Below, in pieces: positions 1-64,000 of a stretch of DNA of 64,000 bases (position 1 is its first letter; each line of letters opens with the position of its first letter). The stretch lies in assembly GCF_009827635.1 (NCBI RefSeq), contig NZ_WTYW01000003.1:62001-126000 (forward strand), in the 5' to 3' direction. The translations under genes and the position numbers were made by a program. The notes under the pieces were generated by a model. That model worked only from the letters and a program-made list of their open reading frames with translations. It was not told the origin of the DNA and ran no database searches. The DNA is from Parapontixanthobacter aurantiacus (GTDB lineage: Bacteria > Pseudomonadota > Alphaproteobacteria > Sphingomonadales > Sphingomonadaceae).

Positions 1-1
1 G

Positions 2-337
2 CTGGATCGTACCCGCTTCGATCCACTATTTGCCGATGACGTGACGGTGTTCTTCCCGAGTGCACCTTTTGACATTCAGCGCGTAGAGGGCAAGCCGGCG
101 GTGCTCGCTTGGTTCGGCAAATTCTTCGACGCGATGCGCGAGCGCACCGGGAACCTCAATATAGAACCCGCCGACCTTAAGGTTCACGACTATGACACGA
201 TCGCAGTAGTTACCTTCCACCTTAAAGCCGGCGATAATTTAGGGCGACGAACCCTTATCCTGCACAGAGAAGGCAATGGGTGGAAGATCGTCCACCTGCA
301 TGCGTCTGCCGAGCCGCCTAAGAAGTCGCTGAATTAA
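2..337 (+). CDS. SnoaL-like / NTF2-fold protein, 5' end outside window
   Basis: The frame is open from base 2, so the true start lies upstream of the window; 111 residues are visible up to the TAA at 335-337. The C-terminal part has the pattern of SnoaL/ketosteroid-isomerase-like proteins: a loading region (DPLFADDVTVFFPS), a helix with WFGKFFDAM, then strands such as IAVVTFHLK and a final WKIVHLHAS, which is the usual last strand of the cone fold. Proteins of this fold are small cytoplasmic enzymes or binding proteins of very varied function, so no reaction can be named. An internal GTG at 41 could be read as a start but would cut the fold. It stands alone, followed by a 375-base gap. Confidence 0.6.
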   Translation: MDRTRFDPLFADDVTVFFPSAPFDIQRVEGKPAVLAWFGKFFDAMRERTGNLNIEPADLKVHDYDTIAVVTFHLKAGDNLGRRTLILHREGNGWKIVHLHASAEPPKKSLN

Positions 338-712
338 AGTTAGCGTCTACTTTTGCAGGTTTTTGTGAAACTGCAGCTTGCTAAGCTGATGCGCTTTTGA
401 CTCAGAGCAAATTTTGGGATCGGTAACATCGAGATTAGCAAGCTCCAATTCCGGCGCGCCCGCTGCATGAAGCTGATGGCAGCCAATCAATCGTCTGTCT
501 GGTTCGCCGATATGCAAGGCGTCTCAAAAAATTGTATGAGATTTGTCTGAATTCATGCAAGTCTTCTCGCCCGTTACAATTGGCATTCTACCGTTTCGGT
601 GTTTGTTCAGCATATTATCCCACAATGGTCGCTTCGAATCTACATCACGCTCTAATGCGGGTCCCGATTATCGGACAATCCTTCCGGGAGCTCTAGTGCC
701 AGGCAGCCTTTC
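338..712. other. Non-coding gap of 375 bases
   Basis: I see no convincing gene on either strand. A small hairpin (CAGCTT-GCT-AAGCTG, 374-388) lies about 37 bases after the SnoaL-like stop and is followed by a short T run, so it might be a weak terminator. The rest is A+T-richer than the core genes to the right and shows no recognisable signal. Confidence 0.4.
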
Positions 713-2839
713 TTAGCTGCCGGCAGTGACCCCGCCAAAGCTGCGCTTCAGTGTGAGCCCGAAGTTCAGATGGCGGTTTCGTTCGCGAAACTCTCTGAAG
801 GATGACTGCGGTACAGCCCGATTAGGAGAAAATATTAGCCGCTCACGCTTGCTCCCCGTATTAAACAGATTGTCGACCTCCAATGCTATGGCCGTACGCG
901 CATCTGCCCGGTATTCGACGAAAGCCTCTCCAAACGGTCCGCCGTTGAAGCTGGAGTCAAATTCGTCCGTGCGGAAGAAAGTGAACTCGTCCCCGTCAGC
1001 GACCTCCAGACCGTAAGAGAACGCGCCGGCATCCCGCCGAACGTCGAGGCTCCATTCCCAGTCCCGAAAACCCCCGCTGAAGTTGCGCAGTTCGCCGCTA
1101 ATCGGATCTTCAACGCGGGTTCGCTGTATCTGTCCGGTGAACTTAACGCGCAAACCGCTCCAAAGCTTGACGAGTGGTGCATCCAGAGTGAGTTTGGCGA
1201 AATAGCGCTTGCCCGTGCCGATATTGCCCGGAGCGTCAAAGCCTTCGCCTTCATCGTCGAAAACGAGCACCCGGTCCTGAAGCAGGCTGACAAGATCGTG
1301 GCCGGCATCCAGCCTGACAATGCCCTCTTCCAGGATTGGCCGATCGACCGTGAGGCGAAATTCCCAAGTACGTTGCGGCAAGAGATTCTCGTTGCCCGCA
1401 TTGACCCGGTCATTCGACAGTTCGGCCGCACTGATGAAGTCGTAGAAGTCCAGTTGCGCCACGTTGCGCCGTACGGTAAGCTGAGTGTGCCAATCGCCGC
1501 CCGGCTTCCAGTCGATGGTCGCATTCGGCTTCAGGAAGCGCAGCGTCCGGTCGGCGATCGCATCGCCGCGCACCTTCAACCGCGAATATTCGTAGTTCAA
1601 GCCGGCATCGACGCGCAAGGCGGGGCTGATCGAGCGGCCGACGTTGACGAAAGCTTCGCCTCTGGTTTCTTTCACGATTGCGTTGTCGATCGGCAAATCG
1701 ATCCGCGTCCGCCCGCCAGCCGGATTAAGGACGAACAATTCGACGTTACTGTCGAGCGTATTCACTACGGCTTCCGCGCCCGCTTCGAAAGAGAGTCCGG
1801 CAAGGTCCTGATGCGACCAGCTTATGCGGCCGATCCGTTCGTCGAACTGGGCCTGCTGCGTTTGTTCGAAGCCGCCGATCAGCTCCGCATCCTCGCTCAG
1901 CAGCCCGTCGTATCGCTGCGAGGCGGAAAAATTGTCCTTTTTCGCATGGGTAGCGAGCGCGACCAGCTTGATGGCCCCGCCGGCGAGAGGCCGGGTGATG
2001 TCGCCGCCAATCTCATAGGACGGTTCGTCATTGTACTGAAGCAGCCGTTCATCGCGCGGCGCGCCGCTGACTGGAACGACGCGCACATCCTGTTCTACCT
2101 CGTAGATACTCGGCTCCCACCGGGCATTAAGGCGGATCGCCTTGTCGGCGGCATGCTCGATGGCCCAGCTACCGGACACGTAGGTATCGTTGTCATGGTA
2201 TATAATGAACTTGCGGCGGGATTCGCGAAGATCGCCTGTGACGAAATTGCTAAGCTCGTCGGTCCCTGCGTCCGCGATGTAATTGCGTTCGCTGGCCACT
2301 GCCAGGTTGATAGTCGATGCTCCCCGCTGGATTATCACCGAACCGGCTGCATTGGGGGTGATGCGCCCGGTATACACACGACGGGCCGACAAGGTGACGT
2401 TGCCGCTGGTTCCACCAACCCCGGACAGAATCACGTTAATAACCTGGCTCTTACCAGAATACTCGGCGCCGAAAAGATCACCTGGACCAACCTCCACCCG
2501 GAGGACGCTGTTTGCCGGGATCCGCGCTAGAGTGGTTTCGAGAGTCGCAGCCTTCGAGCTTGGCCTGACGCCGTTGATGACCACGTTTCCCGCCGCGCCA
2601 GCGAAGCCGCGAACATCGGCATCACCCTCCTCTAAAGAAAAGCCCGGCACGCGACGTACGATGTCGAGCGCCGTGCTTGGAGCGAAGGTTTCGAAGAAAG
2701 CCGCTTCGTACACGGTGGTCCGCTGCGTTGGGGTGGCTGTCGGCGGTGTAACGACAGGTGGCTGCGTACCGGGTGGGGTCACTTGAGCATGCGCAGCCGA
2801 GGCAAGCAGAGCAGCGGTAAGGCTGGCGAACTTGATCAT
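713..2839 (-). CDS. TonB-dependent receptor with plug domain (708 aa)
   Basis: Outer-membrane beta-barrel transporter. The N-terminus MIKFASLTAALLASAAHAQ is a signal peptide. After a short Pro/Thr-rich linker comes a plug domain (about residues 40-150, with LDIVRRVPGF, VRGF and VVINGVRPS), then a long barrel rich in alternating aromatic strands, ending in a region with FRTDEF and ALEVDNLFNTGS. The ATG at 2839 is preferred because GGAGGG lies eight bases upstream; a TTG five codons earlier overlaps that site. It is shorter than the receptor at 11665 and of a different subtype with no conserved ligand signature I can name. It is divergent from a sensor kinase/response regulator pair across 131 bases, which suggests that pair controls it. 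A decayed relative lies at about 15268-15540. Confidence 0.85.
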   Translation of the reverse strand: MIKFASLTAALLASAAHAQVTPPGTQPPVVTPPTATPTQRTTVYEAAFFETFAPSTALDIVRRVPGFSLEEGDADVRGFAGAAGNVVINGVRPSSKAATLETTLARIPANSVLRVEVGPGDLFGAEYSGKSQVINVILSGVGGTSGNVTLSARRVYTGRITPNAAGSVIIQRGASTINLAVASERNYIADAGTDELSNFVTGDLRESRRKFIIYHDNDTYVSGSWAIEHAADKAIRLNARWEPSIYEVEQDVRVVPVSGAPRDERLLQYNDEPSYEIGGDITRPLAGGAIKLVALATHAKKDNFSASQRYDGLLSEDAELIGGFEQTQQAQFDERIGRISWSHQDLAGLSFEAGAEAVVNTLDSNVELFVLNPAGGRTRIDLPIDNAIVKETRGEAFVNVGRSISPALRVDAGLNYEYSRLKVRGDAIADRTLRFLKPNATIDWKPGGDWHTQLTVRRNVAQLDFYDFISAAELSNDRVNAGNENLLPQRTWEFRLTVDRPILEEGIVRLDAGHDLVSLLQDRVLVFDDEGEGFDAPGNIGTGKRYFAKLTLDAPLVKLWSGLRVKFTGQIQRTRVEDPISGELRNFSGGFRDWEWSLDVRRDAGAFSYGLEVADGDEFTFFRTDEFDSSFNGGPFGEAFVEYRADARTAIALEVDNLFNTGSKRERLIFSPNRAVPQSSFREFRERNRHLNFGLTLKRSFGGVTAGS

Positions 2840-2900
2840 GGCAATTCCCTCCAATGGGTCCTAACTTGATGCCGTTCTTCTGCCCTTTGCATAAGTGCCG

Positions 2901-2934
2901 TAGGTCACATGCGCCGACCATGACTTTTGACCTA
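2901..2934. promoter_or_regulatory. Candidate operator: inverted repeat between receptor and kinase genes
   Basis: TAGGTCA (2901-2907) and TGACCTA (2928-2934) form a perfect 7-base inverted repeat with a 20-base spacer in the divergent region. TATAGT (2933-2938) could be the -10 element of the kinase gene, and no good -35 is present in front of it, as expected for an activated promoter. The link to the LuxR-type regulator at 4944 is an inference from position only. Confidence 0.35.
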
Positions 2935-2970
2935 TAGTAAGAGGCCTCAAGCTGTGGCAAAATCTGGTCC

Positions 2971-4947
2971 ATGGCAGGCTACTGCAGCAACCAGCGTTAC
3001 TGGATCTTCGCCGCCGCGGCACTCGCGGTCTGGCTCGCGATGGGTTGGCCGTTCCTGGAGGAACTGACGACAGGAAAGATGCGGGGCTCTTTTCCCGTGC
3101 CGCCCCTCTGGCTGGTGCCCTACGCCATATTCGGAGTGACTGTCGTCGGCTCAGCGACGCGGAGTTCGCGGACGAGAGCGCCATGGACATTGATGTGTGC
3201 GCAATTCGCAGCGGTCGTGGCCATGACCGCGATGCATCCGAAGGATCTGATGTCAATATTCCTCGTTATAATCGCCTGGCAGGTGGCGATCGTAACTACA
3301 CCTGCCAAAACGCTTGGCTGGATAGCTTTGCAGACGCTGGCGATCATCGGGGTGATCTCTCAGGCTTCCGATACCCGCTTGTCCTACATAATGGTTTTGT
3401 CCTTCGTGCTGCAGCTCTGCTGTGTTCTCACGGTACAGGCGCTCAAGAGGGAGTCGGAAACGGCGCGAGCGATGGCAAGCGCGAACGAGGAACTAAGGTC
3501 CGCACAAGCCATTATCGCCAACAGGGTTCGGGATACCGAGCGCCTGCGCATCTCGAACGAATTGAACGACGCATGGGGCCACGAACTGACGGCGCTTGCG
3601 CTGCAGCTAGAGATCGCCAACAATGTCGGCGAGCCGCGACGAGCCATGGATCACGTCATGAAGGCGAAAGCCATCTCGCGGGTTCTTCTGAACAAGGTGC
3701 GCGACGTCGTCGCCACTCTGCGGGAGGCCGAGTGTGGCAAGGAAAACAACAGTTTCTGCGACGATTATCAGGGCGCCCCATCCCGCCAGGCCGGTGCTCT
3801 TTCGCTTCATCAAGACGGCTATGAGGGCGAACGGCACAAGTGGGTTTTTACCGGGGCAGCGCTGGCTGTGGCGCTGACCCTGGGCTGGCCGGTGCTTCAG
3901 AGGTTGCTATCCGGCCAGTCCGCAGTCTCAGAAGCCTGGATCGTCGCGTTCATCGTTTTTGTCGCAGCCACAATCGGTGCGACAGTCCTGAAGGTTTGCT
4001 CGAGCATCCGGTGGGGCCTATTGTGCATCCAGGTCGCTTCGGTCGCAGCAATGGCTTTTACCTCGTCGGCGCCCATGATGACGGCGTTCCTCATCATCGT
4101 AGCGTGGCAAGTTGCGGTGACGACGGGCCCTACGATAGCGCTGAGCTGGGTCGCATTTCAGACGCTGACGGTTGTCGGAGCGCTCGCTCTAACGCCTTTT
4201 CCCGATTTGTGCTGGGTGATCGGCAAGGCGCTTGCACTGCAGCTGCTACTCGTCTTTGCGGCACAAACTCTGCGAAGAGAGGAAGAAACGGCTCGAGCTT
4301 TTGCGCAAGCGAACCGGGAGCTGCGTTTCGCACAAGCGATAATTTCAAAGAATGCCCGCAATGCGGAACGGTTGCGGGTCTCGCGCGAATTGCATGATGC
4401 CTGGGGCCACGAACTGACCGCCCTTGGCCTGCAACTCGAGATCGCGAGCCATGTTTCCGATGCCGATCGCGCGAAGCACCATGTCATGCAGGCGAAAAAC
4501 TTGGCTCGCGACCTCCTCGGCAAAGTGCGCGATGTCGTCGCTACACTGCATGAGGTTGAACGATCCGGCCTGAAGGAGGCCTTGGAGACGCTGGCGCGCG
4601 CCATCCCTAGACCAACCGTCCACGTGGCCTTTGATCCCGATGTTCAGGTAAGTCCCGAGCAGGCCCATGCCTTGATGCGTTGTGCGCAGGAAGCCGTTAC
4701 CAATGCGATCCGGCATTCCCAGGGATCCAATCTGTGGCTCCAGGTAACCGCCGATGAGGAAGGCGTGCGGCTGGTAGCTAGGAATGACGGTCTCAGGAGA
4801 CCCGTGACGTCCGATCCCGGCTCGGGGCTCCTCGGTATGCGTGAGCGGCTTGAGAGTCTCGGCGGACAGCTGGCGATAAGGCCGGGAAGCGAACTGGGCT
4901 TCATAGTCGACGCGTGGCTACCGTCCGTGACACCTCAGCTCGCATGA
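2971..4947 (+). CDS. Tandemly duplicated DesK/NarX-type histidine kinase, first half lacking the phospho-acceptor His
   Basis: 658 residues. The protein contains two copies of a module made of about five to six membrane segments, a signalling helix and a HisKA_3 dimerisation domain: residues 11-254 and 291-530. Only the second copy is followed by a HATPase domain (about 531-650, with the N-box EAVTNAIRHS and the G-box GSGLLGMRERLESLGG). The second copy has the normal acceptor H475 in RELHDAWGHELTA. The first has Asn at the same place (N199 in NELNDAWGHELTA, codon AAC at 3565), so it cannot be phosphorylated. A polar linker of about 36 residues joins the copies. Members of this family normally have one module and about 350-400 residues. 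It overlaps the response regulator start by four bases (ATGA), so the two form an operon. Confidence 0.85.
   Translation: MAGYCSNQRYWIFAAAALAVWLAMGWPFLEELTTGKMRGSFPVPPLWLVPYAIFGVTVVGSATRSSRTRAPWTLMCAQFAAVVAMTAMHPKDLMSIFLVIIAWQVAIVTTPAKTLGWIALQTLAIIGVISQASDTRLSYIMVLSFVLQLCCVLTVQALKRESETARAMASANEELRSAQAIIANRVRDTERLRISNELNDAWGHELTALALQLEIANNVGEPRRAMDHVMKAKAISRVLLNKVRDVVATLREAECGKENNSFCDDYQGAPSRQAGALSLHQDGYEGERHKWVFTGAALAVALTLGWPVLQRLLSGQSAVSEAWIVAFIVFVAATIGATVLKVCSSIRWGLLCIQVASVAAMAFTSSAPMMTAFLIIVAWQVAVTTGPTIALSWVAFQTLTVVGALALTPFPDLCWVIGKALALQLLLVFAAQTLRREEETARAFAQANRELRFAQAIISKNARNAERLRVSRELHDAWGHELTALGLQLEIASHVSDADRAKHHVMQAKNLARDLLGKVRDVVATLHEVERSGLKEALETLARAIPRPTVHVAFDPDVQVSPEQAHALMRCAQEAVTNAIRHSQGSNLWLQVTADEEGVRLVARNDGLRRPVTSDPGSGLLGMRERLESLGGQLAIRPGSELGFIVDAWLPSVTPQLA
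3001..4560 (+). repeat. Intragenic duplication inside the kinase gene
   Basis: Unit 1 covers 3001-3732 and unit 2 covers 3841-4560. At protein level they share long matching stretches such as IAWQVA, LQLEIA, VMKAK/VMQAK and KVRDVVATL, with roughly half the residues identical by eye. The divergence means the duplication is old and not an assembly artefact. Unit 1 has lost the acceptor His and any ATPase domain. Confidence 0.8.
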
Positions 4948-5588
4948 TCAGGGTTATGATAGTCGATGACCAGACGCTGGTTCGCCAGGGCGTGCGTGGA
5001 CTGCTCGAGCTTTTACCAGACATCGAAGTCGTGGGAGAGGCGAGCGACGGAAAAGAGGCATTGGACAAGATCCCGGACTTGGCACCGGACGTGCTTCTTT
5101 TGGACATTCGCATGCCCCGAATGGACGGCGTCGCGGTATTGACGGCACTTAACGCAGCGAACGCGTTACCGCCAACATTGGTCTTGACGACTTTCGATGA
5201 CGGCGACGCCGCCGTTGCAGCGATCAAGGCAGGCGCGAAGGGCTTGATGCTCAAGGACGTTTCACTTGAGGATTTGGCGGATGCCATTCGGTCGCTGGCC
5301 AATAACGGAACGGCATTTCAGCCTGCCATGACCGATAGTTTGATGGCCGCGATCCGCCGGGGTCCTGCGCCCATGCCGGACGAAATAGTCGCCGATACGC
5401 TGACCGTTCGCGAACGCGAAGTACTTCAGCTGATCTGCGGAGGCTATAGCAACAAAGAGATCGCAGATCTGCTGGTGCTGGCAGAGGGGACCGTTAAGAA
5501 CCACGTTTCCAATCTTCTGCTTAAGCTTGATGCCCGCGATCGAACTCGTGCTGCTCTAAAAGCGCTGCAGCAAGGGCATCTGGAATAA
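4944..5588 (+). CDS. LuxR/NarL-family response regulator
   Basis: 214 residues from the ATG that overlaps the kinase stop as ATGA; an earlier GTG at 4914 lies inside the kinase gene and would add a tail not seen in the family. The receiver domain (1-120) has the acidic pair D8/D9, the phospho-acceptor D54 in LLLDIRMPRMDG, T82/T83 and K104. The C-terminal LuxR-type helix-turn-helix (about 145-205) has LTVREREVLQLI and NKEIADLLVLAEGTVKNHV. It is a DNA-binding regulator phosphorylated by the adjacent HisKA_3 kinase. The likely target is the divergent TonB receptor gene; this is inferred from gene order and the inverted repeat at 2901-2934. Confidence 0.9.
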   Translation: MIRVMIVDDQTLVRQGVRGLLELLPDIEVVGEASDGKEALDKIPDLAPDVLLLDIRMPRMDGVAVLTALNAANALPPTLVLTTFDDGDAAVAAIKAGAKGLMLKDVSLEDLADAIRSLANNGTAFQPAMTDSLMAAIRRGPAPMPDEIVADTLTVREREVLQLICGGYSNKEIADLLVLAEGTVKNHVSNLLLKLDARDRTRAALKALQQGHLE

Positions 5589-5677
5589 GCAAACTTGCCG
5601 GTCTGCGAGAAGAGAAGTTCGTTCGTGATCGAAGTCGGTGCGGAATCGATGAGAATGACGCAAAGGTTCTAGCTCTC

Positions 5678-5991
5678 TCACCGCGTCCGAAAACGCCGCC
5701 AGCACAGCGCCGTTATCGTGGTTAAGAGCGTCCAGAACAGCGTCGTGAGGACAAAGGGTAGCCATCGGAATTGGTCCTCTCCGACAAGTAGGCCAATCAA
5801 ACCAGCCGCACCAGCTACGGAAACTCCCGGATAATCGACGATGTAAGGAAAAGGCCACCCCGCCCCGGCTACGTCGCACCCCCCTCGCATCCCATTATTT
5901 CAGGATAGATAGCAGTCGCTTTAGTAGAGAGCGCAGTTGAAGTCAGCGTAGCAAGGAGACCGCTCAGGACTACGAGTATCAAGCTGCGCAT
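5678..5991 (-). pseudogene. Small secreted/membrane protein split by a frameshift in a G6 run
   Basis: Reading from the ATG at 5991 gives a clean signal-peptide-like start (MRSLILVVLSGLLATLTSTA) and continues to MGCEGG, then hits TAG at 5869-5871. The other frame picks up exactly there and continues GCDVAGAGWPFPYIVDYPGVS, one strongly hydrophobic segment (WLPFVLTTLFWTLLTTITAL) and a basic end RRFRTR. One extra G in the run at 5878-5883 would restore a single protein of about 104 residues. The whole reads as a small inner-membrane protein of unknown role. The break could be real decay, slippage or a sequencing error in the homopolymer. Confidence 0.6.
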
Positions 5992-6649
5992 GATTGAGTG
6001 TCCTGCATGTCATTGTCAACGAAAAGCAGTAATGGATTGGTCATTTGCTCGACACGTCTTATGCGCGCCAAGGCTGCTGTTCGTCTACATGCTGCGCGCA
6101 TGGTCACACACTTTACTCGTGTAGCACAAGGGTCCCCGCGCGCTAATCAAGTATCCTGCTCATCCCTTTTATACGTTCATTCTAAGTCAAATGCGTGATG
6201 CTGTTGCGGCAGCGGAAGCGCGCGCCACGGTCAGATACGAAACCGAGTATGGCGGATTGATTTAGAGATCTTGATGTCGCTTAGACGAGGGCAGGCCGGG
6301 CCTGAACGGCGGCCTTGCAGGCTTATGAACATTTCGCGGATGCCGGATTGAAAGCATAATGGCGCTGGGCGTGATGTATGCAACCAAATATCGAGCGATG
6401 CGTTGCGGCAGGGCGGCTTCCCACCGCCTGCGTCGGGAATGCGAGTGCAGCTGTTGCCCTAATTCTGAGCTTGATCTCCGTCATGCGCCGCCTGCCCTCG
6501 CAGTGAACAGTTCCAACGGTGAGCTGAACGACCCAATTCATTTCTGTGCAGTTTGAACAGCGCACGCGTCGCGAATAAGTTGCAGAACGCGAGCCGACAC
6601 GCCAGCATTAATATTGCAGGTCCTGCCGCGGCCGTGATAACAAGACCAA
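5992..6649. other. Gap of about 660 bases without a supported gene
   Basis: Short open frames exist on both strands (for example 5998-6198 and 6359-6556), but none has a ribosome site, family pattern or coding-like third-position bias. I found no tRNA, terminator or repeat that I could defend. Confidence 0.4.
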
Positions 6650-7048
6650 ATGGCAGATTGCAAGTGGCTTCGCGACATCATTGTGATCAATGACAGCCGA
6701 GGGATTGCCAATGCTGGGGATGTTACCTTGTTTCGTAGTGCCGGTGAGGCCTGCAGATACGTAGAACCGTGGTGGGTAAAGGAAGACCAGGGGTTTGTGC
6801 TCACGGCGGACGGGCAAAAAGTGACTTTGGGTATCGACGGCCGGGACGTAATCGTAAGGAGGTACGAAGACTTTCCGGACGGTCGTGCAATTGTCCTTCG
6901 GTGGCTCCAGTATTCTGCTCAAGCTATCCTGACTGCGCGGCGTCACAAGGCCCAATCGGGCAAAATTCTCCTTGGTGAGACCGAAGCAAGCGGAATTCTG
7001 CCAGCCACCGTTGAAGGTTTAATCGCCTATATCGGCTTTGCTGCTTGA
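6650..7048 (+). CDS. Unknown protein, 132 aa
   Basis: I do not recognise the family. The protein is soluble and acidic-mixed, with a motif-like opening RDIIVINDSRGIANAGDVTL and an EACRYVEPWW stretch, then TADGQKVTL. The repeated 'aromatic-aromatic after EP' pattern resembles small proteins found next to polymorphic toxins or in islands, but that is a guess. No signal peptide or membrane segment is present. The ATG start has only a weak upstream purine run. A second unknown gene follows about 65 bases later, and the two may be co-transcribed. Confidence 0.5.
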   Translation: MADCKWLRDIIVINDSRGIANAGDVTLFRSAGEACRYVEPWWVKEDQGFVLTADGQKVTLGIDGRDVIVRRYEDFPDGRAIVLRWLQYSAQAILTARRHKAQSGKILLGETEASGILPATVEGLIAYIGFAA

Positions 7049-7112
7049 ACAAATAAACGCTAACGCTTGCCAGCGGGTCGCTCCGAACACCTCTCGTATC
7101 GGGAACTGCGTC

Positions 7113-7556
7113 TTGACAAAGGTTACACCCCAGGCCGTCGAGCAGGCGATCGTTGAAGCGTTGCCGGCACAGTTGCGATATACGGTAGATCGCCGTGACC
7201 TTATGATCTTCGTGACGCTTCGGGAACAGCCGGGAATACCTTGGGACATCAGTGTGGGATGGGAAGGCGGCGAGGCTGAACATCTGCTTTGGATTTTTAG
7301 CGAGGTCCTGAAGTACGAAGAGATGTCTCTCGAAGGGATCGACCAAGCAACCTTGAAGGAGTTCAGCGTTTTTATCCATGGCATATTTCACGGTGAACTT
7401 ACGGTTGAGTTGTGTCGCTTTCGGTCCAGCGGCAAGTTGTGGCGCACCCGCTTGCTTGACCCGCGCCGGCCAGAAACCGCAGGTCATCCACCGCTACAAT
7501 CGGCGCGTGTTTCACTGGTGGCGCCCGATCTCAACCGAGTATATACAACTAGGTAA
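7113..7556 (+). CDS. Unknown protein, about 147 aa
   Basis: Family not recognised. The chosen TTG at 7113 has GGGAA seven bases upstream; an earlier in-frame TTG at 7038 would overlap the previous gene by 11 bases and has no ribosome site. The sequence has a helical start (QAVEQAIVEALPAQL), a strand-rich middle with DISVGWEGGEAEHLLWIF and an ending rich in basic residues. It could be a partner of the gene at 6650. It has no membrane segment. The last about 25 residues look less protein-like, so the natural end may have been altered. Confidence 0.45.
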   Translation: MTKVTPQAVEQAIVEALPAQLRYTVDRRDLMIFVTLREQPGIPWDISVGWEGGEAEHLLWIFSEVLKYEEMSLEGIDQATLKEFSVFIHGIFHGELTVELCRFRSSGKLWRTRLLDPRRPETAGHPPLQSARVSLVAPDLNRVYTTR

Positions 7557-7783
7557 AGCCTGAACAACGTTCAGTCGCCCTCCCACTGCTCGAACGCAGG
7601 TTTCGAAATGATGATCCGGCGCAACCCGTCCCCGGTTGGTCTAAGGGTGCGTACAGTGTATTTTGGCTCGAAAAATCGAATGTCTGAACGGTATAATCCT
7701 TCTTTCGAAGACCGCCCTTGGCAATCGGCACGCTGCTGTCGCATAAGGCGTGTGCCGGAGGTTAGAACAATTAAGGATCAGAC

Positions 7784-8656
7784 GTGAACCTGAGTCACGA
7801 CGCGAATATGTTTCGGTCTAGGCACGAAGTAAGCCTGTTTCAGCGCGTCGACGTGAAAGCGATGATCCTTTTCTGGATCGTTGCCTTCGTTATAAATTCC
7901 ATCCGTGCCTACGCAATGGACGAACTTCCATTCCATCTGGCTGGGGGTCACAGGATAGCGGCCTTCAGTTTCGCGGGACTGATGTCGTTTTTGCTTGCTG
8001 AAATTTTGGCCAGGGCAAGCGGTTCGCGAACACGCATCATTTATGCATTGCTCGCGCTTGCCATCATGCCGTTTGCGCATTCTTTTTTTCTCAAGCTGAG
8101 CTGTTCGGTGGCGCCTATCGAAGGCGTGGCACCTATGAGTTGGAGCGAATGCGTCGTGCAAGCGCTCATAATGACGGGTTATTTCGCTGCATGGATTGCA
8201 GCGCATTTTGCCTTGGCCAATCATAAGGAGTTGTCCGACGTACGCCTGGCCCTGCGCCGGAGCGACTTTCACGCAAGGACCTTGGATACAGGCGACACAT
8301 GCAAGGTCGAGGCTGAGGAGGATCGCGAGCGACTAACATTTTGGGCGGCAAACGGCACGAAGCACGTCAAGATCGAGGCCAGCGACATTCAATGGGTTCA
8401 GGCCAACGGTGACTACGTCGTCCTTCACACCGACGATATCGGCGGGATGATACGGAGCACTTTGGCGAAACTGGAAGGCGATCTCGGCTCGGCTTTTATC
8501 CGGGTCCATCGTTCCGCGCTTGTTCGCCGTGCGGCTATCGCTTCTGTTGTCAGGCGGCCGAGTGGATCCATCAGCCTCACTTTGAAAAACGGATCGGATG
8601 TCGCGGTAGGCCGAAGCTATTCTCGCGGACTGCGCGAACTAAGGGAGCGCCTTTAA
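7784..8656 (+). CDS. LytTR-type transcriptional regulator with N-terminal membrane domain (290 aa)
   Basis: The GTG start at 7784 has AGGA seven bases upstream. The N-terminal half contains about four hydrophobic segments (residues 25-160: FWIVAFVINSI, GLMSFLLAEIL, IIYALLALAIM, ALIMTGYFAAWIAAHF). The C-terminal 100 residues form a LytTR DNA-binding domain: a KHVKIEASDIQWVQANGDYV opening, FIRVHRSALV in the middle and VAVGRSYSRGLRE at the end. Membrane-LytTR proteins of this build are common in Sphingomonadales and act as membrane-tethered regulators, often of nearby genes. The DoxX gene starts 113 bases downstream on the same strand. No receiver domain is present, so it is not a classical response regulator. 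Confidence 0.88.
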   Translation: MNLSHDANMFRSRHEVSLFQRVDVKAMILFWIVAFVINSIRAYAMDELPFHLAGGHRIAAFSFAGLMSFLLAEILARASGSRTRIIYALLALAIMPFAHSFFLKLSCSVAPIEGVAPMSWSECVVQALIMTGYFAAWIAAHFALANHKELSDVRLALRRSDFHARTLDTGDTCKVEAEEDRERLTFWAANGTKHVKIEASDIQWVQANGDYVVLHTDDIGGMIRSTLAKLEGDLGSAFIRVHRSALVRRAAIASVVRRPSGSISLTLKNGSDVAVGRSYSRGLRELRERL

Positions 8657-8769
8657 ACTTCAGATAATTGTGCGTTTGGGGACGTTCATCGTTCTCACGG
8701 GTCATTCGTCTTTCTGCCCGTATTGACCAGGACGCATCCGCGTTATTTGGGCGTTGCGGGAGAAGTACG

Positions 8770-9219
8770 ATGCCCAACGACACCACATTCAAGAGGCGCC
8801 TCATATTATTAAGCGGCCTCGAAGACTATTCCGATTTCGGGCTTCTGGTGCTGCGCTGCGCGGTGGGAAGCTTCCTGATCTATCAGAGTCATGACAACAT
8901 TTTCAGCACAGAGCGAATGGCCGAATTTGAGTCGTTCATGGATCAATTCGGATTTTCGAACACGGCAGTCTTGGCACCGTTATCGGTGTACGCTCAATTC
9001 ATTGCCGGAATTTGCTTCATTGTCGGGGCTCTAACCCGCTGGCTCGGTCTGATTACCGCGTTTAATTTTTCCGTTGCTGTTTTCATGGTGCATTGGGGGC
9101 AGGATGTGCCCCAGATTTGGCCGGCGGCAATTCTTGTGTTTCTGGGCCTCTATTTCGGCGTTCGCGGGGCGGGACGATACAGCGTCGACCGCATGTTCGA
9201 GACCTCGCCAGATGCGTAA
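8770..9219 (+). CDS. DoxX family membrane protein (149 aa)
   Basis: The ATG at 8770 is chosen because GGAGAAG lies just upstream; an in-frame ATG at 8668 would add 34 residues with no family pattern. The protein has about four membrane segments and the DoxX features: LVLRCAVGSFLIYQSHDNIF at the start, APLSVYAQFIAGICFIVGAL in the middle and a final GLYFGVRGAGRYSVDR. DoxX proteins are small inner-membrane proteins linked to redox or thiol-stress handling; the exact activity is unknown. It probably shares a transcript or control with the LytTR gene before it. Confidence 0.85.
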   Translation: MPNDTTFKRRLILLSGLEDYSDFGLLVLRCAVGSFLIYQSHDNIFSTERMAEFESFMDQFGFSNTAVLAPLSVYAQFIAGICFIVGALTRWLGLITAFNFSVAVFMVHWGQDVPQIWPAAILVFLGLYFGVRGAGRYSVDRMFETSPDA

Positions 9220-9345
9220 CGTTACTCGTGCCAGCAACGTCAGAGAAGACCGTAAGCGGACTGCGCTTCAGACAAACGCGGACCTAGTTTTTGCTAAATC
9301 CCAAATTGACCGCTCGCTGTGCCTTGCACCGCGCTCTTATAAAAA

Positions 9346-9708
9346 ATGTCTGTGATCCTGATGGCGGCCGACCGGAAAGAAGAAGCTGTACGGCGATCAA
9401 ACTTGCTTTCGGCTGCCAATGCGCATGAGCTAGGAAGCCCTTCCTATAAGCATGATTCCTTATACCAGCGAACTTGTATCAAAAATACGATCCAGCGGAT
9501 AACGCAGGCCATCTTGAACTCCGGGGACACGGTCCTTGGAATCAATAGCGAGCTCGACCGCTTTGTGGAGTGCGTTGGAGCTACGCGTAGTTCGTCCAGA
9601 GAGGAGAGAAAGCGCCTTAGCCAACAGATTGCCGTTTGGTTCGAACGTCGAGACTACGATTCTGCGCGCCGTCTTACGGCAGATATGTTGTGCATGTTAT
9701 TGCCCTAA
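9346..9708 (+). CDS. Unknown protein, 120 aa
   Basis: Not recognised. The protein is hydrophilic with two predicted helical stretches (YQRTCIKNTIQRITQAIL and RKRLSQQIAVWFERRDYDSA). The ATG at 9346 lacks a ribosome site, and another ATG at 9361 is possible. No neighbour explains it. The call rests on length and helical periodicity only, so it may be spurious. Confidence 0.3.
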   Translation: MSVILMAADRKEEAVRRSNLLSAANAHELGSPSYKHDSLYQRTCIKNTIQRITQAILNSGDTVLGINSELDRFVECVGATRSSSREERKRLSQQIAVWFERRDYDSARRLTADMLCMLLP

Positions 9709-9898
9709 GTTGATGTTCACAGGTCGGGCGCTTTACACTTGGCATGTATCCTGCGCGTATAACTCCTCAATAAAGTTCGAGCCGTGGGTACGGGGCCCGC
9801 TCAGGCCTATTACAAAACCGAGCCAGACGGTGCCGATAATTTGCAATCGAGCAATAAGCGGCGTTCGGGTTTCGGTTCTGCGGCCATAGACACAGATA

Positions 9899-10822
9899 TC
9901 ACGGCAAAGCGCGACCGGCCTTGACGTTCACGGTCTTGTAGAAGCCCGCCCATTCGCCGTTACCACGTAGATGGGACGTGCGCCAAAAAGTCTTTTCCCC
10001 TCTCGATACGTAATGGCCGCGAACCAGATGTAGCCTTGGCGTCTCGCGGCTGGCGCGCGAACTAGCCCATTCACCGGCGTTGCTTTGTCGTCGAGTCTCG
10101 CCAAGATGCATACTGACTTCAATATGATCGGTAACCGCTTTGATTGGCGCGCCAGAACCGACAGAGGCTGATACGCCATTTCGGGTTTGCACAACATTAG
10201 GACTGTTCAGCAACAGCGAAAACGTAAGCAGATAAGGAAGGTAAAACCACGTACCTTCGGCCTCGAGCGTCAGCATGTTTTGCAGCGTCGCCAGACCTTT
10301 TTTAGACGCCTTCGCGACCCATCGCTCGTCCATTACGATGAAGGCATGTCGCAGAATGTGGTCGAGATGGGGAAACAGCCGGTGGGTGAAGTTTCGACTA
10401 CCCAACGCCGATCGCGGTACGTCGCGATCGAGATCGAATTCGATGGTCCCTGGGAGCCGTTTCGCTGCACCATCGGCCGCAGCGTAAAATGGCACCAATG
10501 TACCGCTACGCCCATCCTCGGTAGCGCGAGCGAGGCAGCCTAATCTAAGCCCGCTGATTTCAGATCCTGGCTCTTCCGGTTCGCAAAACCATTCCAGCCA
10601 AAAATCCGACGCCGGCAAACGGAGCACGTCTTTCTCGAGAGACATCAACTCCGGACAGTCCCGGATGAGGTCAGCGCACTGCAGCGACGCGTCAATATCA
10701 AGAACGTAGCGCAGCGGACATGCGGCCAAGCGCACGGCGTCTCTACGGGATACCCGTGCATCGGAACTCGGAAGTACAGCCCGGCTATCCAAAATCCTAT
10801 GCATCAACGTCATAAACCACAT
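9899..10822 (-). CDS. Unknown conserved-looking protein, 307 aa
   Basis: Soluble protein without signal peptide. The C-terminal region has the block RLHLVRGHYVSRGEKTFWR followed by TSHLRGNGEW. I know this H-VRGH-x-R-G...WR..H-RG pattern from proteins of unknown function in phage and plasmid regions, but I cannot name a family. The start is uncertain: ATG codons at 10822, 10813 and 10804 are all in frame, and the palindrome at 10827-10843 lies five bases before the first, so a later one may be used. It is divergent from the PadR-family gene. Confidence 0.6.
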   Translation of the reverse strand: MWFMTLMHRILDSRAVLPSSDARVSRRDAVRLAACPLRYVLDIDASLQCADLIRDCPELMSLEKDVLRLPASDFWLEWFCEPEEPGSEISGLRLGCLARATEDGRSGTLVPFYAAADGAAKRLPGTIEFDLDRDVPRSALGSRNFTHRLFPHLDHILRHAFIVMDERWVAKASKKGLATLQNMLTLEAEGTWFYLPYLLTFSLLLNSPNVVQTRNGVSASVGSGAPIKAVTDHIEVSMHLGETRRQSNAGEWASSRASRETPRLHLVRGHYVSRGEKTFWRTSHLRGNGEWAGFYKTVNVKAGRALP

Positions 10823-10826
10823 TTAA

Positions 10827-10843
10827 TAGTACGCAACGTACTA
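10827..10843. promoter_or_regulatory. Palindromic operator candidate, site 1
   Basis: TAGTACG-CAA-CGTACTA is a perfect 7-base inverted repeat with a three-base centre, directly in front of the 9899-10822 gene and on the PadR gene's upstream side. A near copy (one mismatch) occurs at 11577-11593 before the TonB receptor, which makes chance unlikely. Confidence 0.55.
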
Positions 10844-10983
10844 CGCAAGGCTATTTATCGGTGTTAGTTTCGGGGATTTCGACGGGTGCGTTCGCGATCG
10901 CGCAAATGTTTCGAGAGACATACGCTTAGCGAGAGTGCATGCCCGCAGCGCAGAGGCCGCATCAAGCCAGGGAGTTCTCGTGA

Positions 10984-11538
10984 ATGCCTAGTCCGCTCAC
11001 TCATCATGAAAGCCATATTCTGGCGATCATTCGTAAGTGGCAGCCGGTAACCGCTTATTTCGTGCGCAAGGCAATTCCTCGCAGTTTGGCAACGACTTTT
11101 TCTGACAGTCCGGGAAGCATTTATCCCGCGATCGAACGGCTGAAGAAAAGGGAGCTTATCGATACCGAACCGGGGCCAGAAAACGCACGGAAGTCAGAAC
11201 TGCTCTCCTGTACGGCACAAGGCGAGGAAGCGGCGCAAACTTGGATCACGACTATTGTTCATTCTGATCTCCTGCCCGAAGATCCCTGGCGCACCCGAGT
11301 ACTCCTGTCAGAAGGTCTGACGCTTCATGACCGGCGGCTTTGGCTGCTGGCGATGCGTTCTGCCGTCGCGGTCGAACTAGACCGCATTCTGGCCCGAATA
11401 GAGATTGCAACCGACCGGTTCGAATTGGATGCCCTGGAGAACGCTCGGTTAACGAGCGATGCTCGCACGATCTGGATCGATCGTTTAATAGCGCGCACCT
11501 TGACGGATGAACCTAACCAAAATCCGGATAAACCGTAA
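10984..11538 (+). CDS. PadR-like winged-helix transcriptional regulator (184 aa)
   Basis: The N-terminal 75 residues fit a PadR winged helix: HESHILAIIRKWQPVTAYFVRKAI, then GSIYPAIERLKKRELI as the recognition helix and a wing with a positively charged turn. The C-terminal part (about 95-165) is helical, as in the PadR dimerisation domain (DRRLWLLAMRSAVAVELDRIL). It lies between the two copies of the TAGTACG palindrome, and the second lies in front of the TonB receptor gene, so it most likely represses that receptor and the divergent gene. The small ligand sensed is unknown. Confidence 0.75.
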   Translation: MPSPLTHHESHILAIIRKWQPVTAYFVRKAIPRSLATTFSDSPGSIYPAIERLKKRELIDTEPGPENARKSELLSCTAQGEEAAQTWITTIVHSDLLPEDPWRTRVLLSEGLTLHDRRLWLLAMRSAVAVELDRILARIEIATDRFELDALENARLTSDARTIWIDRLIARTLTDEPNQNPDKP

Positions 11539-11576
11539 ACGCGCGTGTAACCAAGAAGCCACACCTTTCCTCGCAT

Positions 11577-11593
11577 TAGTACGAATCGAACTA
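11577..11593. promoter_or_regulatory. Palindromic operator candidate, site 2
   Basis: TAGTACG-AAT-CGAACTA matches site 1 in all but one base of the half-sites. TATAAG at 11592-11597 overlaps its right edge and could be the -10 of the TonB receptor gene, so a bound protein would block the promoter. Confidence 0.5.
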
Positions 11594-11664
11594 TAAGGGG
11601 GTTTGGCTCTTTGCGAGTTTGAGATAGGACCTTGACCACTCAACAGGTAAGGATTCTCAGACTT

Positions 11665-14604
11665 ATGTATATTCGCAAGATATTCGGCCGTCCTGGACTA
11701 TTGGCCGGGACAGCGCTGGCGATAGCCGTTCAAGCATCTTCGCTAACGGCGCAGGAGCTGCCCGAAGAACAGACCGGTAGTGAGGTAGAAGGGGCGCCGA
11801 TCGTGGTGACCGGTTCTCGCATTCCCCGGCCAGAGGTCGAATCGGAAGTGCCGGTTGCGATCGTCGATAGCGAGCAGATCCTGCGAGACGCGGCGGGCAA
11901 CGTCTCTGACGTAATTAACGAATTGCCCCAAGTCGGAATCGGATCGACGCGGACTAACACGAACTTCCTTACGTCTGGCACCGGAATTGCGACCGTGAAC
12001 CTCCGTGCCCTCGGATCCAGCCGCACCTTAACGCTCGTCAATGGCCGGCGCTTCATCAGCGGATTCGCTGGCGATTCCGCTGTGGATCTCAACAACATCC
12101 CAATCGATCTGATTGAACGTTTCGAGGTCGTTACGGGCGGATCTTCCGCAGTTTATGGGTCCGATGCAGTGGCCGGCGTCGTCAATTTCATTTTGCGCGA
12201 TGAATTCGACGGCTTCCAGGTTCGCGCTCAAGCGGGAATAACCGAGGCCGGCGATAATCCTCGCTATCTACTCAGCGCTATGGGGGGGACGACCTGGGGC
12301 AACGATAGCCAAGGCAATATCATACTCAATTTTCAATATGACCAAGACGAAGGACTGCGTTCAAGGAACCGCGATATTTCGGATGAGGATTGCGCCAATC
12401 TAATTTGCGGACCTGCCTCATACAGTTCGTTCGCGCCGCAGGGTCAGTTCCAGCTGGTTGATGCCGGCGGCACGCCGGTCCCGATATTACCCGGCGACGT
12501 CAGTACCTTCTCATTCAACCGCGATAACAGCCTTGCCTACATCTCCAATCTGGGCGCACCGGGTTACGGATTCAATCGGAACAACGAGCGCTACATTTCC
12601 GTGCCAATTGAACGGTACCTCGCCTACGCTGTTGCCAATTACGACCTTGGAAACGCGGCCGAGCTTTACGGCGAAGCGACCTATGCGCGGGTGTTGTCCA
12701 ACTCGCGTCTCGAACCGTTCGCGCTCGATCTGCTCGGCGACATTTACTTCAGACCGCAAGATCCATTTGGTATTCCGATTACGAATGCGTTTATACCCGA
12801 CGATATTGCCGCGGCAATTGAAGCGGCCAATTCGGACGCCGATCCTTCGAACGACGTAGACGCGATTGGCGGCCGGCGGCGTCAAAACGATGTATTTGAC
12901 CGTAGCAATACCGTGAAGCGCGAGACGTGGAGGGCCGTCCTCGGAATACGCGGCGATTTTACCGACCGGATCGGTTTCGACGTCAGCTATGTGTACGGTC
13001 ATCTCGTTGACTTCAACGCTAGCGAAGACATTGACAACAATCGCTACCGCAATGCCCTCGACTCGATCCGGTTAGGCTCCGGCGATGTCGTTGGCGTTGA
13101 CATTGTCTGCCGGAGCGAGGAAGCGCGCGCGGAAGGCTGCGTTCCAATCGATTTGTTCGGTTTCAACACGGTCGATCCCGCCGCGGCAGCCTACGTCCAG
13201 GCTGTGGTGCCCAAGTCTCAGGAGATTACTAACGAGCAACATGTCGCAACGGCGGTGCTTTCTTCTGCAGATTTGTTCGATTTGTGGGGTGCTGGGGGAG
13301 TCGGCGCGGCCTTAGGGATCGAATACCGCTACGATTCGACGGTGGATGATCTGGACATTCTCACCAATACCGGCGGGAATTCCGGAAACACCCTGCCCGA
13401 CCTTGTCGGCAGCCAAGATGTTTTCGAAGTCTTTGGTGAGGTAAGCGTTCCCCTCATCAGCGATGCTCCGTTCTTTCACTACTTGGGACTGAACGGTGCA
13501 GCGAGATATTCCGACTACTCCACTATCGGCAGTGTTTTCAGCTGGAATGCCGGCGCTGAATGGGAGCCAGTATCTGGCCTTAAGTTCCGGGGACGCTATG
13601 CAGTATCCAACCGGGCGCCTAACAATTCCGAACTGTTCAGCCAGCCGTCGGAAACCTTCGCTTCCGTAATTGATCCCTGCGACGGTGTGACGGCAACTTC
13701 CACCGGCGAATTTGATGCCGCGTGCCGCGCAATCCCAGCGATCAACTCGTTCTTAGCAGCGAACCCGGGGCAGGCATTCACCTACACGCTTGCCGATACG
13801 CAAGGCGTGAACGGTTTCATCGGGGGTAACATCAATCTCCAAGAAGAAACCAGCACAACGATCACAGCTGGCGTCGTGGTTGCTCCGAATCTCGTACGTG
13901 GTCTGTCGCTGAGCGTCGATTACTTCGATATCAGTATCGAAGACGCCGTTAGTACGGTCGGACGCAACTTTACGATTCAAGAGTGTTTGCTTACCAATGA
14001 ACCCGTCTTCTGCGACCAGGTTATTCGCTTTCCTACTGGAAGATTGCAGACTGTGAATTCGCAGCTCATCAACATCGCTGGTTTTGATGTTCGCGGTGTC
14101 GATGCGCAACTGCGCTATCAAACCGCTCCTGGTTTCGCTGACGACGATTTCTTTTCGGCTAATATTAATTACACATACCTGATCGATTTCATCACGCAAA
14201 GTGATCCATCTTCGGACCCGGTCGATAATGCAGGTACATTCGGCGCGTCATTCTCTACGCATCGCGCGTCTGCCCGGGCTACGTATGGAGTAGAAGGTAT
14301 CAGCTTGAGCTGGCAAACCACTTTCTTGAGCGGAGCGCCGTATATTAATCCGGACAACTTCATAAGTAACAATCCGGACGTGGTTGCGCTCAATGATATC
14401 GATGATTATTTCTTGCACAATGCGCAGATCTCGTTCGATCCGAACGAGAACATAACATTCTATTTTAATGTGGATAATATTTTCGATACAAAGCCGCAGT
14501 ACCTGCCAGGGACTCCTTTCGGTACGCCAACTGGCTTGGAGACCGCACCTGATTTCGATCTTTTCGGTCGTCGTTACACTGCCGGCATCAGGGCGAAACT
14601 CTGA
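11665..14604 (+). CDS. TonB-dependent receptor (979 aa)
   Basis: Outer-membrane transporter of the large sphingomonad type. From the ATG at 11665, a signal peptide (GLLAGTALAIAVQASSLTAQ) is followed by the TonB-box-like region IVVTGSRIPRPEVESEVPV, the plug (about 45-165, with LNLRALGSSRTLTLVNGRR-type signature and GSSAVYGSDAVAGVVNFIL) and a long barrel ending FGRRYTAGIRAKL. An upstream TTG at 11632 is in frame, but the ATG starts a standard signal peptide. This plug signature is shared by receptors for plant oligosaccharides, peptides and aromatic compounds in this order, so the substrate is not known. It is next to a PadR gene and a matching palindrome, suggesting ligand-responsive repression. 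Confidence 0.9.
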   Translation: MYIRKIFGRPGLLAGTALAIAVQASSLTAQELPEEQTGSEVEGAPIVVTGSRIPRPEVESEVPVAIVDSEQILRDAAGNVSDVINELPQVGIGSTRTNTNFLTSGTGIATVNLRALGSSRTLTLVNGRRFISGFAGDSAVDLNNIPIDLIERFEVVTGGSSAVYGSDAVAGVVNFILRDEFDGFQVRAQAGITEAGDNPRYLLSAMGGTTWGNDSQGNIILNFQYDQDEGLRSRNRDISDEDCANLICGPASYSSFAPQGQFQLVDAGGTPVPILPGDVSTFSFNRDNSLAYISNLGAPGYGFNRNNERYISVPIERYLAYAVANYDLGNAAELYGEATYARVLSNSRLEPFALDLLGDIYFRPQDPFGIPITNAFIPDDIAAAIEAANSDADPSNDVDAIGGRRRQNDVFDRSNTVKRETWRAVLGIRGDFTDRIGFDVSYVYGHLVDFNASEDIDNNRYRNALDSIRLGSGDVVGVDIVCRSEEARAEGCVPIDLFGFNTVDPAAAAYVQAVVPKSQEITNEQHVATAVLSSADLFDLWGAGGVGAALGIEYRYDSTVDDLDILTNTGGNSGNTLPDLVGSQDVFEVFGEVSVPLISDAPFFHYLGLNGAARYSDYSTIGSVFSWNAGAEWEPVSGLKFRGRYAVSNRAPNNSELFSQPSETFASVIDPCDGVTATSTGEFDAACRAIPAINSFLAANPGQAFTYTLADTQGVNGFIGGNINLQEETSTTITAGVVVAPNLVRGLSLSVDYFDISIEDAVSTVGRNFTIQECLLTNEPVFCDQVIRFPTGRLQTVNSQLINIAGFDVRGVDAQLRYQTAPGFADDDFFSANINYTYLIDFITQSDPSSDPVDNAGTFGASFSTHRASARATYGVEGISLSWQTTFLSGAPYINPDNFISNNPDVVALNDIDDYFLHNAQISFDPNENITFYFNVDNIFDTKPQYLPGTPFGTPTGLETAPDFDLFGRRYTAGIRAKL

Positions 14605-14613
14605 TTAGGGCGG

Positions 14614-14637
14614 GAGGGGGGGGCTTCCCCCCCCCTC
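14614..14637 (+). terminator. G8/C8 hairpin after the TonB receptor
   Basis: GA-G8, loop CTTC, C8-TC gives a ten-base-pair stem ten bases after the stop codon. No T-run follows, so it is not a classical intrinsic terminator, but the stem is strong enough to stall or protect the transcript. Confidence 0.5.
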
Positions 14638-14648
14638 TCGATAAGCCG

Positions 14649-14903
14649 ACCCTTACACGGATGGCCGGTAAGAGGCTCGCCTTTGTCGAACAACTCATGT
14701 TCTGGCGCGCCAGCCCTTATCGCATGCTTATAGCCCACCTCTTCCAGTACCGTACGAATGGTTGCCATGGCCAGCGGTTCTGGCGCACCAACAAGCAAGT
14801 CCAGAAATGGCTTGGCAACGATACTAGGAATACTCGGGCTGCTACCATGCCCGAGCGCGCCCTTAAACCGATTTAGTGCGGGCGCTAGAATTTCAGTCTC
14901 TTC
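14649..14903 (-). pseudogene. GrpB-family (UPF0157) protein remnant
   Basis: One frame without a start codon reads ALGHGSSPSIPSIVAKPFLD, then LLVGAPEPLAMATIRTVLEE, VGYKH and finally ELFDKGEPLTGHPCK. This matches the GrpB pattern in order: the 'HVGSTAVPGLAAKPVIDILVGV' region, the helix before 'LGY', and the 'FF-K-G-P-x-THHLH' region. A TAG at 14904-14906 lies directly upstream, and the last third of the family is absent: the frame runs into the G/C hairpin after the receptor. It is a truncated relic. GrpB proteins belong to the nucleotidyltransferase superfamily. Confidence 0.55.
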
Positions 14904-14906
14904 CTA

Positions 14907-15264
14907 GAAGGACGTTTCTCACACCGCGGTCGGATCCGGGAGGCAACCTTGCTTCGCGCAAGTCCAAGCTTGTCGCTCCGCTGAATCCCAAGTCATTCTT
15001 TTGCAAATCATTAACAAGACCGGTGCTCCATTTGCCCACATACCAGAATTCTATAGAAGGCTACACGACAGCACTAGAGTCGTTACTGACTAACCCGCGT
15101 TTGAGCTCGCAATAGCGGAAGCAGCCGATTCGCTAGTGGACAGTGCTAACCGTCGCAAGTGTCCTAATATGGGTGGAAGGCAATCGTTAGATTGTCTGGT
15201 GACAAGGCCGAAGTCATCGGAGATCAATCCGGTCATGAAATTCGTGAAGCAATAAATTAGAAGC
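14907..15264. other. Gap without a supported gene
   Basis: A+T-rich stretch between two gene relics. Short frames only, with no ribosome sites or family patterns. It most likely holds further decayed DNA of the island. Confidence 0.4.
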
Positions 15265-15267
15265 TGT

Positions 15268-15540
15268 CCGGTTTGAATATCAGCCGCTCGCACTGGCTCG
15301 CCGTATTAAGCTGTCGATCTAGGGTGCGATGGCTGCGCGCGTATCGGAGAGATGTTCGAGCAGGTCGTCGCGGAAGACCTGCTGTTGAAGAACGAACCGA
15401 ACTCGCCTGTGCGGAAGAATGTGAGGCAATAGCGGTTCGCCATTACGGCGTCGTAGGAAAAGGCTCGGGAATACAGGGAAAAGCTCGAGAATTGCTGCGG
15501 AAGTCGAGAACCCACTTCCAATCCGGTTCCAACTCGGGGT
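15268..15540 (-). pseudogene. Decayed TonB-dependent receptor, C-terminal part
   Basis: Read in three shifting frames, this piece aligns with the end of the receptor at 713-2839: DWKWVLDFRSNSRAF with DWEWSLDVRRDAGAF, RAFSYDAVMANRYCLTFFRTGEF (shared AFSY and TFFRT-EF), then LSDTRAAIAP-IDSLI with YRADARTAIALEVDNLF. At least two frameshifts and internal stops separate the blocks. The rest of the gene is missing. It is a paralogue that was once on the same strand as the intact receptor. Confidence 0.65.
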
Positions 15541-15685
15541 ATGCAATAGTAGACACTCCGGCTTCGGCCGATTGAAATCATTTAGCTTACATTCAGCTTT
15601 CTCAAAAGCTGTCTTGATGCAGTCGAATAGTGATGGACGATGCAGGCTTTTACCTAACGACAACGAATAGGCTTTTCTTGCAAGC

Positions 15686-16861
15686 TCACACTTTACCGCT
15701 TGACGATTCGATCGCGGCACCAAGCAAATTCGCTGCAACAAGAGCAGGATCTGCTTCCAAGTGAGCGTAGCGAAGCGTTGTTTGAGCTTGCGTATGGCCA
15801 AGCAATTTTCCGACAATAGTCAGCGAAGCTCCCGCACCTATCGCTATGCTTGCAGCAGTGTGTCGTAAATCATGAATGCGCACACCATCTAGACGGGCGT
15901 GCTCGCAAACGCGTAGCCAAGGCTTACGTAAATTAACGATGGGCTTATCAAGATCGCTACCAGGGAACATAAACCGCGTTTTACCAGTAGACTTTCGCTG
16001 CGAACGACAGATCTCCAAAGCTGCTTCAGATAAATAAATTAACTTAGCTCCGGACTTGCTATCAGGTAAAGCGAGCGTCTTCCGTTCTTCGCTTAACCAC
16101 GACCATTCCGCAGTCGTAATTTCTCTCGATCTAGCGCCTGTATGGAGTAGGAGTTGAATTGCGTTTGCCGCGCTCACCGAAATAAGTTGGCGGCTTTGTA
16201 GTTCATTTAACGACGCGTAAAGTCTTCCTAACTCTTCTTTCGAAAGAAAGCGCTGGCGTGCAATTTCCTTAAACTTTTCGACCGCTTTACATGGGTTTGT
16301 CCCTGACGATCTCCAACCCCACCGTTCCGCCAAATTGAATATGCGAGAAAGTAATGCAAGCGTTCGGTTCGCTCGATAAGGTGTCTGACTAAGGGATTTG
16401 TGCAGTTTCTCAACATCATCTGTCGTAATTTCGTCAACGAGTGAAGTACCGAGCCGCGGTTTAATCAGAGTTTCCCAGGCAGCTTGATAGTCCCGCTTGG
16501 TCGTACTCTTCTTTTGCGGCAGGTAGTCACTGGCGAACCGATCCCAAGCTTCGGACAATGATGGTGGCTGCTCGCTTTTACCGTTGGCCGCCCTTGGATC
16601 GACGCCTCGCGCTAAACATGCCGTGGCTTGCTGCGCCAATCTGCGAGCATCATCAGTCGAAAGGACGCCATGACTTCCTAGCTGCATCCATTTTTGTATG
16701 CGATTGGGCCCATGTCCGAACCTATATTTGAATACATATTTACGTTTGCCAGATGGAAGCACCTTTAGTCCAAACCCTGCAATGCGATCATCCCAAAGAT
16801 ATAACGGAGATTGCGATGGAGCCATGACCTTCTCGACCTGAGTTTTCGTAAGCTTCGGCAT
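15686..16861 (-). CDS. Tyrosine recombinase / integrase with DUF4102 N-terminus (391 aa)
   Basis: Site-specific recombinase that integrates and excises a mobile island. The N-terminal DUF4102 arm (about 5-95: YLWDDRIAGFGLKVLPSGKR, DARRLAQQA) and the SAM-like core-binding domain (about 100-185) are complete. The catalytic domain has R244 (TGARSRE), K region near 267-272, H330 and R333 (IHDLRHTAAS), H356 (LGHTQ) and Tyr365 (TTLRYAHL), so all key residues are present. The ATG at 16861 is followed closely upstream by the tRNA-Lys fragment at 17050-17097, the normal place for a P4-type integrase. The gene is A+T-richer than the core genes. Confidence 0.93.
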   Translation of the reverse strand: MPKLTKTQVEKVMAPSQSPLYLWDDRIAGFGLKVLPSGKRKYVFKYRFGHGPNRIQKWMQLGSHGVLSTDDARRLAQQATACLARGVDPRAANGKSEQPPSLSEAWDRFASDYLPQKKSTTKRDYQAAWETLIKPRLGTSLVDEITTDDVEKLHKSLSQTPYRANRTLALLSRIFNLAERWGWRSSGTNPCKAVEKFKEIARQRFLSKEELGRLYASLNELQSRQLISVSAANAIQLLLHTGARSREITTAEWSWLSEERKTLALPDSKSGAKLIYLSEAALEICRSQRKSTGKTRFMFPGSDLDKPIVNLRKPWLRVCEHARLDGVRIHDLRHTAASIAIGAGASLTIVGKLLGHTQAQTTLRYAHLEADPALVAANLLGAAIESSSGKV

Positions 16862-17049
16862 GCCACATCTCCTTCAATCCTATGTCCTTCCGGTACCATT
16901 CTGGCAACCAGGTAGCAACCACAACAGATAGAATTCAGTAGAAGGCTAGAGTACGATAGTCGATCCTGACTCCGTTTTTTTGCCTGTAATTATAATGAGA
17001 TGTAGAGCGACGGGTAAATTCAGAGCAAGTCGTAGAAGCGCGATAGAAT

Positions 17050-17097
17050 TGACTTTTAATCAGTAGGTCGCTGGTTCGAACCCAGCAGGGCTCACCA
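17050..17097 (+). other. tRNA-Lys(TTT) 3' fragment: attachment site at right end of island
   Basis: The sequence carries the anticodon loop CTTTTAA, a perfect T-arm (GCTGG-TTCGAAC-CCAGC), the 3' acceptor strand AGGGCTC and ACCA. The 5' half does not fit: the bases where GAGCCCT is needed read GAGCAAG, and no D-arm forms. This is therefore the 3' half only, as left at the far end of an element that integrated into tRNA-Lys. The intact tRNA should lie at the other end of the island, left of the window. Confidence 0.75.
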
Positions 17098-17118
17098 TTT
17101 ACAAGACGCGGGACCCGG

Positions 17119-17982
17119 TCAGCCCTTTTGGCCGACCTGTCGGATCAGCCCTTCCTGCGCTGCACTCGCGATCAGCTTTCCGTCCCGCGTAAAAAACCGT
17201 CCGAACGACAGCCCCCGGGCGCTTCCCGACCATGGGCTCTCCGCGACATAGAGTAGCCAGTCATCGACGCGGAAATCGTGGTGGAACCACAGCGAGTGAT
17301 CGAGGCTCGTGTTCTGATAGCCCGGCGTCTGCCAGCTGACGCCATGCGGTCGCATGGCCGGGCCGAGCAGGTTCGAGTCCGAAGTGTGTCCCAACACCCA
17401 GCGATGAATGGCAGCATCGTCGGGCAGAGGTGCGGTAGGCTTGAACCATAACTGCATGGCAGGGTCCCCCTTCTCGCCTCCCCTGACATCGCCGAACCCG
17501 AATATGGGGCGCATTTCGATCGGCCTCGGGAAGGAACCGCGCGGAATGGGCGCAACGTCTTCAGGAGGGGGGACATCAGGCATTTCGATCTGGTGCGATA
17601 AGCCTTCTTCCGGGACCTGAAAGTTGATGCTGGCGCTGAGGATCGGCTTGCCGTGCTGCTCCGCGACAACGCGGCGGGTCGAGAAACTGCGGCCGTCCCG
17701 CTCCCGCTCCACACGGTAGAGGATCGGTTTGTTCTCATCGCCGGGCCGCATGAAATAGGCATGCATGGAATGCGGAATACGATCGTCCTCGACCGTCCCT
17801 TCCGTTGCCGACAGCGCTTGCGCCACGACCTGCCCGCCGAAAACCCGGCCGATCTTAACGGACAGGCGACGCCCCTCGAACAGGTTCGCGTCGATCCGCT
17901 CAACGCTCAGGAGATCGACGAATTCACGGACGTTCTGCTCCTCGTTCCTGTTACCAGAAGCGTCGTTCGTTTCTGCGTCCAT
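17119..17982 (-). CDS. tesB: Acyl-CoA thioesterase II
   Basis: Hydrolyses acyl-CoA to free fatty acid and CoA in the cytoplasm. 287 residues forming two hotdog domains: the first with RVFGGQVVAQAL and SMHAYFMRPGD (about 50-90), the second with WVLGHTSDSNLLGP and the signature TSLDHSLWFHHDFRVDDWLLY (split here for length, about 200-265), ending in GRFFTRDGKLIASAAQEGLIR. GGGAGGG just upstream supports the ATG at 17982 over earlier in-frame ATGs at 18003 and 18000. It is the first core gene right of the island and is divergent from the aldehyde dehydrogenase gene. Confidence 0.93.
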   Translation of the reverse strand: MDAETNDASGNRNEEQNVREFVDLLSVERIDANLFEGRRLSVKIGRVFGGQVVAQALSATEGTVEDDRIPHSMHAYFMRPGDENKPILYRVERERDGRSFSTRRVVAEQHGKPILSASINFQVPEEGLSHQIEMPDVPPPEDVAPIPRGSFPRPIEMRPIFGFGDVRGGEKGDPAMQLWFKPTAPLPDDAAIHRWVLGHTSDSNLLGPAMRPHGVSWQTPGYQNTSLDHSLWFHHDFRVDDWLLYVAESPWSGSARGLSFGRFFTRDGKLIASAAQEGLIRQVGQKG

Positions 17983-18228
17983 GCGATGCCCTCCCTTCAT
18001 CAATTATCGTTACATCGACGTACCGGTCGTTCCATGGACCCGCCGCCAAGCGCCTTCCTACTGGGTTCGACGCGAGACAAAGTCCAGACCGGAAACCCGA
18101 AATTGCTAATTGTCCATTATTCAGGATGGTCTCGCAACATCGTCGAGGAACCAGTTCGGAAGGCGGGCCCATGCCACGCGCGCACGATGACCGGTGAAAC
18201 GAACGCGGCTTATCTACGTTCGAAGATT

Positions 18229-19707
18229 ATGCCGACAACATACAGCAAGCTCGATCGCGTGTTCGTTGCCGGATCCTGGAAGGACGGCAACGGAGACGCT
18301 CTGAAGAACATCTCCCCATGGGACGAAAGCACCATTTTCGAGATGGCGGCAGCGACGAAGGACGATGTCGACGAAGCGCTCGCCGCCGCGGCCGAGGCCC
18401 AGCGCGAATGGGGCGCCCTGCCGCCGTCCGCCCGCGCGGCCAAGATGAGCCGCATTGCCGAAATCCTCGACGAAAGGCGCGAAGAAATCGCCGACTGGAT
18501 CGTCCGGGAAGTCGGCGGCACGCAGGTGAAGGCGGCGCTCGAATTGCAACTGGCGACCGACTTCGCGCGGAAGGGAGCGGTCTGGCCGTTCATGGTGGAA
18601 GGCGCGATCTTGCCGGAAGACATTCCGGGCAAAGAATCTCGCGTCTATCGTACGCCGGTCGGGGTCGTTGGCTTGATCAGCCCCTGGAATTTCCCGCTGC
18701 AACTTACTGCGCGAACGCTCTTCCCGGCCCTCAGTATCGGGAACGCCGTCGTCATCAAGCCTGCCAGCGATTCCATCGTGACGGGCGGCACCATCTTCGC
18801 TGCCATTTGCGAAGAGGCCGGCATACCGCCCGGCCTCGTCAGCGTCCTGCCCGGCTCGGGCTCGGAAATCGGTACCGCTCTTATCGAACACGACCTTACT
18901 TCTGTCGTATCATTTACAGGTTCGACCGAAGTCGGCCGGGGCGTAGGAAAGTCGGCGCTCGATGCGAACATCATCAAGCCCGTCGAGCTCGAACTCGGCG
19001 GCAACAGCCCCATCGTGGTGCTGTCGGACGCCGATCTCGAATATGCCGTCGAGGCAAGTGTCTGGGGCAAGTTCATGCATCAGGGCGAGATCTGCATGAT
19101 CGCGAACCGCATCATCGTCGAGGATGCCATGTACGACGATTTCGTCGAGGCCTTCGTCGAACGAACCCGGCAACTGCCTGTAGGCAAGCGCGACGATCCG
19201 GCTTGCTTCATCGGTCCGATCGTCAATCGCGACCAGTTCGAAAAGGTCACGCGACTGATCGAGCAAGCGAAGCAGCAGGGCGCGAACTGCGCCCTCGGCG
19301 GAGAACCTGACGGCCTGGTCGTTCCGCCGCATGTTTTTACCGATCTCGATCCGGACAATTGCTTGCTGACGACGGAAATCTTCGGGCCGGTCGCACCGAT
19401 CCAGCGCGCGAAGGACGAGGAACAGGCGCTCGAATTTGCCAATGCGACGACTTATGGCCTCTCCAGCTCGGTCTTTTCGCAGGACGAAGGGCGGGCGCTG
19501 GCCTTTGCCAAACGGATGCAGGCGGGCGTCACCCACATCAACGATCAGCCGGTGAACGACAGTCCGTTCTCGCCGTTCGGCGGTGTAAAGAACTCCGGTA
19601 TCGGCAGGTTCAACGGACGCTGGGCGATCGAGGCATTCACGACGACGCGCTGGATCTCGACGCAGCACGAGCAGCGGAAATTCCCCTTCAGCGCCGACGA
19701 TTTGTGA
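18229..19707 (+). CDS. NAD(P)-dependent aldehyde dehydrogenase (492 aa)
   Basis: Oxidises an aldehyde to the acid. The classic residues are visible: N154 in SPWNFP, general base E255 in ELELGGNSP, and catalytic C289 in HQGEICMIANR; the Rossmann part has VVIKPAS and GSTEVGRGVG. The ICM-x-ANR context fits the benzaldehyde/vanillin-type or related subfamily more than betaine aldehyde dehydrogenases, but the substrate is not set. The ATG at 18229 fits family N-termini; ATG at 18187 is possible, and neither has a strong ribosome site. It is followed after 14 bases by glutathionyl-hydroquinone reductase and then pirin, which suggests an operon dealing with aldehydes and quinones. Confidence 0.9.
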   Translation: MPTTYSKLDRVFVAGSWKDGNGDALKNISPWDESTIFEMAAATKDDVDEALAAAAEAQREWGALPPSARAAKMSRIAEILDERREEIADWIVREVGGTQVKAALELQLATDFARKGAVWPFMVEGAILPEDIPGKESRVYRTPVGVVGLISPWNFPLQLTARTLFPALSIGNAVVIKPASDSIVTGGTIFAAICEEAGIPPGLVSVLPGSGSEIGTALIEHDLTSVVSFTGSTEVGRGVGKSALDANIIKPVELELGGNSPIVVLSDADLEYAVEASVWGKFMHQGEICMIANRIIVEDAMYDDFVEAFVERTRQLPVGKRDDPACFIGPIVNRDQFEKVTRLIEQAKQQGANCALGGEPDGLVVPPHVFTDLDPDNCLLTTEIFGPVAPIQRAKDEEQALEFANATTYGLSSSVFSQDEGRALAFAKRMQAGVTHINDQPVNDSPFSPFGGVKNSGIGRFNGRWAIEAFTTTRWISTQHEQRKFPFSADDL

Positions 19708-19721
19708 GGAGATAACCGGAA

Positions 19722-20687
19722 ATGGGTTTCTTGAAAGACGGCGTCTGGCACGACGAATGGGATCACAATGACGAGGACACGGGCGCGTTCGAGCGGGACG
19801 AAAGCGCCTTTCGCAACTGGGTGACGCCCGATGGTTCGGCGGGTCCGACGGGCGATGGAGATTTTCGCGCGGAGCCGGGCCGGTATCGTCTATATATCAG
19901 CCTCGCCTGTCCGTGGGCGCACCGCGCGAACGTCGCCCGCCATCTGAAAGGGCTGACCGGCATCATCGATCTCGCCGTCGTTCACTGGCTGATGGTCGAT
20001 GGAGGCTGGTCGTTCCGGGACGGCAGTTGCGTGACGAAAGAGCCGGAAATCGACGCAGATTTTCTGCATCAGCTCTATACCCATGCCAAACCCGACTATT
20101 CGGGTCATGTGACCGTCCCCGTCCTTTGGGACACGAAGCGCAAAACGATCGTCAACAACGAAAGCGCGGACATTCTGCGGATGTTCGGAAGCGCCTTCGA
20201 CGATTGCGGGGCAAACGATCTCGACCTGTACCCTGAAGGTCTGCGTGACGAGATCGATCGTCTGAACGAGCGCGTGTACGACACGGTGAATAACGGTGTC
20301 TACAAGGCTGGCTTCGCGACCACGCAGGAGGCCTATGACGAGGCGGTGGGTCCGCTCTTTGATATGCTCGACGAACTGGAAGGACGGCTGAACGGAAAGG
20401 AATGGCTGGTCGGCGACCGGCTGACGGAAGCGGATATAAGGCTATGGACGACCCTGATCCGGTTCGACCCGGTCTATTACGTCCATTTCAAGTGCAATGT
20501 CCGGCGCATCCGGGATTACCCGAACCTCGCTGCCTTCACACAGCGTCTACTGGCTCTCGACGGGGTCGAGGAAACCGTCAATTTCGAACATATCCGGCGC
20601 CATTATTACGAAAGCCACAAGCAGCTCAATCCGAACGGCATCGTGCCGGCGGGGCCGGAACCCCTCGTGCCGGAGCCGGCTCAATGA
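19722..20687 (+). CDS. yqjG: Glutathionyl-hydroquinone reductase (Xi-class GST)
   Basis: 321 residues. It reduces glutathionyl-hydroquinones, releasing hydroquinone and glutathione disulfide. The catalytic C63 is in the signature CPWAHR, preceded by the long N-terminal region typical of this class (FRNWV, GRYRLYISLA). Later marks are VPVLWDTKRKTIVNNESADI (thioredoxin-fold end) and the helical domain with VGDRLTEADIRLWTTLIRFD and YYVHFKCN. GAGGAGATAACC lies just upstream of the ATG. The stop overlaps the pirin start (ATGA), so the two are coupled. Confidence 0.93.
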   Translation: MGFLKDGVWHDEWDHNDEDTGAFERDESAFRNWVTPDGSAGPTGDGDFRAEPGRYRLYISLACPWAHRANVARHLKGLTGIIDLAVVHWLMVDGGWSFRDGSCVTKEPEIDADFLHQLYTHAKPDYSGHVTVPVLWDTKRKTIVNNESADILRMFGSAFDDCGANDLDLYPEGLRDEIDRLNERVYDTVNNGVYKAGFATTQEAYDEAVGPLFDMLDELEGRLNGKEWLVGDRLTEADIRLWTTLIRFDPVYYVHFKCNVRRIRDYPNLAAFTQRLLALDGVEETVNFEHIRRHYYESHKQLNPNGIVPAGPEPLVPEPAQ

Positions 20688-21526
20688 GCGAACGACGGCT
20701 GCTATCGGTGCATAAGGCCTATCGCGAGGACATCGGCGATCTCGTGACGCGCCGCCCCTTGCCCGGACCAGGCCTAGAGCAGATCGACCCGTTCCTGTTC
20801 CTCAACCACCACGGCCCGCAGACCTATCCGCCGAACAATAACGGATTGCCGTTCGGCCCTCATCCGCATCGCGGGTTCGAAACCGTCACGTTCATTCTGG
20901 ACGGCAATCTCGCGCATCTCGACAGCAGCGGCGGCGAAAGCGTCATCGAGGCGGGCGGCGTGCAATGGATGACGGCGGGGCGCGGCCTCGTTCATGCAGA
21001 GATCTCACCCGACAGTTTCAAAAGCTCGGGCGGGCCGCTCGAAATCCTGCAACTCTGGGTGAACCTGCCTTCGCGGCTCAAGATGACGGAACCCCGCTAT
21101 CAGGGCATCGAAGCGACGGAGATACCGGAGAAGCACATATCTTCGGGCGTCGTTATGCGACCGGTTTCCGGAACGGAAGGCGCGCCAATCCGGTCGCTCA
21201 TGGACATAACGCTGGCGACCGTGGCTATGGAGGCCGGCAGCAACGCGTCGCTTAATGCGCCTGGTGGGCACACCGTCTTCTTCTACGTCGTGCGAGGTTC
21301 GTTAGATGCGGGCGGCGGCACCATCCCGGAACATCATCTTGCGCGCTTTGACGACGGCGAAACAATCGAAATTTCGAGCGAAAACGGCTGCCTGATCCTT
21401 TTTGGTCATGCAAAGCCGATCGACGAGCCGGTCGTCTCGCACGGGCCGTTCGTGATGAACACGCGCGACGAAATTATGGAAGCCATTCGCGATTATCAGG
21501 CAGGCAAGTTCGGCGAGATCGCCTGA
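20684..21526 (+). CDS. Pirin family protein (280 aa)
   Basis: Two-cupin protein. The metal ligands of the N-terminal cupin are visible: H60 and H62 in GPHPHRGFETVTF, H104 and E106 in GRGLVHAEIS. The C-terminal cupin (about 150-260) includes GHTVFFYVVRG. Some bacterial pirins act as quercetin dioxygenases, while others bind partner proteins, so the role is open. Its start overlaps the reductase stop as ATGA, and together with the aldehyde dehydrogenase it forms a likely three-gene stress operon. Confidence 0.92.
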   Translation: MSERRLLSVHKAYREDIGDLVTRRPLPGPGLEQIDPFLFLNHHGPQTYPPNNNGLPFGPHPHRGFETVTFILDGNLAHLDSSGGESVIEAGGVQWMTAGRGLVHAEISPDSFKSSGGPLEILQLWVNLPSRLKMTEPRYQGIEATEIPEKHISSGVVMRPVSGTEGAPIRSLMDITLATVAMEAGSNASLNAPGGHTVFFYVVRGSLDAGGGTIPEHHLARFDDGETIEISSENGCLILFGHAKPIDEPVVSHGPFVMNTRDEIMEAIRDYQAGKFGEIA

Positions 21527-21650
21527 CGTCGAAACCGGTGTGCTCGGCCAATCGCGCTAACTCTTGTTAACGGTCCTTGCTTTGCCGGAACAAGCCCCGG
21601 CGCGGCGTTGTTCGAGCAAGGTAACAGTCCCAATGTCCGGAGAGTTCCCC

Positions 21651-22958
21651 ATGCGCATCACCCTCGCGCTTCTTGCCCTGCTCACGCCCGCCGCGGCCCT
21701 CGCCCAAGCGGGTGCGGGCAGCAGCGAACCTTCTGCCGAGGAGGATCGTGGGCGAAAGGGCGTCGAGATCGTCGGTCACGTCCTTAAACCGACACCGCTT
21801 GATTGGACGCAGGAGCGCATGGACAGCCTGGCGCTGCCCGCGGGCTTCGCGATGAACGTCTTTGCCAAGGACCTTCAGAATGCCCGCATGATGCGAGTCG
21901 CCGACGACGGAACGGTCTATCTGACGCGCCGGGCGCAGGGCGACGTGATGATGCTCCGCGACACCGATGGCGACGGGATAGCGGACAAGCGTCAGGTCGT
22001 CGCGCAGAAGGAGGGGATGCACGGCATCGAGATCGCAGGCGATGCGGTCTACCTGATGACGGTGAACGAGCTGTACCGTGCGACGCGCATGGACGATGGC
22101 ACGCTGGGCGAGCTCGAACTCGTCGCCGATGGTTTCCCCGAAGCCGGCCAGCATCCCAACCGGATGGTCGTCATGGGACCGGACGGAAGGCTTTACATCT
22201 CGGTCGGTTCGACGTGCAATGCGTGCGGCGAGACCGACAAGGAGAACGCCACCATCGTATCGATGAACCCTGATGGCTCGGACCGGCGCATCTTCGCATC
22301 GGGCCTGCGCAATACCATCGGCTATGGCTTCGAGCCAACGACCGGCGCGGCCTATGGCTTTGATCACGGGATCGACTGGCTAGGCGACAACGAGCAGCAC
22401 GAGGAATTCAACCGGCTGATGGACGGCGAGCGTTATGGCTGGCCCTATGTCTATGCGCTCTCCCGATTCAACCCGCAGGACACTCCGCCCGACAGCAGCT
22501 TTTCGGAATACGCAGCGGGCAGCGTCGAGCCGATCGGTCTGCATACGCCGCATTCTGCGCCGATGCAGCTGGCGTTCGACAACAGGCGCGCTTTGCCCGC
22601 GCAATATCAGGGCGACGCCTTTATCGCATTGCGCGGATCGTGGAACCGGCAGCCTCCGTCGGGCTACGAAGTGCTGCGCGTCGATTTCGAGACCGGTCGA
22701 CCGGTCGGCATGGAGCCGTTCCTTACCGGCTTCCTGATGGAAGACGAAGAGAGCCCGACCGGCTGGGGCCATATGGGCCGCCTTGCCGGACTCGCGCAGG
22801 GGCCTGATGGTGCAATGTATCTATCCGACGACGATAACGGGATAATCTACCGGATAAGCTATGAAGGGCCGGGAGCGATGGAACGTCCGACGCCGCAATT
22901 CACCAATGCCGATGCCGAGGAATTGAACCTGGGGCTCGTCGAACAGAATGGCGGCTGA
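21651..22958 (+). CDS. PQQ-dependent sugar dehydrogenase / sorbosone dehydrogenase-like, exported (435 aa)
   Basis: Periplasmic beta-propeller of the glucose/sorbosone dehydrogenase family. The signal peptide MRITLALLALLTPAAALAQA starts at the ATG with GGAGAG upstream; an in-frame ATG at 21633 is less likely. Propeller marks include RVADDGTVYLTRRAQGDVMM, HPNRMVVMGPDGRLYISVGS followed by TCNACGETD, GLRNTIGYGF and GRLAGLAQGPDGAMYLSDDD. The Cys pair after VGS is common in the sorbosone dehydrogenase branch. Whether PQQ is bound is not visible from the sequence. It stands alone, converging on the ino1-YcaO operon with 16 bases between the stops. Confidence 0.88.
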   Translation: MRITLALLALLTPAAALAQAGAGSSEPSAEEDRGRKGVEIVGHVLKPTPLDWTQERMDSLALPAGFAMNVFAKDLQNARMMRVADDGTVYLTRRAQGDVMMLRDTDGDGIADKRQVVAQKEGMHGIEIAGDAVYLMTVNELYRATRMDDGTLGELELVADGFPEAGQHPNRMVVMGPDGRLYISVGSTCNACGETDKENATIVSMNPDGSDRRIFASGLRNTIGYGFEPTTGAAYGFDHGIDWLGDNEQHEEFNRLMDGERYGWPYVYALSRFNPQDTPPDSSFSEYAAGSVEPIGLHTPHSAPMQLAFDNRRALPAQYQGDAFIALRGSWNRQPPSGYEVLRVDFETGRPVGMEPFLTGFLMEDEESPTGWGHMGRLAGLAQGPDGAMYLSDDDNGIIYRISYEGPGAMERPTPQFTNADAEELNLGLVEQNGG

Positions 22959-22974
22959 CGTTTAGGCGCGGTTC

Positions 22975-23667
22975 TCAAGAGGTCTCGCGAACAAACCCCT
23001 CGTGACGCCAGGAGGATAGCGCGTTGCGCGCCGCCTCTACCCCTCCGAACTGAAAGCCGATCTGGCTTTCATAGGCGAGGGTAGCTTCCAGCTTGCGTGC
23101 ATGAGCTTCCTCGTCCAGCGCGACCCGATGGACGCAGGGAGGCGCTTTCTTCTCTTTCTGCGCGTAGGGATAATCCTCCCACAGAATGAGCGTCTGGTTC
23201 GTTGAAATCGCCTCCAGTGCCTCGCGCACAACGAGATGATCGACATGCCCGCCTATTCCGATGGGACCATATACGAGGTCGGGCCTGTAGGACGCGACCA
23301 GTGCGGCCAGTTCCTTTACAAGCGGCATGACGACGTCGTCTGTCAGGAGGCGCCCGTCGAACAGAGCTTCGGCGCTTTCGTACCCACGATGGGGCGCTTC
23401 GAGGAAATCGAGATGGATGGCTTTGACGTTCAGGATTGCGCAGGCGGCTTGGTCCTCCGCACGGCGTAGCGCCATGTAGTCGATCTCCGGACCCAGCCCC
23501 TTGTCCAGTTGGCATGCGAGAGCGAAGCCTCTCGGCTCGGCGGTATTCCCGGTAAAGCATGTCGCCACTGCAACGGCGTCGCCTGCTTCGCTATGACAGT
23601 AGAGGCATCCGCCTGCCGAAAAGACCGCGTCGTCGAGATGCGGAGAGATCGCCAGGACACGCGTCAC
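22975..23667 (-). CDS. PIG-L family N-acetyl-sugar deacetylase (230 aa)
   Basis: Zinc-dependent de-N-acetylase. The motif SPHLDDAVFSAGG (about 8-20) is the family's PH-x-DD metal/catalytic box, and GGHVDH (about 151-156) gives the second pair of His ligands. Relatives act on GlcNAc-inositol (mycothiol MshB), GlcNAc-PI, chitobiose or bacillithiol precursors. The start is a GTG overlapping the glycosyltransferase stop (GTGA), so it is the last cistron of the eight-gene operon. The pairing with an inositol-phosphate synthase and a GT4 enzyme makes a GlcNAc-inositol-type substrate the best guess. Confidence 0.88.
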   Translation of the reverse strand: MTRVLAISPHLDDAVFSAGGCLYCHSEAGDAVAVATCFTGNTAEPRGFALACQLDKGLGPEIDYMALRRAEDQAACAILNVKAIHLDFLEAPHRGYESAEALFDGRLLTDDVVMPLVKELAALVASYRPDLVYGPIGIGGHVDHLVVREALEAISTNQTLILWEDYPYAQKEKKAPPCVHRVALDEEAHARKLEATLAYESQIGFQFGGVEAARNALSSWRHEGFVRETS

Positions 23668-24875
23668 AGGAGGTGCGGCTCTGTCCGAAAACGGCAATTG
23701 TCGTAGATTGGCAGATCGGGGTCGAACGGTTCGGGCGCACGGGAGCCGGAGACCTCCGCATAAATCTCTGTAATCATCCGGCCGACAACGGTCCAACTAT
23801 AGGTCGCGCGGCATTCGGCAAGCGCCGCGTCGGCGAGATGCTGGCGCGCGCCGCGATCATCGATCAGCTTTTGGAGCGCCCGCGCCTGCGCCGCGACATC
23901 GCCGGGCTCGACCAGAAGTCCGTTCTCACCGTCGCGCAGGCAGTCGGATACGCCGACGGCGTGGCAGGAGACGATCGCAAGTCCGCTCGCCATCGCTTCG
24001 AGGATCGTGTTGGAAAACCCTTCGGCGTATGTCGGCGAAACGAAGATTTGATGCTCCCGGTAGATCTGCGGCACGTCCTCATATTCTGCATAGCCGGTAA
24101 AGACGATGTGGTCCGACAAACCCTTTTCGCGGACCAAATCCTTGGCTGGCTGGAGATCCGGCCCGATGCCGGAGATCGTTGCGCTCCAAGAGCCGGTCAG
24201 CCCGCTGGCGGCCTCGATGAAGTCCAGCACGCCCTTCCGGCTGTCGACGCGTCCGTGGTAAAGGATACGGACGGTTTTCCCTTCGCCCAGAGTTCCGGGC
24301 GTGAAGCGGGTCGTGTCGACGGCCCCCGGCACGAAGGTAAAGCGATCGAGCGAGGTACCGAGGCGCTCATGCACTTCTTCCGCGAACGATTGCCCTCCGA
24401 TCAGCACCGCATCGGCATGATCGAGAACGCGAATCATCGCCTGCCGATGCGTTTCGCAGCACGAGCCGACCCAGTGACCGTCGCCGCCCTGAATGGAGAC
24501 GACGACCGGCAAGCCCAGCTTCCGACCCGCCAGCAGGGCAGCCCAACCCGTCGGATAGCCATATTGGGCGTGGATCACGTCGAAGGGCGTTCGCTCGTGT
24601 TCCACCACGATCGTATCGACCATCGTGACGATGTCGCGCTCGAAGTCCCCGTTCTCCTGCTCGCCGGTCTGCTCGAGGCCGATGACGCGCACGCCTAGCA
24701 CCTCCGGAGGCGGACCGCCCCCGTAAACGCCTTTTCCGAAAGCATCGCTGCGATACTGGCTGATCATCGTCACGTCGTGTTCTTGCGCGACGAGTTGCCG
24801 CAAGAGATTGATGGCGTAGATCGACATGCCACTGATTGCCGGGAAGAAACGGCGGCTGACGAAACATACCCTCAT
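23664..24875 (-). CDS. GT4-family glycosyltransferase (403 aa)
   Basis: Transfers a sugar from a nucleotide sugar with retention. Two Rossmann domains: the acceptor side begins MRVCFVSRRFFPAISGMSIY and includes FDVIHAQYGYPTGW; the donor side has LYHGRVDSRKGVLDFIEA, GYAEYEDVPQIY and the E-x7-E box in YAEGFSNTILEAMASGLAIV. It resembles MshA-like and related GT4 enzymes, with no residue that fixes the acceptor. ATGA overlap with the gene before and GTGA overlap with the deacetylase after it place it inside the operon. It would glycosylate the product of the upstream enzymes. Confidence 0.88.
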   Translation of the reverse strand: MRVCFVSRRFFPAISGMSIYAINLLRQLVAQEHDVTMISQYRSDAFGKGVYGGGPPPEVLGVRVIGLEQTGEQENGDFERDIVTMVDTIVVEHERTPFDVIHAQYGYPTGWAALLAGRKLGLPVVVSIQGGDGHWVGSCCETHRQAMIRVLDHADAVLIGGQSFAEEVHERLGTSLDRFTFVPGAVDTTRFTPGTLGEGKTVRILYHGRVDSRKGVLDFIEAASGLTGSWSATISGIGPDLQPAKDLVREKGLSDHIVFTGYAEYEDVPQIYREHQIFVSPTYAEGFSNTILEAMASGLAIVSCHAVGVSDCLRDGENGLLVEPGDVAAQARALQKLIDDRGARQHLADAALAECRATYSWTVVGRMITEIYAEVSGSRAPEPFDPDLPIYDNCRFRTEPHLL

Positions 24876-25705
24876 GCCGGGACAAGCTCCTTCAGAAAGG
24901 CGATGCTTTCCGGAACCGCTTGATGGGCCCGGGGGCTTTCCCGCGACAATTCGACGGATACGAGACGATCGAAGCCGACCTCTTCCAGTGCATGAAGGAC
25001 GCTTCGCACATCCATGTCGCCTTCGCCGAACGGCAAATGGACGTGAACGCCCGTCTTCATATCCTCGATCGCGACGGTGCCCAGATGTTCGGAATATTGG
25101 CGCACCGCGTCGGCGGGATCGATATCCTGACTGACGATGCAATGGCCGGTATCGAGGGCGAGCTTGAGCCGGGGGTGCCGGGCCTGCACCGCCTCCCATT
25201 CGCCGCAAGTCTCGACGAGCATTCCCGGCTCCGGCTCGAACGCGGCATCGACACCGACATCTTCCGCGTGATCCAGAACCTCGCTCAGCGCCTCGTGCAG
25301 CCAATCGAACGCCTGCTCCTTCGAAACCTGCTCTTTGAGAACACCGGTCCAGAAACTTACCGCCTCGGCATCCCAGATTGCAGCGATGTCCAAGGCGCGC
25401 TTAAGAAATGCGATCCGTCGGCCTCGCCCTTCTGCGTCCGGAGACAACAGGGTCGGTTCATGCTTGTCGCGAGGGTCGAGCAGGAAACGCGCGCCCGTCT
25501 CGATGATAGCGCCCAGTTGCAAATCGTCGAGCAGCCGCCCCACGCGTTCCGCTTCGCCCTGCCAGTTCGCTGCGAACGGGTCACAGTGATGATGGTCGAG
25601 CGTTATGGCGACGCCATCATAGCCGCTATCCGCGATCAGCCTGATGGCATCGTCGAGCCGGTGATTGGCTGCACCATTGGTGTTGTAGGCAAAGCGCAGG
25701 GTCAC
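24872..25705 (-). CDS. Sugar phosphate isomerase/epimerase-type TIM barrel (277 aa)
   Basis: AP_endonuclease_2 / xylose-isomerase-like barrel. The metal-site strands are visible in order: the EPEPGMLVE segment (about 160), LALDTGHC (about 185-192), and VHVHLPFGEGDMD (about 223-236), with a late VSVELSRESP. This superfamily includes inosose isomerases and dehydratases (IolI, IolE), hydroxypyruvate isomerase and the EboE-type proteins. With an inositol-phosphate synthase and a Gfo/Idh gene in the same operon, an inosose-type substrate is plausible but not shown. The start is GTG, overlapping the YcaO stop as GTGA. Confidence 0.85.
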   Translation of the reverse strand: MTLRFAYNTNGAANHRLDDAIRLIADSGYDGVAITLDHHHCDPFAANWQGEAERVGRLLDDLQLGAIIETGARFLLDPRDKHEPTLLSPDAEGRGRRIAFLKRALDIAAIWDAEAVSFWTGVLKEQVSKEQAFDWLHEALSEVLDHAEDVGVDAAFEPEPGMLVETCGEWEAVQARHPRLKLALDTGHCIVSQDIDPADAVRQYSEHLGTVAIEDMKTGVHVHLPFGEGDMDVRSVLHALEEVGFDRLVSVELSRESPRAHQAVPESIAFLKELVPA

Positions 25706-27207
25706 GCCGCCTTCCTTTCCGAGGCTGCCGCAGCATGATGCGCTTCTGGTTCACGGTAGAGCGGATAGAGCGGTCCGACGAGCCTGTCGGCTAGTTCTGT
25801 ATCGAACATGGGCTGGCCGCCGAACCGGTCGAGGGCTTCGGGTGTCAGGCGAACCGGCTCCAACCCCTCGCCATCGCCGTCAAAACGAATGAGCGGGCTG
25901 TCCATTTCCATCAGCTTGCGCGTGCCGCGTTCGCCTATCCGGTAGTAGCTCATCGTCTCGACTTCCATGCCCGGAACGATCAGCTTGACTGTCGCGACCG
26001 GGCATTCGCTAGGCGTCATGTCGACATACAGAACGTCGAAGCCCGCATCCTGCACCTTCTCTATCGCGATTTCCCCACGGTCGCGAAAACCCTCGCACGG
26101 GGTGTTCGGAAGCGTGTCGAACGGCTTGCGCCTGTTCTCGGATAGCATGTTGTCCGACAGCCAGCCGCGAATGTCCGCTGCTTCGCGCGATTGCCAGTCG
26201 ATCATCGCGTCGAGCGCGCGGCGGTCCGAACTCTTTGCCGCTCCGCCGCTTTGGCCAAGGAAGCGGTCGACATAGCCCTTGGGACTGAGGCTGCGCGTAT
26301 TCGCATCGTTCCCATGTGCATAGGCCTTGCGAGCACGACTGGCCGCATATTCGGCCAGCGCCTTTTCCAGCGCCGCCATGCGGTCCGGGTGGCAGGCTTC
26401 GCCGCAACTCGAAACCATGATCGGTTCCGCCGGTTCACCGCCTTCGTCCACGCCGACGCAGTAGATGTTCGTAAGCCCGAATTCGTCCGTCGCGAATTTG
26501 GGGATCGGACGAATACCCGCCGCTTCGTATTTCGCCAGGAGGTTCGCAGCATCGTCGGAAAGCTCATCGGGAAGATCGAGGGCTATGCCGCGGTCGAGCG
26601 CGCGGAAGAGCAATCCGTTTCCATCCCGCTGAAGGATTTCGCACAGCCCATGACCAACGGCGAAATCGCGGTCCGGCCCTGCCCCCATCCCGTTCGAGAT
26701 GATCGTCGTGAAGGGCTTGTAACCATCCGATAGCTCAGTCGAATTATAGGCTGCGAGGTCGATCGGAACGAGCACGCCCGTCCCGTCTGCGTGACGGATG
26801 GCCTCGACCCATTCGAGCCTCGTATCGCGATCGACGGGCGAGCCTGCGGGCAGGCATAGTGTCAGCGGATCGGCGATAGCCCGCTCACCCACCGAAACGA
26901 GTATCTCGTTATAGGAACCGCGTGTCTTCTTGCGCTGCGAAAGCGAAAGGGCGGGGAACGCCATCTCCGCGATCTCGCCCATCGCGCCGAGGATCGCCTG
27001 CCCCTCATCCACTCCGTACCCAACGCCGTATGGCATGATGCCATCGAGCAGCGGCTCGTTTTCGGGGAAGAGAGCGACGATCCAGACAGGTATTCCAACG
27101 CGATCGATGGGGTCGATGGGAAAGGCGACGATCTCTCCCTTCGGAAAGGCATCGAGATAGGCGCGGGCGGCGTCCGGCAGGTCTGCGGGCAGGCCATTAC
27201 GGTTCAT
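25702..27207 (-). CDS. YcaO-domain protein (501 aa)
   Basis: YcaO enzymes use ATP to phosphorylate amide bonds and so make azolines, thioamides or amidines. Visible family marks: VDEGQAILGAMGEIAEMA (66-83), SNGMGAGPDRDFAVGHGLCE then ILQRDGN (171-197, the glutamate-rich ATP-binding helix), and VLYVDMTPSECPVATVKLIV-PGMEVE (392-416). The Pro-rich tail of azoline-forming YcaOs is absent, and no E1-like partner, TfuA or precursor peptide is seen nearby. The ATG at 27207 has AAGGAG upstream and overlaps the preceding stop (ATGA). It sits in the middle of an operon of sugar and inositol enzymes, which is unusual for this family. The substrate may not be a peptide. Confidence 0.82.
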   Translation of the reverse strand: MNRNGLPADLPDAARAYLDAFPKGEIVAFPIDPIDRVGIPVWIVALFPENEPLLDGIMPYGVGYGVDEGQAILGAMGEIAEMAFPALSLSQRKKTRGSYNEILVSVGERAIADPLTLCLPAGSPVDRDTRLEWVEAIRHADGTGVLVPIDLAAYNSTELSDGYKPFTTIISNGMGAGPDRDFAVGHGLCEILQRDGNGLLFRALDRGIALDLPDELSDDAANLLAKYEAAGIRPIPKFATDEFGLTNIYCVGVDEGGEPAEPIMVSSCGEACHPDRMAALEKALAEYAASRARKAYAHGNDANTRSLSPKGYVDRFLGQSGGAAKSSDRRALDAMIDWQSREAADIRGWLSDNMLSENRRKPFDTLPNTPCEGFRDRGEIAIEKVQDAGFDVLYVDMTPSECPVATVKLIVPGMEVETMSYYRIGERGTRKLMEMDSPLIRFDGDGEGLEPVRLTPEALDRFGGQPMFDTELADRLVGPLYPLYREPEAHHAAAASERKAA

Positions 27208-27912
27208 AGGGGGTGTCTCCTTACCTCGGGCGGGCGCGACAAGGCCTCGTCCAGTATCTCGACGGCCTTCGCCGTACCGATTTCGGGGGCATGCTCGAAC
27301 GGCGTCAGGACCGCTTCGAAATCGAGCGATGCGACGACTTCGCGATAGCGGGTCAAGGCCATGAAGCGCCAGGTCGATGACCGCCCCTCCGCCAGCGCGA
27401 GCGGGATCGGCTCGCCAGTTCTCGGCTGCTCGCCCGTTTGCATTCCACAGCGGATCGACCCAGCAGGCGTAAAGGATACGGATGGCAATGGGGCGACCGA
27501 GTTCCCCCTTTTCGACGAGTTCGGCGATACATTTATGAGCAGGATGATGGCGTTGATCGAACGCCGTGCCGTAGACGATGCCCGACCTCTCGACCGCCTC
27601 CGCCATGCGCTCTGCATCCTCAAGGCTGGCGGCGATGGGTTTCTCGCATAACACCGCCACCCCCGCCTCCGCAGCGGCGATAACCGCATCCGCGTGAGCA
27701 TCGTTCGGAGTAGCGACGTAAATGATGTCGCATTCCTCGGCTTCGAGGAGTTGCTCGACATTCGAATAAACGGATATGCCATCGTCTTCGGACGCTTCAT
27801 CGCCCGTCATCGCCGGGTCGGCGACCGCGACCAGCGTTCCGCCGGCCTCCCGGATAGCCGGGACCATGAAGTCCCGTGCGACCCAGCCATAGCCGACGAT
27901 ACCCCAACGCAT
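27204..27912 (-). pseudogene. Gfo/Idh/MocA oxidoreductase with internal out-of-frame deletion
   Basis: From the ATG at 27912 the frame encodes a normal NAD(P)-binding half: GIVGYGWVARDFMVPAI, YVATPN, CEKP with K91, then the beginning of the C-terminal domain up to GGGAVIDLALHGLD (residue 187). Coding quality then jumps to another frame, which reads TRYREVVASLDFEAVLTPFE and ends KAVEILDEALSRPPEVRRHPL with its TGA overlapping the YcaO start. Only about 236 codons remain where family members have 320-390, so about 100 codons are missing at about 27350 and the junction is out of frame. As it stands, the first frame reads on without a stop into YcaO and could make a 736-residue fusion. Relatives include inositol 2-dehydrogenase. 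Confidence 0.7.
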
Positions 27913-29030
27913 TACCACCGCTCCGGCAAATCGACGAGCCGACGGAGCCGTACGGGATCGCTGTACGGAACGTCCTCGTCCCGCTTCGCCCACAAGGAAG
28001 CACGGGCATATTCCTGCTCGTAACGCGACGAAGGCCAGTTCGCCTTCCCCTCTGTTTCCGACAGCAATGGGTTGGCCACAAGTTGAGCATCGTTCGGCGG
28101 CATCGTCAGGCCATTTGCAAGAGACCTGGCATCATCGCCGGAGTAGCCCTCGACGACCGACCATGCTTCGAGCCTGCCGTCTTCCGCCCAGTCGCAGTTT
28201 GCAGGAGCCTCTGCGGTATGGAAAGCCCGCAAAAGTTCCCGCTCGTCATAGACCCGTGCATCGCTGAAAAGCTGCTGCCATTCTTCGGCCGATCGGGCCG
28301 GTCCCAGCGCCCCGCCAGCTACGTCGGCATTGTGCAGGTGGCCGACCGTCAGCACGCCTTCGTCCGCCGTAATTGCCCGCATCGCAGCAGCGACCTTCTC
28401 CTGCTCCGGCAGGAAGTAGAAGGCATCGTGGCACATCACGAGGTCGTAGCGCTCGTCGCAAACCGGCCACTCGCTAGCAGCATCGAAAACGAGGTAACTG
28501 GCTTCGGGCGCAATCCATTGCTTTGCGAGCCAGCATTTCGCGAACACGATGTCGGCTCCCGTGCAATGCACACCCAGCCGTCCGAGTTCGCGCAAGTAAT
28601 GACCGATTCCGCAGGCGAGTTCGAAAGCCGTGTCGGGCGAGTTCCAGTGCGCCTCGATTAGCGCCAGCCCGGCAAGATAGGTCGGATCGCTCCAGCGATA
28701 GGCGAAGTAATCAGCCACCGGTCCGAGCTTGAGAAGTGCCATCGCCTCGCGCAGCGTCAGTTCGTCCCGCATGCGAACCAGTTGTCGACAGTCCTCGATG
28801 CTGGCGACAGGACCGGTCCACCATTCGTCCTGATCGGTCAGAAGCTGCGCAGTCGCTTCATCAGCATCACCGGCGTCGAGTGATGCGAGAACCTTTCCGA
28901 CGAGCTCCTGCCGGTCACGGCGAAGATAGGGAATTCCGCCGACAATCGGCCAGCGTTCTCCCGATGCAGCGAGCGAGTGCGGCGTATCTTGCGCCAGGAA
29001 GGTTCCGCTCGTCGGAGACAGCAGGTTCAT
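27912..29030 (-). CDS. SAM-dependent methyltransferase (372 aa)
   Basis: Class I methyltransferase with the SAM motif AFELACGIGHYLREL (135-149), acidic GAD near 158 and the post-motif DLVMCHDAFYFLPEQEK (about 197-213). The N-terminus (about 18-40, HSLAASGERWPIVGGIPYLR) looks like a Trm112-type ribbon that has lost its cysteines. A C-terminal extension of about 100 residues (EGYSGDDARSLANGLTMPP) is unfamiliar. ATGA overlap with the HD-like gene before and a one-base TAATG overlap with the Gfo/Idh gene after. It probably methylates an intermediate of the operon's product. Confidence 0.8.
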   Translation of the reverse strand: MNLLSPTSGTFLAQDTPHSLAASGERWPIVGGIPYLRRDRQELVGKVLASLDAGDADEATAQLLTDQDEWWTGPVASIEDCRQLVRMRDELTLREAMALLKLGPVADYFAYRWSDPTYLAGLALIEAHWNSPDTAFELACGIGHYLRELGRLGVHCTGADIVFAKCWLAKQWIAPEASYLVFDAASEWPVCDERYDLVMCHDAFYFLPEQEKVAAAMRAITADEGVLTVGHLHNADVAGGALGPARSAEEWQQLFSDARVYDERELLRAFHTAEAPANCDWAEDGRLEAWSVVEGYSGDDARSLANGLTMPPNDAQLVANPLLSETEGKANWPSSRYEQEYARASLWAKRDEDVPYSDPVRLRRLVDLPERW

Positions 29031-29920
29031 GCGAGACCCGCCTGCGTCAGGATCTCGTCGTGCAGCGGTTTGACCGGACCGTCATGAACGAGGCCATATT
29101 CCTCGATGACTGTGTCCATCGTGACTTGCGCGCTAATTACGTGCTGTTCGATCTCCAGCACGCGGTCGATGACGTCTCCCACGTGGAAGGCGTGGGCTTC
29201 GGCGGTTTCGCTGCCGCCGATCGGTTCGATTGCCTCACGCATCTGTCCCTGCAACCCGTCACCAAGCTGCGCGAACGCCATTTCGCGTGAATGTTCGATC
29301 ACCCTGTCGAGCGCGTCGCCGAGCAAGATCTCACCCGAATAACCACTGTCGGGCATGGCGGCACTGTGCAGGTGATGGGCCATTCCGGCGAGGAAGACCG
29401 GGACGTGGTCCGCATCCTCCCATCCCGCTGCGATGACGCCATAGACGGCGACGACGAGACTATGCTCTGCATGGTTTTCCGTCGGGGCCAACATGATCCG
29501 CGGCTTGCCGGGACAGGTGACACCGGCGCGGGGCTGCCGGACCAGGGCATCGACGAAGGGCGGCACGTTCCCGATCGTCGGAGCGCCCCTCGCCAGATGC
29601 TCGCGCAATTCCGCTGCAAGCCCATCGTCGATTGGCCCGGCTATCTCATCGAACGACTTTTCGAGGACCGCTACCGCTTCAGGTTCCTCAAGGCCCAGCT
29701 GGCGAAGCTTTCGCAGGTCGAGATCGCCGAGGCGAGCGGCCGCAAGGGCTGCCGCCGTGACCCGGTTGCAGACTTCCTCGGCAGCCATTCCCGACACCAG
29801 CCCCGACCAGACCGAGACAAATAGTCGCTCTGCTATCGAGCCGGAGCGGTCGGCGGAATGAATGCGTTTGAGATCGCCCAGCTCTCGGAAAAGCGGGAGC
29901 GCCTCAGAGGACAAACTCAT
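29027..29920 (-). CDS. HD-like putative metal-dependent hydrolase (297 aa)
   Basis: Tentative call. The region NHAEHSLVVAVYGVIAA, VFLAGMAHHLHSAAMPDSG and ILLGDALDRVIE (about 145-225) has His residues spaced like an HD phosphohydrolase, though with HH where HD is usual. The N-terminal half is helical and unknown to me. A phosphatase step is needed if the inositol phosphate made by the first enzyme is to be glycosylated free, and no other phosphatase is in the operon, so this protein is a candidate. Both ends overlap neighbours by four bases (ATGA). Confidence 0.5.
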   Translation of the reverse strand: MSLSSEALPLFRELGDLKRIHSADRSGSIAERLFVSVWSGLVSGMAAEEVCNRVTAAALAAARLGDLDLRKLRQLGLEEPEAVAVLEKSFDEIAGPIDDGLAAELREHLARGAPTIGNVPPFVDALVRQPRAGVTCPGKPRIMLAPTENHAEHSLVVAVYGVIAAGWEDADHVPVFLAGMAHHLHSAAMPDSGYSGEILLGDALDRVIEHSREMAFAQLGDGLQGQMREAIEPIGGSETAEAHAFHVGDVIDRVLEIEQHVISAQVTMDTVIEEYGLVHDGPVKPLHDEILTQAGLA

Positions 29921-31101
29921 GACGGGACGGTTTCTTCGAGCCAGCGATCGAGTTGCGCCTGCTGTTCTGCAAAGCCGTGAATGGGCATTGTGCCGTTGCT
30001 TGTCTGCGGAAGCTTGAAGAAAAGGCCGAGTTCCTCGCGCACTCCGCCATCGCCGCGCTTGGCTGCAAGATCGAGGCAGCGGGCAATCTCGATGGCGAGA
30101 GGCGCGGCGAGGATGGAGTCCTTGCAGAGGAAATTCAGCTTAAGCTGCATCTTCTGCCCCATAAACCCCGTGAGATCGACGTTGTCCCAAGCCTCCTTGT
30201 CGTCGCCGCGCGGGGGATAGTAATGGATCATGATGATGTGGTTCTCGACCTTGTAGCCGAGGATCTGGTCGAGCACGCTGCCCTTCGTTCCGAGTTTCGA
30301 TTGCAAGGACTGCGGATCGTCGAGCGCGAGGCCGTCTGAGTTGCCGAGAATGTTCGTCGAGAACCAGCCATCTACGTGAAGCGAGCGATCGCGAAGCGCC
30401 GGTGCGATGACCGTTTTCATGAAAGTCTGGCCCGTCTTGCCGTCCTTCCCGGCAATCGGCACGCCCCGCTCGGCAGCGAATTCGGCAAGCGGAGCGACAT
30501 CCGCTGCGACGGAAGGCGTGAAGTTGCCATAGGGCGTATCGGCGTCGATGGCCGCATAGGCATAAAGCATGGCGGGGCTGATTTCGGGGTCGTCTCCGTC
30601 GAGCCCCTTCTCGAACGAACCGCGATCCTTCATGCACTCGGCATCTGCGCTGGGCGTTCTTTCGGTCGAGGCGAGGTTGAGAACCACGACGCGGTCCAGG
30701 TTCCTCTCTTCGCGAAATTGTTCGAGGTCGTCCTGAATTTGTCCGATGGCGGCGCGGTGACCGTTCGCCATCTTGTTACTTCCGTCGATATTGGCGCAAT
30801 GAGCCGTGCTGCCGACGGCAGGCCACGGCTTCATATCCTTCAGCGCCGATGCGCCGTTCGACAATTCCTTTTCGCCGATCACTCCGTGGCGAGTCGCACA
30901 GGTGCCAAGGTCATCGTCCGAGAGGTCCCAGCCGCCAAACTCGATGTCGCGGTAGGAGGCCATACCGGAAATGTCCCGGTCAGCAAGCGGCAGTCCCGAT
31001 AGATCGTTCGACCCCGCCTTGATCATTTCTATCCCGGCAATCGCGGTAGTCGAAACAGCGCCCCCCACTCCGATTACAGCTACTCCCAAACGCTCTGCCA
31101 T
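29917..31101 (-). CDS. ino1: Inositol-3-phosphate synthase-like protein (394 aa)
   Basis: Converts glucose 6-phosphate to inositol phosphate with NAD. The Rossmann start GVAVIGVGGAVSTTAIAG is at 6-23. The catalytic half is well kept: GKDGKTGQTFMKTVIAPAL, WFSTNILGNSDGLAL, IHYYPPRGDDKEAWDN, FMGQKMQL and CKDSILAAPLAIE, which are the family's lysine- and substrate-binding blocks. GAGGAG six bases upstream of the ATG at 31101 decides the start. It is the first gene of the eight-cistron operon. It is closer to the short prokaryotic class than to the 500-residue eukaryotic one. Confidence 0.88.
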   Translation of the reverse strand: MAERLGVAVIGVGGAVSTTAIAGIEMIKAGSNDLSGLPLADRDISGMASYRDIEFGGWDLSDDDLGTCATRHGVIGEKELSNGASALKDMKPWPAVGSTAHCANIDGSNKMANGHRAAIGQIQDDLEQFREERNLDRVVVLNLASTERTPSADAECMKDRGSFEKGLDGDDPEISPAMLYAYAAIDADTPYGNFTPSVAADVAPLAEFAAERGVPIAGKDGKTGQTFMKTVIAPALRDRSLHVDGWFSTNILGNSDGLALDDPQSLQSKLGTKGSVLDQILGYKVENHIIMIHYYPPRGDDKEAWDNVDLTGFMGQKMQLKLNFLCKDSILAAPLAIEIARCLDLAAKRGDGGVREELGLFFKLPQTSNGTMPIHGFAEQQAQLDRWLEETVPS

Positions 31102-31241
31102 GATTATCTCCTCGTCCACCGGCAGACATGCGCGGCGGCTTGAAGCTCAACGGGAGGTCGTTCCGGAGGTTCGCTTATTTCGCGACAAACTAATTTATAA
31201 TAGCAGGCCGCGTTACATAGATGCATCGCGGCGGATATTTC

Positions 31242-31257
31242 AGTGACTTATATCACT
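31242..31257. promoter_or_regulatory. Perfect Crp/Fnr-type operator upstream of the ino1-YcaO operon
   Basis: AGTGA-CTTATA-TCACT is a perfect five-base inverted repeat with a six-base centre, the geometry of Crp-family sites (TGTGA-N6-TCACA). It overlaps the stop codon of the Crp/Fnr gene at 31253 and lies about 140 bases before the ino1 start, so it can serve the operon. A possible -10 (TATAAA on the minus strand, near 31194-31199) lies about 50 bases downstream of it. Confidence 0.6.
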
Positions 31258-31999
31258 TACCGCCCTCGGGGAGCCAATCGATCGCGACGTGGCTATGGCG
31301 ATCGCGAAAATCGACCATCTTGCCGAGGCGCTCGACATCGGTGATGCGGATCACCTTTCCGTCGCGCTCGACAAGGCCCGTATTTTCCAGCGCTTTCAGC
31401 GTCCTGTTCACATGCGCTTTTGTGAGCCCGACCGCATCGCCCAGATCCTGCTGGGTCAGCGGCAGTTCGAAGGTCGCGCCTTCGACCCCGTCGATAATTC
31501 GCAGGCGCGACCGGATGTCGAGCAATAGCGTCGCGATCCGCGTCATGCCGTCGGTCCTGCCGACGGAGGTCAGGCGATCCGCCATCGCGACATGCTCGGA
31601 CGCAGCGACCCCGTAAAGAAGCGCTCCCAGTCGCGGTTGGCTAGCGAACAGGCGCCCGAGGGCTTCTCTCGGAAAGTGGTAAAGCGAGCACTCGCTGACT
31701 GCGGTCAGCGTCGCCGCGCTCATCCCCCATGCGATCGAGAAGGTCGTGGTCAGATCGCCGACGAAATAGAAGCGGAGAATTTGCCGCCCACCGTCGCGCA
31801 GGCTGGTCGAACCATGCAGCCAGCCTGAACGAACGAGGTGGACGTCCGACGTCGGCTCCCCTTCCCGTATGACGGCGGTCCCGGCCGGATAGACCCGTTC
31901 GTGCCGTTCGAGCATCCGAAGCGCATCACGTTCCGAATAGGTCAGGTCGAGATACTGGCCGAGCCGGTTCTCGAGCGGATTTGCCGACCTGTCGTTCAT
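31253..31999 (-). CDS. Crp/Fnr-family transcriptional regulator (248 aa)
   Basis: The N-terminal cyclic-nucleotide-binding-like barrel (about 30-145: YPAGTAVIREGEPTSDVHLV, GRQILRFYFVGDL) is followed by a dimer helix and a winged helix (FELPLTQQDLGDAVGLTKAH then VNRTLKALENTGLVER, about 180-215). There is no N-terminal cysteine cluster for an iron-sulfur centre, so it is not an oxygen-sensing Fnr; the cAMP-contact residues are also not clearly kept. It is on the same strand and directly upstream of the ino1 operon, with a perfect Crp-type site between them, so it likely regulates that operon. Confidence 0.88.
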   Translation of the reverse strand: MNDRSANPLENRLGQYLDLTYSERDALRMLERHERVYPAGTAVIREGEPTSDVHLVRSGWLHGSTSLRDGGRQILRFYFVGDLTTTFSIAWGMSAATLTAVSECSLYHFPREALGRLFASQPRLGALLYGVAASEHVAMADRLTSVGRTDGMTRIATLLLDIRSRLRIIDGVEGATFELPLTQQDLGDAVGLTKAHVNRTLKALENTGLVERDGKVIRITDVERLGKMVDFRDRHSHVAIDWLPEGGK

Positions 32000-32121
32000 G
32001 AATGCTCCCCGGTTCGGGTCGCCTTTCAGCCTATTTGCAATGGTTATTCAACTGCTTTGCCGAGCAATGCCATCGCGACAAGACGCTTTGCTATTCCTCC
32101 CGCGAAAGCTATCGCCTGTTC

Positions 32122-33420
32122 ATGCCCGCAGCCCAGGCCGGACTTTCACCCTTCGACATCGCCGCCATGCTCGTGGTGGCATCCGCGTTCCTTGGCTGGG
32201 TCAATCATCACTTCATCAAGCTGCCGCACGTCATCGGCCTGACCGTAATGGGTGCCGTGGCCGCCATCGTCCTGTTGCTCGCCGACGCCTTCGTCCCTGC
32301 AATCACGCTCGACGATACGGTCGCCCGATTGCTGGAAGAGATGAACTTTACCGATACGCTGCTCGAAGGGATGCTGAGCTTTCTCCTCTTCGCCGGAGCG
32401 CTCCATGTCGATCTCGACCGGTTGAAGTCCGACTGGCTGCCGGTGCTGCTCTTGTCGACGGTAGGCGTCGTATTATCGACCGTACTCACGGGCCTCGCGA
32501 TGTGGGGCGTCGGTTCGCTCATCGGCGTTGTCATTGCCCCGATCTGGTATTTCGTCTTCGGTGCCCTGATTGCGCCGACCGATCCCGTTTCCGTCCTCGG
32601 TGTGCTGAAGGAGGAGCAGGTCGAGGAAAGTTTGCAAGCCGCCGTAGCGGGCGAAAGCCTGTTCAACGACGGCGTCGGCATCGTCGTTTTCACCATCCTC
32701 CTCGGAGCAGCCGTTACGGGCACGGACTTTTCCGTTAGCGAAGGTGCCCGCCTGTTCGTCATCGAGGCGGGCGGAGGCCTGATCGTCGGTCTGCTGTTCG
32801 GCTGGCTCGGCTTTCGCGCGATGCGTTCGATGGACGAATACGCTCTCGAAGTTACGATCACGCTCGCGGTCGTCATGGGCGGATATGCCCTTTGTACGGC
32901 ACTTCACATCTCGGGTCCGCTGGCGATGGCGGTCGCAGGCCTCCTGATCGGCAATCACGGCGTCACCTTCGCCATGAGCGACATTACACGGGACTATGTC
33001 ATCAAGTTCTGGGAAGTGCTGGACGAGCTTCTGAATTCGGTCCTGTTCCTGCTGATAGGGCTGGAAATGATCGCACTTGTCCCCGGCATTCCCCATGCCC
33101 TTCTCGGGCTTGCCGCAATCCCGGTCGTCCTGGCGGTCCGTGCCGTTGCCGTGACAGTGTCAACCAAGGTCGTACCTGCCGCCCGGCCCAAGGCGAAGGG
33201 CGCGTGGAGCGTCCTGTGGTGGGGCGGACTTCGCGGAGGCATTTCCATCGCGCTTGCCCTTTCCCTGCCCGAAGGCGAGACGCGCAACCTGCTCCTGGCG
33301 GCGACATTCGCAGCCGTCCTGTTCAGCGTTCTCGTGCAACGCGCTACATTGAGCAGAGTGATCGACCGGGCGAAGGTTCCGCACGAAGAGACTGCCCCGC
33401 CCGCCAGGATCATCGAATAG
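32122..33420 (+). CDS. CPA1-type cation/proton antiporter (432 aa)
   Basis: Inner-membrane Na+(K+)/H+ exchanger with about twelve membrane segments. The family's key blocks are present: ALIAPTDPVSVLGVLKE (TDPV, ion-binding), AGESLFNDGVGIVVF (ND, ion-binding Asp), GPLAMAVAGLLIGN and WGGLRGGISIALALSLP (the conserved arginine loop). The ATG at 32122 is favoured since residues before it have no family match. There is no long C-terminal regulatory domain. It is divergent from the Crp/Fnr gene over 122 bases. Confidence 0.88.
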   Translation: MPAAQAGLSPFDIAAMLVVASAFLGWVNHHFIKLPHVIGLTVMGAVAAIVLLLADAFVPAITLDDTVARLLEEMNFTDTLLEGMLSFLLFAGALHVDLDRLKSDWLPVLLLSTVGVVLSTVLTGLAMWGVGSLIGVVIAPIWYFVFGALIAPTDPVSVLGVLKEEQVEESLQAAVAGESLFNDGVGIVVFTILLGAAVTGTDFSVSEGARLFVIEAGGGLIVGLLFGWLGFRAMRSMDEYALEVTITLAVVMGGYALCTALHISGPLAMAVAGLLIGNHGVTFAMSDITRDYVIKFWEVLDELLNSVLFLLIGLEMIALVPGIPHALLGLAAIPVVLAVRAVAVTVSTKVVPAARPKAKGAWSVLWWGGLRGGISIALALSLPEGETRNLLLAATFAAVLFSVLVQRATLSRVIDRAKVPHEETAPPARIIE

Positions 33421-33510
33421 TTGCTCTTCCGCAGAACTGCGTCCCTGCAAGTGGTCTTGCAATAAAGACATTGGAACGAAGCGGCGAAGAGAGCTAGCTT
33501 GGTCAACATC

Positions 33511-34971
33511 ATGTTCGACCAGTTCGACGCCCTGTTGCTCGCTCGCATCCAGTTCGCCTTTACGGTGAGCTTCCATTTCATCTTTCCGGCCTTCTCGATC
33601 GGGCTGGCAAGCTATCTGGCAGTGCTGGAAGGGCTGTGGCTTAAGACCGGCAAGCCGCTGTATCTCGATCTTTTCAAATACTGGCTCAAGATCTTCGCGA
33701 TCGCCTTTGCTATGGGTGTCGTGTCAGGCATCGTCATGAGCTATCAGTTCGGAACGAACTGGTCGGTTTTCTCCGACGTCGCCGGTCCCGTCATCGGTCC
33801 GCTGATGGCTTACGAGGTGCTGACGGCCTTCTTCCTCGAAGCCGGCTTCCTCGGCGTCATGCTGTTCGGGATGGAGCGCGTCGGCAGGAAGCTGCATTTC
33901 GCGGCAACCCTCATGGTCGCGGTCGGAACATTCATCAGCGCCTTCTGGATCTTGAGCGTGAACAGCTGGATGCACACCCCGACCGGCTACGAAATTGGTG
34001 CGAACGGGCAGTATCTGCCGGGCGACAGCTGGCTGGCGATTATCTTCAACCCCAGCTTCCCCTATCGGCTCGTCCATACGGTGCTTGCCGCCTACATCAC
34101 CACGGCCTTCGTCGTCGGCGGGGTCGGAGCGTGGCACCTGCTGAAGGACCGCACGAATGCGCACGCCCGGAAGATGTTCTCGATGGCGATGTGGATGGCG
34201 GCTCTCGTCGTTCCGGTTCAGATTTTCGCAGGCGACTTGCATGGGCTCAACACCCTTGAGCATCAGCCGCAAAAGGTCATGGCGATGGAGGGGCATTACG
34301 AAAGTCACCCGGATGGCGCGCCGCTCTATATCTTCGGCATTCCCAACGACGAAGAGCAACGCCTCGACTACGCGATCGGCATACCCAAGGTCTCTTCGCT
34401 TATCCTGAAGCACGATCTCGACGCGCCGCTGGCCGGTCTCGACACCATCCCGGACGACGAACAGCCACCGGTCGCCGTGGTCTTCTGGTCGTTTCGCGTC
34501 ATGGTCGGGCTCGGCTTTGCGATGCTCGGGGTCGGCCTGTGGAGCCTGCTCGCTCGCTGGCGCGGTCGGCTCTACGACTGGCCGTGGCTGCACAAGGCGG
34601 CGCTGGTCATGGCTCCGTCCGGTTTCGTCGCGGTCATCGCTGGCTGGATCACGACCGAAGTCGGTCGTCAGCCCTATGTGATCTACAATTTGATGCGGAC
34701 AGCGGATGCCGCCAGTCCGCTCGATGCCCCGGCGGTGGGGGCCTCGCTGCTTGCGTTCGTCATCGTCTATTTCGCCGTCTTCGGCGCAGGGGTATGGTAC
34801 ATTTTGCACCTGATGCACAAACCCCCGCATCCCGGCGAATACGGCGTAAAACGGGGCGACAAGGGTCCGATCCGCACCGCCGGGATTACGCCGGGGCCGA
34901 CGCAGGACCCGACCGACGAGAGCCGCAGGAACCTGTCCCGCGACAAGCGCGAGCCGGAGACGCTGTCATGA
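33511..34971 (+). CDS. cydA: Cytochrome bd-type quinol oxidase subunit I (CIO type)
   Basis: 486 residues; oxidises quinol and reduces O2 in the inner membrane. Heme ligand H22 (SFHFIFPAFSIG), the other heme His in YRLVHTVLAAY, and the quinol-site K and E in QPQKVMAMEGHYE are visible. The quinol loop is short, as in the cyanide-insensitive branch (CioA). Either the TTG at 33499 (GAAGAGAG upstream) or the ATG at 33511 could start it; the latter matches family N-termini. The stop overlaps cydB (ATGA). Confidence 0.93.
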   Translation: MFDQFDALLLARIQFAFTVSFHFIFPAFSIGLASYLAVLEGLWLKTGKPLYLDLFKYWLKIFAIAFAMGVVSGIVMSYQFGTNWSVFSDVAGPVIGPLMAYEVLTAFFLEAGFLGVMLFGMERVGRKLHFAATLMVAVGTFISAFWILSVNSWMHTPTGYEIGANGQYLPGDSWLAIIFNPSFPYRLVHTVLAAYITTAFVVGGVGAWHLLKDRTNAHARKMFSMAMWMAALVVPVQIFAGDLHGLNTLEHQPQKVMAMEGHYESHPDGAPLYIFGIPNDEEQRLDYAIGIPKVSSLILKHDLDAPLAGLDTIPDDEQPPVAVVFWSFRVMVGLGFAMLGVGLWSLLARWRGRLYDWPWLHKAALVMAPSGFVAVIAGWITTEVGRQPYVIYNLMRTADAASPLDAPAVGASLLAFVIVYFAVFGAGVWYILHLMHKPPHPGEYGVKRGDKGPIRTAGITPGPTQDPTDESRRNLSRDKREPETLS

Positions 34972-35975
34972 CGATTGCTTACGATCTCACGACGATCTGG
35001 GCCTTCATCATCGCCTTCGCCGTCTTCGCATATGTCGTGATGGACGGCTTTGATCTCGGCATCGGCATTCTCTTCCCGACTTTCGAGGTCGGCCCGGAGC
35101 GCGATCGGGCCATGAACTCGATCGCACCGGTATGGGACGGGAACGAGACATGGCTCGTCCTTGGCGGCGGCGGCCTGTTTGCGGCCTTTCCGCTCGCCTA
35201 TGCCGTCATTCTGCCAGCGACCTACCCGCTCATCATCGCCATGCTGCTCGGCCTCGTATTCCGCGGCGTTGCCTTCGAGTATCGCTGGCGCGACCCCGCG
35301 CATCGCCGGTACTGGGACGCAGCATTCACGGGCGGCAGCTTCGTCGCTGCCATGGCGCAGGGCATGACGCTGGGTGCATTGTTGCAGGGCATCGAAGTGA
35401 CCGGTCGCGCTTATTCAGGAAGCTGGTTCGACTGGCTTACGCCCTACACGCTGTTGACCGGCCTCGGCACCGTAGCGGGCTACGCGCTCCTCGGTGCGAC
35501 GTGGCTTGTGTGGAAACTCGATGGGGAAAGCCAGCATCATGCGCGCAATCTCGGCAAGCGAGCAGCGTGGGCGACACTGGTGCTGATGGGCGGGGTCAGT
35601 CTCTACAATATCTTCCTCAATGCGGAATATGCAGCCAGATGGCTGACCGAGCCGGAAATCTACTATGCGGCGCCCGTCCCCGTTCTGACCGCGCTCGTGG
35701 CGGTCGCATTGTTGCGTGCGCTGTCGGTCGAGCGGCACAGCAAACCCTTCTGGCTGAGCCTCGCGCTCTTCTTTTTCGGAATGGCAGGCCTCGGCGTGAC
35801 CATGTGGCCCTTCATCGTTCCGCCCGATCTCACGATCTGGGACGCTGCCGCGCCCGAGCGCAGCCAGATCTTCATGCTCGTCGGCGTCGCGATCACGATG
35901 CCGCTCATCATTGCCTATACCGCGTGGGCCTATTGGGTATTCCGCGGCAAGGTCGGGCACGAGGGCTATCATTGA
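34968..35975 (+). CDS. cydB: Cytochrome bd-type quinol oxidase subunit II
   Basis: 335 residues with about nine membrane segments. Family marks: FAYVVMDGFDLGIGILFP, APVWDGNETWLVLGGGGLFA, FRGVAFEYRWRD and a final VAITMPLIIAYTAWAYWVFRG. It pairs with CydA to form the oxidase core. Both ends are coupled to neighbours: ATGA overlap with cydA and TTGA overlap with the DUF2474 gene. Confidence 0.94.
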   Translation: MTIAYDLTTIWAFIIAFAVFAYVVMDGFDLGIGILFPTFEVGPERDRAMNSIAPVWDGNETWLVLGGGGLFAAFPLAYAVILPATYPLIIAMLLGLVFRGVAFEYRWRDPAHRRYWDAAFTGGSFVAAMAQGMTLGALLQGIEVTGRAYSGSWFDWLTPYTLLTGLGTVAGYALLGATWLVWKLDGESQHHARNLGKRAAWATLVLMGGVSLYNIFLNAEYAARWLTEPEIYYAAPVPVLTALVAVALLRALSVERHSKPFWLSLALFFFGMAGLGVTMWPFIVPPDLTIWDAAAPERSQIFMLVGVAITMPLIIAYTAWAYWVFRGKVGHEGYH

Positions 35976-36097
35976 GCAAGTCTCCCGAAGAACGCCCCTT
36001 GTGGAATCGGCTAGGCTGGATGGCGCTCATCTGGGCGGGCAGCGTGGCCGTTCTCGGAACCGTCGCCTTCATCCTGCGCAGTTGGTTGCTCGGTTAA
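35972..36097 (+). CDS. DUF2474 small cyd-associated membrane protein (41 aa)
   Basis: A 41-residue frame starting at a TTG that overlaps the cydB stop (TTGA). It reads SKSPEERPLWNRLGWMALIW, then a single membrane helix AGSVAVLGTVAFILRSWLLG. The position, length and the W-x-RLGWMALIWAGSV pattern fit DUF2474 proteins, found after cioAB-type genes, probably a CydX-like small subunit. It is too short for most gene finders. Confidence 0.85.
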   Translation: MSKSPEERPLWNRLGWMALIWAGSVAVLGTVAFILRSWLLG

Positions 36098-36192
36098 CGG
36101 CGACCCTAACGCGCTGACCGCTTCGGGAAAGATCGCAGCCTTGCGACGTTCGAAACGACGACGAACGTTGCAATTCAATCAGGAGATCCCCC

Positions 36193-36822
36193 TTGCCCCA
36201 GCTTTACACGATGCCCGGAACCTGCTCGCTCGCATGCAATATCGCGGTCGCATGGATCGACGCACCCGTCGAAATCGTCAACATGGCCTATGGCGATCAC
36301 AAGAAAGACGCATTTCGCCAAATTAACGACAAGGCGAAAGTGCCCGCAGTAAAGCTCGACGACGGTTCGAGCCTCACGGAAGCGGCCGCCATTCTCACAT
36401 GGCTCGGCGCGACCTATGGCGGAGAAGCATATGCCCGCGACAAGATGCTCGGCTATCGCGAGGCGGAGGCGCTGTCCTACATGACGTCGGAAGTTCACGC
36501 GACGTTCGGACCGCACTTCGCCGTCGAACGCTCGGTCGATGACGAGGATTGTCAGGATGCGGTCAAGGAAAAGGCGTATGAGAACCTTGGCAAGCAGTTC
36601 GAACGAATGGACGGCATCCTGGGCGACGCCGGCGGCGAATGGTACCTCGGAGAGCGCTCGTTCGCCGACGCTTTCCTCTATGTGCTCACCAGGTGGATCG
36701 CACAGACCCCGCTCGATATCGCGGACTACCCGAACCTGCAGAAGCATCGCGAACGCATGGAGCAGGATGAGGGGGTGAGGAAAGCGCTCGAACGCCAAGA
36801 CATGGAGCCGATCGGAGGTTAG
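36193..36822 (+). CDS. Glutathione S-transferase family protein (209 aa)
   Basis: TTG start with AGGAG upstream. N-terminal thioredoxin fold: LYTMPGTCSLACNIAVAWI at the start, KVPAVKLDDGSSLTEAAAIL as the cis-Pro and glutathione gamma-Glu site (V-P-A, then S-L-T-E), and a helical C-domain with YLGERSFADAFLYVLTRW. The PGTCSLA motif is typical of the beta class. Substrate unknown. It ends in a clear intrinsic terminator. Confidence 0.88.
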   Translation: MPQLYTMPGTCSLACNIAVAWIDAPVEIVNMAYGDHKKDAFRQINDKAKVPAVKLDDGSSLTEAAAILTWLGATYGGEAYARDKMLGYREAEALSYMTSEVHATFGPHFAVERSVDDEDCQDAVKEKAYENLGKQFERMDGILGDAGGEWYLGERSFADAFLYVLTRWIAQTPLDIADYPNLQKHRERMEQDEGVRKALERQDMEPIGG

Positions 36823-36847
36823 ACTTCGCTCCGCGCCGAAGTCTTTT
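36821..36847 (+). terminator. Intrinsic terminator after the GST gene
   Basis: AGACTTCG (36821-36828), an eight-base loop and CGAAGTCT (36837-36844) followed by TTT. The stem is a perfect eight base pairs and begins within the stop codon of the GST gene. Confidence 0.8.
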
Positions 36848-36855
36848 CGACAGGC

Positions 36856-37956
36856 TTACTGGCTCGACTTGCGCGCCAGCCGTTCCGCGCCTTGACGACG
36901 GCGCTTTTCCTGTAATTCGAGGCTGTGGCCTTTTGCAAGGGTACTGTCGGCCATGACGGCCCCTCGCTCGCCCAGTGGTCGCTCCGGCCCGACCGTCGAA
37001 TCTTCGAGTGTCTGGCGTTCGATCTCGGCATTGACGACCGCTCCGAGCAGCACGCTGTAAGCCGAGAGAAAGAGCCACATAAGGAAGACCACGATGGCCG
37101 CAAGCGACCCGTAAGTGGCGCTATAATCCGATATGTAGGCGACATAGCCCGAAAAACCGAAGGAAATCAGGACGAACAAGGTGGTCGCCATGACCGCTCC
37201 CGGCGTCAGCCAGAGCCAGCGTGCGGCGCGGCGATCCGGTCCGAACCGCATGATCATCGCGAAGCCGATGCTCGCCAGCAGAAAGGCAACCGCCCAGGTC
37301 AGTACCGAAACGAGGCGGTCTGCCGTCGGGCCTAGAACGTCAGAGGATGCGGTCTGCAACCACGCGAAGACGGTGCTCGTAAGAACGCCGGTCAGCGCAA
37401 TGCCGATCGCAGCCAAGGTCAGCCATAAGGCCTGAAGGCTCGTCTGCAGGATGTTCCGGCTCTCATGCTCTTCATAGATGACATTGAGAGCAGCCAGCAT
37501 CCCGTTTGCTGCGCGCATCGCCCCGTAAATTGCAAACGACAGGGCGAGAGCAAGCGATACGCCTTTCACACCGGCGCTCGTGGAAACCACGGCCAATAGC
37601 TGTTCCTCGACTATGCTTGCTGCATCGGCGGGAAGCAATTCGGAGACGGTCTGCATCTGTGACTGGACCGTCTCGATATCGCCGACAAGACCGTAGGTCA
37701 TGACCGTCGCGGCCAAGAGGGGCGTGATGGCGAGGAACGTGAAGAAGGCGACGCCCGCCGCCAGCAGGTTCAAATTATGGAAGCCGATCATTGCCCAGAC
37801 ACGCTTGAATACCTGCACCCAAGCCTTGCGAGGCATGGACCAGGGCGACTTCGCTCTTGCGCCGGGCGCTTCGATCAGCGAGGAAGTGTCCTGATCCGGA
37901 GTGGGCGAAGGATTGAATTGCGTTTCGGACGCCGAAGGCTGGTCGTTATCGTGCAT
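36856..37956 (-). CDS. YihY/virulence factor BrkB family membrane protein (366 aa)
   Basis: Six-segment inner-membrane protein. The family blocks are LLAAGVAFFTFLAITPLLAA (near 65-85), AANGMLAALNVIYEE, and the late WLTPGAVMATTLFVLISFGF with YSATYGSLAAIVVFLMWLFL. Function of the family is unsettled; it was once misnamed RNase BN. The N-terminus has about 45 polar residues and the C-terminus about 55, both likely cytoplasmic. It converges with the GST gene and is divergent from tamA by 33 bases. Confidence 0.88.
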   Translation of the reverse strand: MHDNDQPSASETQFNPSPTPDQDTSSLIEAPGARAKSPWSMPRKAWVQVFKRVWAMIGFHNLNLLAAGVAFFTFLAITPLLAATVMTYGLVGDIETVQSQMQTVSELLPADAASIVEEQLLAVVSTSAGVKGVSLALALSFAIYGAMRAANGMLAALNVIYEEHESRNILQTSLQALWLTLAAIGIALTGVLTSTVFAWLQTASSDVLGPTADRLVSVLTWAVAFLLASIGFAMIMRFGPDRRAARWLWLTPGAVMATTLFVLISFGFSGYVAYISDYSATYGSLAAIVVFLMWLFLSAYSVLLGAVVNAEIERQTLEDSTVGPERPLGERGAVMADSTLAKGHSLELQEKRRRQGAERLARKSSQ

Positions 37957-37989
37957 CAGGCTTCGTTACACGAGTAAGGGTCGTTTTCA

Positions 37990-40329
37990 ATGCAGGCTTG
38001 GCGAACGAGCAGCGGGGTCAGAAAGGCGCGATACGCCTTGCTCGTCGGCGCAGCGACGTTTGCCCTCGTATCGTCTCCCGCATTCTCGCAGGAGGCCGAA
38101 CAGCCTGCCGATACGACCGAGGAACAGGCAGATCAGCCTGCCGACGAGCAGGACGCTTTGCCCGTTCCGCCGCCACCTGCTGGCGCCAGCCTGCCCGAAA
38201 TCGAACGCGTCATTACCGACGAGGAATTTGCCGAGCGCGTCCCCGATCTCGGTGTCGACGATGATGCCGAACTCGATCGAGAACTGGAATCCATCGAGGA
38301 CTTCGAGCGTCGCCTCGCCGCGGAGGAAGCGGCAGAAGACGGCGAAGAAGTTCTGGCAAGCGAAGCGCCTCTCAATGAGCCTGCGCTTGCGGATGGCGAT
38401 ACGAGCGAAGAGATCGGCGATGCTCCTATCCGCGATGCCGAGCTCGTCGCCCCGCTTCCGCCGATCGATAGTTTCGAGGTCGAGCCCGTCGAATTCGCCG
38501 AAGCGGAAAGCGACGAAGAAGTGGTCGAGATCGCCTACGAAGTTGAACTCAACGGCATCGACGAAATCGACGAAGCGACAGATGCGAACATTCGGGACAT
38601 GTTCAACGACCTCTCCGCCTTGCGCGATGGGGACGGTGATGCCGCCAACGTCGCACAAGTATCGGCGCGGCTCGAGGAAGACAGCCGCCTCATCGAACGC
38701 ATCCTTGCGGCGGAAGGCTGGTACGGGGCAACCGTCGAGGCACGTATCGACCGGTCAGAGGAGCCCAACGGACAGCCACTGACGGCTGTGCTCGATGTCG
38801 CTCCGGGGCCGCGCTACAGCTTTGCCGAGATCAACATAGAAGCCGGCCCGACCGAACCTCCCGACCTCATCCGCGACAACTTTCCGCTCGAAGTCGGCGA
38901 ACCCATCATCGCCACTCGTGTTCAGGCCGCGGAAGCCCTCATTGCCGTCACGTTACCGCAAGAAGGCTATCCGTTCGTCGATGTGGGACAACGTGACATT
39001 CTGCTCGACCCGGAAACGGAGGATGGGGTCTATACCCTTCCCGTGGAAACCGGCCCCCGTTCGCGCTTTGGCGGGATCGTAACTACCGGCGATCTGGCCT
39101 TCGATGCAGAACACGTCGCCCTTCTTGCCCGGTTCGAGCGCGGTGAACTCTACGACAGCCGCCTAGTGGACGATCTGCGGCAGGCGCTGATTGCCACCGG
39201 CCTTTTCAATACCGTTACGGTCGAGCCGGAACGTACCGGAGAGGATGCGGGGGAAGGAACCGAGTTCGTCACGATGCTGGTCGAGCAGCAGGCCGGCCCG
39301 CCGCGGACATTGGCTGCCAGTGCCGGTTACGGCACCGGGCAGGGTCTGCGGGTTTCGGGAAGCTGGAGCCACCGCAACCTGTTCCCACCCGAGGGTGCCG
39401 TCATTGCGAGCGCGACACTCGGAACACGCGAACAAGGATTGAGCGGCACGTTTCGACGCTCCAATGCTGGGAGGCGCGATCGCAGCTTCGAAGCCGTCGC
39501 AGAGGCGTTGCACACGGATTACGACGCGTTCGAGGCGTTTACCGGACGGCTGTCTGCTCGCGTCAGCTACGATTCGACGCCGATCTGGCAAAAGCGGATC
39601 ACTTACGCATACGGCGCGCAGCTGATCGGCACGGTCGAGGACGATTACTTCCCCGAGTTTCAGGAACGCCAGAACAGAACGTTCTTCATTGGCGGGCTGA
39701 CTTCGCAGTTCGGACTTGATTTTACCGAAAGCCTGCTCGATCCGACCAAAGGTTTCCGCGTGACGGCGCTCGTGGAACCGGAGGGCTCGTTGCAGGACGG
39801 GTTCACCCCTTATGTCCGCGCGCGCGTGGATGCGTCCGGCTATTATCCTGTTGGGGATTCCATCGTTCTCGCCGGACGTGTCCGCCTCGGCACGATCCAG
39901 GGAATCGAGCGCTTCGACCTCGCACCGTCGCGTCGGTTCTATGCTGGCGGCGGGGGATCGGTGCGTGGTTTCAGTTTCCAGGCGCTCGGCCCCCAGACCG
40001 TCGAGCCCAATCCGAACTTCGATCCGGACGATCCCGACGAGGAGGACGATCCGTTCATCTCTCGCCCGATCGGCGGTCGCAGCCTCAACGAGGCCGCAGC
40101 GGAAGTGCGCTACCGGTTCGGGAATTTCGGCGTCGTCGGTTTTGTCGATGTCGGGCAGGTCTATGAAAGCGAGTTTCCGGAATTCGACGATCTGCGCTTC
40201 GGCGCCGGTATCGGCGGACGCTATTACACCAATTTCGGTCCGCTTCGCATCGACATCGCAACGCCTATCAATCGACAGGAAGGCGAGTCCCTGATCAACG
40301 TCTACGTCTCGATCGGACAGGCGTTCTGA
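37990..40329 (+). CDS. tamA: TamA-type outer-membrane assembly factor (BamA/Omp85 family)
   Basis: 779 residues. Signal peptide KARYALLVGAATFALVSSPA. A very acidic low-complexity region (about 35-185, dense in E, D and A) comes before POTRA repeats (about 190-450: LIERILAAEGWYGATVEARI, LLARFERGELYDSRLVDDLR). The C-terminal Omp85 barrel (about 460-779) has the FYAGGGGSVRGF loop motif and ends VYVSIGQAF with terminal Phe. TamA works with TamB to move lipids or proteins to the outer membrane. The acidic stretch is longer than usual. The stop overlaps the tamB start (TGATG). Confidence 0.93.
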   Translation: MQAWRTSSGVRKARYALLVGAATFALVSSPAFSQEAEQPADTTEEQADQPADEQDALPVPPPPAGASLPEIERVITDEEFAERVPDLGVDDDAELDRELESIEDFERRLAAEEAAEDGEEVLASEAPLNEPALADGDTSEEIGDAPIRDAELVAPLPPIDSFEVEPVEFAEAESDEEVVEIAYEVELNGIDEIDEATDANIRDMFNDLSALRDGDGDAANVAQVSARLEEDSRLIERILAAEGWYGATVEARIDRSEEPNGQPLTAVLDVAPGPRYSFAEINIEAGPTEPPDLIRDNFPLEVGEPIIATRVQAAEALIAVTLPQEGYPFVDVGQRDILLDPETEDGVYTLPVETGPRSRFGGIVTTGDLAFDAEHVALLARFERGELYDSRLVDDLRQALIATGLFNTVTVEPERTGEDAGEGTEFVTMLVEQQAGPPRTLAASAGYGTGQGLRVSGSWSHRNLFPPEGAVIASATLGTREQGLSGTFRRSNAGRRDRSFEAVAEALHTDYDAFEAFTGRLSARVSYDSTPIWQKRITYAYGAQLIGTVEDDYFPEFQERQNRTFFIGGLTSQFGLDFTESLLDPTKGFRVTALVEPEGSLQDGFTPYVRARVDASGYYPVGDSIVLAGRVRLGTIQGIERFDLAPSRRFYAGGGGSVRGFSFQALGPQTVEPNPNFDPDDPDEEDDPFISRPIGGRSLNEAAAEVRYRFGNFGVVGFVDVGQVYESEFPEFDDLRFGAGIGGRYYTNFGPLRIDIATPINRQEGESLINVYVSIGQAF

Positions 40330-43300
40330 TGGTCGAAGCTGCCGAACCCATGGTTGAGGAAGAGCAGGAACGCGCGGCCGACGAACCGCAGCGCCGCTCC
40401 TATCCGAAGACAATCGCAAAATGGGTCGGCATCGTACTGCTTTCGCTCGTTGCACTGGTCGCCCTGCTGCTGCTCGGGCTCAATACCGGGCCCGGCAAGC
40501 GGTTCATCGCAGACCAGATCGCCGGACTCGAATTCGAAAACGGCATGGAGATCGACATCGGTCGGATCGACGGATCGATCTATGGCGAGATGGTCCTGCA
40601 CGACCTTGCCGTGAGCGACCCGCAGGGCGTTTTCCTGACATCGCCGCAGATCGATATCGATTGGCGACCGTTCGCCTTCGTCAACAACCATGTCGACATT
40701 CGCAGTGCGACGGCGGAGCGAATGACTCTGCTTCGCTTGCCGGAATTCAACGAAACGCCGCCTTCCGACGAGCCATTACTGCCCGACCTCGACATTGATA
40801 TTGGCGAATTGCGAATAGACCGCTTCGTCGTGGAAGAGCCGGTTACCGGTACGCGCCGTGTCGCAAGCCTTGCCGGCGAAGCCCATATCTCCGACGGCCG
40901 TGCGCAAGTGGCGTTCAACGGCGTGACCATCGGTACGCAGGATAGCGGCGGAGGCGACAGGCTCGCACTCGTTCTCGATGCAGTTCCTGAAGAGAACCAG
41001 CTCGATTTCGATCTCGATCTGCAAGCTCCTGCCGGCGGGGTCATCCTCGCCCTTGCGGGACTTGAAGACCCCCTTTCGATCGATGCGGGCGGAAGCGGCG
41101 ACTGGGCATCCTGGAACGGTCGTCTGAACGCCGATCTGGCCGGAAGCGAATTCGCACGCCTCGACATAACCGCACGAGACGGCACCTTCCGCGTCCAGGG
41201 ACCGACGAGAGTGGCCCGACTTGTAGAAGGACCAACGGCAGCCCTGCTCGGCCCCGTCATGAATATCGACCTGACCGCGACGGCGGAAGAACGGCGGGTC
41301 GATCTTGCCGGCAATATCACGAGCGACGCATTCCGCCTCAACACCAACGGCATCATCGATCTGGGGGAAAGCGCCTTCGATGATTTTCGCGCCTCTTTCG
41401 TCCTGTTGCGGCCCTCTGCGCTGGCCGAAAACCTCTCCGGCAGCGGCTTACGAGGCAGCGTGGCGCTAACCGGGCCATTCGCTACGCCGGTCGTGGATTA
41501 TGCGATCAACGCCAATCGGCTCGTGATGAACGACATGGGCCTTGTGAACTTCACCGCCGAAGGCGAAGCGGAAATCAATGCGGATCGCATCCTCATTCCT
41601 GTTTCCGCCCGCGTCGGTCGCATCACCGGCCTCGACAGCGTCGCTGGCGGCACTCTGACCAACGTGACGCTGGCCGGGGATGTCGCAATCGAAGGTCCGC
41701 GCATCCTCTCGGACAATATGAGGATCAACTCTGATCGCATCGATGCCGAAGTGGTACTGCTCGCAGATACGTCGACCGGTCTTTACACGGGTGCAATCGA
41801 TGGTCGCATCGACAATTATCGCGTGGAAAGCGTCGGCATCTTCGACATCACCACCGACATCGATCTCCAGACCGAGAACCAAGGGTTCGCCCTTGCAGGA
41901 CGGGTCGGCGTGCGCTCGCAACAGATCGAAAACGAGAGCGTTCGTGACTTCCTCGGCGGGAATGCCGTGGCAGGCGCCGACATACGCTACGGTTCGAACG
42001 GGTTGGTGCAGTTCCGCAATCTCACTTTGCGCTCGCCGCAAGTTCGCGTCACCGGCGGTAGCGGCAGCTATTCGCCAGACGGCAGAATTGTCTTCAATGC
42101 CGACGCAATCACCGATCAATACGGCGCAGTGGGTGTCAGGCTCGCCGGGACGATTGCCGACCCGCGGGCCTCGATCACGGCCGAACGGCCCGACCTGGGG
42201 ATTGGTCTGGCTAATCTGGAGGCTGACATTACCGGGGCGCCGAACGGCTATCGCCTCGACGCCTCCGGCGATACGGATTACGGGCCACTGACCGCGGACG
42301 TCGTTCTGGGAACGGGAGACGTCCTCTCGCTCGACATCAATAGCGCCAACCTCGGCGGAATAGATTTCTCCGGTTCCTTGCGCCAGACGCCCGCCGGGCC
42401 CTTCGCCGGCAGGCTGGATGCAAATGGTCGCGGGATCGACGGGATTGTTCGGCTCGGGGCGGAGGGCCAGTACCAGCAGGCTCTGATCAACCTTCGCGCG
42501 CGAGATGCCTCACTGCCCGGTCCGGCGCAGCTTACCATCGGCTCGGCAATCGTCGATGCTCGCATCGTACTTTACGATACCCCCTATGTCGTTGCGGATG
42601 CCGAACTGACCCGCGCCCGATTGGGAAGCCTCGATCTAACGGCGGCACGCGCCAAGATCAACTATCGCGACGGAAGCGGCTCTGCGCGGATCGTCGCCGA
42701 AGGAACGAGCGGCGTGCCGTTCCGCATTGCCGCGAATGCCCAGCTCGAACCGGAATTGTGGCGGGCCGCCCTGAACGGCAGGGTTCGCGGCATCGAGTTC
42801 CGGACCGAAAGCCCTGCAAGGATCGTTCCGGGTGATGCGGGATATCGGCTTCTTCCGACGACGATCGATTTCGGGCGCGGCAACATCCGTCTCGCCGGCA
42901 CTTACGGGGACACACTCAAGCTGCAAAGCCGCTTGGAGGGCGTGGACCTTGCCCTCGTCAACACCTTTGTCCCCGGCCTCGGCATCAATGGTAGCGCCAG
43001 CGGCAGCCTTGATTTTGCACAAAGCTCGCCAGACGCATTTCCCCGGGCCGATGCCAGGCTGCGCCTGCGTAATCTTACCCGCACCACCGCGGCATCGGTC
43101 AGCCAGTCCGTCGACGTCAATTTCGTCGGCAAGCTACTGGCAGACGGCGGCGAAGCGCGCGCCGTCATTCGTCGGCGCGGAAGCGTGATCGGCCGGATGC
43201 GTGCGAGCCTCAATCCACTTCCGCCCGGCGCCGGACCTTGGACGGAGCGGCTGCTCGAAGCACCGCTTGGCGGAGGGATCAGGTATAACGGGCCTGCCGA

Positions 43301-44570
43301 CACGCTGTTCTCCCTTGCAGGACAACCCGATCAGCGGCTCTCCGGCCCGATTGGCGTCGCCGCCGATTTTTCCTGCCGCGTATCGCAGCCCTGCCTGTCC
43401 GGAATCGTGCGTGGACGTAACCTTACATACGAAAACCAGACTTACGGCACGCGACTTTCCAACATGACGCTGAACGGTCGGTTCGACGATGACCGGTTGG
43501 AAATTCAGCAACTGGAGGCAACCGCAGGCGATGGATCGGTCTCAGCTTCGGGCTTCGTTTCGCTCGCAGCCGATAGTGGATATCCGATCGACATACAGGT
43601 CGACCTCGACGATGCGCGCCTTGCCCGAAGCGACGGGCTCGATGCGACTGCTACCGGCGAATTGCGATTGAGAAAGACCGCCGGCAGCATTGCCGAATTG
43701 TCCGGTCGCATCCTGCTGCCAGAGACCCGCTACGAAATCGTGCGCGAAGGGGCAGCCGAAGTTCCCGAACTGACCGGCGTCCGCTTCAAGCCGCCGCGCG
43801 GCCCTGCAAGGATCAGCGGGGACGAGGTCGCCGAGCCGCAGCCCGGCATCCTCGGACAGCTTCGCCTCGACATAGATCTTCAGGCGCCGGAACGCCTCTA
43901 CGTCTCGGGAATGGGTCTCGAATCCGAGTGGAGCGCGGATCTGAACGTGTCCGGGACCAGCTCAAACCCAAGCATGTCGGGAGAAGTGGAACTCATCCGG
44001 GGTACGCTGGGCTTTGCCGGACGTAGTTTCGAACTGGTAGAAGGACGCATTCAGTTCACGGGCGGGCAAACGATCAATCCGGTCATCGATCTGGTCGCTC
44101 AGGAAGATATCGATGACGTGACCGTCAATGTGAATGTCGGTGGTCGCGCGATGAATCCGCAAATAACCTTCTCGAGCACTCCCGGATTGCCGCAGGACGA
44201 AATCGTCTCGCGCATCCTCTTTGGAAATTCGGTCGGCAACCTGTCAGCCATCCAGGCCGTACAGCTTGCGACCTCGCTCAACTCGCTGCGCGGAAGCGGC
44301 GGAGGCCTCAATCCACTTGGTAAATTGCGTTCGGCGACTGGCGTTGATCGGCTGCGGATTTTGGGGGCGGACGAGGCGAGCGGTCGCGGGACGGCACTGG
44401 CAGCCGGGCAGTATCTGACCGACGACATCTATATCGAACTCGTGACCGACGCGCGTGGCTTCACGGCAACGCAGATCGAGGTAAGTCTGACGCCGGCCTT
44501 GTCGATCCTCAGTCAGGCGGGCGGGGCAAACGGAACGGATGTGAATGTGCGTTACCGGATCAATTACTGA
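40329..44570 (+). CDS. tamB: TamB translocation and assembly module protein
   Basis: 1413 residues, typical length. A single N-terminal membrane anchor (TIAKWVGIVLLSLVALVALLL, about 30-50) is followed by more than a thousand residues of repeating beta-strands with the rhythm of an AsmA-like hydrophobic groove. The C-terminal DUF490 domain has GMGLESEWSADLNVSGTS, ELIRGTLGFAGRSFELVEGR and RILFGNSVGNLSAIQAVQLA. It spans the periplasm and works with TamA, likely as a lipid bridge. Its overlaps with tamA and the lipoprotein gene make a three-gene unit. Confidence 0.94.
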   Translation: MVEAAEPMVEEEQERAADEPQRRSYPKTIAKWVGIVLLSLVALVALLLLGLNTGPGKRFIADQIAGLEFENGMEIDIGRIDGSIYGEMVLHDLAVSDPQGVFLTSPQIDIDWRPFAFVNNHVDIRSATAERMTLLRLPEFNETPPSDEPLLPDLDIDIGELRIDRFVVEEPVTGTRRVASLAGEAHISDGRAQVAFNGVTIGTQDSGGGDRLALVLDAVPEENQLDFDLDLQAPAGGVILALAGLEDPLSIDAGGSGDWASWNGRLNADLAGSEFARLDITARDGTFRVQGPTRVARLVEGPTAALLGPVMNIDLTATAEERRVDLAGNITSDAFRLNTNGIIDLGESAFDDFRASFVLLRPSALAENLSGSGLRGSVALTGPFATPVVDYAINANRLVMNDMGLVNFTAEGEAEINADRILIPVSARVGRITGLDSVAGGTLTNVTLAGDVAIEGPRILSDNMRINSDRIDAEVVLLADTSTGLYTGAIDGRIDNYRVESVGIFDITTDIDLQTENQGFALAGRVGVRSQQIENESVRDFLGGNAVAGADIRYGSNGLVQFRNLTLRSPQVRVTGGSGSYSPDGRIVFNADAITDQYGAVGVRLAGTIADPRASITAERPDLGIGLANLEADITGAPNGYRLDASGDTDYGPLTADVVLGTGDVLSLDINSANLGGIDFSGSLRQTPAGPFAGRLDANGRGIDGIVRLGAEGQYQQALINLRARDASLPGPAQLTIGSAIVDARIVLYDTPYVVADAELTRARLGSLDLTAARAKINYRDGSGSARIVAEGTSGVPFRIAANAQLEPELWRAALNGRVRGIEFRTESPARIVPGDAGYRLLPTTIDFGRGNIRLAGTYGDTLKLQSRLEGVDLALVNTFVPGLGINGSASGSLDFAQSSPDAFPRADARLRLRNLTRTTAASVSQSVDVNFVGKLLADGGEARAVIRRRGSVIGRMRASLNPLPPGAGPWTERLLEAPLGGGIRYNGPADTLFSLAGQPDQRLSGPIGVAADFSCRVSQPCLSGIVRGRNLTYENQTYGTRLSNMTLNGRFDDDRLEIQQLEATAGDGSVSASGFVSLAADSGYPIDIQVDLDDARLARSDGLDATATGELRLRKTAGSIAELSGRILLPETRYEIVREGAAEVPELTGVRFKPPRGPARISGDEVAEPQPGILGQLRLDIDLQAPERLYVSGMGLESEWSADLNVSGTSSNPSMSGEVELIRGTLGFAGRSFELVEGRIQFTGGQTINPVIDLVAQEDIDDVTVNVNVGGRAMNPQITFSSTPGLPQDEIVSRILFGNSVGNLSAIQAVQLATSLNSLRGSGGGLNPLGKLRSATGVDRLRILGADEASGRGTALAAGQYLTDDIYIELVTDARGFTATQIEVSLTPALSILSQAGGANGTDVNVRYRINY

Positions 44571-44782
44571 TGAGGAGATACGGGTTCGCCATTGCCGCGC
44601 CACTTCTTCTGCTCGGCGGTTGCAGCGACGAACCCGATTTCGATGAACGCTACGAGGCCGCGCGCGAGGAAATCGAGACCAAGGCGCAGTTAATCGATGC
44701 CGAACTCGAAGCGACTGAGGCACAGCCGAAAGCTACGCCAACAGAACAGCTCGCGCCTTCGCTTCCCAAGGAGAAGCGCTGA
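44570..44782 (+). CDS. Small lipoprotein (70 aa)
   Basis: The signal peptide ends in the lipobox LLGGC (Cys18). The mature part is about 50 residues, acidic and helical (DERYEAAREEIETKAQLIDA), with a Pro-containing tail. The start overlaps the tamB stop (TGATG), so it is made with tamB. The residue after Cys is Ser, which predicts outer-membrane sorting. I know no named homologue. A role in the TamAB complex is suggested only by position. Confidence 0.8.
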   Translation: MRRYGFAIAAPLLLLGGCSDEPDFDERYEAAREEIETKAQLIDAELEATEAQPKATPTEQLAPSLPKEKR

Positions 44783-44836
44783 CGAACCGGACCGGGTGCT
44801 TCCGGGGCTACATGACTTTCAGGAGCTTAGTTTCAT

Positions 44837-45106
44837 CTACTGCTGAATGTTATCGGCTGCATCCTGCGCCGCGTTGCCGACATCTTGGGCAGCTTCGCCG
44901 ACATCGTTCGCTGCTTCTGCGATAGCGTTATCCTTGGCTACCTCCGCGCCTGACATCTGCGTCAGGAAATAAACCGCCGCCCCAACGACAATCAGTGCGA
45001 TGATAAGCCACACCCATGCGCTCGAGCTGCTACGCCGTTCGACGATCGTAGTGCGCTCCACACCGTCGGCCGGTGCTTCGTGAACCGTTCTGCGTTCTTC
45101 TACCAT
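44837..45106 (-). CDS. Small single-pass membrane protein with Ala/Asp-rich tail (89 aa)
   Basis: ATG at 45106 with GAGGGA upstream. About 28 polar residues, one membrane helix (AWVWLIIALIVVGAAVYFL), then an amphipathic tail of repeating AQDVGNAAQDAADN-like units. The tail resembles CsbD- or LEA-like helical repeats, but no family is certain. It stands alone between the tam genes and a Crp/Fnr gene. Confidence 0.65.
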   Translation of the reverse strand: MVEERRTVHEAPADGVERTTIVERRSSSSAWVWLIIALIVVGAAVYFLTQMSGAEVAKDNAIAEAANDVGEAAQDVGNAAQDAADNIQQ

Positions 45107-45249
45107 GTCATTCCCTCGACTGGTTGCGACGGGCAGGCCGCCGGGCGAGCGAATGGTGCGCGCCGGACAGTGCAACCCGGCATCGGCGAACGGGTTCCGG
45201 TAATCGCTACACCGTCCTGAATAAGAACAGGCCTTTGACCGCTTCAACT

Positions 45250-46005
45250 CTACGCTTGCGAGCCACCCAGCACGCCGTCTCGCAGGATGTTTTCCGACAT
45301 ATACAGATAGCGTGGATCGAACCGCGCGAACTTGCGCAGCTTGTCCCAGTCGCTCGTATAAAGATCGCCGCGCCTGATATCGGCTATTTCGTCGGCTCGG
45401 AGTTTGGCGATCGCGCGATTGACGTGAATGGCGCTCAGGCCGCACATGTCAGCCAAATCCCTTTGCTTGAATGGCGTCCGCAGGCAGTGGATGATGCCGC
45501 AATCGTCGAGCCCGAGGCGAGAAGAAAGTTCAGTGTAGATATGGATGATGCGGCGCGGCGCGTCGAGCCGCTCCAGGATTTCGATCCATTGCCGATGGAT
45601 GCTTGCGTCGATGAGCGTGGCCAGCCAGAGCGCACGTGCGATCGGCGGCGAGGTTTGCGCGATCCGATCAATTTCGTAATGCGGCAGGGTAGCGAGCTTT
45701 ACCGGGCCGGCTGCAACTACTTCGTAGTCGAGATAAGCGAGAGTGTAATTCGGCAAGTCGATGAAGTCGCCGGGTACCGCAACTCCAACGATACAGCGCT
45801 GCTGGCCCGTCCATCTAATCTTGAAGACGAACCCTTCGACGACAAGGCAGCATCGGTTTTCATTCCCTGCCCCTGATTGAATCTTTGTCGCGTCAGGAAA
45901 TTCGAGAACCTGGTCAAAGGCCTCTTCGAGAAGATGCCAGTCCTCGTCTTGCAGTACTTCGCGACGACGTCCGGCCAGAAATTTTCCGGTCAACGGAAAG
46001 TCCAT
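45250..46005 (-). CDS. Crp/Fnr-family transcriptional regulator (251 aa)
   Basis: Effector barrel in the N-terminal half (about 30-130, with CCLVVEGFVFKIRWTG and GVAVPGDFIDLPN) and a C-terminal winged helix (TPFKQRDLADMCGLSAIHVN followed by RAIAKLRADEIADI). No iron-sulfur cysteine set. The family is close to the small Crp/Fnr proteins found in many copies in sphingomonads; ligand and targets are unknown. The ATG at 46005 is used; a TTG at 46014 is possible. Confidence 0.85.
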   Translation of the reverse strand: MDFPLTGKFLAGRRREVLQDEDWHLLEEAFDQVLEFPDATKIQSGAGNENRCCLVVEGFVFKIRWTGQQRCIVGVAVPGDFIDLPNYTLAYLDYEVVAAGPVKLATLPHYEIDRIAQTSPPIARALWLATLIDASIHRQWIEILERLDAPRRIIHIYTELSSRLGLDDCGIIHCLRTPFKQRDLADMCGLSAIHVNRAIAKLRADEIADIRRGDLYTSDWDKLRKFARFDPRYLYMSENILRDGVLGGSQA

Positions 46006-46109
46006 CAGTACCAATCCACTGCAATCATAAAGCGTGAGTCGCTAAAGCAATCGGACCGTCCGTCGTCTATAAACCTATGTTATATTAGCAGAAATTTTTC
46101 GGTTGCGCT

Positions 46110-46943
46110 TTACCGACCTTCCAGAATGCCTTCGACTTCTTCCCTCACCGATCGCAATGCGTGGCTGACAAGCGGCCGATAGGAAAGTGTTACGCCCTCC
46201 GCAGAATAACCGAGGCGCTTTGCAACATCGTGCTTATCGTCGAATGTCGTGGCAGGACGCACGTAATCTCTATTCCCGTCCCGTACTTCCATTTCGACGG
46301 CAACTTCAGGCAATTCGCAAAATCGCCACACGGCGCTCAAACATCGCTTCGGATCCTCTACGAAATCTTCGTAGCGCAACACCATGACGCGATGGAGGTA
46401 CGGCAGATCGCCGAGCATCTGTCGGTACGAATTGCACACATATTTGGTAAGCGCGGACTGCGACTTGCTCGACCACTTTTCGGTCGCAGCGGCGACGATT
46501 TGCGGGTGTCGGACCAGGATTACGAAGTTTGCGAGCGGAAACAACGCCTGCAGCAATCTGGCGTGCACGAGATTGACTGGCGATTTTTCGATCCGCCACT
46601 GATGGGATTTGTCGAACCAATGTGCCCAGTCCCGTTCGATCCGCATCTGCGTTTCGAGGGAATTGAGAAAACTGTCTTCGGTAAGATGTTCGTGAGGATT
46701 GCAGCCAAACTCGCCGGGAACGCCATGTTTGGCAGTGTGGGGAATGGCGCCCTGAAGATAGCACCCCTCGTTTTCCGGAACCGGGGCGCCCTTTATTGCA
46801 GCAATGTCGGGATGGGCGGCTATGCTTCGTGCTAGCAGGCTCGTGCCGCTGCGATGGAGCCCGCCGACGAACAAGTAACGGTGAGGCAGTTTCGCTTTAG
46901 CAGCCGACCGTCTTGTTTTCATCTCATCCCCGGCTACCGTCAT
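46110..46943 (-). CDS. Sulfotransferase family protein (277 aa)
   Basis: PAPS-dependent sulfotransferase. The 5'-phosphosulfate loop GGLHRSGTSLLARSIAAHP is at about 28-46 and the 3'-phosphate site FVILVRHPQIVAAATEKW at about 137-154, with VLRYEDFVEDP (about 188-198) as the later conserved block. The build is that of the sulfotransferase-3 type acting on sugars. AGGG seven bases upstream supports the ATG at 46943. It lies beside four sugar-transfer genes, which suggests a sulfated glycan or glycolipid. Confidence 0.82.
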   Translation of the reverse strand: MTVAGDEMKTRRSAAKAKLPHRYLFVGGLHRSGTSLLARSIAAHPDIAAIKGAPVPENEGCYLQGAIPHTAKHGVPGEFGCNPHEHLTEDSFLNSLETQMRIERDWAHWFDKSHQWRIEKSPVNLVHARLLQALFPLANFVILVRHPQIVAAATEKWSSKSQSALTKYVCNSYRQMLGDLPYLHRVMVLRYEDFVEDPKRCLSAVWRFCELPEVAVEMEVRDGNRDYVRPATTFDDKHDVAKRLGYSAEGVTLSYRPLVSHALRSVREEVEGILEGR

Positions 46944-47076
46944 TCACATCCCTACCTTTTTGCATAAAGAAGTTCGCATCGATCAATGCCACACTGAGCA
47001 CCTTATTTCCCGAATGATGGAACGGTCAGGTTTTCTCTGCGCTTCACAATAAGTTCCAGTACGAGAAAGCCCTTCC

Positions 47077-48204
47077 ATGCGTATTGCCGTATTGGCACAT
47101 ATTCGAAATCCAATATCGGAGCCGTTTAAGGGAGGGATGGAAGCGCACTGCCGTTCGTTATGCGACGGCTTGCGCCGAAAGGGACATGATGTCGTCCTCT
47201 TCGCAAGCTCCGGTTCTGAAGATCCGCACTTATTCCCGATCTGCGATTTCCCCTACGACGACGTCCTTCCCTGGGATGAGTTTCGCGGAACACCGGAACT
47301 ATACGATTATCAGGCGAAAGCGTTTGCCAATGCATGGCGAGAAATCGAGGCCGGAGACTTCGATGTAGTTCACAACAACTCGTTGTTCGTCGAAGTCATC
47401 GAATGGGCCGACCGCACCGGCTTCCCTTGCGTTACGTCGCAGCACGTTCCGCCGTTTCGATTGATGAGCGAGCAGGTCTGCGCCGCTCGCTCGCCTACTT
47501 CGCTCTTCACTGTGACCTCCCAAAGTCAGAGGCCGCTCTGGCCGGCGGATTGCCTCGACAAGATCCGTGTCGTTGCTAACGGCGTGGACTGCGCGTTCTG
47601 GAAGCCTGCAAGCGAAGTCGGTAACCACTTCGTTTGGGCCGGCAGGATTACGCCGAACAAAGGGTTGGCCGAAGCAGTGGCCGCCGCCGGAGAAGCGAAT
47701 GCGCAGTTACGCATCTTCGGCCCGATCGAGGACAAAACTTACTACAACACCATGATCGCACCGAACCTGACCGACGCAATCGCCTATTGCGGTCATCGGG
47801 ACCGGGATTTGCTCGCTCGAGAATTCGCGCGCGCGAAGGGCATGCTCCTGACGCCGATGTGGGACGAACCATTCGGGCTCGTCGCGGCGGAAGCGCTCGC
47901 TTGCGGGACGCCCGTCATTGCTTTCGATCGCGGTGCCATGCGAGAAGTCGTCGCATCCTGCGGCACTGTCGTACCCCGCGGCGATGTCGGCGCGATGGCT
48001 CGGGCTATGGCTTCGATCGAAACGATCTCACGTCAGGAGTGTCGCCGTCATGCGGAGCGACACCTTTCGATCGACGCGATGATCGAAGGCTACGAGGACT
48101 GCTACGCTTCGGTTTTCTCGGGCAAACGGGTCGATCGTTCCGCCGAAGCAAAAGCGTCGGCCTCGCGTTCGAGCGTTTCCAGCACGGCGGAACTGCTCGC
48201 GTAA
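47077..48204 (+). CDS. GT4-family glycosyltransferase (375 aa)
   Basis: Rossmann start MRIAVLAHIRNPISEPFKGG with the family's GGME pattern, FDVVHNNSLF, donor-side VWAGRITPNKGLAEAV, and the E-x7-E box in WDEPFGLVAAEALACGTPVI. The pattern IRNPI-EP-KGGMEAH is close to glycosyltransferases for glycosylated small sugars in sphingomonads and cyanobacteria. Its last 103 bases overlap the tail of the convergent GT2 gene. Confidence 0.88.
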   Translation: MRIAVLAHIRNPISEPFKGGMEAHCRSLCDGLRRKGHDVVLFASSGSEDPHLFPICDFPYDDVLPWDEFRGTPELYDYQAKAFANAWREIEAGDFDVVHNNSLFVEVIEWADRTGFPCVTSQHVPPFRLMSEQVCAARSPTSLFTVTSQSQRPLWPADCLDKIRVVANGVDCAFWKPASEVGNHFVWAGRITPNKGLAEAVAAAGEANAQLRIFGPIEDKTYYNTMIAPNLTDAIAYCGHRDRDLLAREFARAKGMLLTPMWDEPFGLVAAEALACGTPVIAFDRGAMREVVASCGTVVPRGDVGAMARAMASIETISRQECRRHAERHLSIDAMIEGYEDCYASVFSGKRVDRSAEAKASASRSSVSSTAELLA

Positions 48205-49049
48205 GGTTCGTGCTCCTGCTGGCGGGTGAGTTGCAGATGCGCGGGCGTTGGGTCGCGCAATTTTATCCAGTCGTCGCCGTCCCTGTCGATCAAGCCCATC
48301 AGGCGAAACGCACGCAGCCAATGCTGCATGGTCGGCTCGCCCCACTTCTCCTGAAATACCTTCGTATTGGCAAGGATGCTGTCGAGATGATGGACGGGGG
48401 GCATATGATGCGGATGATATTGATGAAACGCCTTTGCCCCTCTTACCCACCATAGGTCGGTCCCGGCCTCCCAGAGCATGCGTCCGAAATCCGTGTCTTC
48501 TCCGCCATAGCCCCGATAACGCTCGTCGAAGCCGCCAAGTGACGTGAAGACAGCTTTCGGTAATGCGAAATTGAGCGACCAGAAGCACCGGTAGTCGCTG
48601 CACGCGCCAATCGGACCCGCCGGCGGCCCCGGACGCTCCGAATGACGAACCGCGACGCGTTCGAAGAGGTCGAAGTCCAGACAGCTTCCTGCTATCCCTT
48701 TCGGAAGATAGCCGACTTCACCCATCAGCAGCCCTCCCGCCGTGGATGCACCGCGCCGGTAATCCGCTACCAGCGACGGGCTCGGGATGCAGTCGATGTC
48801 GAGGAAGATCAGAAGTTCGCCCGAAGCTTGCGACCCTGCTGCATTGCGGGCAGCGGCAAGCGGCATGTCGCTTCCTTCGAGTAGGATCTGACGAACGGGA
48901 AATTCCGTCTGAGGCACGTCGTATCGCTCGTCCTGCATCACACCGATGACGAGTTCGTGCGGCTGCTCGGTTTGCGCTTGGAGCCCTCGCACCAGATTGC
49001 GCAGATGGTCCGCTCTACCGTGACCGAGCGTACAAACTGAAATCTTCAA
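48102..49049 (-). CDS. GT2-family glycosyltransferase (315 aa)
   Basis: Inverting GT-A enzyme. The donor region has KISVCTLGHGRADHLRNLVR, the DXD-like LIFLDIDCIPSPSLV, and the acceptor-side GGFDERYRGYGGEDTDFGRM, a strong match to the galactosyltransferase-type C-domain. The TTG start overlaps the stop of the next gene (TTGA), so it is the last cistron of the sucrose-phosphate-synthase operon. The final about 35 residues lie in the overlap with the convergent GT4 gene and may be non-essential. Confidence 0.85.
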   Translation of the reverse strand: MKISVCTLGHGRADHLRNLVRGLQAQTEQPHELVIGVMQDERYDVPQTEFPVRQILLEGSDMPLAAARNAAGSQASGELLIFLDIDCIPSPSLVADYRRGASTAGGLLMGEVGYLPKGIAGSCLDFDLFERVAVRHSERPGPPAGPIGACSDYRCFWSLNFALPKAVFTSLGGFDERYRGYGGEDTDFGRMLWEAGTDLWWVRGAKAFHQYHPHHMPPVHHLDSILANTKVFQEKWGEPTMQHWLRAFRLMGLIDRDGDDWIKLRDPTPAHLQLTRQQEHEPYASSSAVLETLEREADAFASAERSTRLPEKTEA

Positions 49050-50188
49050 CCGACGACCTCCAGTCGTTCCATGCCCGGTCGGGAAGAGGTATCTCCCCTG
49101 AGGGCAAGACCGTTCAACCACTCGGCGGCATGCGAGGCGGCATTTTCGTCGATGATGACCGGTCGATGTTTCAATTCGAGCGAACGGGCCCTGACCCACA
49201 GACCTGTCCAGGCGCCGCGGTGCGACGGCCAGGTCCGCGATACTGCAGCCAGTCCTTCACGCTCTAGAACCTCAGCCTTGCATTGTTGCTCGTCGAAATA
49301 ACGCCATTCGGGAACGACGATCCACGGTTTGCGGGCGGCAAGTATCTCATGCACCGTCGTATTCCCGCACGAGGACACGATCCGGTCGGCAGCCGCTATC
49401 CACTCGCGGGGGTTATCGACCCAGCCTTTATGTTCGAGGTTGACCGGGGGCGTCTCGTGCCACTCGCTCGTAACCTTGCCGATGGTGAACCATCGAGTTT
49501 CCGGTTCGCCTCTCGCACCGAGCGTCAATGGGGCCGTCGGCAAGCCGCTTCCGCCCCCTCCGCCAATGACGACCACGACATCTTCGTGGGTAGGAATATC
49601 CAACCGCCTGCGCGCTTCGTCGCGTGAAGGCAGGTTCGCTACATCTAGTCCCACACCGGCAGCATGGAAGGTCTTACGCAGCATCCAGTCCGGCCTGTCT
49701 GACTGTTCAAGCGATCGATGATAAGGCGCCAGCAGTCCGATGGCCGCCTCATAACTTGCCATATGCCCCGCATCCCCGCGCTCGCCATGTTGCAGAACCG
49801 CGACGTGAGGCACCGAACAGAGCCTGGCGAATTGTCCGAGCTCAGCAGAGACATCCGTTACGAAGAGGCTGGGCTTCGCTTCGTCGAACCACCCAGCGAG
49901 AATTGCCATGGCGCTGCGAATGCTCGGCCATCCACATGGCGCGCAATGCATCGTTTCGGGCGTCGACAGATCAGCGAGGCGATCGTTCTCATCTCCCGTT
50001 GGCTCGAAGAGCGACGGTATGAGCGTCAGTTCTATGCGCTCGTCCAGAGCCGGAAAGATGTCGGTCCGAGCAGAGAAGAGCGTTACCGGCCTGCGCGATA
50101 CGAGTTCGTTGGCGATGGCGGCAGCGCGTTCCGCATGGCCCCGCCCCTGATGATGGACGAAATATCCGACGGGTCCGGCCACGCTCAC
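49046..50188 (-). CDS. MurG-like (GT28/GT1-type) glycosyltransferase (380 aa)
   Basis: GT-B enzyme starting with GTG. The N-domain has VGYFVHHQGRGHAERAAAIA, typical of MurG/diglucosyl-diacylglycerol synthase-like enzymes, and the C-domain has VVVIGGGGGSGLPTA, ADRIVSSCGNTTVHEILAAR and PEWRYFDEQQCKAE, the usual sugar-nucleotide loop. Start overlaps the sucrose-phosphate synthase stop (GTGA). Substrate unknown; the neighbours suggest that it extends a sucrose-like or glycosyl-glycerate acceptor. Confidence 0.83.
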   Translation of the reverse strand: MSVAGPVGYFVHHQGRGHAERAAAIANELVSRRPVTLFSARTDIFPALDERIELTLIPSLFEPTGDENDRLADLSTPETMHCAPCGWPSIRSAMAILAGWFDEAKPSLFVTDVSAELGQFARLCSVPHVAVLQHGERGDAGHMASYEAAIGLLAPYHRSLEQSDRPDWMLRKTFHAAGVGLDVANLPSRDEARRRLDIPTHEDVVVVIGGGGGSGLPTAPLTLGARGEPETRWFTIGKVTSEWHETPPVNLEHKGWVDNPREWIAAADRIVSSCGNTTVHEILAARKPWIVVPEWRYFDEQQCKAEVLEREGLAAVSRTWPSHRGAWTGLWVRARSLELKHRPVIIDENAASHAAEWLNGLALRGDTSSRPGMERLEVVG

Positions 50189-52284
50189 GCTGCCTTGCGT
50201 TCTGACGAGTTGCGGCGCGAACGGGCATGATACGCCACGATCCCTTCGAGAGCACCGGCAGCGTGCCTTCGCTGCGCGACGTACAGCCCGCGCTGTCCCA
50301 CGAGATCGGAAAGTTCACCCGAATAATTGGCGACCATAACGGAATTCTCACAGATACTGAGCATGTCGTGATCGTTCCCGCTGTCGCCGATGGCTATCAA
50401 TCGTTCGACGGGAACGCGGAGCCGTCTGGCGACGTGAAGCATGGCAGCTCCCTTGCCGGCACTCGCTGGCAACACGTCGAGCAGGTGTCCGTGGCTCAGG
50501 ATCACGCGCGCTTCCAGCTTGTCCTCTTCGAGACGCCGACGAACCTCGTCGACGACGCCCTCCTCTCCGACGAAATAGCTGCGCTTGAACCGACGTTGCT
50601 CGTAATTAGCTTGCGGCTCCAACCCGGGCACGTCGTCGAGAGCCCGTTCGACTTCCTGGGGCCGCCAATCTCGTTCGATCTGGTCGGCGAAGTCGGTGTC
50701 AAGGGTCAGTCCATCGTTGCCAGACCAATAGATTTCCGATCCGACGGAGGTGATCCAGACGGTCGGCTGCGGCAAATTCCACTCGCGAACGATGCGCTGC
50801 GCTTCGATGATGGAGCGCCCGGTCGCGATCGCAAAAGCATCATCGTCTCGGCGAGCGAAGAACCGTGCAATGCGGCGTGCGCCCTCGCGGCACCCGGTCA
50901 AGGTATTATCAAGATCGCTGACGACGAGATGGTGGTAACTTTGCGATAGCTTTGATCGCATTTGTGGATCGACGACTTCCTCGGCCAGCATCATGAACTT
51001 CTCCGCGTACCGATCCCAGGTCATGCTATGCGCGCCCGAGTGACCGTTAATAGCAGCCGCGTTCCACTTATCCTTATCGTCAAGCAAATCGATGATAGCC
51101 GCTTCGATCTCGCCTATGTTTGTCGGATCGACGAGCGTTCCGTGTTGCAGTTCTCTAACGATATCGCACGGCCCACCAACTTTGGTCGCGACGACCGGCA
51201 CGCCGTAAAATGCAGCCTCGACTAGAGTAAGGCCGTAAGGCTCGATCAGCGCCGGATTGACGAACACGCCCCGGCCCTCTGCCGCAAGCGCGTAAAGGCC
51301 GCGGACTTCCCTGCGCGAATGGTGTGGCGGGTAGGCAATCGAGCCGTAGAGTTCGTGCTGGTCGATTGCGTCGATAATTTCGCTAATGACCTCGTTTTGC
51401 TCGGCTTCGCCCTCAAGCAAACCTTTCCGCTGGCCGGCGAGAAGTACCAGGTTCGCCCTGCCGCGTAGTTCTTCGCTGCGACCGAAGGCTTCGACGAGGC
51501 CGATGAGGTTCTTTTTGCGAACTGCTCGCGCAACGGCGAGGATCACGGGTTTGGCTTCATCTTTCAGGAAGGGCGCAACAAGTTGTCGTGCCGCATCGAT
51601 ATCCGAACGGGTCGCAGGCTCAGCGCAGACACCCGGCGTGATCCGATGAATGCGGTCTATCCGGACAGAGGGATAGGCGGTCAGTTGGCGTTCGCATTCA
51701 TCGCGCGACGAGGCGATTATTCCGGCGGCATGCCCGATCGCCGCGTCTTCCTCAGCAATCCTGTCGACGAGGCCGATATTGCGCTCCGCCCCGGCTTCGA
51801 GCTTGTCGAGGCCGAGCGAATGGGGAGTATAGATAAAGGGGATGGAGAGCGCGTCCTTGATCTGCCTTGCGACATCCGCGGCATCGGCGAAATGTGCATG
51901 CACGATGTCGGGCAACCGATCTCGCTGGCGCAGATTCTTTATTAGCGCTGCAACGAAAGCGGCCCGGTCAGCGGCCAGTTGTTCCTTGGCGAGATATTTG
52001 CGATTGCCGCTGTCGATCCGGGTTATGGCCAGCTTTGGATTGAGATATTCCTCGGCGATTGCATGTTCCCTGCCCAGCCTCTCGTCATCGAACAGTCGGG
52101 TGACGATTTCGGCACGATCGACATCGTCCCGCCGGGACAATGCCTCCATCTCTCCGAGTATGTAGGTTATGTGCCCGCCGGTATCCTCGGTAATCCCGTA
52201 TTGTACTGGTTCGCCTCGAATGCACCCACCCAAGGCGATCGACAGGATATGCAAATCGAAGCCTTTCTGTTTCCTACTCCGCAA
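50185..52284 (-). CDS. Sucrose-phosphate synthase fused to HAD sucrose-phosphatase-like domain (699 aa)
   Basis: N-terminal GT4 part (1-450): ITEDTGGHITYILGEMEALS as the SPS acceptor loop, IVHAHFADAADVA, IYTPHSLG, then AVARAVRKKNLIGLVEAF and the donor box ALIEPYGLTLVEAAFYGVPV. The C-terminal HAD part (460-690) has the nucleophile motif VVSDLDNTLTG and the late IAIGDSGNDHDML. It would make a sugar phosphate and remove the phosphate in one protein. Mannosylfructose or related products are possible instead of sucrose. The TTG start has AAGGA seven bases upstream. It is first of a three-gene operon. Confidence 0.86.
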   Translation of the reverse strand: MRSRKQKGFDLHILSIALGGCIRGEPVQYGITEDTGGHITYILGEMEALSRRDDVDRAEIVTRLFDDERLGREHAIAEEYLNPKLAITRIDSGNRKYLAKEQLAADRAAFVAALIKNLRQRDRLPDIVHAHFADAADVARQIKDALSIPFIYTPHSLGLDKLEAGAERNIGLVDRIAEEDAAIGHAAGIIASSRDECERQLTAYPSVRIDRIHRITPGVCAEPATRSDIDAARQLVAPFLKDEAKPVILAVARAVRKKNLIGLVEAFGRSEELRGRANLVLLAGQRKGLLEGEAEQNEVISEIIDAIDQHELYGSIAYPPHHSRREVRGLYALAAEGRGVFVNPALIEPYGLTLVEAAFYGVPVVATKVGGPCDIVRELQHGTLVDPTNIGEIEAAIIDLLDDKDKWNAAAINGHSGAHSMTWDRYAEKFMMLAEEVVDPQMRSKLSQSYHHLVVSDLDNTLTGCREGARRIARFFARRDDDAFAIATGRSIIEAQRIVREWNLPQPTVWITSVGSEIYWSGNDGLTLDTDFADQIERDWRPQEVERALDDVPGLEPQANYEQRRFKRSYFVGEEGVVDEVRRRLEEDKLEARVILSHGHLLDVLPASAGKGAAMLHVARRLRVPVERLIAIGDSGNDHDMLSICENSVMVANYSGELSDLVGQRGLYVAQRRHAAGALEGIVAYHARSRRNSSERKAA

Positions 52285-52354
52285 AAACCAATCCTTCGGG
52301 CGGTCATTCGTTTCAAATCAATCGAATGTTAAACTTAGTTTATGTTTGCTGGTA

Positions 52355-55300
52355 TCAGTGAAAATCACGCGATTTCGGTATCACGCTGACATTGCGTGGA
52401 TGATGTGCGTGACTGCCCGTTCCTAGTTTGGAAGGGAGCGGTGAATTGACGTGATCGGCGCGTGCGACATCGTGCCTCAGGAGGTCGTCCGACAGGAAGG
52501 ACAGCCGGTCGCTGTCGTCATGAATACGCTGCGCCACGACATGGATGACGTCGTCGTCCATCTGCACGGTCCCTTCCACCGCCATCAGACGCGCGCTCAT
52601 GATCGTCTTGCGAAAGCGTTTCAGCACATCGGGCCAGATGACGAGATTGGCTACTCCGCTCTCATCTTCCAGCGTGATGAAAACGACCCCCTTAGCGCTT
52701 CCCGGCCTCTGTCGGATGAGTACCAGTCCGGCAACCGAGACGCGCTGATTGAAGCGGCATCCCCTGAGATCAGCCGCTTTCGTGAAGCTTCGGCTTTGAT
52801 AACTGCCGCGAAGAAAGCTCATGGGATGCTCCTTCAACGAGAACCGCAAGGTCTGGTAATCCGCAACGACGTGTTCGCTGAGCGGCATGGCCGGCAATAT
52901 GGCCGGGACGTCGGACCCCTCGTCGCGCTCCCGGGCGTAGGTGAAAAGGGGCAGGTCGGGCGCATTCTTGATTGCGCGGGCATCCCACAGGGCCGCCCGG
53001 CGATCCTTCCCCATCGAGCGATAGGCGTCGGCAGCGGCAAGTATCTGGATCGATCGTGCGCCGACCTTCGCCCGGCTGCGCAAATCCTCGACCGTCTGAT
53101 AGGGCTCGTCGCGTCGGGCGAGGAGCCGCGCCGCATCCTCCTGCAACAGCCCATCCACCTGTCTTAGCCCTAGGCGCAGGGCGAGTTGCCGCTTACCGTC
53201 GATTACCTGCCATTCGACGGTATTGTCCCACTCGCTGTAATTCACGTCCGGCGGATAGACGCTCACGCCGTGCTCGCGGGCATCGCGCACGATTTGCGCC
53301 GGGGCATAGAAGCCCATAGGCTGCGAATTGAGAAGCCCGGCAGCAAAAATGGCCGGATAGTAATGCTTGATCCAGCTGGACACGTAAACGAGATGGGCAA
53401 AACTTGCCGCATGGCTTTCGGGAAAGCCGTATTCCCCGAACCCTTCGATCTGGCTGAAACAGCGGGCCGAGAACTCCGGATCGTAGCCGCGCTCGACCAT
53501 CCGGCCGACCATCTTTTCCTTGTGTTCGGAAACCATCCCGCGCGAGCGGAAAGTGGCCATTGCCTTGCGCAATTTGTTCGCTTCGGAAGGCGAGAAGCGG
53601 GCCGCCACCATGGCGATCTTCATCGCCTGCTCCTGAAATATCGGAACGCCGAGCGTTCGTTTCAGAATTTTTTTCAATTCGTCCGGCGGCCCGTGTTCCG
53701 GTCCTGGCGAAGGATAAAAAGGAGCCTCGCGCCCTTGTCGCCGCTTCAGATAGGGGTGGACCATGTCGCCCTGGATCGGGCCGGGCCGAACGATCGCGAC
53801 CTGGATGACGAGATCGTAGAAGGTCTTGGGTTTCAGACGCGGCAGCATGTTCATCTGCGCCCGGCTTTCGACCTGGAAGACGCCCAGCGAATCCCCTTTC
53901 TGCAGCATCGCGTAAACTGCCGGATCCTCCTGCTCGATATTGGCGAGCGTCAGTCGGCGTTCGCAATGCGCCTCGACGAGTGCAAAGCATTTGCGGATAC
54001 AGGTGAGCATTCCCAGCGCCAGAACGTCGACCTTAAGGATACCCAGAGCCTCGATATCGTCCTTGTCCCATTCTATGAAGCTGCGCTCGGGCATCGCGCC
54101 ATTCCCTACCGGCACGGTTTCCGTAAGCGGACGCTGCGTCAGGATGAAACCGCCGACATGCTGCGAGAGATGGCGCGGCAGGCCGATCAGCTGATTTGCG
54201 ATGGTTATGACGCGGCGCAGATGGGCGTCAGTGAGGTCTAGACCGGCCTCATGGATGTTGAGATCGTCGACTTCGGAACCCCAGCTACCCCACACCGTCT
54301 TGGCGAGCGCGCTCGTCACGTCTTCCGACAGCCCCATCGCCTTGCCCACCTCGCGCACTGCCATGCGGGGGCGGTAATGAACCACCGTCGCGCACAGGCC
54401 GGCACGGGCGCGGCCATATTTGGCGTAGATATGCTGAATGACTTCCTCGCGCCGCTCATGCTCGAAATCGACGTCGATGTCCGGCGGCTCCTTGCGCTCC
54501 TCGGAGATGAAGCGCTCGAACAACAGGTCGCAGGTCGCCGGATCGACCGCGGTGATCTGCAGACAGTAGCAGACCGCGCTGTTCGCCGCAGAGCCCCGCC
54601 CCTGACACAGGATATCCTGACTGCGAGCGAAGCGGACGATGCCGTGAATGGTGAGGAAGTAGCGCGCGAACTCCATCTTCGCGATCAGCGCGAGTTCCTT
54701 GTGCAAGACCGCGTGGATGCGGTCCGGTATGCCGTCCGGATAGCGCTCCTTCGCACCCTGCCACGTCAATTCAGCCAGATATTCGTCGGCATCCTTGCCC
54801 TCTGGCACGGTCTCATGGGGGTATTCGTAACGCAGTTCGTCGAGCGAGAAGGAACACGCATCGGCGACGATCCGCGTCTGCGCGATGGCGTCGGGCCAGT
54901 CGGCAAACAGGCGCTGCATTTCTGCCGGTGATTTCAGATGCCTTTCCGCATTCGCATCGAGCAGCCCGCCAGCATCGAAGATCGTGGTCTTCTCCCGGAT
55001 GCAAGTCATCACGTCCTGCAAGGGACGATGCGTCGGAGCATGGTAATGCACGTCATTGGTGGCGAGGAGGGCGAGATCGTGCCGCTTCGCCAGTTCCTGC
55101 AACCGGTTGATCCGCGCCCGGTCATCACCACGATAAAGCCGCGATACCGCGACATGGCTAAGCGCCGGAAGCATTCGCGCCATGTCTTTTAGCTTTGCGG
55201 AGAAGGCGGCAATGTCCGCTTGCGGTATGGCGATGAGAAAGAATTCCTCGCCGAGGGTGCGCGCGACATCGGCTAGCGTCAGGTGACACGCGCCCTTCGC

Positions 55301-55687
55301 CTGCCACTTGCCTTCGGCATCCTCCATCTTTCCCGCCGAAAGCAGGGTGCATAATTCGCCATAGGCATTTCGCGTGCGAGGGTAGGCGTAGAGCGAGGGC
55401 GCATCCAGAAGATCGAGCCGGCAACCGATGACCGGCGTCAGCTTCGCCTTCGTCGCTTCCGTGTGCAGCCTCACGATACCTGCCAGCGTATTGCGATCGG
55501 CTATGCCCAGCGCGTGGTGCCCCAGTTCATGAGCCGTCGTGACGAGATCGATGGGCTGCGAGGCTCCGTGCAGGAAACTGTAACAGGTCGTCACGCCCAG
55601 TTCGACATAGGGTGCGGGCGGGTTGGGCCGGTAATCCTCAGGATTGGCGAGCGTTCGCTTGTCCGGCGTGAGAGGGGCTTCGGGCAT
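52355..55687 (-). CDS. dnaE2: Error-prone DNA polymerase DnaE2
   Basis: 1110 residues. N-terminal PHP domain (YVELGVTTCYSFLHGASQP, about 27-45), polymerase palm with the catalytic PDIDVDFEHERREEVIQHIY, fingers with VQVAIVRPGPIQGDMVHPYL, and a C-terminal OB-fold (VSVAGLVLIRQRPGSAKGVV). It lacks the tau- and beta-binding tail of DnaE1. It does translesion synthesis with ImuA and ImuB after DNA damage. It follows imuB by 12 bases in the same operon, under a LexA box at 57936-57950. Confidence 0.95.
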   Translation of the reverse strand: MPEAPLTPDKRTLANPEDYRPNPPAPYVELGVTTCYSFLHGASQPIDLVTTAHELGHHALGIADRNTLAGIVRLHTEATKAKLTPVIGCRLDLLDAPSLYAYPRTRNAYGELCTLLSAGKMEDAEGKWQAKGACHLTLADVARTLGEEFFLIAIPQADIAAFSAKLKDMARMLPALSHVAVSRLYRGDDRARINRLQELAKRHDLALLATNDVHYHAPTHRPLQDVMTCIREKTTIFDAGGLLDANAERHLKSPAEMQRLFADWPDAIAQTRIVADACSFSLDELRYEYPHETVPEGKDADEYLAELTWQGAKERYPDGIPDRIHAVLHKELALIAKMEFARYFLTIHGIVRFARSQDILCQGRGSAANSAVCYCLQITAVDPATCDLLFERFISEERKEPPDIDVDFEHERREEVIQHIYAKYGRARAGLCATVVHYRPRMAVREVGKAMGLSEDVTSALAKTVWGSWGSEVDDLNIHEAGLDLTDAHLRRVITIANQLIGLPRHLSQHVGGFILTQRPLTETVPVGNGAMPERSFIEWDKDDIEALGILKVDVLALGMLTCIRKCFALVEAHCERRLTLANIEQEDPAVYAMLQKGDSLGVFQVESRAQMNMLPRLKPKTFYDLVIQVAIVRPGPIQGDMVHPYLKRRQGREAPFYPSPGPEHGPPDELKKILKRTLGVPIFQEQAMKIAMVAARFSPSEANKLRKAMATFRSRGMVSEHKEKMVGRMVERGYDPEFSARCFSQIEGFGEYGFPESHAASFAHLVYVSSWIKHYYPAIFAAGLLNSQPMGFYAPAQIVRDAREHGVSVYPPDVNYSEWDNTVEWQVIDGKRQLALRLGLRQVDGLLQEDAARLLARRDEPYQTVEDLRSRAKVGARSIQILAAADAYRSMGKDRRAALWDARAIKNAPDLPLFTYARERDEGSDVPAILPAMPLSEHVVADYQTLRFSLKEHPMSFLRGSYQSRSFTKAADLRGCRFNQRVSVAGLVLIRQRPGSAKGVVFITLEDESGVANLVIWPDVLKRFRKTIMSARLMAVEGTVQMDDDVIHVVAQRIHDDSDRLSFLSDDLLRHDVARADHVNSPLPSKLGTGSHAHHPRNVSVIPKSRDFH

Positions 55688-55699
55688 TGCGAGCGCCCC

Positions 55700-57271
55700 T
55701 CACGCATCCAGCCCGTGGACGAACCAGCGCGGATTGCTGCCCCGCCCGTCATCGGCAAGACCTTCCCGGAACAGCCAGAAGCGACGGCCCTGGCTGTCCT
55801 CGATGTGATAATAGTCGCGCAGGCGAGCGGTCGATTTTTCCCGCCACCATTCCGGCGCGATCCTTTCCGGTCCCTGGCTGCGCGCGACATCGTGCTGCTG
55901 GTGGCGCCACCGAAACAGTGCTGGCGGACCGTCGGGTACGGCGTGGACGACTTCGGCTTCCTCGGGGCGCTCGAGCAGGCGCAGCGGCGTAGCAGCCGAC
56001 CGATCGACGGCATGGGCGACGGGCGCATCTTCCTCGCTGGCCGGAACCCAGGCCTCCCCCCGTTCGGGAAGGTAACTGCCCCGCCTCGCGGGTCGCAGGA
56101 CCGAGGTCATGCCGAGCCGGGCGACCAGCCGGTCGATTAACTGACTGAAAGCGAGTTCGTCCTCGGCCTGCTCCGTAAGGCCGTCCTGCATGGCGCCTAG
56201 TTCCTCGCCATCGACGGTTTCGAGCGTTGCCGCTTCTATGCCGAAACCGGGATCGATCCGCTCGAGCTTGCCGTCGAACAGCGATGCGAGATGGTCCGGG
56301 TCGCGGGTTGCCCGGCTTGTCCTCGCTTCACTGGAGCAGGTGCGCCCATCCACCCGATAGACTGTGAAAGCCAGCCCCCGCGCCCCTTTATGCGCCCTTT
56401 CCAGAACGGGTTTCAGGTCGCCGCACAGATCGCGCAGGATCTGCGTCAGACCGGTAATGTCGAGCAGCGGTTCGGCCAGCCTGCGCATGACGCGCAAGGG
56501 CGGCCTCGCCTGCCGCGCGATCAGCAATTCCGGTTGCCGGCCCACCGCCTGATCCAGCCGGATGACGGGATTGGCATTCTTCTCCTCGATCTTGCGGAAG
56601 CGCCGGACGAGTGCCTCGCGGGGCAGACCGGCAAGTTCGGCGATGGTCTTGATGCCCAGACGGTTGAGCAGTTGCACGGTATCGCGCTCCAGCCGCAGCG
56701 CCGCCACCGGCAGGGGATCGAGCTTCGCCGTCAACTTGCCGGGCGTGCAACTGTCGGTATCCTCGGCCCCGTAACGGGCGAGTGCCCAGGCCGCCCCGAT
56801 CGTCGGCGCAATGGCGAGACGCGGAGTAAGGTCGAGCTTGCGAAAGGCGTCCTGCATTTCCTTGAGCAACGCCTGCTCGCTGCCGTGGAGATGGTCGCTG
56901 CCCGTGGTATCGAGCAGCAATCCGTCGATCCCGTCCACCTGCGTCCACGGGCACCAGCGCCGGGACCAGTCGGCCAGCATCGCCAGGTCGGCGGCGTCGT
57001 TTGCGGGAGAAGCCTGTTCCACGCGCAGGGAGGGAACCAGCGCCCGCATATCGACTATGCGCGCGCCGCGCTTCATTCCGATCCGCAAGGCGGCCTCGTT
57101 GGCATCGTGAATGACGGGGCCATGCCGTCCTTCGATGGCGAGCACTATCGGATCAGGTGAACCATCGTCTTTATCGTCCGCGCCACCGGCGAAGGGCCGC
57201 CGGTTGCGACGGGTCCATCGCTCCATCGGGAAATGCGGGAACCAGATCGAGGCGATGCGCCGCCCGGTCAT
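55700..57271 (-). CDS. imuB: ImuB, catalytically inactive Y-family polymerase-like protein
   Basis: 523 residues. The Y-family fold is recognisable (VLAIEGRHGPVIHDANEAAL, IKTIAELAGLPREALVRRF as the helix-hairpin-helix), but the N-terminal active-site strand reads ASIWFPHFPMERW with no catalytic Asp, as in ImuB. It links DnaE2 to the beta clamp. The ATG at 57271 matches family starts and lies 101 bases inside imuA, an out-of-frame overlap. The frame extends upstream, but those residues do not match the family. Confidence 0.92.
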   Translation of the reverse strand: MTGRRIASIWFPHFPMERWTRRNRRPFAGGADDKDDGSPDPIVLAIEGRHGPVIHDANEAALRIGMKRGARIVDMRALVPSLRVEQASPANDAADLAMLADWSRRWCPWTQVDGIDGLLLDTTGSDHLHGSEQALLKEMQDAFRKLDLTPRLAIAPTIGAAWALARYGAEDTDSCTPGKLTAKLDPLPVAALRLERDTVQLLNRLGIKTIAELAGLPREALVRRFRKIEEKNANPVIRLDQAVGRQPELLIARQARPPLRVMRRLAEPLLDITGLTQILRDLCGDLKPVLERAHKGARGLAFTVYRVDGRTCSSEARTSRATRDPDHLASLFDGKLERIDPGFGIEAATLETVDGEELGAMQDGLTEQAEDELAFSQLIDRLVARLGMTSVLRPARRGSYLPERGEAWVPASEEDAPVAHAVDRSAATPLRLLERPEEAEVVHAVPDGPPALFRWRHQQHDVARSQGPERIAPEWWREKSTARLRDYYHIEDSQGRRFWLFREGLADDGRGSNPRWFVHGLDA

Positions 57272-57917
57272 ATTGCGCCTGCCAGGTGCTCGGCCTGATG
57301 GTTCGTGCCCGAAACAGTTCGGCGTTCCAGCGCGGGGCGCCGGGCGCCTTTGCATCGTAGGGATGTGGAGCGGAGGGAAGCGAGTGAATGTTCCACCTCT
57401 GCCGGGCGGCCGACAGATCGGGATGCCCCTGGAACCGGATCAGGAAAACGCGCACGCCGCGCCGCTCGGCCCGCATGGCGAGACGCTTCGTCGCCGTGAA
57501 GTCGAGGACCCGCGGGTCGCCCCATATTTCTCCGATGATGGCCGAGAGCGAACAATTTTTCAGCCCCTCTTCCATCGTCCACAAGAGGTCGGTCGTGTTG
57601 CGCGAACAGGCGAGCACGAGGTTGTCGGGATCGCCGCGAAAGCGCGCAAACGCCTGACCGAACGGACGTCCGGTTTCGAGCGCGACCATACGCTCCTGCA
57701 CCCAGAGGACGCGCCCTCCGGCAGGGATTTGCGCAAGGGCGAAACCTGCCACGCCGGCATCGCGAAAATGGCCGAACAATTCGACCAGTTGCGGCTTGAA
57801 CGGAAGAATCGGTCGAGCGGTCGAGTCGCCAATCGAGTCGTCGACAAGATCGCGCGCATCGCGAAAATTATCGTTCGATACCAGTGATATATCGTGTTTG
57901 AAACGAGGCTCATCCAT
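57171..57917 (-). CDS. imuA: ImuA, SOS mutasome partner
   Basis: 248 residues, RecA/SulA-like. It has RVLWVQERMVALETGRPFGQ, LWTMEEGLKNCSLSAIIGEI and TKRLAMRAERRGVRVFLIR, the usual order in ImuA. The ATG at 57917 is chosen because the upstream in-frame ATG at 57953 would place the LexA box inside the gene; with 57917 the box lies 19-33 bases in front, at the promoter. It acts with ImuB and DnaE2 in damage-induced mutagenesis. Confidence 0.88.
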   Translation of the reverse strand: MDEPRFKHDISLVSNDNFRDARDLVDDSIGDSTARPILPFKPQLVELFGHFRDAGVAGFALAQIPAGGRVLWVQERMVALETGRPFGQAFARFRGDPDNLVLACSRNTTDLLWTMEEGLKNCSLSAIIGEIWGDPRVLDFTATKRLAMRAERRGVRVFLIRFQGHPDLSAARQRWNIHSLPSAPHPYDAKAPGAPRWNAELFRARTIRPSTWQAQYDRAAHRLDLVPAFPDGAMDPSQPAALRRWRGR

Positions 57918-57935
57918 GAAATCCGCTACGCTTAT

Positions 57936-57950
57936 GTTCTTTGTTTGTTC
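57936..57950. promoter_or_regulatory. LexA (SOS) box of the imuA-imuB-dnaE2 operon
   Basis: GTTC-TTTGTTT-GTTC on the plus strand (GAAC-N7-GAAC on the coding strand) is the alphaproteobacterial LexA consensus. On the coding strand it follows a promoter-like pair, TTGACG and TAAAAA with about 18 bases between them, so bound LexA would cover the transcription start. Confidence 0.85.
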
Positions 57951-58057
57951 CATTTTTAGGCGTGCGAAAGCGGACTCGTCAATGGCCTGCGACGGCGACC
58001 TGCGAAACGTCGCCGGTATCGTGCGAGCGGTGTAAGCAGGCCAGACCGGCCGGAAAA

Positions 58058-59983
58058 CTAGCGGTTCTGCCGTCCCTCGATCAGGCGATCGACGAGAGAC
58101 GGGTCGGCCAGCGTCGAGGTATCGCCGAGCGCGCCGAAGTCGTTCTCCGCAATCTTTCTCAGAATGCGGCGCATGATCTTGCCGGAGCGGGTCTTGGGCA
58201 GTCCACCGGTGAACTGGATGTGATCCGGGGTCGCGATTGGTCCGATCTCCTTGCGCACGTGAACGCGCAGCTCGTCATGCAAGGCATCAGAGCCTTCTTC
58301 GCCCGCATTGAGGGTGACATAGCAATATATGCCCTGCCCCTTGATGTCGTGCGGGTAGCCGACGACAGCCGCCTCCGCGACCTTGTCGTGCAGGACTAGC
58401 GCGCTCTCCACTTCCGCCGTGCCCATGCGATGGCCCGAGACGTTGATGACGTCGTCCACCCGGCCCGTGATCCAGTAATAGCCGTCCTCGTCGCGGCGGC
58501 AGCCATCTCCGGTGAAGTACTTGCCCCTGTAAGTGCTGAAATAGGTCTGCACGAACCGGTCGTGGTCGCCATAGACGGTGCGCGCCTGTCCGGGCCAGCT
58601 CTGCGTGATGCAGAGGTTTCCGGCAGCTTCACCGTCCAGCACTTCGCCGTCATTGTCCACGAGCTCAAGGACCACTCCGAAGAAGGGCTTGCCGGCGCTG
58701 CCCGGCTTCATGTCGTGGGCGGCGGGCAGCGTCGTGATCATCACACCGCCCGTCTCGGTCTGCCACCACGTATCCACGACCGGCGCACGTTCCTCGCCCA
58801 CCACGTCGAAATACCAGCGCCAGGCCTCCGGGTTGATCGGCTCGCCGACCGTCCCGAGCAGACGCAGGGAAGACCTGTCGCGGCTCGTCACGAAGCCATT
58901 GCCCTCGCGCATCAATGCCCGGATCGCCGTGGGCGCGGTGTAGAGGATGTTGACGCCATGCTTGTCCACGACATCCCACAGGCGCCCGTGATCGGGATAG
59001 TTGGGCACGCCTTCGAAGACGAGGCTCGTCGCGCCGTTGATGAGCGGGCCGTAAACGATGTAGCTGTGACCCGTCACCCAACCGATATCGGCCGTGCACC
59101 AGTAGATTTCGCCGGGCTCGTAATCGAATACGTAATGGAAGGTCGTGGCCGTCCACACGCCGTAGCCGCCGGTCGCGTGCAGCACGCCCTTGGGCTTGCC
59201 GGTCGAGCCTGAGGTGTAGAGAATGAAAAGCGGATCCTCCGCCTTCATCGGTTCGCACGGGCAGTCGGCGTCCGAAACAGCCTCGTGATACCAGACGTCC
59301 CGCCCCTCCTTCATCGCCGTATCTTCGGCGGTATGACGAACGACCAACACCTTTTCGACCGTTACCCCCTCCAGCTCCAGGGCGGCATCGACATTCGTCT
59401 TGAGGGGGATCGGTTTCGTCCCGCGCTTCCCGCCATCGGCAGTGACGACGAAGCGGCTTTCGCAATCTACGAGCCTGCCAGCGAGCGCTTCGGGACTGAA
59501 CCCGCCGAACACGACCGAGTGAACCGCGCCGATCCGCGCACAGGCCAGCATGGCGAGCACACCCTCGACGATCATCGGCATATAAATGGTGACACGGTCG
59601 CCCTTCCGAACGCCCATCGCCTTCAATGCATTTGCCATCCCGACGACTTCGGAATGCAACTCGCTGTAGGTCAGCTTTCGCCCGTCGTCGGCAGGGTCGT
59701 CCGGCTCGAAAATGAGCGCGGTCGTATCTCCTCGCTCGGCCAGATGGCGGTCCACTGCGTTGTGGCACAGGTTGAGCGTGCCATCTGCGAACCAGCGGAT
59801 GTCGACCGGATCGAAGGACCATTCGCCCGCTTTCGTCGGAGCCTCGAACCAGTCGAGGCGCTGCGCCTGGTCAAGCCAGAAAGCGTCCGGCTGTTCGAGC
59901 GAGCGGCGATAGAGGTGCTGGTATTCCTCGGCGGAGCAGTGCGTCTCGCGGTTCTGCTCAATGCGTTGGACAAATCCGTTCAT
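58058..59983 (-). CDS. acs: Acetyl-CoA synthetase
   Basis: 641 residues, normal length. Makes acetyl-CoA from acetate, ATP and CoA in the cytoplasm. Marks of the adenylate-forming family: [20 protein letters not shown] (P-loop), WWQTETGG (acetate and adenine site), [20 protein letters not shown] (hinge) and [11 protein letters not shown] near the end, with the regulatory Lys acetylated in relatives. GAGGAAGC lies just upstream of the ATG. It stands alone. Confidence 0.95.
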
Positions 59984-60181
59984 CGCTGCTTCCTCTTCTG
60001 CCGTGGTCCGGCCTTACCATGCCGACGCACGTTTCTTTCGGTTTCTCAGCATAGTAGGCGAAGGAAGCCGGTCAAAGGTTTTCCCTAAGCTACAACAGGC
60101 TTGCCGACCACTCGCCGAAACGAGCGACTGAAGGGGAGACTATGCTTGCCGCCGGGCCGGTGGCGGGTCTAAGAGCGGGCG

Positions 60182-60733
60182 GTGAATACGTACCCCGAAA
60201 GAGCCAAACTGCCCGATGGGATTTTGCGACTGATGAAGTCGAGCAATATCTCGCTTTCGATCGCAGATGCGCAGGCTCCCGATTGTCCGCTGATCGCCAT
60301 CAACGACGCCTTCACCAAGATGACCGGCTATACCAACGAAGCGGTTCTCGGAAAGAATTGCCGTTTCCTCCAGCCCTCGGGCGGGGCGGGGCCGGTGCGC
60401 GAACGGATGCACGCCTTCATTCATGACGATAGCGACACGAACAGTCGCTTCGTGGTTCCCAACGTGCGGTCCAACGGGGAAGAATTCATCAATCTCGTCT
60501 ATATGTCGAAACTCACCCGTAACGATGAGGTCGCCTTCATCATGGGTTCGCAGTTCGATATTACGAAGAGCACGACGGACAACCTGGAAGTCTACGAACA
60601 GGCTTTGAAAGAAGATATTCGCCAACTTCGGTTCGCAGCACAAGAAAACGGCCTCGTATTGATCGGTACCTACGATCAGCTCGCTTCGAGCCATACTCTG
60701 ATCGCCCAGTTGCGACTTGACGAACAGCCGTAA
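60182..60733 (+). CDS. Short LOV blue-light photoreceptor protein (183 aa)
   Basis: PAS/LOV domain with the flavin-binding signature GKNCRFLQ, whose Cys60 forms the photoadduct. Other LOV marks are INDAFTKMTGYTNEAVLGKN, NVRSNGEEFINLVYMSKL and the Gln-containing strand FIMGSQFDIT. A C-terminal helix of about 45 residues (VYEQALKEDIRQLRF...) follows, typical of short LOV proteins. No output domain is present. Start is GTG at 60182; an ATG at 60233 would remove the N-cap. The kinase gene begins 19 bases later, so the two may act together. Confidence 0.88.
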   Translation: MNTYPERAKLPDGILRLMKSSNISLSIADAQAPDCPLIAINDAFTKMTGYTNEAVLGKNCRFLQPSGGAGPVRERMHAFIHDDSDTNSRFVVPNVRSNGEEFINLVYMSKLTRNDEVAFIMGSQFDITKSTTDNLEVYEQALKEDIRQLRFAAQENGLVLIGTYDQLASSHTLIAQLRLDEQP

Positions 60734-60752
60734 TTCTTTAGCGAACCGGCTC

Positions 60753-63700
60753 ATGGATGAGGGAAGCGTTCCAGTCATCGGCGTGGGTGCGTCGGCGGGC
60801 GGTCTGGAAGCAATTCGCGAGATGTTTGCGGGTCATGACGGGCGCACCGGAATGGCTTTCGTCGTCGTTCAGCACCTTGATCCGACGCATGAATCGCTCA
60901 TGGCGCAACTCATCGAGCGATACACGACGATGAAGGTCAAGCAGATCGAGGGCGGCGAAGCTCTCGAACCGGACCATATCTACGTCATCCCGCCAGGGCA
61001 CGGCATCGCGGTCACGGACAATTATCTCGAACTGACGGAATTTGCCGATCCGCGCGGGATGCGCCGCCCGATCGACGACTTCTTCGAGAGCCTTGCACAC
61101 GACCGGCAATCGCTCAGTTCATGCGTGATCCTTTCCGGAACCGGCGCCGACGGAAGTCGCGGCTTACGGGCGGTGAAGGAGTTCGGGGGGCTCGCCATCG
61201 CTCAGGAGCCGGAGACGGCCCGCTATGACGGGATGCCGGTTTCCGCCGTCGGAACGGGCCTTGTCGATCTTGTCCTTGCTCCATCCGAAATTATCGAGGC
61301 GCTCGGCAATTTCTTCGACCGGCGGATCAAATCGGAAGAGTTCAGCCAGGAAGCGGAGAACGTCACCGACCACATCGACAATTTATGCGATGCGATGAAG
61401 GAAGCGGTCGGCCACGATTTCTCGCGCTACAAGCGGGCGACACTCATTCGCCGCATCTCTCGCCGGATGCAGGTTCTCTCGATCGAGGATGCCGGTGAGT
61501 ATGTCGAGCGTATCCGTTCGGATTCGGACGAATGCGAGGCGCTATTTCGCGATCTGCTGATCAACGTCACGCGCTTCTATCGCGATGTCGACGAGTTCGA
61601 GGCGCTGGACGAGCAGGTCATCGACCGACTCGTCTCGCACAGTCAGGATTCCGAGGAAATCCGTGTCTGGGTGCCGGGATGCTCGAGTGGCGAAGAGGCC
61701 TATACCATCGCTATGATGTTCGCCGAGGCCATGCGTCGGCACAAGAAACGCCCCTACGTGAACGTGTTCGCGACCGACATCGATGACAAGATGCTCGCGA
61801 TCGCGAGGGAGGCGGTCTATCCGTTGTCGGCTCTGAAGGACATTCCGCAGGGCCTGCAGGATCGCTACACCATCGGCAGCAGCGATCACTTCATCGTCGT
61901 GCCGCAAATCCGCGACATGGTGCGGTTCAGTCTGCACAACCTCGTGCGCGATCCGCCCTTCGCCAAGATCAACCTAATCTCCTGCCGCAACCTGCTGATC
62001 TATTTCGACGATACGTTGCAGAAGCACGTCCTTCCCCTGTTCCACTTCGCACTGACCAAGGGGGGTTATTTGTTTCTCGGATCGTCCGAGACCATCGGGC
62101 GCTTCGAGGATCTATTTAAGACAGTCGATCAGAAACACCGGATCTTCATGCGCAATGAAGTGAAGAGCCGTTACACGCCCAATATCGAGGCGATCAGACC
62201 CAAACAGCCGGTCAATCGGCGTTCGGGTAACGCGTCGGGCAAAAGCAAGCCGCAAAGACCGGATACGCGCGAAGCCGTGCTGAACCGGATTGCCAATCGC
62301 TACGCTCCGGCGACGCTGCTGGTGGATGACGAGGGATTTCTCCTCGACAGGTGGGGCAGCACGGGCAAATTCCTGACCTTCCCCGACCGGAAGGAGCGCA
62401 ATCTTCATGCGCCCAGTCTTGCTTTACCGGGACTGCGGGAAGTCATCGGACCGATCCTGCGCAAGACAATCGAAAGCGGCGATCGCAACATCACCCGCGA
62501 TGTCGGCGTGCAGACGGAGTTCGGGATACTGCCCTGCACCGTCATTTGCGAGCCGATCGATACGGCGAACTACCTTATAATCGTGCGCGAAAACGGCGCG
62601 CTTCAGCAGTTTTCCGAAGAGGATTACGAAGAATTCGATGCGGCTGACGGGCAACTCCATTTTCTCGAAGAAGAGTTGCAGGAAACACGATACCGGCTTC
62701 GCACGACTGTCGAAGAACTGGAGACGACGAACGAAGAGCTGAAAAGCAGCAACGAAGAAATGATGTCGATGAACGAGGAGCTTCAGTCGACGAACGAGGA
62801 ATTGACCACGGTCAATGACGAGCTGAAGACGAAGGTCGATCAGGTCACTGTCGCACACTCCGATCTCAAGAACTTCTTCGACACGACCGAATTGATCGTA
62901 CTGGTGGTCGAGGGCAATCTACAGCTTCGCAGCTTTACCGAGGCGGCGCAGGCCCTCTTCCCCATATCCGAACGCGATGTCGGCCGACCGCTGAGCAGCT
63001 TGCCGCATAGCCTCGAAGACGCGACTTTCGTCGACCTCGCACGCAAGGCCGCGGAAAACGGTAGCTCCAGCGAATATCGCGCCTATTCTAAGGAAACCGG
63101 GCGCGAGTATATCGGCCGCGTGATCCCTTATCGGCGGATGGACGGTTCTGTCGACGGCGCGACACTCGTCTTCACCGACGTGACCGACGCCCTTCAACTC
63201 GAGCGCGAATTGCGCGAAGAGCGCGAGCGATTGCGTCTCGCGCTGGAAGTCGCGAAGATCGGCATCTGGGAATACGAACCGACGACCGACAGGACGCGGC
63301 TCGACGAGACCGAACGACGACTGTTCGACATGGACGAGGATGAGGACGGCGCGCGTCTCGAACCCATTCTGGCCAAGATGCCAGCCGAAGATCGCGACAG
63401 GATCAACAATTCGCTGCGCCGGGCGATGGATGGCGAACATAATTTCGACGAGACGTTCCGCATTCCCTTGCGCGACGGCAGCGAGCGCTGGCTGCACGGG
63501 CTCGGTCGGCGGATCGTCACCGGGAACGAACGCAAGTTCATCGGCGTGACCTATGACGTGACCTCGGAACAGCGCATTATCGAGCAACGCGAACTGATGG
63601 TTCGCGAGATGAACCACCGCATCAAAAACCTCTTCGCGGTCATCGCCGCAATGGTCTCGATCTGTCGCCGAAGTGCGGACGGGGTCGACGATTTTGCGGA

Positions 63701-64000
63701 AAACCTGCGTTCTCGCATCCATGCCCTGGCGCGAAGCCATGCCCTCTCGCACAACAATCCCGGCTCGCAAGGCACCGATTTGAGAGCGCTCGTCGAAACA
63801 GTGACTGCGCCATCGAAAGCGGGTCAGACCATCCATGTCGAAGGAGAGGACGTCGCGATTGCGGAAAGCCAGCTCACTTCGCTCGCGCTGATCCTGCACG
63901 AATGGGCGACCAATTCGGCCAAATACGGCGCGCTATCGGTAGATGGGGGCCGGATCGACGTGACCTGGGCCGTGGCTGACGGCCGGTTGGCGCTGAAGTG
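60753..64000 (+). CDS. CheB-CheR-PAS-HWE/HisKA_2 kinase, 3' end outside window
   Basis: Open from ATG at 60753 to the window edge, at least 1082 residues. CheB methylesterase domain (1-190): GVGASAGGLEA with Ser14, VVVQHLDP, and the Asp in GTGADGSRG. CheR methyltransferase domain (about 205-470): INVTRFYRD, VWVPGCSSGEEAYTIA and LISCRNLLIYF. A coiled coil of about 70 residues rich in NEEL repeats (about 650-705), two PAS domains (about 705-935), then the kinase: phospho-acceptor His955 in REMNHRIKNLFAVIAAMVS and the HWE-like ATP box LILHEWATNSAKYGALS. It lies just after a LOV protein, so it may take part in light or general stress signalling. The stop is beyond the window. Confidence 0.92.
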   Translation, partial: MDEGSVPVIGVGASAGGLEAIREMFAGHDGRTGMAFVVVQHLDPTHESLMAQLIERYTTMKVKQIEGGEALEPDHIYVIPPGHGIAVTDNYLELTEFADPRGMRRPIDDFFESLAHDRQSLSSCVILSGTGADGSRGLRAVKEFGGLAIAQEPETARYDGMPVSAVGTGLVDLVLAPSEIIEALGNFFDRRIKSEEFSQEAENVTDHIDNLCDAMKEAVGHDFSRYKRATLIRRISRRMQVLSIEDAGEYVERIRSDSDECEALFRDLLINVTRFYRDVDEFEALDEQVIDRLVSHSQDSEEIRVWVPGCSSGEEAYTIAMMFAEAMRRHKKRPYVNVFATDIDDKMLAIAREAVYPLSALKDIPQGLQDRYTIGSSDHFIVVPQIRDMVRFSLHNLVRDPPFAKINLISCRNLLIYFDDTLQKHVLPLFHFALTKGGYLFLGSSETIGRFEDLFKTVDQKHRIFMRNEVKSRYTPNIEAIRPKQPVNRRSGNASGKSKPQRPDTREAVLNRIANRYAPATLLVDDEGFLLDRWGSTGKFLTFPDRKERNLHAPSLALPGLREVIGPILRKTIESGDRNITRDVGVQTEFGILPCTVICEPIDTANYLIIVRENGALQQFSEEDYEEFDAADGQLHFLEEELQETRYRLRTTVEELETTNEELKSSNEEMMSMNEELQSTNEELTTVNDELKTKVDQVTVAHSDLKNFFDTTELIVLVVEGNLQLRSFTEAAQALFPISERDVGRPLSSLPHSLEDATFVDLARKAAENGSSSEYRAYSKETGREYIGRVIPYRRMDGSVDGATLVFTDVTDALQLERELREERERLRLALEVAKIGIWEYEPTTDRTRLDETERRLFDMDEDEDGARLEPILAKMPAEDRDRINNSLRRAMDGEHNFDETFRIPLRDGSERWLHGLGRRIVTGNERKFIGVTYDVTSEQRIIEQRELMVREMNHRIKNLFAVIAAMVSICRRSADGVDDFAENLRSRIHALARSHALSHNNPGSQGTDLRALVETVTAPSKAGQTIHVEGEDVAIAESQLTSLALILHEWATNSAKYGALSVDGGRIDVTWAVADGRLALK

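Follow-up and report, generated by a model that had tools for sequence, protein, structure and literature searches.

An operon joining YcaO to inositol and sugar enzymes in Parapontixanthobacter aurantiacus is a damaged copy of a co-inherited nine-gene cassette

The 64,000-nucleotide stretch of P. aurantiacus DNA analysed here (the window) carries on its minus strand, from 31,101 down to 22,975, a real operon whose gene set is a damaged nine-gene cassette and not, as an earlier note made from the sequence had described it, eight intact genes. In relatives, the gene order is Ino1–HD-fold–methyltransferase (MT)–Gfo/Idh–MBL-fold–YcaO–TIM barrel–GT4–PIG-L, and co-occurrence tests place the linkage of these genes beyond chance. 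We give an even chance to the explanation that the cassette makes a small inositol-containing amino-pseudodisaccharide, whose amide, rather than that of a ribosomal peptide, YcaO would activate with ATP, an estimate that jointly covers horizontal spread of the cassette.

Gene classes in the window were assigned by Pfam, which bore out the enzyme classes named earlier for this span (Ino1, MT, Gfo/Idh, YcaO, TIM barrel, GT4 and PIG-L). The first gene encodes an Ino1-like myo-inositol-phosphate synthase (29917–31101; PF07994 190 bits, PF01658 116 bits) that starts at the ATG at 31101, with a GTG at 31119 also possible, has 7nwr as its nearest solved structure (E 6.8e-79) and is 70–80% identical to its counterparts in the other cassettes of this bacterial family. 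It is followed by the HD-fold protein (29027–29920), a class I SAM-dependent MT (27912–29030; PF08241 38.6 bits), the N-terminal part only of a Gfo/Idh/MocA oxidoreductase (27352–27912; PF01408 97.9 bits), a remnant of the MBL-fold gene comprising its last ~48–56 codons (27204–27350), a 501-aa YcaO-domain ATP-dependent enzyme (25702–27207; PF02624 170 bits), a xylose-isomerase-like TIM barrel of the IolO/IolE/epimerase type (24872–25705; PF01261 132 bits), a GT4 glycosyltransferase (23664–24875; PF00534 113.5 bits) and a PIG-L/LmbE de-N-acetylase-like protein (22975–23667; PF02585 67.9 bits) whose GTG start lies in a GTGA overlap. The overlaps once reported at every junction are present at six, namely ATGA at 29917–29920, 29027–29030 and 24872–24875, TAATG between MT and Gfo/Idh at 27910–27914, and GTGA at 25702–25705 and 23664–23667, but the one between Gfo/Idh and YcaO is a deletion scar, the ATGA preceding YcaO being the stop of the MBL-fold remnant and not of Gfo/Idh. 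Directly upstream, also on the minus strand, lies a Crp/Fnr-type regulator (31253–31999; PF13545 64 bits, PF00027 51 bits) that may be part of the cassette system; relatives of one such regulator turn up in 28 of 113 loci, and clustering places them in 20 of 46 representative loci.

Comparison by blastn with seven relatives' loci (L031–L034, L017, L018 and L024) revealed that ~1.09 kb of their cassette is absent from the window, with the junction near 27,348–27,352. What is left of Gfo/Idh amounts to about 187–190 recognisable residues (1–187 of 330) with no stop ahead of YcaO, such that its frame reads through into YcaO as one 809-codon open frame (736 aa from ATG); YcaO is thus in frame with the Gfo/Idh fragment, and the MBL-fold remnant lies in another frame. 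All nine family cassette relatives have a complete Gfo/Idh (330–332 aa) and an MBL-fold gene (271–330 aa) at the same place, and when the protein of one relative was used to search the window's genome, a single MBL-like stretch came up, the remnant itself. The window copy was probably broken recently or mis-assembled and, since both Gfo/Idh and MBL are truncated, it may not make the product. The remaining genes, with dN/dS of 0.10–0.27 and synonymous sites near saturation, appear to be under purifying selection.

Recurrent decay of the cassette was considered and rejected. Among 104 loci (some genomes being entered twice: L017/L032, L018/L035, L019/L041, L020/L065, L023/L060 and L064/L168), 87 contain all eight core genes clear of any contig end. 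Just four of these 87 have a truncated or split gene (the window, L024, L169 and L172), so that decay is the exception; some of the damaged copies may be sequencing errors. Hymenobacter locus L117 retains seven of the eight core genes, two of them split, and the YcaO of G765 has an internal stop, which the decay check did not flag. One further genome, G019, has a 55-residue HD-like fragment without other cassette genes, its GT4 match being generic (27%).

The co-inheritance of the cassette genes is shown with two baits. The HD-fold protein occurs at full length in 10 of 199 family genomes, and these are the same 10 that have the cassette YcaO (Fisher p 5e-17). With YcaO as bait, 221 relatives were found, 80 of which were fetched and viewed for gene order; 77 of the 80 sit in the same nine- or eight-gene order (8 of them interrupted by contig ends). 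The order also holds in 6/6 loci in the family of G542 and in 12/12 fetched loci (28 in all, several ended by contig edges, one lacking Ino1 and one PIG-L) in that of G478. The neighbours of this YcaO clade, Ino1, HD-like, MT, Gfo/Idh, TIM, GT4 and PIG-L, travel together in fixed order, so the co-occurrence test that the earlier note had named did not refute its reading, but in four loci YcaO stands without them. Variants exist: MBL and MT are missing from some cassettes (MT from that of Hymenobacter), G665 lacks an adjacent Ino1 and G690 lacks PIG-L. Methylobacterium has an MBL-family member away from the cassette in 8/8 genomes tried, which is absent from one Beijerinckiaceae MAG; at 43–48% identity and with a score far under those of cassette MBLs, it is a putative orthologue and is not counted as support here.

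Cassette hosts include Sphingomonas, Methylobacterium, Roseomonas and, in the Bacteroidota, Hymenobacter, with plasmid-borne copies in the last three. Among bacteria that live on leaves, in air or in lichens, Sphingomonas and Methylobacterium for instance, the cassette is common; it also reaches a second phylum, and we found no description of it in open-access papers. Its product is possibly tied to sunlight exposure: spore photoproduct lyase (SPL), the one marker family from which the UV link is drawn, occurs in 7 of 10 cassette genomes versus 9 of 189 others, or 6/9 versus 5/87 when counted by genera (p 3.6e-5), kinship being handled solely by this collapsing to genera. In family genomes SPL does not adjoin the cassette (in G055, for example, they are about 195 kb apart); an SPL2-type gene lies within 4 of 113 loci (L099 and L103 of Microvirga, L057 of Sphingomonas and L116 of Roseomonas), and no SPL was found in the window's genome.

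The cassette protein belongs to the YcaO superfamily by domain, fold and conserved acidic and basic residues. Its AlphaFold model (pLDDT 91.8) is most like the single-domain MjYcaO (6peu; Z 31.7, rmsd 3.2 over 364 residues), and E78, E81, E190, R194, E286 and R291, which we take to be the YcaO ATP ligands, are invariant in an alignment of 38 rows. To our knowledge, all characterised YcaO enzymes act on peptides or proteins, and their chemistry, ATP-driven amide activation, is known from these substrates only. The cassette YcaO scores far under the cut-offs of RiPP-YcaO equivalog models, with 95 bits against 219 for SagD and 87 against 365 for the methanogen marker. Azol(in)e-forming YcaO proteins typically end in a proline-rich PxPxP C-terminus; none was found in the cassette YcaO proteins, which end in YPLYREP.AH and a short tail.

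It could be that this YcaO modifies a peptide or protein that the sugar enzymes decorate, as in a glycosylated RiPP, or a housekeeping protein in the manner of uL16 or McrA, which we judge unlikely. The nearest solved structures, 6peu and LynD, are indeed of peptide or protein modifiers, but we know of no role for Ino1 or Gfo/Idh in RiPP pathways, and E1-like, TfuA and RRE genes were not found among the nine cassette proteins, the conserved gene clusters of the flanks having been viewed by eye for the best 40 listed. Moreover, small ORFs from 140 stretches of about 1–1.2 kb flanking the cassette, belonging to 69 loci plus the window, formed 118 clusters, of which 0 spanned Methylobacterium/Beijerinckiaceae and other lineages, in line with the earlier statement that no precursor peptide lies beside YcaO. 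Modification of uL16 by E. coli YcaO (PMC13063428) and the frequency of glycosyltransferases near TfuA-type YcaO clusters (PMC8120280) speak for the peptide alternative.

For the HD-fold protein, a Pfam scan gave no match in the window copy and only weak HD_3 matches in two of three scanned relatives, that of L017 alone exceeding the cut-off (22.8 versus 22.5 bits). Its AlphaFold model (pLDDT 91) resembles HDDC2 and 1xx7 (Z 10.6) and YfbR (Z 9.7), values below the Z of about 13 under which a match can reflect an arrangement common in helical models. The canonical HD doublet is absent from all 49 aligned rows, its place, matched by eye, being taken by an invariant HH pair (H182, H183). Because many His and Asp residues are invariant, a MIOX-like diiron oxygenase was also considered; HDDC2 and YfbR head the fold matches, and MIOX is not among the 50 listed, which excludes nothing.

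From these families we infer the individual reactions, their sequence and the end product of the pathway that we favour, in which Ino1 would form inositol phosphate, GT4 would attach an N-acetylhexosamine, the HD-fold protein would strip a phosphate and PIG-L would take off the acetyl group. Gfo/Idh and the TIM barrel would then oxidise and epimerise one ring, MT would methylate, YcaO would convert an amide or acyl-amine into a thioamide, an amidine or an oxazoline-like ring (hydrolysis being less likely), and the MBL-fold protein would hydrolyse or transfer a group. GT4, PIG-L, Gfo/Idh, TIM and MBL each represent a broad family, which makes the inositol acceptor and the N-acetylhexosamine donor guesses. 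PIG-L and GT4 also occur in phosphatidylinositol and glycan pathways and, in Roseomonas, a GT2-type gene annotated as MdoH overlaps PIG-L by 4 bases, both of which would suit a cassette whose product is a polar head group or a glycan of the cell surface (an inositol lipid, a PIG-type glycolipid or an exopolysaccharide unit) instead of a free small molecule. We think this improbable, however, given that a CDP-alcohol transferase, flippase, polymerase or undecaprenyl-phosphate transferase is not among the nine genes and that YcaO has no known role there.

The four YcaO genes that stand without the cassette each adjoin genes for SBP, MalF, MalG and a deacetylase-like Polysacc_deac_1 protein; the sugar ABC importer is of the same family in all four, and the YcaO genes fall on two branches of the YcaO tree. 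In cassette locus L025, MalK/MalF/MalG-like genes come just after PIG-L, and its YcaO is sister to an importer-linked YcaO (support 100/100). The usual deacetylase motif is TFDDG and, as the Polysacc_deac_1 proteins read AFYNGY at that position, they may not deacetylate. In the YcaO-only genomes GT4 matches were generic (26–37%), HD-like was found in 0/4 by a search that lacked a known positive, so that the empty answer shows nothing, and Ino1, TIM, PIG-L and Gfo/Idh were sought within the fetched stretches. The deacetylase-like gene was found in 0/248 genomes in the family of G478 (E 1e-15), a result that shows nothing, no importer-locus Microvirga being among the matches listed. The importer loci suggest that cells can import the substrate or product of YcaO, in keeping with a soluble sugar. 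The lone cassette-YcaO-like gene in Microvirga and G083 could also serve another substrate. Sugar catabolism often involves Gfo/Idh, TIM-barrel and PIG-L proteins as well as ABC importers for sugars, and importers adjoin the YcaO-only loci, so the enzymes might break down an imported inositol glycoside. An ATP-dependent peptidase YcaO, for which there is a solved structure (7u58, going by its title), would also fit this. Ino1 and the GT4 transferase nevertheless indicate synthesis, and L025 is the only viewed cassette locus with MalK/MalF/MalG-like genes next to it; we regard a catabolic or salvage role as quite unlikely.

Returning to synthesis of an amino-pseudodisaccharide, a broader reading, which we put forward as possible though doubtful, is that this would be the first non-peptide YcaO pathway, mobile from Alphaproteobacteria to Bacteroidota and making an amidine-, thioamide- or oxazoline-bearing amino-inositol disaccharide against sunlight or desiccation, with uptake loci (sugar ABC importer, deacetylase-like gene and YcaO) in non-makers. 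If true, a sugar-acting YcaO would widen YcaO chemistry beyond peptides and proteins; the product can be found directly by way of the nine genes, a host from Methylobacterium or Sphingomonas, and the loci with the importer.

Among known systems, mycothiol synthesis combines Ino1, GT4 and PIG-L classes as the cassette does, these being the classes of its first steps, and bacillithiol synthesis has GT4 and PIG-L classes in common with it. Membership in either pathway was nevertheless rejected because the equivalog models are far under cut-off: for mycothiol, Ino1 reaches 39.7 of 638 bits, MshA 79.6 of 462.5 and MshB 23.2 of 224; for bacillithiol, BshA reaches 85.1 of 273.7 and BshB1 24.3 of 182.5, with 18.7 of 195 in a further BshA/BshB test. 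A low-molecular-weight thiol pathway of this style, with YcaO or MBL in place of the cysteine ligase, would draw on the same shared classes and on the 80 and 85 bits of GT4 with MshA and BshA. We consider it very unlikely, as, besides these scores, MshC ligase, MshD acetyltransferase (both already reported missing) and the BshC type were not found among the nine cassette proteins, and the Hymenobacter locus carries its own bshB1 beside the cassette. The cassette also differs from mycothiol synthesis in its additional YcaO, Gfo/Idh, TIM barrel, MT, HD-fold and MBL-fold genes and in its hosts, Alphaproteobacteria and Hymenobacter, and from bacillithiol synthesis in that inositol is expected in its product in place of malate. 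With RiPP and McrA/uL16 YcaO proteins, the cassette YcaO shares the fold and the invariant Glu and Arg residues at the usual positions, but its partners are sugar and inositol enzymes, with no RiPP partner or precursor found nearby. Kasugamycin, composed of D-chiro-inositol, kasugamine and a glycine imine, acquires the latter group via a glycine oxidase candidate, from a cluster in which, according to the paper, no deacetylase was found (PMC8869731). By description it resembles the proposed product in that inositol and an amino sugar are linked and an amidine-type group is present.

The nine-gene cassette (Ino1, HD-fold, methyltransferase, Gfo/Idh, MBL-fold, YcaO, TIM barrel, GT4, PIG-L) is real and conserved. 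Among the 199 genomes of the window's family, the YcaO query matched 14 at E 1e-3. Eleven of these matches are strong: ten of the genomes concerned (the window's counted) have the cassette and one, G083, has YcaO alone. With the HD-like protein as independent bait, full-length matches were obtained in exactly the ten cassette genomes (10/10 vs 0/189 others; Fisher p 5e-17). The neighbourhood check with YcaO as bait, which the earlier note had proposed, bore out co-occurrence more widely: 80 of the 221 YcaO relatives found on scanning 84,980 species genomes were kept, and the same gene order recurs in 77/80 loci, 69 running from Ino1 to PIG-L and eight cut by contig ends, with the MBL gene in 34. 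A 55-residue HD-like fragment in another family genome, G019 (genus of G104; L179:11225-11389), may be what remains of a cassette since lost.

Hosts are Erythrobacter-like bacteria, Sphingomonas, Polymorphobacter, Caulobacter, Acetobacteraceae, Beijerinckiaceae and Methylobacterium; in a class sample of 385 genomes only three, the window's among them, match YcaO at E 1e-20. The family of G478 has YcaO matches in 28/248 genomes, and 12 of these 28 loci, when fetched, all held cassette genes, several being cut by contig ends, with Ino1 not adjacent in G665 and PIG-L absent from G690. In the family of G542 (matches in 6/82 genomes) all six have the nine genes, HD being split in one. Plasmids carry the cassette in Methylobacterium aquaticum and M. 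bullatum (where MBL does not adjoin it), Roseomonas haemaphysalidis (nine of nine genes) and the bacteroidote Hymenobacter volaticus (methyltransferase absent, Gfo/Idh and GT4 split). PIG-L on the Roseomonas plasmid is overlapped by a gene of GT2 type with the annotation mdoH (L116:16269-17831 and 17819-19940), after which come two spore photoproduct lyase (SPL) genes on the opposite strand.

In the window, which spans 62,001-126,000 of contig C3 (source genome 2.9 Mb, completeness 99.99%), the operon reads on the minus strand from 31,101 to 22,975 as Ino1-type synthase, HD-like, methyltransferase, the first part of Gfo/Idh, YcaO, TIM barrel, GT4 and PIG-L. The earlier note's core idea of a YcaO–inositol–sugar operon of these classes stands, but its count of eight describes a damaged copy, with MBL reduced to a remnant and Gfo/Idh cut, and of the overlaps it saw at every junction six hold (4 or 1 base), whereas the seventh is only apparent, the ATGA at the YcaO start belonging to an MBL remnant. 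The family's nine other cassettes have a complete Gfo/Idh (330-332 aa), then an MBL-fold gene (271-330 aa), then YcaO; the MBL-fold protein has an N-terminal, zinc-ribbon-like CxxC..CxxC motif and scores 24.5 bits against Pfam Lactamase_B in cassette L020 and under the cut-off in L017. About 1.09 kb is absent from the window, between Gfo/Idh codon ~187 and the final ~50 MBL codons, and the Gfo/Idh frame crosses the gap without a stop to form one 809-codon open frame with YcaO. Querying with one relative's protein, we found no second cassette-type MBL in the genome. Because the remaining genes keep low dN/dS against two relatives (0.10-0.27, similar to or lower than the 0.18-0.45 between those two), the missing segment points to either a recent loss or an assembly fault, and the data fit either. 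Directly upstream of Ino1 lies a Crp/Fnr-type regulator (31253-31999), which recurs there in Sphingomonadales cassettes and has relatives in 28/113 loci; glucose/sorbosone dehydrogenase-like, glutathione S-transferase-like and pirin genes (21564-22958, 19722-20687, 20402-21526) adjoin the operon on the opposite strand.

Three Microvirga species and G083 have YcaO without nearby cassette genes, and their genomes lack the HD-like gene at E 1e-5. All four loci place YcaO next to genes for a solute-binding protein and two ABC permeases of the sugar type, and next to one for a Polysacc_deac_1 protein (L099:11986-12723, Microvirga; L178:13539-14186), the deacetylase-like gene occurring in 0 of 108 other loci compared; neighbour proteins of Microvirga and G083 share 45-64% identity, and at G083 a run of genes on one strand also includes a TonB-dependent receptor and a MalK-like ATPase. 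The usual motif of the polysaccharide deacetylase family is TFDDG and, since AFYNGY replaces it, the Microvirga protein may differ catalytically. In the YcaO tree, G083 is sister to the cassette YcaO of G010 (100/100), whose locus has eight non-YcaO genes of common type and MalK/MalF/MalG-like genes directly after PIG-L, and the Microvirga YcaOs cluster with those of cassettes from another genus (97/99); importer-linked YcaOs thus fall in two branches, and one such YcaO lies inside a cassette. The G010 YcaO (L025:9814-11316) has 45% identity to other YcaOs and its neighbour genes 60-77%, a contrast that would fit replacement of YcaO inside the operon. We infer that importer-linked YcaOs carry out the same reaction on a small molecule that can be imported.

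SPL (PF20903) occurs in 16/199 family genomes, 7/10 with the cassette and 9/189 without (p 5e-7), or by genus in 6/9 vs 5/87 (p 4e-5, kinship being handled to genus level only); the window's genome has none. In Roseomonas, one Sphingomonas and two Microvirga, SPL-type genes also lie no more than a few kilobases from the cassette or from YcaO, and both Microvirga loci carry UvdE as well. This tie to sunlight is a correlation with one marker, with which the leaf, lichen, air and glacier sources named in relatives' record titles (uncounted) are compatible.

Our preferred reading, judging from family membership, is that the cassette would make a soluble amino-inositol disaccharide, an amide of which YcaO would activate. 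No small-ORF cluster near the cassette (0/118) was common to Methylobacterium/Beijerinckiaceae and the remaining lineages. Searches of open-access literature, a scope outside which most subscription journals fall, turned up no description of the gene set; a Roseomonas mucosa YcaO cluster, interpreted in its source as azoline-type (PMC8776678), may or may not be the same. The YcaO falls under every cut-off of the TOMM and methanogen equivalog models, and its whole clade shares the motifs E[IC]LQRDGN and PG[ML]EVETM. Products of known YcaOs include azolines, thioamides and amidines (PMC11002830, PMC8120280), and the title of structure entry 7u58 gives one a peptidase activity; given this range of chemistries, the bond cannot be selected from sequence. 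Among known structures, the methanogen YcaO 6peu fits the predicted fold (pLDDT 91.8) at Z 31.7, above LynD and TruD.
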